This document shows, one piece after another, positions 1-40,200 of a stretch of DNA of 40,200 bases. The translations under genes and the position numbers were made by a program. How positions within the stretch are numbered: position 1 is the stretch's first letter; each line of letters starts with the position of its first letter. The stretch covers positions 1-40,200 of the forward strand of contig CAIWMU010000009.1 in NCBI GenBank assembly GCA_903913865.1. Reading direction: 5' to 3'. This DNA is from an uncultured Verrucomicrobia subdivision 3 bacterium (lineage in GTDB: Bacteria > Verrucomicrobiota > Verrucomicrobiia > Limisphaerales > UBA8199). A model generated the notes under the pieces. That model worked only from the letters and a program-made list of their open reading frames with translations. It was not told the origin of the DNA and ran no database searches.

Positions 1-50
1 CGCCCGTCCGCCAGAGACGAGGCCAGAACAGTGCGGAAGAAGGAATCACG

Positions 51-87
51 GGGCCGGAAGTGGCAAAGGCTGCTTCCGGCCCTTTTT
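51..87 (+). terminator. Rho-independent terminator of an off-window transcript
   Basis: A 10-bp perfect stem (GGGCCGGAAG at 51-60 pairing with CTTCCGGCCC at 73-82) is followed directly by TTTTT at 83-87. It ends a rightward transcript that begins left of the window. No stop codon is present on the plus strand in bases 1-50, so the gene it terminates must end before base 1 or be an RNA. Confidence 0.8.
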
Positions 88-230
88 GTTGGGGGGGGTG
101 ACCACGAAAGACACCAAAAGGGAGGGAGGAGGTGGAAATTAAGAATTATGAATTGGGGAGTTGTCGGTTACAGGGTGCAGGTTGCGGCGGATGGGCGGAT
201 GGGGAGGGTTGGATGTCCACAGGCCCGGTT

Positions 231-442
231 TGTTCGAGGGCCAACGGCCCGGCCCCATCCCAGCCTATGGCAACGCCATAGGAATTGGGCGCCGGAATGG
301 AGAGAGGGCTGAAGGCCCGGTGTCATTTCGAGGATGCGTGGCCGGAAACGATGGATCGGGCCTTCAGCCCTTGGGTTGTTTCAATGGACCATTTCCTGGG
401 GCTGTACCCCAGGCTGGGATGGTTCGCACCTTTGGTGCTGGG
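231..442. repeat. Cluster of short palindromic (REP-like) modules
   Basis: At least six small hairpins follow one another: GGGCC-AAC-GGCCC (238-250); CCTATGGC-AAC-GCCATAGG (264-282); GGGCTGAAGGCCC (306-318) and its exact reverse complement GGGCCTTCAGCCC (358-370); CCTGGGG-CTGTA-CCCCAGG (395-413); and GCACC-TTT-GGTGC (426-438). No convincing reading frame covers the stretch. The arrangement resembles intergenic palindromic repeats that I recall from PVC genomes; that family link is from memory. Confidence 0.7.
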
Positions 443-455
443 GAGGAGGGGAACC

Positions 456-490
456 GCGAATGGACGCAGATGGACGCCAATGGGGATGGG
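456..490. repeat. Imperfect 10-bp tandem repeat
   Basis: About three copies of a 10-bp unit of the type TGGACGC(A/C)(G/A)A run head to tail, the last one degenerate. It lies between the palindromic cluster and the AraC gene. The rest of 87-592 shows no supportable gene. Confidence 0.45.
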
Positions 491-592
491 AGTAGGGCGT
501 CGGCAGGTTGCTTCATGGAGCAATTCCCTTCGCCACCAGCGGTTTGGGTTTGGCATTTTTGGGGATGGTTCTGGCTGCGAGGGGTCTGTAAT

Positions 593-1501
593 ATGTGCTG
601 CATCGCAGCCAATCGTGAACATGCAATTTTGGTGAGTGCGGGCCGCTCCGGGAATGAGTGCGAGGCCCATGGTCGCGGCTTTGGATTTCGGGACCATCCA
701 CTGACCGGGAGGGTGCGGGTTTTGGATGCCGTGCTGGGTTTGGGGAAGGGTGATGAGCGACTTGGCCTGGGGAAAGCTGAAGCTCCGGTGCGCTTGTTCT
801 ATTGTGCGAAGGGTGCTGGATGGTTTCAGGCAGATGGGCGGCCCCATCCCCTGAGGAAGGGGGATCTACTGATCATTCCTTCCGGGGTCGTTTGTGTGGT
901 GGATTTTCGGAAGAATGTTCCCGGACAGCTTCACTGTATTCGGGCCGCAGGGAGTGATCTTGCATTTTATCTGTCGGAATTGGGTTTGCAGACTGTGCCT
1001 GGAGTTGTCCGGGTTGATGAGGAGTGGCAGGTGACGCGGTTGTTGAACGAGATCTGCCAATGCCTTGAACGGCCGGAAGACCTTGCGAGCCGTTTCCATG
1101 CGGCGCAGACGTTGGGGTATTTGCTTTCGCTTCTGCTGCTGCACCGGGGTCATCGTGGCTGCATCGCTCAGGATGTGGCGCAGAAGGTTGCGGGAGCCAT
1201 CATTTACATGAGCGAGCATCTGGATGAACCGCTCAGGATTTCCGATCTGGCCCGGCAGGCTGGACTTTCAGCGGACTATTTCACTGAACTGTTCCGGATG
1301 CAGACAGGCACTTCGCCACGCGAATACCGGCAACTGCTCCGGATGCACAAGGCCTGCCAGTTGTTGCACGGGACTGATTTGAAGCTCAAGGAGATTGCGG
1401 CCCGGTTGGGGTATCAGGATCCGTTCCATTTCTCGCGAACCTTCAAGGCTTCGCAGGGAGAATCGCCAACGGCCTATCGGGGAAAGACGCGACCCGCGTA
1501 A
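593..1501 (+). CDS. AraC family transcriptional regulator
   Basis: A 302-residue DNA-binding regulator. The N-terminal half looks like an AraC-type cupin sensor (around residues 65-120, with a GDLLIIPSG strand). The last ~100 residues form the double helix-turn-helix: the first HTH around ISDLARQAGLSADYFTELF, the second around LKEIAARLGYQDPFHFSRTF. The frame stays open upstream to 161, but that part runs through the palindromic repeats, so ATG 593 is preferred; GAGGGG at 579-584 gives it a ribosome binding site 8 nt upstream. The next gene on the same strand, 137 bp downstream, is the mtaB-like gene, which is the obvious regulatory target, though this is inferred from position only. The effector is unknown. 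Confidence 0.85.
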   Translation: MCCIAANREHAILVSAGRSGNECEAHGRGFGFRDHPLTGRVRVLDAVLGLGKGDERLGLGKAEAPVRLFYCAKGAGWFQADGRPHPLRKGDLLIIPSGVVCVVDFRKNVPGQLHCIRAAGSDLAFYLSELGLQTVPGVVRVDEEWQVTRLLNEICQCLERPEDLASRFHAAQTLGYLLSLLLLHRGHRGCIAQDVAQKVAGAIIYMSEHLDEPLRISDLARQAGLSADYFTELFRMQTGTSPREYRQLLRMHKACQLLHGTDLKLKEIAARLGYQDPFHFSRTFKASQGESPTAYRGKTRPA

Positions 1502-1502
1502 T

Positions 1503-1525
1503 TGGAATTCCCGCTGGATTCCGGG
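1503..1525 (+). promoter_or_regulatory. Possible operator: tandem TGGA(A)TTCC repeats before mtaB
   Basis: TGGAATTCCCG (1503-1513) and TGGATTCCGGG (1515-1525) are direct repeats 12 bp apart, starting right after the araC stop. A third ATTCCGG lies at 1565-1571. AraC proteins often bind direct repeats spaced near one helical turn, so this is a candidate site; there is no experimental support. Confidence 0.25.
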
Positions 1526-1638
1526 GGTATTGGTATTCTGTCCAGTTCCTCATGGGCTCTGCGCATTCCGGTGTTTGTACATCTCTTTCTGGGATTGGGG
1601 CATGGTCCGGGGGACCCCCGGGGGGTAGTCTGGAGGGT

Positions 1639-3021
1639 ATGAAACAGTTCAATCAGCTCGCAATCGCATCCCCTAGGGACCTCATGTTCGGCACCGCCCC
1701 GCATCCACTCACCACGCGCCAGGGGATGACCATTGGCGGCGGGAGGGTTTATCCGGAGTTGAATTTCACACTGCCGGCGATGTTCGTGCAGGAGGACACG
1801 ATGGTGGAGGTTCGGGAGCATTACCGGCAGATCATCACCGGGGCGATGCAGCGGGCTGTGGAGCTTGAATCCACCGGTGTGGTGGTGGAATTCGAGACGC
1901 TGCCGCCGATGACCGAGAATCCCGGATGGGGTATCGAACTGACGAAGATTTTGCTGGAGGGGATGAACGAGGCACATGCCCGGCACGGGCTGCGAAGCGT
2001 GCTGCGGGTCACGCCGAATGACACGCGGGAAATGGTGCGGCCGCCCCGCATGCGAAGCGGGCCGCTGTTTGAGGCCATGATCAACACGTTTGATGGTTGT
2101 GCCGCGGCGGGTGCGGAATTATTGAGCATCGAATCAGTGGGGGGCAAGGAGGTTCATGACGAGGCATTGATGAACGGGGATTTGAGGGGCGTGATGTTCG
2201 GCCTGAGTGTGCTGGGTGTGCGGGACATGCGATTCCTTTGGACGGAACTGCAGAAGGTGGCTGTGAGGCACGGAGCCCGTTGTGCGGGGGATACGGCGTG
2301 CGGCTTTGGCAACACCGCCATGGTGCTGGCCGAGCAGCGGATGATCCCGAGGGTCTTTGCAGCGGTCGTGCGGGCCATCTCAGCCGTGCGGACGCTGGTC
2401 TGCTATGAGTGCGGGGCGGTGGGTCCCGGGAAGGATTGCGGCTATGAGAACCCGATTCTCAAGGCCATCACCGGCTACCCGATGGCGATGGAGGGGAAGA
2501 CGGCGGCGTGCGCCCATGCGAGTCCTGTGGGGAACATCGCCGCCGCGACCTGCGACACGTGGAGCAACGAGTCGGTGCAGAACATCAAACTGCTGGGGGG
2601 CATGGCCCCGACCTGCTGCATGGAGCAGTTGATTTACGATTGCCGGTTGATGAACGAAGCGCTGGCGGACGGACCGGATGCGGCCCTGATGTATCGCAAG
2701 TGGATGGTGTCATCCGATGCGCCCAGAGATCCGCAGGCCTACATCCTCCGGCCCGAAAGCGCGATTGCGATTGCGGGAGCGATTGTGGGTGCGGGCGACC
2801 CCTACGCTGCCGGCAAGGCGGCGGGCTTGATGGCGCTGAAACTGATCGGTGACGCCCACAAGGATGGTGCGCTCAAGATCGTCCCCCGGGAAATTCCGTG
2901 GATCTCCCGCCTGCGAGGGGTGCTCGAGGATCTGCCCGACAAGGAACCGGAGTTCATCGATCAGATGATGGGGGAGGTCGATACCACCCGGTTCGTGGCT
3001 GAGGATTACGGGATCGGGTAA
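1639..3021 (+). CDS. mtaB: Methanol:corrinoid methyltransferase, MtaB type
   Basis: A 460-residue protein that matches archaeal MtaB, which moves the methyl group of methanol to the Co(I) corrinoid of MtaC, along its whole length. Recognisable blocks are GLTIGGG-like GMTIGGGRVYPELNFTLP near the N-terminus, LSIESVGGKE, AGDTACGFGNTAMVLA, GAVGPGKDCGYE and KTAACAHASPVGNIAA. The zinc ligands known in Methanosarcina MtaB (Glu, Cys, Cys) have clear equivalents here at E165, C221 and C267. ATG 1639 has GGAGGG at 1632-1637, closer to the start than usual. No mtaC or mtaA lies in the window, so the corrinoid partner must be elsewhere or the substrate may differ. It follows an AraC regulator and ends 2 nt from the convergent PPC gene. 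Confidence 0.85.
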   Translation: MKQFNQLAIASPRDLMFGTAPHPLTTRQGMTIGGGRVYPELNFTLPAMFVQEDTMVEVREHYRQIITGAMQRAVELESTGVVVEFETLPPMTENPGWGIELTKILLEGMNEAHARHGLRSVLRVTPNDTREMVRPPRMRSGPLFEAMINTFDGCAAAGAELLSIESVGGKEVHDEALMNGDLRGVMFGLSVLGVRDMRFLWTELQKVAVRHGARCAGDTACGFGNTAMVLAEQRMIPRVFAAVVRAISAVRTLVCYECGAVGPGKDCGYENPILKAITGYPMAMEGKTAACAHASPVGNIAAATCDTWSNESVQNIKLLGGMAPTCCMEQLIYDCRLMNEALADGPDAALMYRKWMVSSDAPRDPQAYILRPESAIAIAGAIVGAGDPYAAGKAAGLMALKLIGDAHKDGALKIVPREIPWISRLRGVLEDLPDKEPEFIDQMMGEVDTTRFVAEDYGIG

Positions 3022-3023
3022 GG

Positions 3024-5351
3024 TCAGGGTTCGGTGATCTCGAACGGGATGGCGGGCAGGGTGCCGACTGCCATGCGTTTGATCTGGGCCTTGGGGTTTT
3101 TTGCGGCTGCCGCCGGGGTTCTGGAAGTGAACACATTCACGATCAGGTTCCCCTTTGTTCCCTTGGGCATGGTGGAGGTGTTGGTCAGGGTAATCTCTGC
3201 CTGACCCCGGTTCATGCCCACCTTCTCAATGCGGATGCCTTCGGGCGGGTCGTTGAGTTCAAGGTGGACCCGGTCCAGAAAGCCCCCCGGAGCGCCGGAA
3301 AGCAGGACCTTGCCGATGCCTCCCGCCGGGATTTTGACAGGTCCATCCCCGACGATGCGAACGGATTCCCGGGAGAAGATCTGGTTGCGGACCAGCACGG
3401 CCAAATCGGCAGCTGGGACCAGGTGTCGATAGAAAAATGCCTGCATCATGTCGTCACAAGGTTCGGCCGGGCGGGTGATTGCGCGACCGCCGACGATGGC
3501 GTAGCCCTCGACCTCCAGACGCAGCACGGCGGCCTCCGCATCTGGCGGGGCGCTGACGGTGGCGCGGACCTGGTCCTGCCCTGCAGGGATGACCCCGCCG
3601 GAGAGGGTGTAGCCGGCTGGCGCGTCCTTGAAGCCGAGTTTGATCTGGTTGGTGAAGCCGTCCCTGCGCAGTGCGTAGCATGTGACCGGCTGGCTGACCC
3701 GGGTGCGGATCGTGAGGCTTGACGGGACGAGCCGCAGTTCAAAGTCGGGCCTGGGAGGGCTGAGGCGCAGGCGGTATCCAAACTCCGGCCCGCCCTGACG
3801 CTGGGAATCTGAGACACGAACATGGTAAACCCCATTCGTGGGGAGAGTGACCCGGATATAGGAGTCGGCGTGGTGGGTTTCGAGGCCCTCCCCCTTGTTC
3901 TCGAAATCGTCGTTCTCGGCGAGGACTCCCCCATCCGCTGCTGTGACGGTGAGGTGCGAATCCAGCGGTGAGCCGAGCCTGCGTGCGTTTACTTCCGCCA
4001 CGAGGATCTGGCCCGCCTCGCCGGAAAGCTGGTAGAAATCCACATCCCCGGCCTGACCGATGCGGCCGTTGATGATGGTGCCCCAGGGAATTTTCTGTGC
4101 CTTCTTCGCTGAATCATTCGGCTCACGCTCGGTGACATCAGGAAGTTCGTCGCGGGCAAAGGGGACCGGGTTGATGGCCCCGGTCTGGGCCGGCGAGAGG
4201 CTTGTGGCCGGGTCATCGGTGGCTGTGGCCGGATCTTTGCTGACATGCTTGTTGGGGAGGTTCCATCCCTGCAGCTCGATTTCAACCGGTGCAGCGCTCC
4301 GGCCTGCCGGGGCGACAGATTCGCCCAGTGGAAAAATGCCGGTGATGAATGGTAACTCCCCAACCGTGAGCCGGTAGATGAAATCCTCCCGGCCCCGATA
4401 AATGGAGTCCTTGATTTCCAGGCTGTATTCACCGTCCTCCGGAATCACCACGTGAAGGACTGGATCGGGCCGGAAGCGGAAGTCATCGTCGTAGGCGAGT
4501 TCCCGTCCCTTTGAATTATGAACTGCCAGTGTTGCTTGAAACCAGCCCGGGACGGCATCCGCAAGATAGGGCACGAGGTCGCGGGCACTGACCATGGCGA
4601 CGATGCTTTGGCCCTTGCGGGCGTGGAAGCGGTAGCGGTCCACTTCGCTCGGGAAGATCTGGCCGTTGATGGTGGCCGGGGCGGTAAAGGGGATGGGGGG
4701 CCTTGATTTGATGGGGGTTTGCTCGTTGGCGAGCTTTGGAATGCGGAATTTGCCGGTGTAATTTTCCTGTGCCGGGGGTGGTTCCGTGATTTCCGGAAGG
4801 TCGCCCACGTGGAAAATGAGGGGGTTGGAGAGGCCGGCAGTGGCGGAGATCCGGATTTCACGGGGCCCCATCGGGGCATTGGTTTCGATGGTGACCTTCA
4901 GAATGACCGACTCGGCGATGGCAGCGGTGATGGGCCTGCGCTGAAAGGCCTCCATTTTGGCACGGATCTCCTCAATTTCCTTTTCATCGGCGGGAGTCCA
5001 GACGAGTTTTTCCTCCTTGGAATCGGCCGCTTTTTTGCCCTTGCGCTGATTCTGCCGGGTGACGGTCGTCCGCTTGTCCTGAAGCTCACGAAGGCGGTCC
5101 CGGAGGTCGTTGATCTGCTTTTGAGTCAGTGGCTTGTCGTAGTCGATGACCGTGGCCGTGACCCCCCCGCCCGAAAAGAGGGTGTTGGTGGCGCCATCGA
5201 GGAATTGCCCTCCCACGGTGACCTGAAACGTGGTTCCACGCCTTCCACCTGCGGGGTAAACATAGCCGGTGCGAGGACCGGAAGCCTGGGCAGAGGCGGA
5301 ACCGGGGTGGGCGAGTGCCAGCAGCAGCGGGAGCAGCAGGAGTTGCTTCAT
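3024..5351 (-). CDS. Secreted PPC-domain protein with coiled coil
   Basis: A 775-residue protein with a signal peptide (MKQLLLLPLLLALAHPGSASA). Next comes a short Ig-like beta segment, then a charged, lysine-rich stretch around residues 75-130 that should form a coiled coil. Two repeats of the bacterial pre-peptidase C-terminal type follow (around 225-335 and 405-535, each with 'G.vDfy.f...G' and 'L.ltV.D' like motifs). It is the last gene of a three-gene operon after DUF1549/1553 and DUF1501 proteins, 7 nt downstream of the latter. Proteins of this layout are characteristic of planctomycetes and verrucomicrobia; their biochemical role is not established. Probably exported and surface or periplasm located. 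Confidence 0.75.
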   Translation of the reverse strand: MKQLLLLPLLLALAHPGSASAQASGPRTGYVYPAGGRRGTTFQVTVGGQFLDGATNTLFSGGGVTATVIDYDKPLTQKQINDLRDRLRELQDKRTTVTRQNQRKGKKAADSKEEKLVWTPADEKEIEEIRAKMEAFQRRPITAAIAESVILKVTIETNAPMGPREIRISATAGLSNPLIFHVGDLPEITEPPPAQENYTGKFRIPKLANEQTPIKSRPPIPFTAPATINGQIFPSEVDRYRFHARKGQSIVAMVSARDLVPYLADAVPGWFQATLAVHNSKGRELAYDDDFRFRPDPVLHVVIPEDGEYSLEIKDSIYRGREDFIYRLTVGELPFITGIFPLGESVAPAGRSAAPVEIELQGWNLPNKHVSKDPATATDDPATSLSPAQTGAINPVPFARDELPDVTEREPNDSAKKAQKIPWGTIINGRIGQAGDVDFYQLSGEAGQILVAEVNARRLGSPLDSHLTVTAADGGVLAENDDFENKGEGLETHHADSYIRVTLPTNGVYHVRVSDSQRQGGPEFGYRLRLSPPRPDFELRLVPSSLTIRTRVSQPVTCYALRRDGFTNQIKLGFKDAPAGYTLSGGVIPAGQDQVRATVSAPPDAEAAVLRLEVEGYAIVGGRAITRPAEPCDDMMQAFFYRHLVPAADLAVLVRNQIFSRESVRIVGDGPVKIPAGGIGKVLLSGAPGGFLDRVHLELNDPPEGIRIEKVGMNRGQAEITLTNTSTMPKGTKGNLIVNVFTSRTPAAAAKNPKAQIKRMAVGTLPAIPFEITEP

Positions 5352-5358
5352 ATCGCTC

Positions 5359-6729
5359 CTAGATCAGTTCAATGAGCCGCCCGCCCGAGGCGGTTTTCTC
5401 CCCCGGCGGGGGCGAGACTTTGGCTTCGATGCCCTGGGGATGCGGCAATTTGGCGTTGGTGTCGATCCCGAGCAGGTCATACATCGTGCCGATGAGATCG
5501 CAGGGATAGACCGGGCGATCCTTGACCTCCTCACCCGTGGCGTTGGATGATCCGAGGACATGGCCACCCTTGAAGCCGCCACCGGCCACCAGCGCTGAGA
5601 AGACTTTGCCGAAGTGGTTGCGGCCGCCGTTCCATGGGGCATCCCACTGCACCTTGGGGGTGCGGCCAAATTCCCCGCAGCACCAGATGATGGTGTTCTG
5701 GAGCAGGCCACGCTCCTCAAGGTCCTGCAGCAGTGTGGCGAGGCCCTTGTCCAGCTCCGGCAGCTTTCGCCGCATGGTTTGGAAATGCTGTTTGTGGGTG
5801 TCCCATCCCTTGTAGTTGATGGTGATGTAGGGGACCCCTTTTTCCACCAGCCGCCGGGCCATGAGGCAGGATTGGCCGAAGGTGTTCCGACCGTAGCGCT
5901 CGCGAAGGGCATCCTTTTCCTGTGCGAGATCAAACACCTTGCCGGCATCCCCGAGAATGAGGTCGTAGGCCTGGCGTTCGCAATCAATGGCGTTGGTGAT
6001 CTGGGGATCGCTCTGCAGGGCGTGGTCGAGGCTGTTGAGTTCCTTGAGCAAATCCCGGCGGGATTGTTGCCGCGCCTCGGTGATACCGGGGGCAACGACC
6101 CCCTCAACGGCGAACCGGGTCTGGGCGGGGTCGCCCCCGGTGGCGTAGGGTTTGAAGCGGGAACCGAGAAAGCCTGCTTCGGAAAAACGTCCCTGCGGTT
6201 CCGTGAGGACAACGTATGGGGGAATCAGCCCTTTGTAACCGGCATCATACCCCTTGAACAGGGAGACGACAGCCCCCATGGATGGGTAAACCTGGCGGTC
6301 CCCGGGCTGGCGTCCGGTTTGGACGAGATAGGCCGCCGTTTCATGGCCGTTGTTGCCATGGGTCATGCTGCGGATGAGGGAGAACTTGTCGGCTGTTTTT
6401 GCCAGGTTCGTGAGCAGTTCGTTGAGCTGGATGCCATCCACATTGGTGGGGATGGGTTTTTCAAACTGACCGAAATAGTCACGTCCAGCGCCGGGTTTGG
6501 GATCGAAGGTGTCGATGTGGCAGGAGCCTCCCCAGAGCCAGATCTGGATGACCGCCTTCGCCTTGCCCTGGGTTGGGTTGATGGCTTTTATGAGGGGGGC
6601 GGCGAGCGATCGCCCGGGCAGCAGCAAACCTGCCGCGGCGAGGAGTCCCGATTTGATCAGCTGCCGCCTCGACAGGGGATTATTTGAGAGGAGCAATGGT
6701 GTGCCATCGGTGTAGAGATCTATTTTCAT
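5359..6729 (-). CDS. DUF1501 domain protein with Tat signal
   Basis: A 456-residue protein. The N-terminus carries a twin-arginine motif (SRRQLIKSG, residues 20-28) followed by a hydrophobic stretch ending near SLAAP, so export in folded form is likely. The body has the DUF1501 hallmarks: WLWGGSCHIDTFDPKPGAG early, MTHGNNGHETAAYLVQTGR, GWDTHKQHF, and CCGEFGRTPK near the C-terminus, typical of this family's sulfatase/alkaline-phosphatase-like fold. Its start is 3 nt after the end of the DUF1549/1553 gene and its end is 7 nt before the PPC gene, so the three are almost certainly co-transcribed. No substrate is known for the family. Confidence 0.9.
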   Translation of the reverse strand: MKIDLYTDGTPLLLSNNPLSRRQLIKSGLLAAAGLLLPGRSLAAPLIKAINPTQGKAKAVIQIWLWGGSCHIDTFDPKPGAGRDYFGQFEKPIPTNVDGIQLNELLTNLAKTADKFSLIRSMTHGNNGHETAAYLVQTGRQPGDRQVYPSMGAVVSLFKGYDAGYKGLIPPYVVLTEPQGRFSEAGFLGSRFKPYATGGDPAQTRFAVEGVVAPGITEARQQSRRDLLKELNSLDHALQSDPQITNAIDCERQAYDLILGDAGKVFDLAQEKDALRERYGRNTFGQSCLMARRLVEKGVPYITINYKGWDTHKQHFQTMRRKLPELDKGLATLLQDLEERGLLQNTIIWCCGEFGRTPKVQWDAPWNGGRNHFGKVFSALVAGGGFKGGHVLGSSNATGEEVKDRPVYPCDLIGTMYDLLGIDTNAKLPHPQGIEAKVSPPPGEKTASGGRLIELI

Positions 6730-6732
6730 GTC

Positions 6733-8412
6733 TTAATGGCGGTGGAGGAATTCGGCGCTGTTGATGAGGGCCCATGCCAGATCGAGGGCTGCCTCGCGGG
6801 GTTTTCCCTTGTTTTTCCGGGCGTAGGTGAGGGCTGCCTCCGACTCGGACTCACTCGGGTGCCGTGAGAGAATGGAAAGGTAGAGTCCGGTGATATCGGG
6901 GCGGGAGAGGGACTCGGTCTTCAGAAAATGTTCCAGCTGCGGCCCGTCCTCCAGCTTGCGCTGGATCTGGGTCGAATTCAGCAGGTGGAGTCGCTGGGCG
7001 GCTGTGATCCGGTTGTTCCGTTCCGATTCCATCCCGGTATCCCGTGCGGGCCGGCCAAAAAGTTCCAGGAAGGGGCTGCTGATGCTGCCATCCGGGAGGG
7101 CGATGGCCCGGAAATCTTCCGGGATGAAGGTGAACGGCTCCGGGATGACGCTCGTGTAGTGCTCCGCGCCGCCGGTGACCTGGTTCAGGGCATCGATCAG
7201 CACTTCCGCCTCCAGACGGCGCACGGGGTAGAAGGCGAACTGGGCGCGGGCCTCATCTGCGCGGGAAGGATCGGCGGGGATGGGTGAGAGTTGATAGGTG
7301 CGGGAGTTGAGAATCAGGCGCATCAACTGGCGGAGGTCGTATTTTGAGTTCCTCAGTTCCCGTTCCAGGCAGTTCAGGAGGGCGGGGTTCACGGGCGGGT
7401 TGTCGGGGCGGATGTCATCCACTTCGTGGACGATCCCACGCCCCATGAGCCAGCCCCAGCACCGGTTCGCGATGGCCCGGGTGAACCAGGGGTTCTCAGG
7501 GCGGATGAGCCAGTCGGCGAAAACGAGGCGAGGGTCGGCATCCCCGGAAATTCCGTGGGTGGACTTGCCCGGGGTGGACCCGTCTGGAAAGTGCGGTTCT
7601 GCGAGGGGGGTGGCATTGGTTTTTGAGGGGTCGAAAAAGATGACCTCCTCTTTCCATTCCTGGGTGCCCTTCGCGCCCACCTTCCCGAAAAACGCCGCCA
7701 TTTGTGAGAGCTTTTCCTCCGGCCACTTGTCGGCGCGCTGCCCCATGAAGGTGAGCGCCACCGTTTGTGCGATCCCAGCCGGTTCCCTGTTTTGCATCGC
7801 CCGGTAAAAGTTGACCGGGGGCACGCGGAAGTTGCTTCCGCTGGAGGTGAGCATTTCCCTGGCGAACCGGTCGTAGGGCATGTTGTCGCGGACGGCGGTG
7901 CGGATCCAGCGATGGTAGGCCTGGGCGGCATTGGGCCAGAGATTGATCGGAAATTCGGCCTTCACCCGGAGGACATCGCACCACTTCATGGCCCAGTAAT
8001 CGACATACTCCTCCCGGGCAAGAAGCCGGTCGATCAGGGCTGCCCTCTTGTTCGCAGAGCGGTCCGCATAAAACTGCGCGGATTCCCTGACGGTTGGCAG
8101 GGTGCCGATCACATCCAGAAAGGCACGCCTCAGAAAGACGGAGTCGGAGCACGGGCGGGCCGGTTTGATGCCCAACTTTTCGAGCTGGGAGAAAACCAGC
8201 TCATCGATGACCGAGGCCCTGGTGGTGAATTCAGGAGCTTCAAACGGGTTCAGTCCCGCACTCAGGGGGGCTGTGTCTGCGGGTGCGGTCGTGGAGGCTT
8301 TTGACGGGGTGGTCGCGCCCTTTCCCTGACCGGGCTTGTCGGGGGAGGGGGCTGAAATTGCAACCCCACCCCATACAATCACCATCGCAATGACCAAGCG
8401 CAAACGCTTCAT
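6733..8412 (-). CDS. DUF1549 and DUF1553 domain protein
   Basis: A 559-residue exported protein with a signal peptide (MKRLRLVIAMVIVWGGVAISA), a short low-complexity Pro/Ala/Thr/Lys linker (about 22-52), the DUF1549 domain (about 62-240, with SVFLRRAFLDVIGTLPT and YVDYWAMKWCDVLRVK) and the DUF1553 domain (about 300-540, with NPWFTRAIANRCWGWLMGRGIVHEVDDIRPDNPP and RRLEAEVLIDALNQVTG). Many family members carry a cytochrome c-like heme domain in front of DUF1549; no CxxCH motif is present here. First gene of the minus-strand trio. The TAA-containing leader before ATG 8412 shows no strong Shine-Dalgarno sequence. Confidence 0.9.
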   Translation of the reverse strand: MKRLRLVIAMVIVWGGVAISAPSPDKPGQGKGATTPSKASTTAPADTAPLSAGLNPFEAPEFTTRASVIDELVFSQLEKLGIKPARPCSDSVFLRRAFLDVIGTLPTVRESAQFYADRSANKRAALIDRLLAREEYVDYWAMKWCDVLRVKAEFPINLWPNAAQAYHRWIRTAVRDNMPYDRFAREMLTSSGSNFRVPPVNFYRAMQNREPAGIAQTVALTFMGQRADKWPEEKLSQMAAFFGKVGAKGTQEWKEEVIFFDPSKTNATPLAEPHFPDGSTPGKSTHGISGDADPRLVFADWLIRPENPWFTRAIANRCWGWLMGRGIVHEVDDIRPDNPPVNPALLNCLERELRNSKYDLRQLMRLILNSRTYQLSPIPADPSRADEARAQFAFYPVRRLEAEVLIDALNQVTGGAEHYTSVIPEPFTFIPEDFRAIALPDGSISSPFLELFGRPARDTGMESERNNRITAAQRLHLLNSTQIQRKLEDGPQLEHFLKTESLSRPDITGLYLSILSRHPSESESEAALTYARKNKGKPREAALDLAWALINSAEFLHRH

Positions 8413-8468
8413 GTTATTAGCCCAAAAAAGTTCCCATCAAACCCGCCGCTGAGTGAAAAAGCCAAAGG

Positions 8469-8477
8469 ATTATCCCA
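8469..8477 (-). promoter_or_regulatory. Possible extended -10 promoter for the DUF1549 operon
   Basis: On the minus strand the sequence reads TGGGATAAT, an extended -10 element (TG-N-GATAAT), about 57 bp upstream of ATG 8412. I see no good -35, so this is a weak call. The remaining part of the 224-bp divergent gap (8413-8636) holds a hairpin around the recG start. Confidence 0.25.
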
Positions 8478-8627
8478 CCACCAACAAACGGGACGCCCAT
8501 CCGCAATATCAGACGATGGGCCATGGGATGACGTTACAAGGAAACAAGAGTGGTGGAAAGACCGGGGTTTCTTTTGCCGGGCGGGACCGATCGCCATGGC
8601 TTGATGGGTGGGGGACCCTTCTGTATG

Positions 8628-8654
8628 TTCAGGCGCATGTCGGTCACGCCTGAA
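8628..8654 (+). promoter_or_regulatory. Hairpin enclosing the recG start codon
   Basis: TTCAGGCG (8628-8635) and CGCCTGAA (8647-8654) form a perfect 8-bp stem with an 11-nt loop that contains the preferred recG start codon (8637-8639). No T-tract follows, so it is not a terminator for the plus strand. Confidence 0.4.
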
Positions 8655-10772
8655 AAAACATCGGTAATCCGGCTGGAAAGTCCGGTGACGCTGCTTTTTG
8701 GTGTGGGGGGTGAGAGGGCGGCGCAGTTGGAGCGGTTGGGCATCCGGACTGTGGGTGATCTTATGCTGCACCGGCCGGCCCGTTATGAGGACCGGCGGCA
8801 TCTTCACACGATTTCCGGGCTGCAACTGAACGAACCCACGACAGTAAGAGGCACTGTGCTGGTTTGTGGTGTGAAGTGGTTCGCAAAACACACCAAGTCC
8901 GTTTTTGAGATGGTTCTGGATGATGGCACGGCCCGCCTTCATTGCCGGTGGTGGAACCTGCCCTACATGGAGCGTTATTTCTCCCGGGGGGATGAGGTGA
9001 TCGTCTATGGAAAGCCGCTTCGGATGAAGCCGCGCACGATGGACCATCCCGAAACCGAGGTGATCGAGCCCGGGGAGGAGCGGTTCATCCATTTCAACCG
9101 CATCACCCCTGTGTATCCGCTGACCGAGGGATTGCCCCAGCGCTGGTTGCGGGGCTTGATCTGGCGCACTCTCGAGGCCCATGGAGCACTGGTGACGGAG
9201 ATCTGGAGCCACGGGGCAGGAGATACCCGGAAGGAAGGGGCGCGAGGTGCCGAGGCCGGGGGGGCTCTCCTGCTGAGTCGCGCGGCCGCAGTGCAATCGC
9301 TGCACTTTCCGGAAAATCACGGGGATTCGTCCCGTGCCCGGAACCGGTTGGCTCTGGATGAGTGGGTGGCGTTGCAAATCCAGATCCGCCAGAGGCGCGC
9401 CAATTTCGAAAGCAAGTCCACCGCGCTGCCGTGCGGGGGCACGAACGAACTCATCCGGCCCCTGCTGAAGCGGCTCGGTTTCAAACTGACACCGGCACAG
9501 ACCGCTGTGCTGCGTGAAATTCGCGGGGACATGAAGGGGGCGCACCCCATGCGCCGGCTGTTGCAGGGGGATGTCGGGTCGGGTAAGACGGTGGTGTCGG
9601 CATGCGCGGCCTTGATGGCGCTGGAGTGCGGGTTTTCCGTGGCGTTGATGGCGCCAACGGAAATTCTGGCGCAGCAGCACTACCAGACCTTCAAGAAGTG
9701 GCTGGATGGCATGGCTGTGAAGGTGGAGTTGCACACGGGAAGTTGCAAGACCGCCCCGTCCACCGAATTGCCCCTGGAAGCCGCCCGATTCCCATCGCTG
9801 TTTGTGGGCACCCATGCTCTGGTTCAGGAGGGGTTTGAGGTTTCCAAACTCGGGTTGGTGATCATTGATGAGCAGCACAAATTCGGGGTTTCCCAGAGGG
9901 AGGAACTGTTGCGGAAGGGGAATTATCCGCACCTGCTGGTGATGACCGCCACGCCGATACCCCGCACCCTGGGGTTGACGATTTATGGCGATCTAGACCT
10001 TTCCATCATAGACCAAATGCCGCCCGGGCGGGGTCGTATCCGCACCTTTGTGCGTGAGGTGGAACGGCTTGGGGATGTGGTGGAGTTCATCCGGAAAACC
10101 CTTGGGCAGGGCAGGCAGGCCTATGTGGTTTATCCCCGGGTGGAGGAGACAACCGGTGGTGTGAAGGCGGTCACCGCCGAGATGGGGCGCTGGCAGAAGG
10201 ACCTTGCGCCGCACACGTGCGGGCTGCTGCACGGGCGGTTGAAGCCGGAGGAGAAGGAGTTCGTGATGGGTGAGTTCCGGGCCAACCGGGTGCAGGTGCT
10301 TCTGGCGACATCACTCATAGAGGTGGGGGTGGATGTGCCGAACGCCACGCTGATGCTCATCGAGAGTGCCGAGCAATTCGGGCTGGCGCAACTGCACCAG
10401 CTCCGGGGGCGCATCGGGCGCGGGGGGCATGATTCCTACTGCATCCTGCTGGCCGGGAAAAACCAGCCGGAGATCAGGCGGCGGCTCAAGGTGCTGGAGG
10501 AAACGAACGACGGATTCCGGATTGCCGAGGCGGACCTGCAGATGCGGGGCCCGGGGGAGTTGCTCGGCCAGCAGCAGAGCGGTGTGCCCAGGTTCAAGTT
10601 CGCCGATTTCTCCACCGATTTTGAGCTGATCCGGCTGGCGCGTGAGCTTGCCATTGCCGGGGCAGTGAGTGCCCCTGAGGGAGGTGCGGGAGTCCGGGTC
10701 GGCTGTTTTGAATTTGCCCAAGGCATGAGGAATGTGGAAGTTTTTTTGACGCGCCCGCGAGGCAAAGGGTAA
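8637..10772 (+). CDS. recG: ATP-dependent DNA helicase RecG
   Basis: A 711-residue superfamily 2 helicase that remodels stalled replication forks and Holliday junctions. The N-terminal wedge/OB region (about 15-190) includes DLMLHRPARYEDRR. Helicase motifs follow: Walker A GDVGSGKT (~311-318), motif II DEQH (~410), motif III TATPIPRTL (~437), and motif VI QLRGRIGRG (~587). The typical RecG C-terminal LLGQQQSGVPRFKFAD is present. A Gly/Ala/Arg-rich insertion sits near residues 195-215, before the LHFPE segment. The frame is open to 8550; ATG 8637 (or 8625) fits the family N-terminus better. The amidohydrolase gene starts 10 nt downstream. Confidence 0.95.
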   Translation: MSVTPEKTSVIRLESPVTLLFGVGGERAAQLERLGIRTVGDLMLHRPARYEDRRHLHTISGLQLNEPTTVRGTVLVCGVKWFAKHTKSVFEMVLDDGTARLHCRWWNLPYMERYFSRGDEVIVYGKPLRMKPRTMDHPETEVIEPGEERFIHFNRITPVYPLTEGLPQRWLRGLIWRTLEAHGALVTEIWSHGAGDTRKEGARGAEAGGALLLSRAAAVQSLHFPENHGDSSRARNRLALDEWVALQIQIRQRRANFESKSTALPCGGTNELIRPLLKRLGFKLTPAQTAVLREIRGDMKGAHPMRRLLQGDVGSGKTVVSACAALMALECGFSVALMAPTEILAQQHYQTFKKWLDGMAVKVELHTGSCKTAPSTELPLEAARFPSLFVGTHALVQEGFEVSKLGLVIIDEQHKFGVSQREELLRKGNYPHLLVMTATPIPRTLGLTIYGDLDLSIIDQMPPGRGRIRTFVREVERLGDVVEFIRKTLGQGRQAYVVYPRVEETTGGVKAVTAEMGRWQKDLAPHTCGLLHGRLKPEEKEFVMGEFRANRVQVLLATSLIEVGVDVPNATLMLIESAEQFGLAQLHQLRGRIGRGGHDSYCILLAGKNQPEIRRRLKVLEETNDGFRIAEADLQMRGPGELLGQQQSGVPRFKFADFSTDFELIRLARELAIAGAVSAPEGGAGVRVGCFEFAQGMRNVEVFLTRPRGKG

Positions 10773-10782
10773 GGTTGGAAGT

Positions 10783-11781
10783 ATGACGTTTGAAACCGAT
10801 GGAATTGTGGACATGCATGTGCATGTTGTCGGGAACGGTTCCTCGGGCAGTGGTTGCTGGTTGAACGTGACTGGTTTCCACCGTCCCCTTGCATCCCTGA
10901 TGCTGCGGCACATCGGCCTGCCGGCATCCGCCCTCAGTGGCGATCTTGACCAGCTCTATCTTGCGCGGCTTCTGGAAACGGTGAGGGCATCATCGATCAA
11001 GCGGGCGATCATTTTGGCCCAGGACATGGTCCATGATGATTCAGGCAGGGTCCGACCGGATCTGGGGTCGTTTTACGTCCCAAATTCATACGTGCTGGAA
11101 TTGGCTTCGAAGCACAGCGAATTCCTGCCTGCGGTCTCGATCCATCCTGCCCGGGCTGATGCGATGGAGGAACTGGACCGGTGCATCTCCGCCGGTGCGG
11201 TGATGATGAAGTGCCTGCCAAACTGCCAGAATATTGATTGCAGCAATCCCAATTACACTCGTTTTTGGAAACGGATGGCGGAGGCGGGAATCCCCCTGCT
11301 GGCCCACACCGGCGGGGAGCACACCGTGCCTGTGGTGCGGGCGGATTATGCCGATCCCCGCAGATTGGTCCTTCCGCTGGAATGCGGGGTCACCGTGATC
11401 GCCGCCCATTCCGGGACCAAGAGCGGGTTGTTTGATCCCGATTACTTCGGCACATTTGTCGAAATGACCGGGAAATATCAGAACTTTTACGGCGATATCA
11501 GCGCGTTCAGCATACCCATTCGTGGCAGGCGCATCCGCGAGTGCCTGAAGGACCCCCTGGTTTCGCGACTGGTCCATGGCAGCGATTTCCCGGTGCCGGT
11601 TTACGGGCATTGGCTGTGGTTAAGGCGACTGGTGGGGTGGAGCACATTCCGCACATGGCAAAAGAGCTGGAACGTCATGGAGCGGGACTACCAGTTGAAG
11701 CGTGCCATGGGATTTCCCGAGGAAGTCTTCACTCGTGTCTCCGGTCTGCTGCCGCGCCACAATCGGGCCGTGACCGTATGA
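10783..11781 (+). CDS. Amidohydrolase family protein (amidohydrolase 2, TIM barrel)
   Basis: A 332-residue metal-dependent hydrolase or decarboxylase-like protein. Metal-site motifs are present in order: DMHVHV at residues 10-15, a possible bridging lysine in MMKCLP (~143), LLAHTGGEH (~174), AHSG (~208) and HGSDFP (~266). This pattern fits the amidohydrolase 2 group (ACMS decarboxylase/4-oxalomesaconate hydratase-like), but the substrate cannot be told. It lies 10 nt after recG and is probably co-transcribed with it, with GGTTGGAAG as ribosome binding site; a functional link to RecG is not implied. Confidence 0.8.
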   Translation: MTFETDGIVDMHVHVVGNGSSGSGCWLNVTGFHRPLASLMLRHIGLPASALSGDLDQLYLARLLETVRASSIKRAIILAQDMVHDDSGRVRPDLGSFYVPNSYVLELASKHSEFLPAVSIHPARADAMEELDRCISAGAVMMKCLPNCQNIDCSNPNYTRFWKRMAEAGIPLLAHTGGEHTVPVVRADYADPRRLVLPLECGVTVIAAHSGTKSGLFDPDYFGTFVEMTGKYQNFYGDISAFSIPIRGRRIRECLKDPLVSRLVHGSDFPVPVYGHWLWLRRLVGWSTFRTWQKSWNVMERDYQLKRAMGFPEEVFTRVSGLLPRHNRAVTV

Positions 11782-11822
11782 AGGGGGGAAGCGGCTCATC
11801 GATCCGGGGGGGAGGAACTTTC

Positions 11823-11873
11823 ATGGAGGGCGCCCTGTCCCTTTGGTCCTTCGCGAGGGAAGCCGGGTGGTAA
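11823..11873 (+). CDS. Possible 16-residue small ORF
   Basis: ATG 11823 is preceded by a consensus GGAGG (11811-11815) at 7 nt spacing and reads MEGALSLWSFAREAGW before TAA. It lies in the 273-bp gap between the amidohydrolase and cupin genes. The Shine-Dalgarno quality is better than that of most genes here, but an ORF this short can arise by chance. The rest of the gap shows nothing clear. Confidence 0.2.
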   Translation: MEGALSLWSFAREAGW

Positions 11874-12054
11874 TCAGGCTGTGGTGGAGGAATTCTCCAG
11901 ATGGGTCCGGGGATGATCCGTTCGGAGTAGCCAGCGCGCGGTTGTTCAGGAACCTTGATTGTTGGATCCGACATCACGAACATGTGGAGCGTTCCTGCCG
12001 GCGGGGATTTTCCGCTCAGGAGGCACCCGTTCGCTTTGACGGGAATTTTTAAAA

Positions 12055-12486
12055 ATGAGTGAATTTACTGACTATTTGGGCGGAAAAGTGCAGCGGCAGG
12101 TGCTGCCCGTTCTCACGGATCCCAGACTGGTGGCGGCATCGGCCCGCAAGAGGATAGCCCTTCCGCAGGGTGAACTGGCCCAGATATATAGTGATTCTGT
12201 CGGCATCCACTACATCGCCTGTGTGGAACTTTCGGGGTCGTTTCCGAGGGGGAACCATTACCACCGGAACAAGGAGGAATGGATTTATGTCATGCGCGGG
12301 AAGGTGCGCCTGGTGGTTGAGAATGTGGAGAGTCGCGAGCGGGAGTCCCTGGAATGTCCGGCGGGTGATCTGGTGGTGGTGTATCCGGGCATTGCCCATG
12401 CCGTGCATGTGCTGGAACCGGGATTGGCGGTCGAGTTCAGTCCCCAGGAATTTGATCCGGCGGACGTTGTGCGATATCCGCTGTAG
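12055..12486 (+). CDS. Small cupin-domain protein
   Basis: A 143-residue single-domain cupin. Cupin motif 1 is seen as GNHYHRNKEEWIYVMRGKVRL (about residues 70-90; metal-ligand type histidines and a glutamate), and motif 2 as CPAGDLVVVYPGIAHAVHVL (about 102-121). The shape is like the WxcM/FdtA sugar-isomerase-like cupins and polysaccharide-biosynthesis C-terminal cupins, but the chemistry is not determinable. The start follows an A/T-rich leader (TTTTTAAAA) with no Shine-Dalgarno. It converges on the sulfatase gene with 43 nt between the stops. Confidence 0.7.
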   Translation: MSEFTDYLGGKVQRQVLPVLTDPRLVAASARKRIALPQGELAQIYSDSVGIHYIACVELSGSFPRGNHYHRNKEEWIYVMRGKVRLVVENVESRERESLECPAGDLVVVYPGIAHAVHVLEPGLAVEFSPQEFDPADVVRYPL

Positions 12487-12529
12487 TCCCGTGCGTGGCA
12501 ACCTGAATGTGTGGGGAGGGGTGCCCGGC

Positions 12530-14266
12530 TCAGGGTCGGGAGGGGGTGTTGGCGGGTACCGTGGCTCCAGCGGGGTTGTAGAAAGGATGGACTTTGACGC
12601 GTTGGGCCCAGGCCAGCCATTCCCCGGCCAGCTTGGCGACCCGGTCCGGATATTGCCGCGCCAGATCATGCTGTTCCGAACGATCGGTCTTGAGATTATA
12701 AAGTTCCCATGCCGGTTTGGCGGGCATGCGCTTGCCCCAGGCGATCTTCCAATCACCCCTGCGCAGTGCGCGGGCTTCCTGATGTTCGAAGGACAACCCC
12801 CGTTCGGGGAGCTTCCGTCCCTCGAGGGCGGGGAGGAGGCTGATGCCCTCGATGGGGATGGCGGGTTGTCCGTTGCGCTGTGTGGGTTGGGAGATGCCGG
12901 CGGCGTCCAGCAGCGTTGGGGTGATGTCCATGATGTGGGCGGGATCCGCGATCCAGTCCCCGCTTCTGGTGAACCCTGCGGGCCAGTGGACAATGAGGGG
13001 GCTTGAGATGCCGCCCTCATGGCAGAAATGCTTGTAGAGCTTGAGGGGGGTGTTGCCAAGGTTCGCCCAGGCGGATCCATAGGATTGGAAGCTGTCCCGT
13101 TGTCCGGTTTGTTCCAGTTCCGCACCCGTGTGGAGAGTTGTTTTGCCCTGGCGTGATCCCCCATCAAACCCAAACGGCCCCCATTCGTAACAGGCACCAT
13201 TGTCGCTCAGGAAAAGGATGATCGTTCTGGCGAGTTCCCCGTTTCGTTTCAAATCTTCGATGAGACGTCCGACTCCCTGATCAATATGATCCACCATGGC
13301 AGCGAAGGTGGCCATCCGGCGGGCGAGGTCCTCGCGGCGGTCATCCGGCAGGGAATCCCACGCCGGGTTTTGGAGTCCCGGGAAACCGTTGGCAATATCG
13401 CTGCGATCCACCGGAACCAATTCCCGGGGAGGGAGTGTGGTGTTGCCGGGGATGAGGCCGAGCTTTTTCATCCGCGCGAATCGTTCGTCACGGAGAACAT
13501 CCCATCCCCGGCGATAAAGTGGCATGAACTTTTCGATGCTGGATCTTGGGGCGTGGATCGGAAAATGTGGCGAGGAATGGGCCAGGTAGAGGAACCACGG
13601 TTTGGAGCCCGCTCCTGTTTTTTGCTGGCGGGCCTGTTTGAGGAACTCAAGGGCGTAGTCCGTGAAGACGTCTGTGGCATAGAATCCCCCATCCGGATAG
13701 GCCAACTCGGGTCTGCTTCCCGAGGGCAGCCGCTCGTATTTCGAGGGGTCCCACTGGGTTTCCGAGTGGGAAATGAAGTTGCGGAAACCGTAGTAGTTTT
13801 GGAAACCACGCGCAATGGGGCCGGGATTGCCAAGGTGCCACTTGCCGACCATCCATGTGGAATAGCCAGCCCCGGCAAGCATCTCCGCGACGGTGCTGCA
13901 ATTCGGAAGGAGGTGTCCGGTATAGGCCGGGCCCCGGCTGGAGTCAGGCTTTCCTGTGGTCATATCTCCGACTCCTGCCTGGTGGGGGTGCAACCCGGTC
14001 ATGAGGGAGGCACGGGAAGGGCAACACCGGGCCGAATTGTAAAAGTCGGAGAACCGGACTCCACCTTTAGCAATACGGTCGATGCTGGGGGTCGGGATTT
14101 CTCCGCCGTAACAGCCCAGATCAGAATATCCAAGGTCGTCGGCAAGGATCAGGAGGATGTTAGGCCGGGTTCCGGAGGCCTTTGCTGCCGATGCTGTGGA
14201 CGGGCAGAATGCCTGAGAGCAAACCGCCAGGATGCAACCGTATCTGAGGACCGTCATGATGCGCAT
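12530..14266 (-). CDS. Exported arylsulfatase (formylglycine type)
   Basis: A 578-residue sulfatase that hydrolyses sulfate esters. The N-terminal hydrophobic segment (MTVLRYGCILAVCSQAFCPSTASA) is a signal peptide. Active-site features are LILADDLGYSDLGCYGG (metal aspartates near 43-44), CCPSRASLMTG with the first cysteine (C81) in the C-x-P-S-R formylglycine position, MVGKWHLG, and FLSDNGACYEWG. ATG 14266 was chosen; the frame extends to 14356 without a better start, and ATG 14257 is also possible. The protein probably works in the periplasm on sulfated glycans or aryl sulfates. No formylglycine-generating enzyme is in the window. No operon partner; it faces the cupin gene. Confidence 0.9.
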   Translation of the reverse strand: MRIMTVLRYGCILAVCSQAFCPSTASAAKASGTRPNILLILADDLGYSDLGCYGGEIPTPSIDRIAKGGVRFSDFYNSARCCPSRASLMTGLHPHQAGVGDMTTGKPDSSRGPAYTGHLLPNCSTVAEMLAGAGYSTWMVGKWHLGNPGPIARGFQNYYGFRNFISHSETQWDPSKYERLPSGSRPELAYPDGGFYATDVFTDYALEFLKQARQQKTGAGSKPWFLYLAHSSPHFPIHAPRSSIEKFMPLYRRGWDVLRDERFARMKKLGLIPGNTTLPPRELVPVDRSDIANGFPGLQNPAWDSLPDDRREDLARRMATFAAMVDHIDQGVGRLIEDLKRNGELARTIILFLSDNGACYEWGPFGFDGGSRQGKTTLHTGAELEQTGQRDSFQSYGSAWANLGNTPLKLYKHFCHEGGISSPLIVHWPAGFTRSGDWIADPAHIMDITPTLLDAAGISQPTQRNGQPAIPIEGISLLPALEGRKLPERGLSFEHQEARALRRGDWKIAWGKRMPAKPAWELYNLKTDRSEQHDLARQYPDRVAKLAGEWLAWAQRVKVHPFYNPAGATVPANTPSRP

Positions 14267-14686
14267 GGTTTGCAAGTTGATGGGGCACGTGTGCTCGGAT
14301 CCGGTCATGGGACTTACCCTCCCGTTGGGGGCCAAGCTATTCGTGACACTTTTCACCGTGCCAAATCAGTGGGTTACGCGCCAGTGGAATCGTGTTCCCA
14401 GGGAGAGGGTGTGGTGGGGGCTGAGGATGTTCCGGCAGGAATCCATCCTTATTCGGCCGGGGCATGACCCATTGGGAAGCTGTTCCACAACCCTGGAGAA
14501 ATTTTTGTGATTCTTAGTGCTTGCTATTTCTGGCATAAATGTCAAAGTCCTGCTTGTCTGGTAGATAGATTGTCGATTCCACGGCATGGAAATCTTCAGG
14601 TGAACTCGGTTCAGTGATGATTTGAAACCCGATAAGCGGGAACAGTCTGGATAAAGCAGAGTCGGTCTCGGACGAACGATAAATAG

Positions 14687-15034
14687 ATGAGTGCAAAAAT
14701 GTTTGTAGGGAATCTTTCCTTTAGTCTTACGGAAAATGACCTTCAAGACGCCTTTTCGGCCTATGGCAGCGTGGTGGAAGCCAATTTGATGATGGACCGG
14801 GCAACCGGCCGTCCTCGTGGCTTTGGGTTTGTTACGATGAGCACGCCTGAAGAGGCGCAAAAGGCGATCGATGCCCTGCACGGCAAAGATCTCGGTGGCC
14901 GTCCTCTTACGGTCAATATCGCACGTCCCCGCGAAGATCGTCCCGCCGGCGGTGGCGGTGGTGGTGGTCCTCGCCGCGATTTCCGCGGTGGTGGCGGTGG
15001 TGGCGGCGGCGGTGGCCGTCGCGAGCGCTACTAA
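14687..15034 (+). CDS. Glycine-rich RRM RNA-binding protein
   Basis: A 115-residue protein with one RNA recognition motif (about residues 3-80): RNP2 is MFVGNL and RNP1 is RGFGFVTM, with the aromatic residues used for RNA stacking. The tail (85-115) is almost all glycine and arginine, ending RRERY. Proteins of this build occur in cyanobacteria and PVC bacteria and are often cold-responsive; that is family knowledge, not seen here. The 170-bp leader has no Shine-Dalgarno at the ATG. Monocistronic: its own terminator follows 37 nt after the stop. Confidence 0.9.
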
Positions 15035-15070
15035 GTTGTAGCAATAGATCCAGATTTTGGATTTTTCGAG

Positions 15071-15100
15071 GCCCGGACAATTTTTTGTCCGGGCTTTTTC
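15071..15100 (+). terminator. Rho-independent terminator of the RRM gene
   Basis: GCCCGGACA (15071-15079) pairs perfectly with TGTCCGGGC (15086-15094), followed by TTTTT (15095-15099). The minus strand lacks a T-run, so it serves the RRM gene only. Confidence 0.9.
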
Positions 15101-15149
15101 TTTAAGGCAGCGGCTTCGAAGCAAACTGACATGCCTGACTGCCGGTTTC

Positions 15150-16229
15150 TTACCCTATCTCGGTTGCTTCTGCACGCCTTGCCCAACGGAGTTTGGCAGA
15201 GGATGACCGGGGATTTGCCTGCCGTTCATCCGGGGAGGCGCGCAGCACTTCCGGGGAGATCTCCGAATAGATTCCGGAAGCCAGACCTGCGGCAAAGTGC
15301 TTTTTGACCCGCCGATCCTCACCGGAATGGAATGTCAGGATCGCCACGCGGCCTCCAGGTGCGAGCGCGGAGGGCAGGTGGCGGAGGAGATTTTCAAGGG
15401 CTGAAAACTCCTCGTTCACGGCGATCCGCAGTGCCTGGAAAACCCGGCGCACGGTGAGTTCGCGTGTTTCCTGATCCACACCGGGCATGGCGCCGCGAAC
15501 GGTGAATGCCAGTTCTGTGGTCGTTGCGAAGGTTTTGCCAGCCAGCCGCTCTGCGAGAAGACGCGCGCGAGGCTCATCAGCATTTTCCTCAAACAGGGTG
15601 GCAAGGGTTTCCACGGAGGCTTTTTCAACGAGGCGGGATGCGGGTTGGCCCCGGTCCGGGTTCATCCTCATGTCGAGGGGTCCCGCGAACTTGCTGGTGA
15701 AGCCGCGGGCGGGATCATCTAGCTGCATGGATGAGACACCCAGATCGGCAAGGATCACGTTGGCGTGGGGAAACTCAACCTGCTGGAGGGCTTTGGGGAG
15801 TCCTGCAAAATTGCTTCTGAGGACCTGCAGAACTTCGGGGCCGAAGCCCGCAGCCCTGAGTCGTGATTCGGTTCTGGGCAACTCCAGCGGATCGGCATCC
15901 AATCCGAGGAGTCGTCCGCCCGGCACGATTTTTTCAAGAATCGCGGTGGTGTGGCCGCCATAGCCCAGAGTGCAATCCACTGCGAGATCGCCCGGGACGG
16001 GTGCCAGCGCCTGCAATACCTCCTCCACCATGATGGGCCTGTGCGTGCCTGCCGGGGTCTTGCCGGATGCGAGCACTTTGGCGACGGTCTCGGCGTAACG
16101 TTCAGGCGAGTGTTCCTTGTATTTTTCGGTGAATTTCCGGGGGTATTTTCCCGAGTAACGGGGCCGACGCCGGTGAATGGGGGCCGGTTGATCGGATGGG
16201 GCTGGTGCGGTGGATTCGTTCACAGTCAT
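15150..16229 (-). CDS. rsmH: 16S rRNA m4C1402 methyltransferase RsmH
   Basis: A 359-residue SAM-dependent enzyme that N4-methylates C1402 in the decoding centre of 16S rRNA. The typical blocks are HRPIMVEEVLQAL, the SAM loop DCTLGYGGHTTAIL, LADLGVSSMQLDDPARGFTSKFAGPLDMRM, VFQALRIAVNEE and ILTFHSGEDRRVKKHF. The N-terminus carries a basic extension of about 60 residues (RRRPRYSGKYPRKF...) before the core, as in some other phyla. The frame opens at 16295, but ATG 16229 is a reasonable start. It is not beside mraZ/ftsI cell-wall genes as in many bacteria; instead it lies 111 nt downstream of the ABC exporter operon. Confidence 0.95.
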   Translation of the reverse strand: MTVNESTAPAPSDQPAPIHRRRPRYSGKYPRKFTEKYKEHSPERYAETVAKVLASGKTPAGTHRPIMVEEVLQALAPVPGDLAVDCTLGYGGHTTAILEKIVPGGRLLGLDADPLELPRTESRLRAAGFGPEVLQVLRSNFAGLPKALQQVEFPHANVILADLGVSSMQLDDPARGFTSKFAGPLDMRMNPDRGQPASRLVEKASVETLATLFEENADEPRARLLAERLAGKTFATTTELAFTVRGAMPGVDQETRELTVRRVFQALRIAVNEEFSALENLLRHLPSALAPGGRVAILTFHSGEDRRVKKHFAAGLASGIYSEISPEVLRASPDERQANPRSSSAKLRWARRAEATEIG

Positions 16230-16340
16230 GGTGCTCTGCTTTTTCCGTGGGGAATTCTGGCAGATGTCATTCCGGGTTTCCAGCGGAACCCGCATCGAAG
16301 GATGAAGTTTGAGGCCGCGCGGATGTGCCGTCCTCTGGGC

Positions 16341-17603
16341 CTATTCGTAGCGGAGTGATTCGATCGGGTCCAGATTGGCCGCCTTGTAGGCTGGATAGGT
16401 GCCAAAGACGATTCCGACGATGGAGCAGATCACCAGCCCGAGTGCGGCCCAATCAAGCGGCACGACCGGGGCGAGTTTGAGGAAGTAGGATGTGGCGTTT
16501 CCGCCTAGAATGCCAAGGATCACCCCCATGATCCCTCCGACTTCACAAATCACGACTGCCTCCATGATGAACTGGGTCATGATATTGCGCTTTTTGGCGC
16601 CGATGGCCCGCCGGATGCCGATTTCGCGGGTACGTTCCGTGACCGAGACGAGCATGATGTTCATGATTCCGACACCCGCAGCGAGGAGGGAGATGGAACT
16701 GATCACGGCCACCCCCACCCGCACCGCGAGGGTGAAGGAATTGAACTGGGAGATCAGTGAGTCGTTTGAAAAGATCTCGAAATCGTCATCCCCGCCGGGC
16801 GGGACTTTCCGGGCAACACGCATGATCCCGCGGACCTGTTCGACGGTGTCCTCATAGGATGCCTGATCCCGCGCCTGCACCAGCAGGTTCAAGCTGCGGT
16901 TCCAGCGTCCGAACCGATTCAAGCCGGTGGTCACTGGAACGATCACGAAGTTGTCCTGATCGCCACCCAGGGATCCACCCTTCTTTTCCAGCACCCCCAC
17001 GACTGTGTAATTGATGCCGTTGATCTTGATCCGGTGGCCCACAGGGTTGATGTTTGGGAAAACATCGGTTGCGAGGGAATTGCCCAGCACGCAGACATCC
17101 CGGGCGTTATCCACATCCATATCGAGCAACAGGCGACCCTCCTCGGGAATCCAGTTGCGCGCAACGAAGCTGCCAGGGGTTTCGCCGAAAAGTTGGACGT
17201 TGGGGGCTGTTTTCTTGTATTGGGTTTCCACCTGGCCGCCCCAGAAAGTCGTTTCAATTCCCACGCTACGGGCCAGGGTGGCCTTGCTTTCCAGTTGCAA
17301 TCCCTGCGCGAGGGTGATGTTTTTGCGGCGCCAGAATTTTTCGTAACCCTCGGGGCCCCCGAAGAAAATCCCGGGCATTTTCTGGACCATGAAGGTCTGC
17401 GATCCCAACTGGCTGATCTGCTGCTCGATGTCGCCCTGCATGACGCGCATGGCGGTCATCACGACGATGATTGAGAAAACCCCAATGAGCACACCGAGGA
17501 GGGTCAGGGCGGAGCGGAGTTTATGGGAGGTGAGAGCACCCATTGCCATGCTGAAGCTCTCCCGGAGTTCACCCCACAAAATGGTGTAGCGTTTGGGAAT
17601 CAT
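16341..17603 (-). CDS. MacB-type ABC transporter permease (second copy)
   Basis: A 420-residue inner-membrane protein with one N-terminal transmembrane helix (around LTLLGVLIGVFSIIVVMTAM), a large MacB-type periplasmic domain (about 50-270), and three C-terminal helices of the FtsX domain, with the SVTERTREIGIRRAIGAKKRNI motif. It lacks the ATPase domain that is fused in true MacB; the separate ATPase gene two positions upstream fills this role. It follows the first permease after 67 nt. The two permeases are clearly related but not close copies, so a heterodimer is likely. Confidence 0.9.
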   Translation of the reverse strand: MIPKRYTILWGELRESFSMAMGALTSHKLRSALTLLGVLIGVFSIIVVMTAMRVMQGDIEQQISQLGSQTFMVQKMPGIFFGGPEGYEKFWRRKNITLAQGLQLESKATLARSVGIETTFWGGQVETQYKKTAPNVQLFGETPGSFVARNWIPEEGRLLLDMDVDNARDVCVLGNSLATDVFPNINPVGHRIKINGINYTVVGVLEKKGGSLGGDQDNFVIVPVTTGLNRFGRWNRSLNLLVQARDQASYEDTVEQVRGIMRVARKVPPGGDDDFEIFSNDSLISQFNSFTLAVRVGVAVISSISLLAAGVGIMNIMLVSVTERTREIGIRRAIGAKKRNIMTQFIMEAVVICEVGGIMGVILGILGGNATSYFLKLAPVVPLDWAALGLVICSIVGIVFGTYPAYKAANLDPIESLRYE

Positions 17604-17670
17604 TTGGGATTACCGGTTCCACCTTCGGAGGGCGGGGCTTGTGTCGTCTGGCATCTCCGGTGTCGGGTGA

Positions 17671-18900
17671 TCATTCATTGCGGAGTGCGTCCACCGGGTT
17701 CATGCAGGCGGCACGCCAGGCCGGGAAAAAGCCGGAAAGGACGCCTGTTACGAGGGACACGGCGATTGCGATGCCCATGACCGTCATCGAAAGGGTGGCC
17801 GGGAGAAACTTTTGGATGATGAAGGTTATGGGCCAGGCCAGTGCGAGGCCGATGAGTCCGCCGAGGAGACAGATGGTAGCCGCCTCGATCAGAAACTGCA
17901 TCATGATCGTTCTCCGCTTGGCGCCAATTGCCTTTCGGATGCCAATCTCCCGGGTCCGTTCCGCGACCGAGACAAACATGATGTTCATGATCCCAATCCC
18001 GCCAACGAACAGGGAAAGGCCGGTGATGAACAGGCCGACAGCCGCGATGGTCCCGGCTACTTTGTGGAACATCTCGACGAATTGATCCTGCTGGTTGATG
18101 GCGAAATCATCGGGGTCATTCGGGGCAAGACGGCGGATTTTTCGCATGGCAACACGGAGTTCCTCACGCGCGTCATCCAGTTGCTCCAGCTGCTTCACCT
18201 TCACCTGAATCGTAAAATCCGGGTTGCTCTGGAATGAGGCGATGAACTGCTTCAGTGGAATGATCGCCTGATTGTCGAGGCTCATCTGTCCCAGAAAGCT
18301 GCCCTGTTTCTCCAGAACGCCGACCACCTCGAACGAGCTATTGCCGATCCTCACCTTGTTTCCGAGGGCTGATCCATGCTGGAACAGGTTGCTGGACACA
18401 TCGGTTCCCAGCACACAGACCGGTCGCCCCCCTTCGATCTCGGTGGGGGACATGAACCGCCCTTGCGAGATTCCGATGCCGCTTGTCACGAGGAAGCCCT
18501 CCGTGGTTCCGACGATGCGGACGCTGTCTGAACGACGGTTGTTAAACTTGATCGGCAGCTGGGCATCCGCAGACGGGGTGACCGCCCGGGCCAGAGTCAG
18601 GCTTTTTTCCAGCATCGCACCCTGTGCGAGAGTGATGGGCCAGCGCTTCTGCATTTTCATCCATTCCTCGTGGGAATGGGCCATCCAATTGTACCTGTGA
18701 ACGTAGAGGACATCCGCCCCGATGAAGGAGATGCTGCTCAGAAATGCGGAGTTCAGCCCCTCAATGGCGGTGCCCATGAGGGTCACCGTGAGAATCCCGA
18801 TCACAATTCCGAGCGTGGTAAGGATTGAGCGCATCTTGTTGGCGCGAATGGCGCCCCAGGAAATGCTCATTCCCTCCTTGAACTCGGTGAAAATGTTCAT
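17671..18900 (-). CDS. MacB-type ABC transporter permease (first copy)
   Basis: A 409-residue permease built like the next gene: one N-terminal helix (ILTTLGIVIGILTVTLMGTA), a periplasmic MacB domain, and a C-terminal FtsX domain with SVAERTREIGIRKAIGAKRRTI and three helices. It begins 12 nt after the ATPase stop, so both are co-transcribed and probably translationally linked. Together with the adaptor it should form a MacAB-like exporter or a lipoprotein/peptide mechanotransmission pump; cargo unknown. Confidence 0.9.
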   Translation of the reverse strand: MNIFTEFKEGMSISWGAIRANKMRSILTTLGIVIGILTVTLMGTAIEGLNSAFLSSISFIGADVLYVHRYNWMAHSHEEWMKMQKRWPITLAQGAMLEKSLTLARAVTPSADAQLPIKFNNRRSDSVRIVGTTEGFLVTSGIGISQGRFMSPTEIEGGRPVCVLGTDVSSNLFQHGSALGNKVRIGNSSFEVVGVLEKQGSFLGQMSLDNQAIIPLKQFIASFQSNPDFTIQVKVKQLEQLDDAREELRVAMRKIRRLAPNDPDDFAINQQDQFVEMFHKVAGTIAAVGLFITGLSLFVGGIGIMNIMFVSVAERTREIGIRKAIGAKRRTIMMQFLIEAATICLLGGLIGLALAWPITFIIQKFLPATLSMTVMGIAIAVSLVTGVLSGFFPAWRAACMNPVDALRNE

Positions 18901-18912
18901 GTGCGGGAGGAA

Positions 18913-19644
18913 TCAGGAGTCTGTCGGTGCCGTGGGTGTGGTCGGGGTCGGCCGCAGCCGGTCGGTCACGGGTTCGTCGCTGGCGATCAGGCCATCCCGG
19001 ATGCGGATGATCCGGCGTGCGTGCCTGGCGACATCCTCCTCATGGGTGACGATGATGATCGTGTTGCCCTGGAGGGAGAGTTCCTCGAACAGTGCAAGGA
19101 TCTCGTTGCCGGTCTTTGTGTCGAGGTTGCCGGTGGGCTCATCCGCGAGGAGCAGTGAGGGTTTATTGACGAGGGCCCGGGCCACTGCGACACGCTGCCT
19201 CTGGCCGCCCGAGAGTTCATTGGGGCGGTGGTGCATGCGGTCACCAAGGCCCACGTTTCGCAAGGTTGTCTGGGCGATCTCCCGCCGCTCCGCTGCAGGC
19301 ACCCCAGCGTAGATGAGCGGCAGTTCCACGTTGCGGAGGGCGTCAGACCTTGGCAGCAGGTTGAAAGTTTGGAAAATGAAGCCGATTTCGCGGTTCCGGA
19401 TTTCGGCAAGCTGGTTGTCATCCATCTGCCCCACCTGCACTCCGTTGAGTTCGTATTGTCCTGATGTGGGAGTGTCGAGGCAGCCGACCAGATTCATCAG
19501 TGTGGATTTTCCGGAGCCTGAGGGTCCCATGATGGCGACATACTCGCCCCGCTCAATGCCAACTGAAACCTCGCGCAGGGCGTGGATCGTCTCCGAGCCC
19601 ATCTGGTAGCGACGGGAGATTTTATCAAGCCTGATCAGTGGCAT
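18913..19644 (-). CDS. ABC transporter ATPase, MacB/LolD type
   Basis: A 243-residue nucleotide-binding subunit. Walker [16 protein letters not shown] (~40-54), Q-loop [12 protein letters not shown], signature [15 protein letters not shown], Walker [13 protein letters not shown] and the H-loop histidine in [14 protein letters not shown] are all intact. The C-terminus has a threonine/proline-rich tail ([13 protein letters not shown]). It lies 69 nt downstream of the adaptor gene and 12 nt upstream of the first permease. It is the only ATPase for two permeases. Confidence 0.95.
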
Positions 19645-19713
19645 GGGATGAAATGGTCTGGTCCGGGATCGTTGTGGAATTGGTCCTGAATGGAGTAAAC
19701 CACGCCACAGTCA

Positions 19714-21045
19714 TCAGGTGGGTTTCTCCGATCCCTTTTCCTTGGATACTTCGGGGATTCCCTTCTTGATCTTCTTGCCGTCCTCAAGGTCGCGGCTGAT
19801 GGCGCGATAACCGCCCGAAACAACCTCGTCCCCCTCCTTCAAACCATCGGTGATCTCCCAATAGGAATCGTCGCTGATGCCGATCTTTACCCGGGCCATT
19901 TTTGCCTGCTCCCCATTCGTCAGGAAGACCACTTCCTGAGGCTTCACGGTGTCCTTGCCCTTCTTGTCCGACTTCTCCCCGGAGGCTGTTTCGGGAGCAG
20001 CGTTGGCGGCAGGGGGTGTATTGGTCCCGCCTGTTGAGGCGTCCGCCTTCTTGTCCTTGGGCATGCGGGTCGTGACGCTGGCAATTGGCACGGTCAGCAC
20101 GTTCGTTCGGGACCGTGTCTCAATTTCCGCAGTGACGGACATGCCCGGGCGGAACTGTTCTTTTTCTGTGACACGGATGCGGACCTCGAATTTCGTGGCA
20201 TCTGTTGAAGAGCCACTGCTGAAGGCCGATCCCTTGCTGGAATTGGCGATTTCGGTCACCGTTCCGTTTAGTTTCCTGTCCTTGAAGGCATCCACCTCAA
20301 GCCGGGCATGCTGTCCGGGTTGGATGAGAACCACGTCGATCTCGCCAATGTCCACCCGCGCCTCCATCTCATTCAGGTCTGCGATGATCATGACATCAGT
20401 GCCGGCCATTGTGGCGGTGCCCACGACCCGTTCGCCGAGTTGGGAGTTGAGTTTGCTAATGGTTCCTGTGATGGGGGAAACCATGGTGGTTTTGGCCAGT
20501 TCCTCCTCAGCCCGGGCCAGCAGCGCCTTGGCCATGGCCACCTGGTGCTTGGATCCGGACAGTTGGGCCCTCCCGATTTCCAGAGCGGTCGAATATTCCA
20601 AAAAGATCGAATCCGAGATGAGCTTTCGCTGGAACAGTTCCTCGTGGCGTTTGAATTCCGCCTCCGCCTTGGCAAGGTTCGCCTCTGCAGTGGCCTGACC
20701 CGAGAGGGAGGATTTGTAGCTCGCATCTGCCTGGTTTTTGCTGGCGATGTAGAAGTCCGGCTTGATCTTGAGGATCAGGTCCCCCTTTTTGATGCTCTGG
20801 CCCTCCTTTACGGGCAGTTCAATGATTTCACCGCTCACTTCGGGGCTGATCTTGACCTGGGTGACGGGTTGGATCTTGCCGTTGGCGACTACCAGTTCTG
20901 TGATGGTGCGACGGGCCACTTTTTCAGTCTGGACGGTGACGACCGGTTCCCGTTTGCGGAGGAACGCCGCTGCTGTGCCCCCAATCAGGATGACACCAAT
21001 CAGCGTGAACACGACTACCTTGCGGCCATTTTTTGTTTTAGACAT
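19714..21045 (-). CDS. Membrane-fusion adaptor protein, MacA/HlyD type
   Basis: A 443-residue periplasmic adaptor anchored by one N-terminal helix (VVVFTLIGVILIGGTAAAF). It has a lipoyl/biotinyl half-motif (VANGKIQPVTQVKISPEVSGEI), an alpha-hairpin around residues 105-190 rich in Ala/Glu/Lys, and beta-barrel and membrane-proximal domains. A charged, low-complexity insertion (about 335-380: Asp/Lys, Thr, Pro/Ala rich) interrupts the membrane-proximal region. First component gene of the exporter operon, 66 nt after the YIP1 gene. No TolC-like outer-membrane gene is in the window. Confidence 0.9.
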   Translation of the reverse strand: MSKTKNGRKVVVFTLIGVILIGGTAAAFLRKREPVVTVQTEKVARRTITELVVANGKIQPVTQVKISPEVSGEIIELPVKEGQSIKKGDLILKIKPDFYIASKNQADASYKSSLSGQATAEANLAKAEAEFKRHEELFQRKLISDSIFLEYSTALEIGRAQLSGSKHQVAMAKALLARAEEELAKTTMVSPITGTISKLNSQLGERVVGTATMAGTDVMIIADLNEMEARVDIGEIDVVLIQPGQHARLEVDAFKDRKLNGTVTEIANSSKGSAFSSGSSTDATKFEVRIRVTEKEQFRPGMSVTAEIETRSRTNVLTVPIASVTTRMPKDKKADASTGGTNTPPAANAAPETASGEKSDKKGKDTVKPQEVVFLTNGEQAKMARVKIGISDDSYWEITDGLKEGDEVVSGGYRAISRDLEDGKKIKKGIPEVSKEKGSEKPT

Positions 21046-21111
21046 CTTGAAAATCCAGTTCTAAGACACGGCTGGAGCTGTTTTGTTTCAACTATTTCCT
21101 GCGACTCACCC

Positions 21112-21897
21112 TCACAAGGCCATCTGGCCCATCCCAATGCCGATCAGGAGAAACTCCTGAAGCACCCAATAACCGAACACGAGGAAGAGCGCACGGGCCA
21201 AAGGCACTTCCGCCAGCCTCGAGAGACCTATGGAAATCACTGTCACAAACCAGAAGGAGAAGATATTGGCCGCTCCCAGTGCCAGATGCCCCTTGCTGTT
21301 CATATCAAAGTCCTTCACCGCCAGACCCAGATTTGGTCCAGCTGTGAGTTTCTCCAGATTAACCACAAGCAAGAGTGCCACCACAGCCCCCAACACGGCG
21401 ATCATGATGCTCAAGCCGGCCACCTCCACGGCCTTGAAATAGGGTATTCGAACCTTCAAAAACCACTGTCCGATGAGGTAGATGACCAACCCCCACCAGA
21501 ATACCCTGACGAAACTGGCGATCGAGCTTCCGATCACCCCGATGGTTTTCATCATTGCAGGCCCGGTGAATTTTTCTGTCATGGCCACCATCTGGTCTGC
21601 TTGTTCCCGGGTGATCTTCTTGTCCTTCACCTGCTGATCAAATGTCTTAGCCTGGGCTTCCTTAATCTGTTGCTGGATATTGGGCTGTGAGAAAATGACA
21701 ATGGCTGAAAGCGAACCGACGACCGCCGAGATGAGGATGGGTATGAGCCAGTTTGCGACGGATTTTGGCGATGTTTTGACGTCTTGAAACACATCTCCCG
21801 GGATGGCGAAGACATTCAGGAGCCTTGCGAAAAATGACATGCGCACCGTGGGTGGTGCTCCGGAAGCGGAATCCGGATTGGGTAGTAGTTCATCCAT
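21112..21897 (-). CDS. YIP1 family membrane protein
   Basis: A 261-residue integral membrane protein with five predicted hydrophobic helices (WLIPILISAVVGSLSAIVIF; SFVRVFWWGLVIYLIGQWF; MIAVLGAVVALLLVV; FSFWFVTVISIGL; ALFLVFGYWVLQEFLLIGIG) and the YIP1-type FxxPxxxF start (NVFAIPGDVFQDV). A charged cytosolic or periplasmic loop with QQIKEAQAKTFDQQ lies between helices 1 and 2. Same strand as, and 66 nt before, the exporter adaptor, so it may be part of that operon. No function can be assigned. Confidence 0.75.
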   Translation of the reverse strand: MDELLPNPDSASGAPPTVRMSFFARLLNVFAIPGDVFQDVKTSPKSVANWLIPILISAVVGSLSAIVIFSQPNIQQQIKEAQAKTFDQQVKDKKITREQADQMVAMTEKFTGPAMMKTIGVIGSSIASFVRVFWWGLVIYLIGQWFLKVRIPYFKAVEVAGLSIMIAVLGAVVALLLVVNLEKLTAGPNLGLAVKDFDMNSKGHLALGAANIFSFWFVTVISIGLSRLAEVPLARALFLVFGYWVLQEFLLIGIGMGQMAL

Positions 21898-22068
21898 AGT
21901 TATTGGGACCCAAGGGTCCTTGGTTGCCTAATCATGCGCCATCTTGCCCAAAAAGTCTAGGATCGTGAAAAAAAGGGGGCATTTCGCCTGAGATCGCTTT
22001 GGGTTGGGTTGGTTTTGCGTTTTGGGGGCCTTTGATGTTAGTTTTCAAGCGTGTCCACTGGTATCGAG

Positions 22069-22884
22069 ATGAAGTTGTATGACGCGCACAACCACTTGCA
22101 GGATGTGCGGTTGGGGGAGGATCGTGCGGGGATGTGGGGGGCGCTGCGCCGGGAGAATGTGGCGTTGATGGTGGTGAATGGGACGACAGAGGAGGATTGG
22201 CCACGGGTGATGGAGTTGGCTCGCAGCAATCCGGAGGTGCTTCCGTCGTTTGGGTATCATCCGTGGTGGGTTCGGGAGCGGAGCAGCAACTGGGAGGCGC
22301 GGCTTGCCGATTGTCTGGATGCTGTGCCATCGGCGGTGGGGGAGATCGGTTTGGACGGGTGGGTGAAGGGGCATGATCTGGAAGATCAGGAGCGGGTGTT
22401 CCGAACCCAGCTGGGGATGGCTGCGGAGCGGAATGTGCCTGCGAGCATCCATTGCATCCAGGCCTGGGGCAGGCTTGTCAAATGTCTGGATGCAGGGCCG
22501 AGACCGGCGTGTGGTTTCCTGCTCCATTCTTTCGGAGGTCCCCCCGAGATGATTCCGGATCTGGCAGCAATGGGCGCCTACTTTTCGTTCCCGGGTTATT
22601 ATGCCCATGACCGCAAGATCCGACAGCGGGAGGGTTTTTTGCAGGTGCCACCGGACCGGTTGCTGATCGAGACGGATGCGCCTGACCAATCCATGCCTGC
22701 GGAACGGGTGACTTATCCGCTGCCGCAAACATCCGATGGAAAGCCGGTGAACCACCCTGCCAATCTCGGGGCTGTGTATCAGTTTGTGGCTGAGTTTCTC
22801 GGGTGTCCCGCCCCGGAACTCGCCGGGCGGGTGGAGGCGAATTTCAAGAGACTGTTTGGGGGGATTCCGCGGTCGGCTGGGTGA
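22069..22884 (+). CDS. TatD family metal-dependent hydrolase
   Basis: A 271-residue TIM-barrel hydrolase. Motifs in order: DAHNHLQD at the N-terminus, VGEIGLDGW (glutamate ligand), ASIHCIQAWG, FLLHSFGG and ETDAPDQS. Members act as Mg-dependent DNases or on tRNA/peptide substrates; the substrate here is not known. A GTG at 22051 in the same frame is an alternative start that adds six residues; ATG 22069 gives the usual short N-terminus. The 3' end overlaps the convergent tcdA gene by 41 bp. Confidence 0.85.
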   Translation: MKLYDAHNHLQDVRLGEDRAGMWGALRRENVALMVVNGTTEEDWPRVMELARSNPEVLPSFGYHPWWVRERSSNWEARLADCLDAVPSAVGEIGLDGWVKGHDLEDQERVFRTQLGMAAERNVPASIHCIQAWGRLVKCLDAGPRPACGFLLHSFGGPPEMIPDLAAMGAYFSFPGYYAHDRKIRQREGFLQVPPDRLLIETDAPDQSMPAERVTYPLPQTSDGKPVNHPANLGAVYQFVAEFLGCPAPELAGRVEANFKRLFGGIPRSAG

Positions 22885-23641
22885 TGGCTCCGACCACGCG
22901 TGCGGCGGCGATGAATCCGAAGGTGCCGGTGACGAAGGTGGCGGTGCCGTAGCCGCTTCTGCAATCAAGTCGCAGATCAGGGTTTTCCGGGCGCTGCATG
23001 CAGACCGTGCCATCCTTTGCAGGGAACACGGCTGGCTCGCGTGAGAGGACGCACTCCACGCCAAAGGGTTTGTTGTTTCGTGGAAAGCTGTGTTCGCGGC
23101 GCAGGAGACGGCGCACGGCCATGAGCAGACGGTCATGGCTGGAGGCTGAAAGATCAGTGACCTCTATCTGGGTCGGATCCCGTCTTCCGCCCGCTCCGCC
23201 GATGGTAATGATGGGCAGGGAGCGCTGAAGGCACATTGAAATCAGGAGGGCCTTGAGGGAGGGGGAATCAATGGCATCGATAACATAGTCGAACCGGGGC
23301 GAGAGCATGGCATCGGCGTTGGATTTGAGGAAGAAGGAATGGTGTGCGTGGATGGTGCAATCGGGGTTGATTGCCGCGACTCTTCGCGCCATGGCCTCAA
23401 CCTTTGGTTTCCCAAGTTCCTCCTGAACGGCGTGGAGCTGGCGGTTGGTATTGGTGATGCAGACATCATCCAGATCCAGAAGTGTCAACTGGCCGATGCC
23501 TGATCGTGCGAGGGCTTCCACGACCCATGATCCGACCCCCCCGAGACCCACCACGCAAACGTGGGCGGACTGGAGCTTTTGGAGTCCCCGGGCGGAATAA
23601 AGGCGGCCAATTCCACTGAAACGGCGTTCAAAACCACTCAT
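22844..23641 (-). CDS. tcdA: tRNA threonylcarbamoyladenosine dehydratase (TcdA/CsdL type)
   Basis: A 265-residue E1-like enzyme of the ThiF/MoeB fold. It cyclises t6A37 of tRNAs to ct6A using ATP. Evidence is the ATP-binding VVGLGGVGSWVVEALARSGIG, the LLDLDDVCITNTNRQ aspartate/arginine motif, VIDAIDSPSLK, and the typical C-terminal GTATFVTGTFGFIAAARVV. The N-terminus RRFSGIGRLYSARGLQKL is characteristic of TcdA. It follows the TIGR03790 gene by 36 nt on the same strand and overlaps tatD at the 3' ends. Confidence 0.9.
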   Translation of the reverse strand: MSGFERRFSGIGRLYSARGLQKLQSAHVCVVGLGGVGSWVVEALARSGIGQLTLLDLDDVCITNTNRQLHAVQEELGKPKVEAMARRVAAINPDCTIHAHHSFFLKSNADAMLSPRFDYVIDAIDSPSLKALLISMCLQRSLPIITIGGAGGRRDPTQIEVTDLSASSHDRLLMAVRRLLRREHSFPRNNKPFGVECVLSREPAVFPAKDGTVCMQRPENPDLRLDCRSGYGTATFVTGTFGFIAAARVVGAITQPTAESPQTVS

Positions 23642-23677
23642 TGCGGGGTTCCTGGGAGGGGGGGCATGCTGGATCAG

Positions 23678-25384
23678 TCATTTCTTTCCTGTGAGTCTTT
23701 CAATTTCAGCCGTGTATGTTTCCTGGTCCTCCCTGCGGTTCAGCTTCGTCGCGAGCGGGAGCATCCTGCGGTAGAGGGAAAGTTTGTCGCCATGGTCCGG
23801 GAAGGTTTTCAGAATCGTGGCGTAATCGGCAAGGGCCTCGGAGTCCTGGCCGCTTTCTGTGTATCTCGAAATACGTTCCATGAGAATGCGAAGCTTCTGT
23901 TGCGGTGATGAAGCCAGGCTGAGGGCGCGGTTGTAGGTGAAGAGGGATGACGAAGGTTTTCCGATCGTCCAGTAAAGGCTGGCCAGTTTTTCGGAGAGAA
24001 TGCAACTTGTCTTTGTGAGGCCCAGGTCCTCCAGCATCGTGACGCAAACGGAAAGGGGTTTGCCGTTGATCAGGTTGATGTTCATCAGCCGGGCATAATA
24101 CCACTCCATCAGGGGGTTTTCCGTGCGCATGAACTGGTCATGAAGCTGTTCCGGGGTGCGGGTGAACGGTTTGTAAAGGGGGTCTCCCACGACTGTGGTC
24201 ATCCAGGACAGAACGGATTGGGATGCGCAGGCCGCCTCGCCGAAACTGAACCCGTGGAACAGGAACCGGGAGGTGAAGGTGCTGATGTCGGGGGTCCCGG
24301 CCAGATAGGGTTCGTAAACGGTGCCCATGGTGATGGTTGCACCCTTGTTCAGGAGAGGCCCCACCCAGTGGCGGGTCGTGGTTCGGAGGGTGCCGGCACT
24401 GAAGGAGTGGAGATGGTAGGCAAAGGCACCTGGAACGAAGTCCACATCAGGCTGGGCGAAGGGGCCGCTGACATTCTCATCATACCAGCCCGCATAATAG
24501 GCTATGTGATCCATCGGATAGCTGGCGGTGAAGGTGCCTGCATTGGTGTCCACCATGGTTTCAAAACCGAGGTGTTTCGATATTTCCGAGGCGTTGCGGA
24601 TCCAATTATCGCCCGTGCGATACCCCTCCTCGGTGGTGTTGCGGAGGTCGAAATAGCTGTTCCCCCAGAGTCCGTTGGTTTCGGCCTGCATGGCCTTGTC
24701 CACCAGTGCACGGGCGATTTGCGGCGTTGGGCCGTCCAGCCGGGCAACCATGAGGATGCCGTTGGTGGGGTGCAGGGCGGCCAGGTTGGTGGAGCCGTAA
24801 ACGGGATTGTTGAGGGGCCCGCTGATCGGGAGTTTTCTCTCGAGCAGGGGAAGAAAGGCCAGTTCGCTGTCCACCGCCGCCTCATTGCGCTGCATTTCGG
24901 GACGCATTTTTTCCGCAGCATCCTCCCGGACTGTGGGATCCTTCTGGATCCGCACGGGCACGCCATAACAGAGGACCGCATAGCGGATCTTTGATTCCAG
25001 AACGACCTTGTCACTCACTGGCGCCTGGTTGGTTCCAGGGAAGGGCGGCCGTTCGCCAACCCTCCATAGTTTGCGATCCTGCAGAGCCTGATAAAGGGGG
25101 AGTTGCAGACGGGTCCGAAACTCGGTGCGGTTTATCTCCTCCTCGGTGCTCAGGTCGAATCCGATGATTTGATCGGCAGGGACCCCGCGTGCCGAGGCAT
25201 AGTGGGATGCGATCTCCTTCGACTCAGGGACCCGCGTGTTGAAGACCACCACGACTTCCCTACCGGAGTTTGCGGAGGTCGGCTTGATTGCCGGGGAGGC
25301 AGCCAGACTGTCCGGTCCCCCGGAGGCAGAAACCGTGCACATGGCCCAGAGGGCTGTGGCGATAAAAAGAATAATGGAATTCAT
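23678..25384 (-). CDS. TIGR03790 family exported protein
   Basis: A 568-residue protein with a signal peptide (MNSIILFIATALWAMCTVSA). The region about 40-370 shows the TIGR03790 pattern: VVVVFNTRVPESKEIASHYASARGVPADQIIGF, YAVLCYGVPVRI, ILMVARLDGPTPQIARALVDKA, and HWVGPLLNKGATITMGTVYEPYL with VVGDPLYKPF. The C-terminal ~150 residues are helical and TPR-like (tetratricopeptide-like spacing in LYWTIGKPSSSLFTYNRALSLA and SEALADYATILKTFPDH). The family has no known function. It lies between the MBL hydrolase and tcdA on the same strand. Confidence 0.75.
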   Translation of the reverse strand: MNSIILFIATALWAMCTVSASGGPDSLAASPAIKPTSANSGREVVVVFNTRVPESKEIASHYASARGVPADQIIGFDLSTEEEINRTEFRTRLQLPLYQALQDRKLWRVGERPPFPGTNQAPVSDKVVLESKIRYAVLCYGVPVRIQKDPTVREDAAEKMRPEMQRNEAAVDSELAFLPLLERKLPISGPLNNPVYGSTNLAALHPTNGILMVARLDGPTPQIARALVDKAMQAETNGLWGNSYFDLRNTTEEGYRTGDNWIRNASEISKHLGFETMVDTNAGTFTASYPMDHIAYYAGWYDENVSGPFAQPDVDFVPGAFAYHLHSFSAGTLRTTTRHWVGPLLNKGATITMGTVYEPYLAGTPDISTFTSRFLFHGFSFGEAACASQSVLSWMTTVVGDPLYKPFTRTPEQLHDQFMRTENPLMEWYYARLMNINLINGKPLSVCVTMLEDLGLTKTSCILSEKLASLYWTIGKPSSSLFTYNRALSLASSPQQKLRILMERISRYTESGQDSEALADYATILKTFPDHGDKLSLYRRMLPLATKLNRREDQETYTAEIERLTGKK

Positions 25385-25484
25385 TCGCTGGTTACATGGA
25401 CATTCCCGGGGGGATTCGGTTCAACATGTCTTTGGGGTCGGTATCGGATTGGGCGGGTGGGGGCTTGCCATCCCCGCGGGCAGT

Positions 25485-26270
25485 TCAATGTCCTTCCACG
25501 CGCAGGCCGTCGTAGGCCAGATCCACTCCCGGGGGGAGTTCCTGTTGGGCAAGGTCGTGGTCATAATCGTGGGTCAGGTGGGTGAAATAGGTCCGCTCAG
25601 CACCGATCCGGCGGGCGGTTGCCAAGGCCTCATCCAGGCACATGTGGGTGGGATGTGGCGCCCGGCGGAGGGCATCCAGCACCGCAATTTCGACCCCCTG
25701 GATTTTGTCGATGCTCTCCTGGGGCACCTCTTTGCAGTCACTCAGGTATGCGAGACGCTTCCGTCCCTGCTGGGTGAACAGAAACCCGAGCACCTGGATG
25801 CGACCATGGGGCAGCGGGAGGGGGGTGATCTCAAGGTCGCCGATGCTGAACGGGCCATCGATGATCCGTTCGACCGGCATGAAGTAGCCGATTGGCCAGG
25901 GGCCCTCATGGAAGGCGTAGATGAACACCCTGCGGAGATCCTTCATGGTGGACTCGCTGGCGTGGATTGGGAGGGTCGTTCCGCCGCGCAGGTCGCAGAC
26001 ACGCCGACAGTCATCCATCCCCATGATATGATCCGCATGGGAATGGGTGATTAGGACGGCATCGAGGTAACCCAGCTTTTCCCGGAGCATCTGCAATCGA
26101 AACTCCGGAGTGGTATCGACCACAAGCCGGGTTTGGGCGGTTTCGATGTAGATGGACGGGCGCGTGCGGTGGTTCTTTGGATTGGCGAGAAAGGATGGGT
26201 CATAGTCCTTCCCAATCACAGGAACGCCCTGTGAAGTGCCGGATCCCAGAAAGATAAAAGAAAAACCCAT
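25485..26270 (-). CDS. MBL-fold metallohydrolase, PhnP-like
   Basis: A 261-residue hydrolase. The metal motif HSHADH followed by GMDD ([13 protein letters not shown]), an N-terminal [16 protein letters not shown], the aspartate in YLSDCKEV, and the C-terminal [10 protein letters not shown] give two-metal-site ligands as in PhnP/Lactamase_B_2 cyclic phosphodiesterases. The open frame runs up to 26558, but its first 96 residues look like antisense of the kinase gene, so ATG 26270 is used. Divergent from the kinase gene across a 99-bp gap. Confidence 0.85.
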
Positions 26271-26369
26271 CACGCAACCGGAGGCTAGTGCAAGAACCGC
26301 CCCCGGGCAAGGCTGGGAGAGATCTTGCGGATGAGGGTAATCTCGACGGAATGCCTTTAAGCGCATAGA

Positions 26370-27107
26370 GTGTTCGCAGTGGAACGTGCGATACCCAAGC
26401 CGCCAGCGGTGGAAGCTGCTTTGGCGGAGAAGCGAGACCTGCTGGCCCGATTGCTTGGGCGGCTGGCCCATGAAATCCGCAATCCGCTCAGTTCCGTGGA
26501 CATCCATTTTCAGTTGCTCGAGGAGGATCTGTTGGGGGTGGAGCCCGATCTGCTTCAAAAACTCTCGCCACGCCTGGAACTTATCCAGGGTGAATTACAC
26601 CGACTCAAGACCATTGTGGAGCGGTTCCTGCGGCTGGCCAGTCCCTCAGCGATCGATCCCGAGTTGACCCACCTTGAGAAGGTGGTGGGGAGGGTGTGCG
26701 AGTTGCTCCGCCCCGAGGCGGAATCCCGGGGGGTGCAATTGCTTGCCACTGTTGAGCCATCTCCAGAATTCATGGCAGATCCGGTCCGGCTCATGCAGGC
26801 CTTGTTGAATCTGGTGATCAACGCCATTCAGGCGGTGGGGAAGGGGGGGCGGGTTGAGATCCGGGTTGTGAAGGAGGCGGGGAGGATGCGGCTTGAGGTG
26901 CTGGATGACGGACCGGGGATTCCGCCGGAAAAACTGGGTTCGATCTTTGAGCCCTACTTCACCACGAAGGCGGAGGGCCACGGGCTGGGTTTGTGGATTG
27001 CCCAGCAGATCATTGTTGCCCACCGGGGCACCCTTGAGGCCGGGAACCGGGAGACGGGCGGGGCTGTGTTCATTGTGATGCTGCCCCTGCGGGATCCGGC
27101 GCAGTAG
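26370..27107 (+). CDS. Sensor-less cytoplasmic histidine kinase
   Basis: A 245-residue two-component kinase. H-box HEIRNPL (H34, HisKA), N-box LVINAIQA, G1 DDGPGI, F-box FEPYFTTK and G2 GHGLGLW (HATPase_c) are intact, so it should be active. Only about 30 residues precede the H-box, with no PAS, GAF, HAMP or membrane segment. GTG 26370 is the earliest start possible because TAA precedes it in frame at 26358; GTG 26379 is an alternative. NtrB-like in its kinase core. The response-regulator gene begins 8 nt after its stop, so the two form a cognate pair; signal input must come from a partner. Confidence 0.85.
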
Positions 27108-27115
27108 GAGTTGGG

Positions 27116-28495
27116 ATGGAGAAGACGAACATTAAAATTCTGGTGGTGGACGACGAACAGGGCCTCTGCGCAGGACTGCAGGAGGCCCTGCGTCGGGAGG
27201 GGTATGTCGTTGATGCCGCGACGAGCGCCGGGGATGCCCTGAAACTGCTGGGAGACAAGCTCTACAATCTGGTCATCTCCGACATGAAAATGCCGGGGTC
27301 CACTGGTCTGGATCTCATGGCCGAGGTCCGGTCCCGCGCCCGGGACACCCTGATCATCCTGATGACGGCCTACGGAACCGTTGAAAATGCGGTCGAGGCA
27401 ATGAAAGGTGGGGCCTATGACTATCTGTCCAAACCCATTGACGTGCGGCGCCTGAGGGCGCTTGTGGAGAAGGCCCTGCAATTTCAGGCGGTGGTTGCGG
27501 AAAACAGCGAATTGCGTTTGCGCCTGCGGAGCGGCACCGATCCGGGGTTGTTGATAGGGGAAAGTGCCGTGCTAAGGGCGGTTGTCACCCTGGTGAATGA
27601 GGTTTCTAGAAGTGACGTGACCGTCCTGATTGAGGGGGAAAGCGGTACGGGGAAGGAGATTGTGGCCCGCTCGGTGCACGCACAAAGTCAGCGGCGTGAC
27701 CGCCCTTTTGTTTCCGTGAATTGCGCGGCGCTTCCCGAGACGTTGCTCGAGGCCGAACTGTTCGGGCATGCGAAGGGGGCTTTCACCGGTGCCGTGGCGA
27801 ACAAGCCGGGACGATTTCAACTCGCGGATGGCGGGACGCTTTTTCTTGATGAGATCGGGGATCTGTCCCCCAAGGGGCAGGGCGATTTGTTGCGTGTGCT
27901 TGAGGATCATGCCTTCCGGATGGTTGGGGGGGCGGAATTGATCCGGGTGGATGTCCGCGTGATTGCCGCGACAAATAAGAACCTCCATGAGGAAGTCCGG
28001 AACGGCAGGTTTCGGGAGGACCTTCTCTACCGCCTCCAGATCGTGCCGATCCAGATGCCGCCGTTGCGCGACCGGCCGGAGGATATCCCGCTTCTGGTGG
28101 AGCTCTTCCTTGATCAGTTTTCCGCCAAGCACAAGCGCCGCCGCAAGAGGCTGTCCAGCGATGCGATCCAACTCTTCCTGCGATTCCCCTGGCCCGGAAA
28201 TGTCCGGCAACTGAGGAACCTGGCGGAGCGGTTGGTTATCACCTGCCGCGAATCGGTTGTGGAACTGGTCCACCTGCCTGAGTTTCTCCGGGATTATGAC
28301 CGCACGACGGTCACCTTCAGCGTGCGTCCAGGAACGCCTCTTGCTGAGGTCGAGAAACTGCTGATCCAGCAGACCCTCGCACATGTCACTCCGAACCGGG
28401 ATGCCGCCGCCCTAAGTCTCGGAATCAGCCGCCGGACACTGCAATACAAGCTCAAACAATATCGACTGCTTGATGGGGACGCCGGGTCGGAGTGA
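27116..28495 (+). CDS. NtrC-family sigma-54 response regulator
   Basis: A 459-residue activator. Receiver domain (7-120) with acidic pair VDDE, phosphoacceptor D56, T84 and K106. AAA+ sigma-54 interaction domain with Walker A GESGTGKE (~174-181), the GAFTGA loop (221-226) that contacts sigma-54, and Walker B LFLDEIGDL. C-terminal Fis-type helix-turn-helix (RDAAALSLGISRRTLQYKLKQYRLL). AGGAG overlapping the kinase stop serves as ribosome binding site. Intact GAFTGA means the targets should be sigma-54 promoters; a candidate lies just downstream of this gene. Confidence 0.95.
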   Translation: MEKTNIKILVVDDEQGLCAGLQEALRREGYVVDAATSAGDALKLLGDKLYNLVISDMKMPGSTGLDLMAEVRSRARDTLIILMTAYGTVENAVEAMKGGAYDYLSKPIDVRRLRALVEKALQFQAVVAENSELRLRLRSGTDPGLLIGESAVLRAVVTLVNEVSRSDVTVLIEGESGTGKEIVARSVHAQSQRRDRPFVSVNCAALPETLLEAELFGHAKGAFTGAVANKPGRFQLADGGTLFLDEIGDLSPKGQGDLLRVLEDHAFRMVGGAELIRVDVRVIAATNKNLHEEVRNGRFREDLLYRLQIVPIQMPPLRDRPEDIPLLVELFLDQFSAKHKRRRKRLSSDAIQLFLRFPWPGNVRQLRNLAERLVITCRESVVELVHLPEFLRDYDRTTVTFSVRPGTPLAEVEKLLIQQTLAHVTPNRDAAALSLGISRRTLQYKLKQYRLLDGDAGSE

Positions 28496-28521
28496 CCGGG
28501 GGTCGGTTTGCGTGGCGGGCT

Positions 28522-28574
28522 TGCACAGAGACCCCCGGGTATGTGCATTTTTTGCACTTTTCCGGCTTTGTGCA
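28522..28574. promoter_or_regulatory. Candidate enhancer: four TGCAC/GTGCA half-sites
   Basis: TGCAC (28522-28526), GTGCA (28543-28547), TGCAC (28553-28557) and GTGCA (28570-28574) alternate in orientation within 53 bp of the gap between the sigma-54 activator and the zinc-ribbon gene. They lie 81-133 bp upstream of the -24/-12-like element, a usual distance for NtrC-type binding sites. GTGCA-N5-TGCAC followed by TTTT could alternatively be a weak terminator hairpin. Confidence 0.35.
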
Positions 28575-28654
28575 TGCGGTGAAAATGACATCCAACGGGT
28601 CGGTTTTATTTTAGGCTGTTCAGGCGCAATGAATTGTGATTTTTGGATGATTTC

Positions 28655-28670
28655 TGGCACGAGACTAGCG
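28655..28670 (+). promoter_or_regulatory. Candidate sigma-54 (-24/-12) promoter
   Basis: TGGCACGAGACTAGCG matches the -24 TGGCACG block fully, and has GG-N10-GC spacing with TAGC in place of TTGC at -12. The predicted start is near 28681, only about 4 nt before the ATG at 28685, so transcripts would be almost leaderless; this weakens the call. The activator gene just upstream encodes the matching protein class. Confidence 0.4.
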
Positions 28671-28684
28671 GACGGTCATCCATC

Positions 28685-29113
28685 ATGAAAGAGTTGCTGA
28701 ACAATTTGCTGAAACTGCAGGCGATCCAATTTCAAGAGCCGCCGGGGAAGCCCGCGATGGCGGAGGTTGAGGCGTTGCGGGTTCTGGTTCCTTCGCAAGT
28801 GCTTGCGCACTATGACCGGCTTGTATCGAGGGGTAAGAAGGGTGTGGCTCTGGTCAAAAATCAGGTGTGCACCGGATGTCATATGCGATTACCCATCGGC
28901 ACGATCAACACCCTGATGCAGGGCACTGACCTCCGGCTCTGTGAGATGTGCGGACGCTATCTGCTTCTGGTCCCGCAGACGGAGGAGGTTCCGGCAGTTG
29001 CGGTAGCGGTTGCCCCTGCCAGGAAGGTCAAAGGCGTGAAGATACCCAAGCACCCGGGGAAGCGGAAGGTTGCCGGGAAGGCGGAGGACAAGGCGGTTGA
29101 AAATGCCGACTGA
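28685..29113 (+). CDS. C4-type zinc-ribbon protein (CdsZ/CT398-like, short form)
   Basis: A 142-residue protein. The centre has two CxxC knuckles, CTGC and CEMC, spaced as in the C-terminal zinc ribbon (zf-RING_7) of the CdsZ/CT398 family (NQVCTGCHMRLPIG, LRLCEMCGRYLL). Family members usually have a long N-terminal coiled coil of about 150 residues; here only about 60 residues precede the first knuckle. The tail after residue 105 is rich in Ala, Val and Lys. No Shine-Dalgarno sequence at ATG 28685. Its 3' end overlaps the EIIA gene by 11 nt, so the two are translated together. Confidence 0.75.
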   Translation: MKELLNNLLKLQAIQFQEPPGKPAMAEVEALRVLVPSQVLAHYDRLVSRGKKGVALVKNQVCTGCHMRLPIGTINTLMQGTDLRLCEMCGRYLLLVPQTEEVPAVAVAVAPARKVKGVKIPKHPGKRKVAGKAEDKAVENAD

Positions 29114-29612
29114 GGGGGCCATTGCCCATCAGACAGGAGTGCCTGTTGGTGTTTGCACGAGTGAGGCATTGATGGTACCGGAGTTGGCGGGACGGGATCC
29201 CGTCGCCATCATCAATGAACTGAGCCACGTCCTGCACCGGGAGGGCTGTATCCCCGATCTTCTGGCCTTTTACCAGGGGGCGCTGAATCACGAGATGCTC
29301 GGCGCATCGCTGGTGGGGAGCGGGTTGGTGGTGCCGCATTCGCGGCTGGCCGGGGTGAGGCAGTTGCAGTTCGCTCTGGGGCGGACACCTGAACCGGTGG
29401 TTTGGAATCCGGGGAGTGAATCCCGGGTGGACATCGTCTTCCTTGTGGCGGTTCCTGCAACCGAATCGACCGCTTATCTGCATCTGATGGCGGGCATTGC
29501 CCGACTGGGACAGGTGCCCGGCTATCTGGAAGCCCTGCGGCGCGCACCGGATGCAGCTGCCATGCTGGCCTCCCTGAACGGGGGGGGCGGTCTTAGTGTC
29601 TTGGGTGGATGA
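29103..29612 (+). CDS. PTS EIIA domain protein (PtsN/fructose type)
   Basis: A 169-residue single EIIA domain of the fructose/nitrogen class. The phosphorylatable histidine is seen in GSGLVVPHSRL (compare family 'G.aiPH'). The rest follows the fold: VDIVFLVAVPA...YLHLMAGIARL and a final LASL. A stand-alone EIIA next to sigma-54 regulatory genes resembles PtsN (EIIA-Ntr), which signals rather than transports. EI, HPr and permease genes are absent here. ATG 29103 overlaps the zinc-ribbon gene by 11 nt; the 3' end overlaps the convergent rex gene by 20 nt. Confidence 0.8.
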   Translation: MPTEGAIAHQTGVPVGVCTSEALMVPELAGRDPVAIINELSHVLHREGCIPDLLAFYQGALNHEMLGASLVGSGLVVPHSRLAGVRQLQFALGRTPEPVVWNPGSESRVDIVFLVAVPATESTAYLHLMAGIARLGQVPGYLEALRRAPDAAAMLASLNGGGGLSVLGG

Positions 29613-30240
29613 AATAGCTCAGGTTTTCCAGTTCGATGGCGAGGTTGACGTTGTTGACCATCACGGATTCAGGCACATCCAGGACGATCGGGGAAAAATT
29701 CAGTATCCCCATGATCCCGTAGTCCACCAGTTGGTTCGTCACCTCCTGGGCAGCGGCGGCGGGAACGCTGAGGATCGCCATGCGCACATGGTGTTTCCTG
29801 ACATATTCGGGGAGTTCCCGCATGTCCAGAACCGGGCGGGCCGTCTGCTTCTGGGGAGGGGATTCATCCACATCGAACGCCGCCACAATCTCGAATCCCT
29901 CCTTTTCAAATCCCCTGTAGGAGAGCAGCGCTCTCCCGAGGTTTCCCACGCCGATCAACACCACCGGCTGGAGGCGGGAGGTGCCCAGTTCCTCCGAGAT
30001 TTTTCGGGAAAGTTCGAGCACATCATAGCCCAGGCCGCGGGTGCCGAAGTGGCCCAGATAGGCGAGATCCTTGCGCAATTGGGTGGGTTTGACCCCGGCA
30101 ACCTTCGCCAGTGCCTCACTGGAGACGGTCTCCATCTGGTTGTCCTTCAGCCGGGCCAGGCAACGGAGGTAAACCGAAAGCCGGTAGATGGTCTTGCGGG
30201 GAATGTCGTTGCGTTCGGTCTTTTTCTGGCTGTCCAACAT
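29593..30240 (-). CDS. rex: Redox-sensing transcriptional repressor Rex
   Basis: A 215-residue repressor that senses NADH/NAD+. N-terminal winged helix (RKTIYRLSVYLRCLARL through VKPTQLRKDLAYLGHFGTRGLGY), then a Rossmann fold with GVGNLGRALL (around residue 97), AFDVDE, and the C-terminal domain-swap helix. It is the third gene of the minus-strand run after the Gfo/Idh gene and lpxB, 52 nt downstream of lpxB. Its target genes are not identifiable here; only a half-site resembling its operator is seen in front of it. Confidence 0.95.
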   Translation of the reverse strand: MLDSQKKTERNDIPRKTIYRLSVYLRCLARLKDNQMETVSSEALAKVAGVKPTQLRKDLAYLGHFGTRGLGYDVLELSRKISEELGTSRLQPVVLIGVGNLGRALLSYRGFEKEGFEIVAAFDVDESPPQKQTARPVLDMRELPEYVRKHHVRMAILSVPAAAAQEVTNQLVDYGIMGILNFSPIVLDVPESVMVNNVNLAIELENLSYFIHPRH

Positions 30241-30292
30241 GATTTACCAGTCCTGCTGTTTTATTGTGATTTGCGGCTAATGTGCACTCCGG

Positions 30293-31480
30293 TCAACCAT
30301 CCAGTCCAGAAAGGTGGAGGATTGCATCCGCGGCTCTTTGTGATGCGCCCGGACCGCCGAGGTTCTTTGCAACCTGCACCAGTGAGTTTTTCACATCGGC
30401 ATGGCGGGCGGGGTCGCGCAGCAAGTCCAGGGTGGCCGTGGCGATCCGGCCGGGAGTGGCGGCATCCTGAATCAATTCCGGGAAGACCTCGCGATCGGCG
30501 AGGATGTTGGGCATGGCAATGAAGCGGACCGTGACCAGGCGTTTGCCGATCTGGTAGGTGCTCCAGGAGGTTTTGTAGATTGCGACGGTGGGCACGCCGA
30601 ACCAGGCGCATTCCATGGTGACTGTTCCTGTGGATGCGATGGCGATGGAGGCATTTGCCAGCGCCTCCGGGAGGCCTCCGCAGCGCAGTTCCAACCCGTG
30701 CGGCAGGACCATGGCCCGGGCCTGGCGCATGAGGGCCTCGTTCGGCAGAACCATCAACCCCTGGGCGCCTGGAATGGCCCCGGCGATGGTCTGGAAAGCC
30801 GGAAGCATGACCGGGAGATGTCGCCTCAGCTCGCCCGTTCTGCTGCCCGGCAGGAGGAGCACCAGCGGGTGGCGCATGTCCAGCGGTCGGTTCGAGGCTC
30901 CCGGCGGCCTGGACGCATGCCGGTCAACGATCGGGTGGCCGACAAATTCAACCCGGAGATCGGGTGCGTGGCGGGCATACCATTCCTTCTCGAACGGGAA
31001 GATGGAGAGCAGGAGGTCGTAATCCCGCGCCATGAAAGTGGCCCGGCCCGGGCGCGACGCCCAAACCTGCGGGGAGACAAACTGGATGAGGCGCGGGTTC
31101 CAGTTATTGAACAGGGAAGGGGATGATCTGGCACGCTGCCTGATGGCGTGGGCCAGGCGGCGGTTGAAACCGGAGAAATCGATGCAGACGACGGCATCCG
31201 GGGTGCGGTCGGCAGCCAATGCCAGCAGTCTGTGGAAGATGCGCCTGAACTTCAGCAGGCTCTTCACCACATCCGAAAATCCGATGACCGAATGGGCGGT
31301 CATGTCGAGTTCAAGTTCCACACCGGCTTTTGCCATGTGCCTCCCGCCGGCCCCGAAAAAGCGCGGGGCGAAGGGGCTGTTGCGGTGCGCCAGATTGGCT
31401 CGCAGGGCGTGGACCAGATCAGCGGCGAGTTCATCCCCGCTGGGCTCGCCTGCAATGAGCATGAAGCTCTTTGGATTCAT
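30293..31480 (-). CDS. lpxB: Lipid-A-disaccharide synthase
   Basis: A 395-residue GT19 glycosyltransferase that joins UDP-diacylglucosamine and lipid X to make the lipid A disaccharide at the inner membrane. Motifs: FMLIAGEPSGDELAADL at the N-terminus, GAGGRHMAKAG, CIDFSGFNRRLA, YVSPQVWASRPGR-like FVSPQVWASRPGR, LLLPGSRTGELRRHLPVML, and SGTVTMECAWFGVPTVAIYKTSW. ATG 31480 fits the family; TTG 31504 is an alternative that would overlap the preceding gene's stop. Presence of lpxB shows a diderm envelope with lipid A. Confidence 0.95.
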   Translation of the reverse strand: MNPKSFMLIAGEPSGDELAADLVHALRANLAHRNSPFAPRFFGAGGRHMAKAGVELELDMTAHSVIGFSDVVKSLLKFRRIFHRLLALAADRTPDAVVCIDFSGFNRRLAHAIRQRARSSPSLFNNWNPRLIQFVSPQVWASRPGRATFMARDYDLLLSIFPFEKEWYARHAPDLRVEFVGHPIVDRHASRPPGASNRPLDMRHPLVLLLPGSRTGELRRHLPVMLPAFQTIAGAIPGAQGLMVLPNEALMRQARAMVLPHGLELRCGGLPEALANASIAIASTGTVTMECAWFGVPTVAIYKTSWSTYQIGKRLVTVRFIAMPNILADREVFPELIQDAATPGRIATATLDLLRDPARHADVKNSLVQVAKNLGGPGASQRAADAILHLSGLDG

Positions 31481-31500
31481 GGGGGAGGGCCGGAGCCGGG

Positions 31501-32586
31501 TCAATCCTGCGGGAACATCGTGGCGGCGGCACCAGGTCCGGCGTTCTGTATCTGGCGCGTGATTTCAAAGGCCAGATCCAACGCCCGTTTGGCGGACTCG
31601 CCGCTCACCCTGGGCGTCTGGTGGTCCTGCACGCACTCGACAAAGTGGAGCAACTCCAGCTTCAGCGGCTCATCCTTTGTGATGGGCACCGGTTCGCGCA
31701 CGATGCGCTTGCCGTTGAATTCGCTCACGATCGCCGAGGTTTTTGCCTGGAGCAGTTTTTTGAACAGGGAGCTTTCAGACTCGTCCTCGCGGGCGATGCG
31801 GTAGATGTAACCCTCTTGTGCCCGGTAATCGAGGGAGATGTAGCTCGTCATCGCCCCGCCGCTGAAGACGCGGATTTTCCGCATCCGTTCCGGGCTGACC
31901 CTGCTGGCGGTCAGGTTTGCCACGCACCCATTCGCAAAGCGCAGTCGCGCATTGGCGATATCCTCGGATTTGCTGAGGACGGGGATGCCGACGGCATCCA
32001 CACTCACCACCGGAGATTTTACAAAGGCCAGGACGACATCCAGATCGTGGATCATGAGATCCAGAACGACCCCGATATCCGTGCTGCGGGCCGGGTAGGG
32101 GGAAAGGCGGTGGGCCTCGATGAACTTCGGCTCCCGGGCCACGGAATCGAGGTAATCGAACACCGGGTTGAACCGTTCCACATGGCCCACCTGGAGTACA
32201 CACTTCATCTTTCTGGCAAGCTGGATCAGTTCCGAGGCCTGTTCCGTGTCGTTTGTCATCGGCTTTTCGACCAGAACATGGCGGCCCGCCTCAAGCAGGG
32301 TGCGGGACAGGGCATAATGGGTGGTGGTGGGGGTGACGATGCTGGCTGCATCCACGGCCGCTGTGAGGGCGGAGACGGAGGGGAACGCAGTCACACCGTA
32401 TTTTTCGGCAATTTTGCGGGCTGCCTCTGCGGAGGTGTCATAGACTCCCGCAAACCGGACCTTGCCAGCTGCGGCCAGTTCGGCGTAGATGCGGGCGTGG
32501 TGCTGGCCGAGGGCGCCGGTGCCCAGCACACCCACCGCGATGGGGGTTTGGCGGCCGGTCTGGGCGGTTGTTGCGATGTTTGTCAT
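31501..32586 (-). CDS. Gfo/Idh/MocA oxidoreductase beside lpxB
   Basis: A 361-residue NAD(P)-dependent sugar dehydrogenase. Rossmann motif GVLGTGALGQHHARIYAEL, then HVLVEKPMTND (catalytic lysine of the EKP motif) and a C-terminal alpha/beta domain with VVLDLMIHDLDVVLAF. The frame runs up to 32994 but crosses plsY, so ATG 32586 is used. It ends about 20 nt before lpxB. In some bacteria a similar dehydrogenase (GnnA) beside lpx genes makes 3-amino-GlcNAc for lipid A; no GnnB-like transaminase is seen here, so that role is only a possibility. Confidence 0.85.
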   Translation of the reverse strand: MTNIATTAQTGRQTPIAVGVLGTGALGQHHARIYAELAAAGKVRFAGVYDTSAEAARKIAEKYGVTAFPSVSALTAAVDAASIVTPTTTHYALSRTLLEAGRHVLVEKPMTNDTEQASELIQLARKMKCVLQVGHVERFNPVFDYLDSVAREPKFIEAHRLSPYPARSTDIGVVLDLMIHDLDVVLAFVKSPVVSVDAVGIPVLSKSEDIANARLRFANGCVANLTASRVSPERMRKIRVFSGGAMTSYISLDYRAQEGYIYRIAREDESESSLFKKLLQAKTSAIVSEFNGKRIVREPVPITKDEPLKLELLHFVECVQDHQTPRVSGESAKRALDLAFEITRQIQNAGPGAAATMFPQD

Positions 32587-32667
32587 CGGGGGGATTCTGC
32601 ATTCTGGAGGCAGTGGTGACAACTTTGGACTTTCAACTTTCAAGGATACGATTAGAAAGAGTGGGTT

Positions 32668-33336
32668 GTGTTTATCGTAACTCATATTTTGGTCTATCTG
32701 GTGGTCGCCGTGGCGGCCTACCTCATGGGGTCCATCCCGACCGGTTTTCTGGTCGGGAAGGCGAAGGGCATTGATATCCGCAAGGTGGGGAGCATGAACA
32801 TTGGGGCGACCAATGTGTTCCGCAACCTTGGAAAGGGCCCCGGGATTTTTGTGATGGCCGTGGATGTTTTGAAAGGATGGGTGGCCGTGTGTCTGGTCAC
32901 ACCGTTGATTTTCAAGGTGGCCGGGCCGGGCTTCGGGGAGGGGGCCCGTGATGTGGGTCTGATTCTTTCGGCCATCTGTGCTGTGCTGGGGCACAATTAC
33001 ACCTGCTGGCTCAATTTCAAAGGCGGCAAGGGGATTGCGACATCAGCCGGGGTGCTGGTTGCCCTGGTTCCCTATGCCCTGCTCATTATTCTGGCCGTCT
33101 GGGTGGTGCTTGTGGCCACCACCCGCTATGTTTCGCTCGCGGCCATCCTGGCTTCGTTCACGCTGCCTTTTGCGGCCTGGGCGACCCATGAAAGCCCGAC
33201 CCGGATAGTGGTCACCTCCGTCATGGCCATCCTCGCCATTTACAAGCACAAGGCGAACATCCAACGCCTGTTGAGCGGCACGGAGAACAAGATCGTGTTT
33301 CGCAAGTCCCCGGCCCCAACTGAACCAATCAAATGA
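32668..33336 (+). CDS. plsY: Glycerol-3-phosphate acyltransferase PlsY
   Basis: A 222-residue membrane protein that transfers acyl groups from acyl-phosphate to glycerol-3-phosphate. About five hydrophobic segments and the signature loops GSIPTGFLVGK, GSMNIGATNVFR and HNYTCWLNFKGGKGIAT are intact. The start is GTG 32668 with AGAGTGGG upstream. The stop overlaps the gpsA start as ATGA (33333-33336), coupling the two. Product and substrate fit: GpsA makes glycerol-3-phosphate and PlsY uses it. Confidence 0.95.
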   Translation: MFIVTHILVYLVVAVAAYLMGSIPTGFLVGKAKGIDIRKVGSMNIGATNVFRNLGKGPGIFVMAVDVLKGWVAVCLVTPLIFKVAGPGFGEGARDVGLILSAICAVLGHNYTCWLNFKGGKGIATSAGVLVALVPYALLIILAVWVVLVATTRYVSLAAILASFTLPFAAWATHESPTRIVVTSVMAILAIYKHKANIQRLLSGTENKIVFRKSPAPTEPIK

Positions 33337-34316
33337 ACATTGCTGTCTTAGGTGCCGGTGCCTGGGGGACCGCCCTCGCACGGATGCTCCAAGCCGGAGG
33401 AGCGAAGGTGACGCTTTGGGGTCACATGCCGGAGGATCTCGAGCAAATCAGGCGCACCGGGCGAAATGAACGGTTCCTGCCGGGAATTTCCCTTCCTGCG
33501 GGCCTGGGGTTGGAGCCGGAGCTGGCCCGTGCGATTGCTGATGCAAGCATGGTTGTTGTGGCGGTTCCATCGAAGGCGTTCCGGCAAGTGACCGTCGCGC
33601 TGTCCGGTTTTCGGGGAATCGTTGTCACCGTGACGAAGGGGATTGAATACGACACACACCTGACGATGAGCGGTGTCCTGGCGCAGAATGCGCCTCAGGC
33701 GAGATGCGTGGCACTTTCCGGTCCGACCTTTGCCATCGAGGTGGCGCGGGACATACCGACGGCGATCGTTGCAGGCAGCCGGGATGCTGAAGCAGCGGCC
33801 CATGTGCAGGCGGTTTTCAACCGGCCGACTTTCCGGGTTTATACCAGTGCCGATCTTCTGGGCGTGGAAATGGGTGGGTCGCTCAAGAACGTGATCGCGA
33901 TTGCGGCCGGGGCCGGGGATGGTTTGGGATTCGGGGATAATTCCAAGGCCGCCCTTGTGACCCGTGCGATTGTGGAAATCCGCCGCGTGGGGGTGGCTTC
34001 CGGTGCACAACCGGAGACCTTCACAGGCCTGAGCGGGTTGGGGGATTTGATGGTCACATGCTTTTCAAAGCACAGCCGGAACCGTGGTTTCGGCGAACGG
34101 CTGGGTCGGGGTGAAAAGGCCCCGGAGATCGCCGCCAGCATGGTGGCTGTGGCTGAGGGTTATCCCACAGCGCGGTCCGCCTACCAGCTGGCAAGGGCCA
34201 AAGGGGTGGTCACACCGGTCATTGATGAGGTGTTTGCCATGCTTTATCAGGGCAAGGATGTGTCCCAGAGCGTCCGCGACCTGATGTCGCGCGATCTTAA
34301 GCCCGAGGACCGTTAG
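33333..34316 (+). CDS. gpsA: Glycerol-3-phosphate dehydrogenase (NAD(P)+)
   Basis: A 327-residue enzyme that reduces dihydroxyacetone phosphate to sn-glycerol-3-phosphate for phospholipid synthesis. NAD(P) site VLGAGAWGTALARML at the N-terminus, VVVAVPSKAFRQV, TKGIEYDTHLTM, LSGPTFAIEVARDIPTAIV, and the catalytic lysine motif EMGGSLKNVIAIAAGAGDGLGFGDNSKAALVTR. Translationally coupled to plsY through a 4-nt overlap. It converges on nadA with 16 nt between the stops. Confidence 0.95.
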   Translation: MNIAVLGAGAWGTALARMLQAGGAKVTLWGHMPEDLEQIRRTGRNERFLPGISLPAGLGLEPELARAIADASMVVVAVPSKAFRQVTVALSGFRGIVVTVTKGIEYDTHLTMSGVLAQNAPQARCVALSGPTFAIEVARDIPTAIVAGSRDAEAAAHVQAVFNRPTFRVYTSADLLGVEMGGSLKNVIAIAAGAGDGLGFGDNSKAALVTRAIVEIRRVGVASGAQPETFTGLSGLGDLMVTCFSKHSRNRGFGERLGRGEKAPEIAASMVAVAEGYPTARSAYQLARAKGVVTPVIDEVFAMLYQGKDVSQSVRDLMSRDLKPEDR

Positions 34317-34332
34317 GCCCCGGTGCGGAACA

Positions 34333-35352
<1,020 letters not shown>

Positions 35353-35358
35353 TGGGGA

Positions 35359-35387
35359 ACTTTAATCCCCCCGCGCGGCATCGTCAA
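35359..35387 (-). promoter_or_regulatory. Sigma-70-type promoter of nadA, probably leaderless
   Basis: On the minus strand, TTGACG (35387-35382) and TAAAGT (35364-35359) stand 17 bp apart. Predicted +1 falls at 35352-35353, that is, at or one base before the first ATG of nadA. The -35 matches 5 of 6 and the -10 matches 4 of 6 consensus bases. Confidence 0.5.
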
Positions 35388-35475
35388 TTCGCTGGGGGGC
35401 GGTGCAACGCAGGATGATGGCCGATCAGATCGACTCGGGCGTGACAAATCGAGGGGGGAGGTACAGGCTGGCGGC

Positions 35476-38400
35476 ATGCACTATTGGCGCGCGATTGCTT
35501 TGGCCGTTTGGGTTTTATGTTTCACGATGCCTGCGGGGGCGTATCAAGGCCATCTGGTGGTTGAGGGGCCGATTACCCTGGCCCTGGGGGGGATTCCCAC
35601 GGTGAAGGAGCTGGCTGCGGTCCAGAGGGTGGGGGTCACCCTCACGAACAGTGGCGCCGCAGAGATCCGGGTGCGATTGAAGCTCTCCGGCCTGGTGGAT
35701 CCCTGCCGGGCGCGGGGCGGGGGGGAGCGGGAGATCACGGTTCCTGCGCACGGGTTTGCCGAGTCGGAATTTCAATTCACGGTGGGGGCAGGGGCATTCC
35801 AGGCCGCCTACCCGGTGCATGTCCTTGCGGAGTGGGATGGGGGTGGCCGCAAAGCCCACGCGATCCGGATCTTCGAGGTTGCCCCGGCGGGCAAGGCGGC
35901 CACTGCGCCGGTGGCTACAGTGATCGAGGTTCCCTCCACCGGAGGGAGCCCGCTGGCCGGGGTGTCCCCCTGGCGTGCGGCCTGGGGGTTGGCGGGGAAG
36001 GACCTGCACGCGCTGCCGCCGGGCTGGGAGGGGAGCGACCCTGAATCCCTTGCTTTTTTTCAGCGGAACGAGATGGCGCGGGGCCAGACCAGGCAGTGCC
36101 TCAATGTGCATCCCCCCTACAAGACCGGGACCGGCCCGCTCTTTCTGGAATATCGCATCCATCTGCCAAAGGGATTGCCCTCCGTGTTCCGGTTTTACAA
36201 CGCGATCCGGGATGTGTTTCCACCGGAGCCGCCCAGTGATGGCGTCACCTTCCGGGTCTGGGTGGGGGATGAGAAGGTGTTTGAGCGTCATACCGCCTCG
36301 ACCGTCTGGGTGCCGGGGGAGGCGGACCTTTCCCGCTGGGCAGGCCAGACGATTTCATTGCGGCTGGAGACGCATCCCGGGCCGAAGCTGGATCCCACAT
36401 GCGACTCCTCCTACTGGGGGGATCCGGTGGTGCTGGCAGGAAAGCCGCCGGTGGTGCTGGGGGAGGGGGCTGTGGCGGCGAATATCGGAAGGGCCCGGGA
36501 GGCGGTTCTTTCCGGGCGGGAGAGCACCGGAATTCATCTGCTGGCGCTGGCGGACGGGATGAGGGCGGCTGTGGTGCCGGGCCCGAACGGGCTGGCCGAT
36601 TCGGTGGTCGCCTTTGGCTCTGGAAAAGGGGCGGTGGCGATGCGCGGCTTCACCATCGCGCTGGAGGGGCAGAATTTTGGAGGGTGGGAATCGGGGATCC
36701 AACTGGAGAAACTCGACGTGGAAAGGAAGGGGGACCGGCTGGTGCTGCGCCACCGGTTGAGGCTGCAGCGGATGTTCAGGAAGGACGGGCGCCCGGTTCC
36801 AACTGAAACGGCTTCGGTCCTGCTCACCGCCACCTTCCGCGTGGATGGGCCCGGGTTGCGGCTGGCTGTTGAATCGGACGCACGCCTCACGGATCTTGCC
36901 CTGGGACCGGCTGACGCGGAGGCCGACCGCGTCTATTACGGGCATGGCTATGTGATCGAGAAGCCGGGCCGGTTCAGGGCCAATGGCGGCGGGCACGACC
37001 TTTCCACCAGCCATGTGGGATGTGATTTTCCCGGTGGCGTTTCCCTGCTGCAGGCCTGCGACACACCTCCCGATTTCCTCCTCGTGGATCCGGGTGAGCG
37101 GATTTACTCGTTGCACACCCACCCGGATGCGACGCTGACCTTCCTTCCCGGCCACGGGAATGCGATCGATTGCGCCTTGAAATACAGGGCCCTTTATGAC
37201 AAGAAACCGGCTCCTGCTGTTGCGCGGAAGGCGGGTCGGTTCGTGTTCGACATCTGGGCCGGCACCTATGCTGATGATGAGCGGCTGCTGCGGCGCTGCT
37301 TCGATTACGGCCTGACCAACTCGATGGTGCTGATGCACGCCTGGCAGCGCTGGGGCTATGACGACCGCCTGCCGGACGTCTTCCCCCCGATGCCCCAGCT
37401 TGGGACTGTGGAGACGATGCGGCATCTGGGTGAGACCTGCACCGGGGCGGGGGTTCTCTGGGGGTTGCATGAGAATTACATCGATTTCTATCCGGATGCC
37501 GAGGGGTTCAGCTATGACGCCATCACCTTCGATCCCCGTGGGCAGCCGGACAAAGGCTGGCTGAACGAATGGGCCGAGGCCCAGGCCTACAAGTTCCGTC
37601 CGGACCGTTTCCAGCCCTATCTCAGGCGCAACCTCGGGCTGATCGCCCCGGCGCTCAAGCCGACCGCCTCGTTTGTGGATGTCTGGACCTCCATGAACGC
37701 TTTTGACTACCACGACCGTGAGGGGCGCTGGCATTCCAAAATGGAGACCCTCCGCTGCTGGGGGCAGGCGTTTGATGACATCCGTCGCGCCTTTGCGGGA
37801 GGCCCGACCACGAGCGAGGCGGGCAGCGACCAGTTGATCGGCCACCTGGATGGCGCGGACTGCCAGTTGATGCGGCTCACCCCGGAGGGAGGCCGGTTCA
37901 GCAACCGGGTGCCCTGCGCCGATTGGGAGGAGGTGCCCTGGTTTGATGCCGTGAACCACACCCGGTTCAGCCTGCACGGCGTCGGCTATTCGGACCGCTA
38001 CCAGGGCGGGCGCTCGCGGGAAAATCACGGTATCGAGAGCGATGATTACCTGAGCGCGGAAATGCTCACCGGACACGCGCTTATGATCGACCATCCCGCG
38101 ATGATCCGCGGGGCGGTGCGAAAATACTGGCTGGCCCAGCCGATTGCCGAAAAACTTGCCAGGGACGAGATCGCTTCCATTCGCCACTTTGAGGGGGACC
38201 TGCACCGGATTACCGTGAACTGGGTCTCCGGCGCGGCGGTTCATGTGAACCGGGGATCAAACGACTGGGTCGTGGGGGGGCATGTGCTTCCGCAGTTTGG
38301 ATACCACGCGCAGGCGGGCGGGGTTGAATCCAGCGTCGAACGGATGTCGGGCGAGACGGTGGAACGTTCCGTTGCCGGGAACATTCTGTATGCGAACGGC

Positions 38401-39168
38401 CGTGGATTCCGGCCGGAAACCGTGGCTGCCAGTCCGGTCGTGGAGCGGGTTGAGCCGCTGGGAGGGCGGAACTTCCGCCTGATCCTTCGATGGCACGCCG
38501 CGCAGGCTGCGCAAAAAGATCTGTGCATTTTTGAACATTTCAACCGCAGCACTCTGGGAAGATACAAGGATACAGAGTTTTACAGCGGCGGCTATCCGGA
38601 GCTTCCCACGAGCCAGTGGTCGGGGGACGTGGTGACCGGGACCAACTGGACGGTGCATATCCCCGAGGGTTACCCTGCGGGCGATTACGATATCCTGTGT
38701 GGAATGTATGATGCGAAGGCGGGTGGCATCCGCTACCGGCTGGTCGGGGATGAACGGGATGGGCGGCGGTATCTGCTCGGGGTTCTCCATGTCGAGGAAT
38801 CGGGAGGGGGTGCGGGCGATCCGGTGCGGATCAGCTTCATCAAGCCGTCCCGGCCCGCTGCCGTGGCAGAAGTGCCCCGGGCGGCGGCACGGGTGGACTT
38901 TGGCTGGGTGGAGACCACCGGCGGGTTGAGGGCGATCCGGGCCCGCGACCACCTGCTCATTGTTCCACTGCCGGATCAGGACCCGTTTGAACTTGCCCTG
39001 AATCTCTCCCGGTGCGCGGGACCCCGCGCCACGCAGCGGGGATTGAGTGCCGTGGCGGCCGACGGCAAAATCCTGCGGCCTGTTCCCTGCCGGGCGGAGG
39101 GCGGAACCGTGCGGTTTTCAACGGAACGCGGGGATTTTGGCTACCGGCTTGAGCTGGGCGGGGATTGA
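35476..39168 (+). CDS. Large secreted GH101-like glycosidase
   Basis: A 1230-residue exported protein with a signal peptide (MHYWRAIALAVWVLCFTMPAGA). A beta-rich N-terminal region leads to a galactose-binding-like jelly roll (about 160-320, ending in a DLSRWAGQTISLRLE and SSYWGDPVVLAG pattern). A long beta-rich region follows. The catalytic TIM-barrel-like part spans about 585-900 (starts FDIWAGTYADDERLL). VDVW with D735 and TSEAGSD with E781 resemble the nucleophile (VDVW) and acid (TTEWG) of GH101 endo-alpha-N-acetylgalactosaminidases. The C-terminus is Ig-like. The link to GH101/DUF5696 is by motif from memory. GGAGGT lies 13 nt upstream of ATG 35476. Monocistronic; 28-bp convergent overlap with the next gene. 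Confidence 0.7.
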   Translation: MHYWRAIALAVWVLCFTMPAGAYQGHLVVEGPITLALGGIPTVKELAAVQRVGVTLTNSGAAEIRVRLKLSGLVDPCRARGGGEREITVPAHGFAESEFQFTVGAGAFQAAYPVHVLAEWDGGGRKAHAIRIFEVAPAGKAATAPVATVIEVPSTGGSPLAGVSPWRAAWGLAGKDLHALPPGWEGSDPESLAFFQRNEMARGQTRQCLNVHPPYKTGTGPLFLEYRIHLPKGLPSVFRFYNAIRDVFPPEPPSDGVTFRVWVGDEKVFERHTASTVWVPGEADLSRWAGQTISLRLETHPGPKLDPTCDSSYWGDPVVLAGKPPVVLGEGAVAANIGRAREAVLSGRESTGIHLLALADGMRAAVVPGPNGLADSVVAFGSGKGAVAMRGFTIALEGQNFGGWESGIQLEKLDVERKGDRLVLRHRLRLQRMFRKDGRPVPTETASVLLTATFRVDGPGLRLAVESDARLTDLALGPADAEADRVYYGHGYVIEKPGRFRANGGGHDLSTSHVGCDFPGGVSLLQACDTPPDFLLVDPGERIYSLHTHPDATLTFLPGHGNAIDCALKYRALYDKKPAPAVARKAGRFVFDIWAGTYADDERLLRRCFDYGLTNSMVLMHAWQRWGYDDRLPDVFPPMPQLGTVETMRHLGETCTGAGVLWGLHENYIDFYPDAEGFSYDAITFDPRGQPDKGWLNEWAEAQAYKFRPDRFQPYLRRNLGLIAPALKPTASFVDVWTSMNAFDYHDREGRWHSKMETLRCWGQAFDDIRRAFAGGPTTSEAGSDQLIGHLDGADCQLMRLTPEGGRFSNRVPCADWEEVPWFDAVNHTRFSLHGVGYSDRYQGGRSRENHGIESDDYLSAEMLTGHALMIDHPAMIRGAVRKYWLAQPIAEKLARDEIASIRHFEGDLHRITVNWVSGAAVHVNRGSNDWVVGGHVLPQFGYHAQAGGVESSVERMSGETVERSVAGNILYANGRGFRPETVAASPVVERVEPLGGRNFRLILRWHAAQAAQKDLCIFEHFNRSTLGRYKDTEFYSGGYPELPTSQWSGDVVTGTNWTVHIPEGYPAGDYDILCGMYDAKAGGIRYRLVGDERDGRRYLLGVLHVEESGGGAGDPVRISFIKPSRPAAVAEVPRAAARVDFGWVETTGGLRAIRARDHLLIVPLPDQDPFELALNLSRCAGPRATQRGLSAVAADGKILRPVPCRAEGGTVRFSTERGDFGYRLELGGD

Positions 39169-39554
39169 TCCTGACCGCCGGCCAATTGGTGGCGGCGCCG
39201 GGCCGTCCACCAGTAGGTGCGGTCAAAGAGGCTCCGAATGCCGGGGATGATGGAGACCAGGTAAAAGGGAAAAAGCGGGGTGTCGTGGCGCATCAATTCA
39301 CGAACGGCCCCGGGGCCCTGGAATGTTGTTCCATCCGGCCGCACCAGGGTGATGCCCCGGAGCAGTTCAGCCCGGGCAAGGGGTGTCAGCCGCCGGACTT
39401 CGGGGGATTGCAGCGGGAGGGCGGTCACCCCCGTTCGGCGCAGGGTGCCAGCCAGTCGCGAGACCCACTTCCTGCAAAAGGGGCACTCGCCGTCATGGAG
39501 CAACCATCCCTTTTCGGGAGGGTTGATTTCGCCCGGATTTCCGTCTGCGTTCAT
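39141..39554 (-). CDS. DCC family (DUF393) thiol-disulfide-like protein
   Basis: A 137-residue protein with the family N-terminal motif LLHDGECPFCRKWV (Asp-Gly-x-Cys-x-x-Cys), followed by PLQSPEVRRL and the typical FPFYLVSIIPGIRSLFDRTYWWTARRR C-terminal helix. The DCC family is thought to be a thioredoxin-like redox group, but no substrate is known. Its end overlaps the glycosidase-like gene by 28 bp on the opposite strand. Confidence 0.85.
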   Translation of the reverse strand: MNADGNPGEINPPEKGWLLHDGECPFCRKWVSRLAGTLRRTGVTALPLQSPEVRRLTPLARAELLRGITLVRPDGTTFQGPGAVRELMRHDTPLFPFYLVSIIPGIRSLFDRTYWWTARRRHQLAGGQDQSPPSSSR

Positions 39555-39679
39555 GGTTGGCTGTGCTGCATTCCGACGGATTCAACCATGGATCGATCCC
39601 CCGTGTCCATGCAGGGTTGAGTGAAAAGTCACCGGGTGAGGGGTTCCACCCTAAGGTTGCTTAAAGAAATAGACTCCGG

Positions 39680-39700
39680 GTGCCCCAACCGGGTTTGGAG
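39680..39700. repeat. 21-bp direct repeat, copy 1
   Basis: Core TGCCCCAACCGGGTTTGGAG; identical to 40180-40200, exactly 500 bp away. It sits inside a GACTCC (39672-39677) / GGAGTC (39697-39702) inverted repeat and contains the near-palindrome CCAACCGGGTTTGG. No gene is visible from 39555 to the end of the window. Confidence 0.7.
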
Positions 39701-39834
39701 TCATCATGATTCCGGGTGACCGTTTTGGAACCGACACTTCATCCCATCAAAGGAACCCGATCCCATTCCACCCTTGTTTTTCGCACCCCCGGCGGGCACC
39801 AAACCGCTCAAAACCGGGACCCGGGAAAAGATCT

Positions 39835-39900
39835 CGCGCAGAGACGCTGAGACGCGGAGAAAAGGGATTCGGGCTCTCCGCGCCTCCGCGTCTCCGCGCG
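39835..39900. repeat. 25-bp inverted repeat of GAGACGCGGAG type
   Basis: Left arm 39835-39859 and right arm 39876-39900 are reverse complements in 22 of 25 positions, separated by 16 nt. Both arms are built of short GAGACGC / GACGCGGAG units, so it can form a long GC-rich hairpin. No gene covers it. Confidence 0.75.
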
Positions 39901-40089
39901 ATAACTTCCCTTCGGCGGGTGTCGCACCGGGAGGGCTCGGTTTATCCGTGTGAGGCGATGAATTGCCATCGCAAATCCTTGTGGTTAAATGGGTTCACGT
40001 CGTTTACAACAAACGCCATTCCGTCGTGATACGCTGACCCGTCCCCCTTTTCCCCCCTCCGGGAATCCCAAGGGGATTCTGCCATAAAG

Positions 40090-40163
40090 CCCGGGGTTAC
40101 GCCGTCCGCGGCGTTACCCCGGGTATGGTCGGGAAGTGCGCCACAACCCCGAAGGTGGTTGTG
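40090..40163. repeat. Palindromic repeat modules at the right end
   Basis: A 15-bp stem with one mismatch (CCCGGGGTTACGCCG at 40090-40104; CGGCGTTACCCCGGG at 40109-40123) is followed by CACAACC (40142-40148) pairing with GGTTGTG (40157-40163). The architecture is like that of the left-end cluster at 231-442. The repeat continues to the window edge. Confidence 0.65.
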
Positions 40164-40179
40164 CCGATGGCTCGAACCA

Positions 40180-40200
40180 GTGCCCCAACCGGGTTTGGAG
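40180..40200. repeat. 21-bp direct repeat, copy 2 (reaches window edge)
   Basis: Identical to 39680-39700. The repeat may continue beyond the window, so its true length is unknown. Confidence 0.7.

Follow-up and report, generated by a model that had tools for sequence, protein, structure and literature searches.

A predicted secreted glycoside hydrolase from a Verrucomicrobia subdivision 3 bacterium belongs to a separate clade of the GH101/GH129 superfamily

The window analyzed here is a stretch of 40,200 nucleotides from an uncultured Verrucomicrobia subdivision 3 bacterium (contig CAIWMU010000009.1). One long gene (35476-39168, plus strand) was studied together with its relatives, which are called the family here. 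The contig ends 1 kb past this gene. The sequence-only reading of the window had described a secreted protein of 1230 residues, with D735 and E781 spaced 46 residues apart. The length and both residues were confirmed: the open reading frame starts with ATG, D735 is in FVDVWTS, and E781 is in TTSEAGSD. An antisense open reading frame of 629 residues (36355-38244) overlaps the gene and is taken as a shadow ORF. The N-terminus, MHYWRAIALAVWVLCFTMPAGA followed by YQGH, was judged by eye to be a Sec-type signal peptide. A motif after it, [FY]xGHxxxEGP, recurs among the relatives. The protein is probably secreted. The features of the gene are as follows.

35476..39168, plus strand: whole gene, predicted secreted glycoside-hydrolase-like protein, 1230 residues (ATG start; open reading frame list and relatives)
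35476..35541, plus strand: putative Sec signal peptide, residues 1-22 (read by eye)
35566..35895, plus strand: N-terminal all-beta domain, residues ~31-140 (secondary structure of model m1d708ec00b92)
35935..36447, plus strand: jelly-roll of CBM51-type fold, residues ~154-324 (model m565712a59ffa, pLDDT 93.7)
36529..37230, plus strand: beta-sandwich before the barrel, residues ~352-585 (NagBb structural alignment, secondary structure)
37234..38175, plus strand: TIM-barrel catalytic domain, residues ~587-900 (model; structure matches; NagBb phmmer match to 597-785)
37249..37251, plus strand: D592, near the end of strand beta1 (invariant in 55/55 rows; model strand 559-563)
37336..37338, plus strand: H621, just after beta2, in the place of NagBb D322 (55/55 rows)
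37468..37470, plus strand: H665, in beta3, in the place of NagBb H366 (55/55 rows)
37558..37560, plus strand: W695, candidate stacking platform (55/55 rows)
37678..37680, plus strand: D735, proposed nucleophile, end of beta4, equivalent to NagBb D435 (alignments, model)
37816..37818, plus strand: E781, proposed acid/base, just after beta5, equivalent to NagBb E478 (alignments, model)
38173..38325, plus strand: beta-domain after the barrel, residues ~900-950 (model; spanned by NagBb and DagB alignments)
38428..38805, plus strand: C-terminal beta domain, residues ~985-1110 (weak NPCBM_assoc match, E 0.026, below cut-off)

A TIM-barrel was found by structure prediction. The AlphaFold model (m1d708ec00b92) has a pLDDT of 90.2 and matches TIM-barrel enzymes. 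The best match is to NagBb, the GH129 alpha-N-acetylgalactosaminidase of Bifidobacterium bifidum (PDB 5wzn, 5wzp, and 5wzr), with Z 31.4 and 3.7 A over 529 residues. It is followed by DagB (ZgGH129), the 3,6-anhydro-D-galactosidase of Zobellia galactanivorans (PDB 5opq and 8rzk), with Z 30.5 and 5.1 A over 544 residues for 8rzk. The best match of any other kind reaches Z 21.1. The three-domain core of beta-sandwich, TIM barrel, and following beta domain is common to all three proteins, and a structural (VIA) alignment places residues 322-915 of the model onto NagBb 1-628. However, identity to NagBb in structural alignments is about 15-16%, and the window protein is about 590 residues longer, including the CBM51-type domain. 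A jelly-roll had been proposed ahead of the barrel, and it is present at residues ~154-324, separated from the barrel by the second beta-sandwich (~352-585). This jelly-roll aligns with CBM51-2 (7jrm) at Z 14.2 and 2.4 A over 130 residues, with other CBM folds at Z 10-12, and residues 154-324 have no Pfam match. NPCBM_assoc was detected at E<=0.01 in seven of 40 family members.

The sequence comparisons also point to NagBb. It was matched by phmmer (E 4.6e-8, 34 bits over 189 residues), and by the family profile at E 2.9e-11. With hhalign, a four-sequence GH129 profile gave a probability of 99.3 over 312 columns at 26% identity. DagB did not reach E 10 with phmmer. The protein had been called GH101-like, and this holds only as far as the superfamily. 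The GH101 fold is similar (Foldseek E 1.7e-21) and both have the motifs G[LV]H and YP[DE]A, but whole-chain TM-scores are low (0.27-0.34), the sequence match to the GH101 enzyme EngBF is weak (E 0.0086-0.0092), and no GH101 chain matched the family profile at E<=1. Glyco_hydro_101 (PF12905) was unlisted in the protein up to E 10, in a search whose HMMER filters drop most weak matches, and was found in one of 40 family members (E 0.0041). Membership in GH101 itself was rejected in view of these Pfam, profile, and alignment results. A PF12905 scan of 116 genomes of the order at E 1e-15 gave 0 matches, and it shows nothing because the control genomes were equally silent. DUF5696 (PF18952), also suggested earlier, scores 20.6 bits in the protein, below the gathering cut-off of 25.6 bits. 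It matches 39/40 family members at E<=0.01 (best 1e-10), so DUF5696 borders on this family. Glyco_hydro_129 (PF11308) matches 0/40 members at E<=0.01. The NagBb type may lie outside this Pfam model, since L118, a protein with a strong PF11308 match, hits none of the solved structures at E values up to 0.1.

D735 and E781 had been proposed as a catalytic-type pair, and they occupy the columns of NagBb D435 and of E478, which we take to be the second catalytic residue of NagBb. The two residues are at the ends of neighboring strands, beta4 and beta5, in the AlphaFold model. Judged from these strand-end positions, they appear to share one cleft. Both are invariant in 55/55 rows of alignment A3 (the window protein and 54 of 80 relatives, at 34-64% identity). 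Of the 80 loci fetched, 79 cover the two residues and every one of these keeps them, the remaining locus (L110) being cut before them. The refuting conditions that had been set, a fold lacking the barrel or a pair that is unconserved or split between clefts, did not arise. The 26 relatives outside A3 comprised fragments and near-copies together with some ordinary full-length sequences. In the superfamily alignment, D and E occupy both catalytic columns in 74/74 rows. With five full-length relatives at 47-64% identity (alignment A1) and this invariance, the observation goes beyond chance. The sequence-only reading put the GH101 spacing of the two residues at about 32. The length of this gap was rejected as a family marker, since it varies, with 31 residues in DagB, 43 in NagBb, and 46 here. 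The DagB value follows from its named active-site residues, D486, E517, and E531, with Asp202 from a second monomer; D435 of NagBb is named in the same source (PMC5698469, in the text available).

It is very likely that the protein is an active glycosidase that uses D735 and E781. The two catalytic-type carboxylates, along with many other positions of the barrel, do not vary in any of the 55 rows, so that a non-catalytic glycan-binding relative, which a large, multi-domain, beta-rich protein could also be, is highly improbable.

The surroundings of the pair differ from NagBb. H366 and W324 of NagBb are retained here as H665 and W623. Yet HLDGW of NagBb is replaced by LMHAW, and later barrel motifs also differ. 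NagBb H320 corresponds to L619 (T, I, V, L, or M across the family) and D322 to H621. H320, D322, and the retained H366 are three of the four residues changed in the NagBb quadruple mutant; the fourth, the His of WVHVGI, has no safe alignment to the family. We take the four mutated residues to be Ca2+ ligands. W695 is aligned with a GH101 Trp and adjoins NagBb W398, though the exact column depends on the alignment. From these alignments, the metal/sugar site of the clade looks rewired relative to NagBb. The -1 sugar may differ from that of NagBb because H320 and D322 are replaced.

The separate branch that had been suspected was recovered. A genome scan gave 236 related stretches, and 80 of these were fetched as loci, on which the locus counts rest. 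Alignment A4 holds 39 relatives and the window protein. Record titles assign the full-length copies in this set of 80 to at least five phyla, and a copy (L089) is carried by the named isolate Oligosphaera ethanolica DSM 24202. Some relatives come from rumen or rectum metagenomes and some from groundwater or a reactor; most titles are silent on habitat. Viral contigs gave no match to the protein. In a tree of 23 of the 55 family rows and 19 others, a 100/100 branch separates the family and a second tier from the rows that are NagBb-like, DUF6259-type, or PF11308, with long branches flagged and NagBb itself not included. The second tier (L023, L008, and L009) shares the DIW, HxWQxxGYD, and HENYxDxYP motifs and the D/E pair. 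It differs in its 24-25% identity (alignment A2) and in its acid/base motif, which reads GEGANH or GEGNNH rather than SEAG.

The idea that the window holds a polysaccharide locus around the gene was rejected, as the neighbors are unrelated apart from a sulfatase and an amidohydrolase. The other Pfam-tested neighbors (11 were tested) were MtaB, PPC, DUF1501, PSCyt2/PSD1, RecG, MraW, a sigma-54 regulator, a DCC1-like protein, and one without a match; nadA, gpsA, plsY, lpxB, and rex were named by eye from N-termini. The sulfatase gene that had been cited as compatible with glycan use exists (12533-14356, minus strand). It is weak evidence for such use because it is 21 kb from the family gene and unrelated genes, partly named by eye, are between them. 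Elsewhere in the same genome are a GH50 gene (52% identity, on another contig) and a true NagBb-like GH129, paralogue L002 (366.6 bits over 598 residues against NagBb). The genome has no GH5-like gene at E 1e-60.

In relatives from Planctomycetota, the gene is linked to two others. It is between a GH5-like gene upstream (24/80 loci) and a GH50 agarase-type gene downstream (21/80). Pfam was run on two GH5-like and two GH50 proteins of this cassette. No GH50 was found at the other 59 loci, which include all those titled Verrucomicrobia or Verrucomicrobiota. By genome, GH50 was found in 10/11 carriers of the family and 45/309 non-carriers (Fisher p 1e-7, raw for genome size), so that one carrier genome is without it. 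By genus, the counts are 7/8 and 25/110 (p 4e-4), the genus count being the only control for kinship. The GH5-like gene co-occurs less strongly (7/11 carriers and 22/309 others). GH50 is not always an agarase, as a GH50_3 member with the same six active-site residues is described as a beta-1,3-glucanase in the text available of PMC11079163.

Galactan breakdown is favored by the recurrent GH50 and GH5-like neighbors. The probable explanation is that the protein is a secreted, retaining alpha-glycoside hydrolase of its own GH129/GH101 clade that acts on galactan with a GH50-type partner. D735 would be the nucleophile and E781 the acid/base. The residues that the enzyme would cut from galactan are of galactose type and in alpha linkage, whether galactose itself, 3,6-anhydro-galactose, or a derivative. 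A beta-galactan hydrolase of the GH50 type would work alongside it, and the N-terminal CBM51-type domain may anchor the enzyme to the glycan. A galacto-configured alpha-linkage is, on its own, also a reasonably likely target.

An exo-alpha-1,3-(3,6-anhydro)-D-galactosidase acting on carrageenan or furcellaran oligosaccharides, as DagB does, is an unlikely alternative. The fold relates both DagB and NagBb to the protein, and the window protein resembles DagB in having HAW at the place of the NagBb HLDGW motif. Sulfatase genes are within the fetched flanks of 8/80 loci (8/9 sulfatase-like ORFs were checked by Pfam). However, NagBb was matched by phmmer while DagB was not, and the GH50 partner suggests an agar-type beta-1,4 galactan over carrageenan. 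A hydrolase of another alpha-linked sugar, such as a uronic acid, with the GH50 neighborhood reflecting a mixed polysaccharide, is likewise improbable. The replacements of H320 and D322 would fit it, and so would a gene of the Periplasmic pectate lyase family (PF06917; E 6e-170 for the L050 copy) that is between the GH5-like and family genes; this gene is present at only 3/80 loci, and both structural neighbors target galacto-configured sugars. Mucin-type O-glycans had been proposed as the substrate. The sharing of a fold with NagBb and GH101, which both act on alpha-GalNAc, the CBM51 modules matched in the PDB, which come from enzymes such as ZmpB, GH95, and GH98, and the gut origin of some relatives are consistent with an exo- or endo-alpha-N-acetylgalactosaminidase. 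But NagBb HLDGW is replaced, the recurrent neighbors point to galactan, relatives are found beyond the gut, and the genome already has a NagBb-like GH129. This activity is therefore quite doubtful, and mucin is less likely than galactan as the substrate.

Preferring the galactan reading, we can tentatively propose that the family is the founding group of a new glycoside hydrolase family in the GH101/GH129 superfamily, with a rewired D592/H621/H665 metal site and a cassette of GH5-like, family, and GH50 genes that would strip alpha-galactose-type units off galactan. DagB was argued to be a new family apart from GH129 (PMC5698469, in the text available), which supports splitting the superfamily. 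No literature on 'DUF5696' was found, and among the matches listed for GH129, GH101, NagBb, ZgGH129, and GH50, titles and abstract openings do not name the family. The clade is large and apparently uncharacterized in the literature and databases searched. It occupies the sequence space that separates GH129, DagB, and GH101, which are enzymes applied to glycans of mucin and seaweed. Its cassette is a named gene set with a directly testable substrate.

The window protein gene is listed here with two other genes of the window.

1552-3021, + strand, MtaB (methanol-cobalamin methyltransferase B) gene, a strong match (E 3.9e-165)
23678-25384, - strand, gene for a 568-aa protein without a Pfam match at E 0.001
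35476-39168, + strand, window protein gene, an open reading frame of 1230 residues

The MtaB gene is adjoined by planctomycete-type PPC/DUF1501/PSCyt2-PSD1 genes at 3024-8412. The window protein gene is flanked by a nadA-type gene (by eye) and an opposite-strand DCC1-like gene. The contig stops 1 kb downstream. Its last bases (40183-40200) are CCCCAACCGGGTTTGGAG, a string also present at 39683, and a repeat may therefore form the contig terminus.

In the translation, D735 is part of FVDVWTS and E781 of TTSEAGSD, the positions claimed for a catalytic pair by the sequence-only reading. Both are invariant in a 55-row family alignment (window protein and 54 relatives), as are D592, W594, H621, W623, H665, N667, D670, W695, and D785. 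Five full-length relatives were found in 58 genomes searched, own genome included, and 320 genomes of the same order held 11 carriers at E<=1e-100, own genome among them. A genome collection gave 241 stretches with the conserved patterns, 236 of which encode a relative. The 80 loci kept belong, by record title, to Verrucomicrobiota, Planctomycetota, Lentisphaerae/Victivallales, Kiritimatiellae, Armatimonadota, Sumerlaeota, and Omnitrophota. In a check of all 80, the 79 loci that extend over both positions all have D735 and E781; L110 is truncated.

An AlphaFold2 model of residues 31-1230 (40 rows; model number + 30 = protein residue) had pLDDT 90.2 and pTM 0.87. We take model strands 559-563, 586-590, 631-637, 701-705, and 748-750 as β1-β5 of the barrel. 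By this assignment, D592, H621, H665, D735, and E781 lie in or just past the ends of five successive strands; active sites of such barrels are located at strand ends. D735 and E781, on adjacent strands β4 and β5, appear from these positions to face one cleft. Foldseek placed NagBb (Bifidobacterium bifidum GH129) first (E 1.6e-24), then DagB (ZgGH129; 4.6e-24), with GH101 entries from 1.7e-21. In VIA-align, NagBb 5wzp (Z 31.4, 3.7 Å over 529) and ZgGH129 8rzk (Z 30.5, 5.1 Å over 544) were tied within 1, and the top row of any other kind reached only Z 21.1. The jelly-roll proposed to precede the barrel is also predicted, with pLDDT 93.7 when folded alone. Its nearest matches were CBM51 modules (7jrm, Z 14.2, 2.4 Å over 130; GH95/GH98 CBM51, Z ~13), followed by CBM6 and CBM61 (Z ~11); Foldseek alone put CBM4-2 first (1.2e-6). 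In the model this likeness to CBM51 is one of fold only, and a common fold does not imply the ligand.

The GH101-like label was not borne out. In single-sequence searches, E was 4.6e-8 for NagBb, matching residues 597-785, and only 0.0086-0.0092 for GH101 EngBF entries. With the family profile, NagBb came up at E 2.9e-11 and GH101 gave nothing at E<=1, and the Pfam GH101 model matched 1/40 members (0.0041). PF11308 matched 0/40 (E<=0.01). DUF5696 matched 39/40 at E<=0.01, the window protein itself scoring 20.6 bits, below the 25.6 cut-off. With hhalign, the family reached 99.3% over 312 columns against a four-row GH129 profile and 99.8% against DUF6259-type relatives. D and E occupy both catalytic columns in every row of a 74-row superfamily alignment. 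D735 aligns to NagBb D435 and E781 to E478, presumably the second catalytic residue of NagBb. D435 is given as catalytic in PMC5698469. The 46-residue gap between D and E was counted correctly, but its length is not distinctive; NagBb has 43, so a long gap is common to GH129 and not novel.

The own genome also carries a paralogue, L002 (G000:C204:4379-6457, - strand), with the motifs VHLDGW, HDQYRD, and SSEE. Judging from its sequence, it is a true NagBb-like GH129 enzyme (366.6 bits, E 2e-108 to NagBb). The window protein scores 34 bits and on this comparison is no plain GH129. In a 42-row tree, a 100/100 branch parts the family and a second tier of distant relatives (L023, L008, L009) from NagBb-like, DUF6259-type, and PF11308 rows; the family by itself is supported at just 85/66, with long branches flagged. 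The Pfam label 'Glyco_hydro_129' (PF11308) may be misleading: a search of solved structures to E 0.1 gave no match for L118 (PF11308, 328.7 bits), and the NagBb-like L002 matches DUF5696 but lacks PF11308 at E<=1. Among the papers listed, from a collection with few subscription papers, the family is named in no title or abstract opening.

At related loci, a GH5-like gene lies upstream on the same strand (24/80) and a GH50 gene downstream on the same strand (21/80). Among 63 loci with 3 kb or more of upstream sequence, 20 have the GH5-like gene nearby (this leaves out a distant minus-strand piece in L047); among 63 with 2.2 kb or more downstream, 16 have GH50. By title, these contigs are Planctomycetota, Phycisphaerae/-ales or Sedimentisphaerales. 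Both GH5-like proteins examined carry CBM4_9 (Pfam). Three of the 80 loci (L050:4224-5915, L071, L072) have a PF06917 periplasmic pectate-lyase family gene within the cassette (E 6e-170 in L050). At Thermoguttaceae and other planctomycete loci (L085, L086, L092, L094-L097, L100, L102, L106), a conserved protein of ~530-610 aa is encoded downstream; the single copy examined (L096) lacks Pfam matches, and nine loci have a glycosyltransferase-like gene (by eye) after it. A UxaA-type altronate/galactarate dehydratase-like gene (by eye) near the orthologue in L144 and L145 (G022, G089) hints at possible sugar-acid use.

Among genomes of the order, GH50 (E<=1e-100) occurs in 10/11 carriers vs 45/309 other genomes (p 1e-7) and the GH5-like gene (E<=1e-60) in 7/11 vs 22/309 (p 6e-6), a co-occurrence that large genomes could inflate. 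By genus, GH50 gave 7/8 vs 25/110 (p 4e-4). The GH50 of L080 matches the solved beta-agarase 4bq2 at E 1e-101; we take 4bq2 to be Aga50D, which fits its numbering. The own-genome GH50 (L133) keeps, by alignment count, the six Aga50D active-site residues given in PMC11079163. There, a GH50_3 beta-1,3-glucanase likewise retains all six, so agar is not proven as the substrate.

DagB, a 3,6-anhydro-D-galactosidase, has the HAW form in common with the window protein; with a beta-agarase-like GH50 at related loci, carrageenan anhydro-galactose is an unlikely substrate. Another sugar class is about equally doubtful. NagBb wild type and a quadruple mutant differ at the His of WVHVGI, H320, D322, and H366, which we take to be Ca2+ ligands. 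H366 is retained as H665, but D322 is replaced by H621 here and H320 by T, I, V, L or M across the family. In NagBb, Ca2+ and W398 help bind GalNAc, according to a review (PMC8106489). Mucin-type GalNAc, the target first proposed, is less probable than either carrageenan anhydro-galactose or another sugar class. The sulfatase mentioned as compatible with glycan use exists (PF00884, E 2.6e-57) but lies 21 kb from the gene, and sulfatase genes flank 8/80 related loci.

GH101/GH129 is a retaining superfamily, and retention by the window protein is inferred from its place there. The best reading makes the window protein a retaining alpha-glycosidase: D735 would be the nucleophile, E781 the acid/base, and the bond cut would be an alpha linkage of galactose type, within a galactan that would be attacked by GH50 as well.
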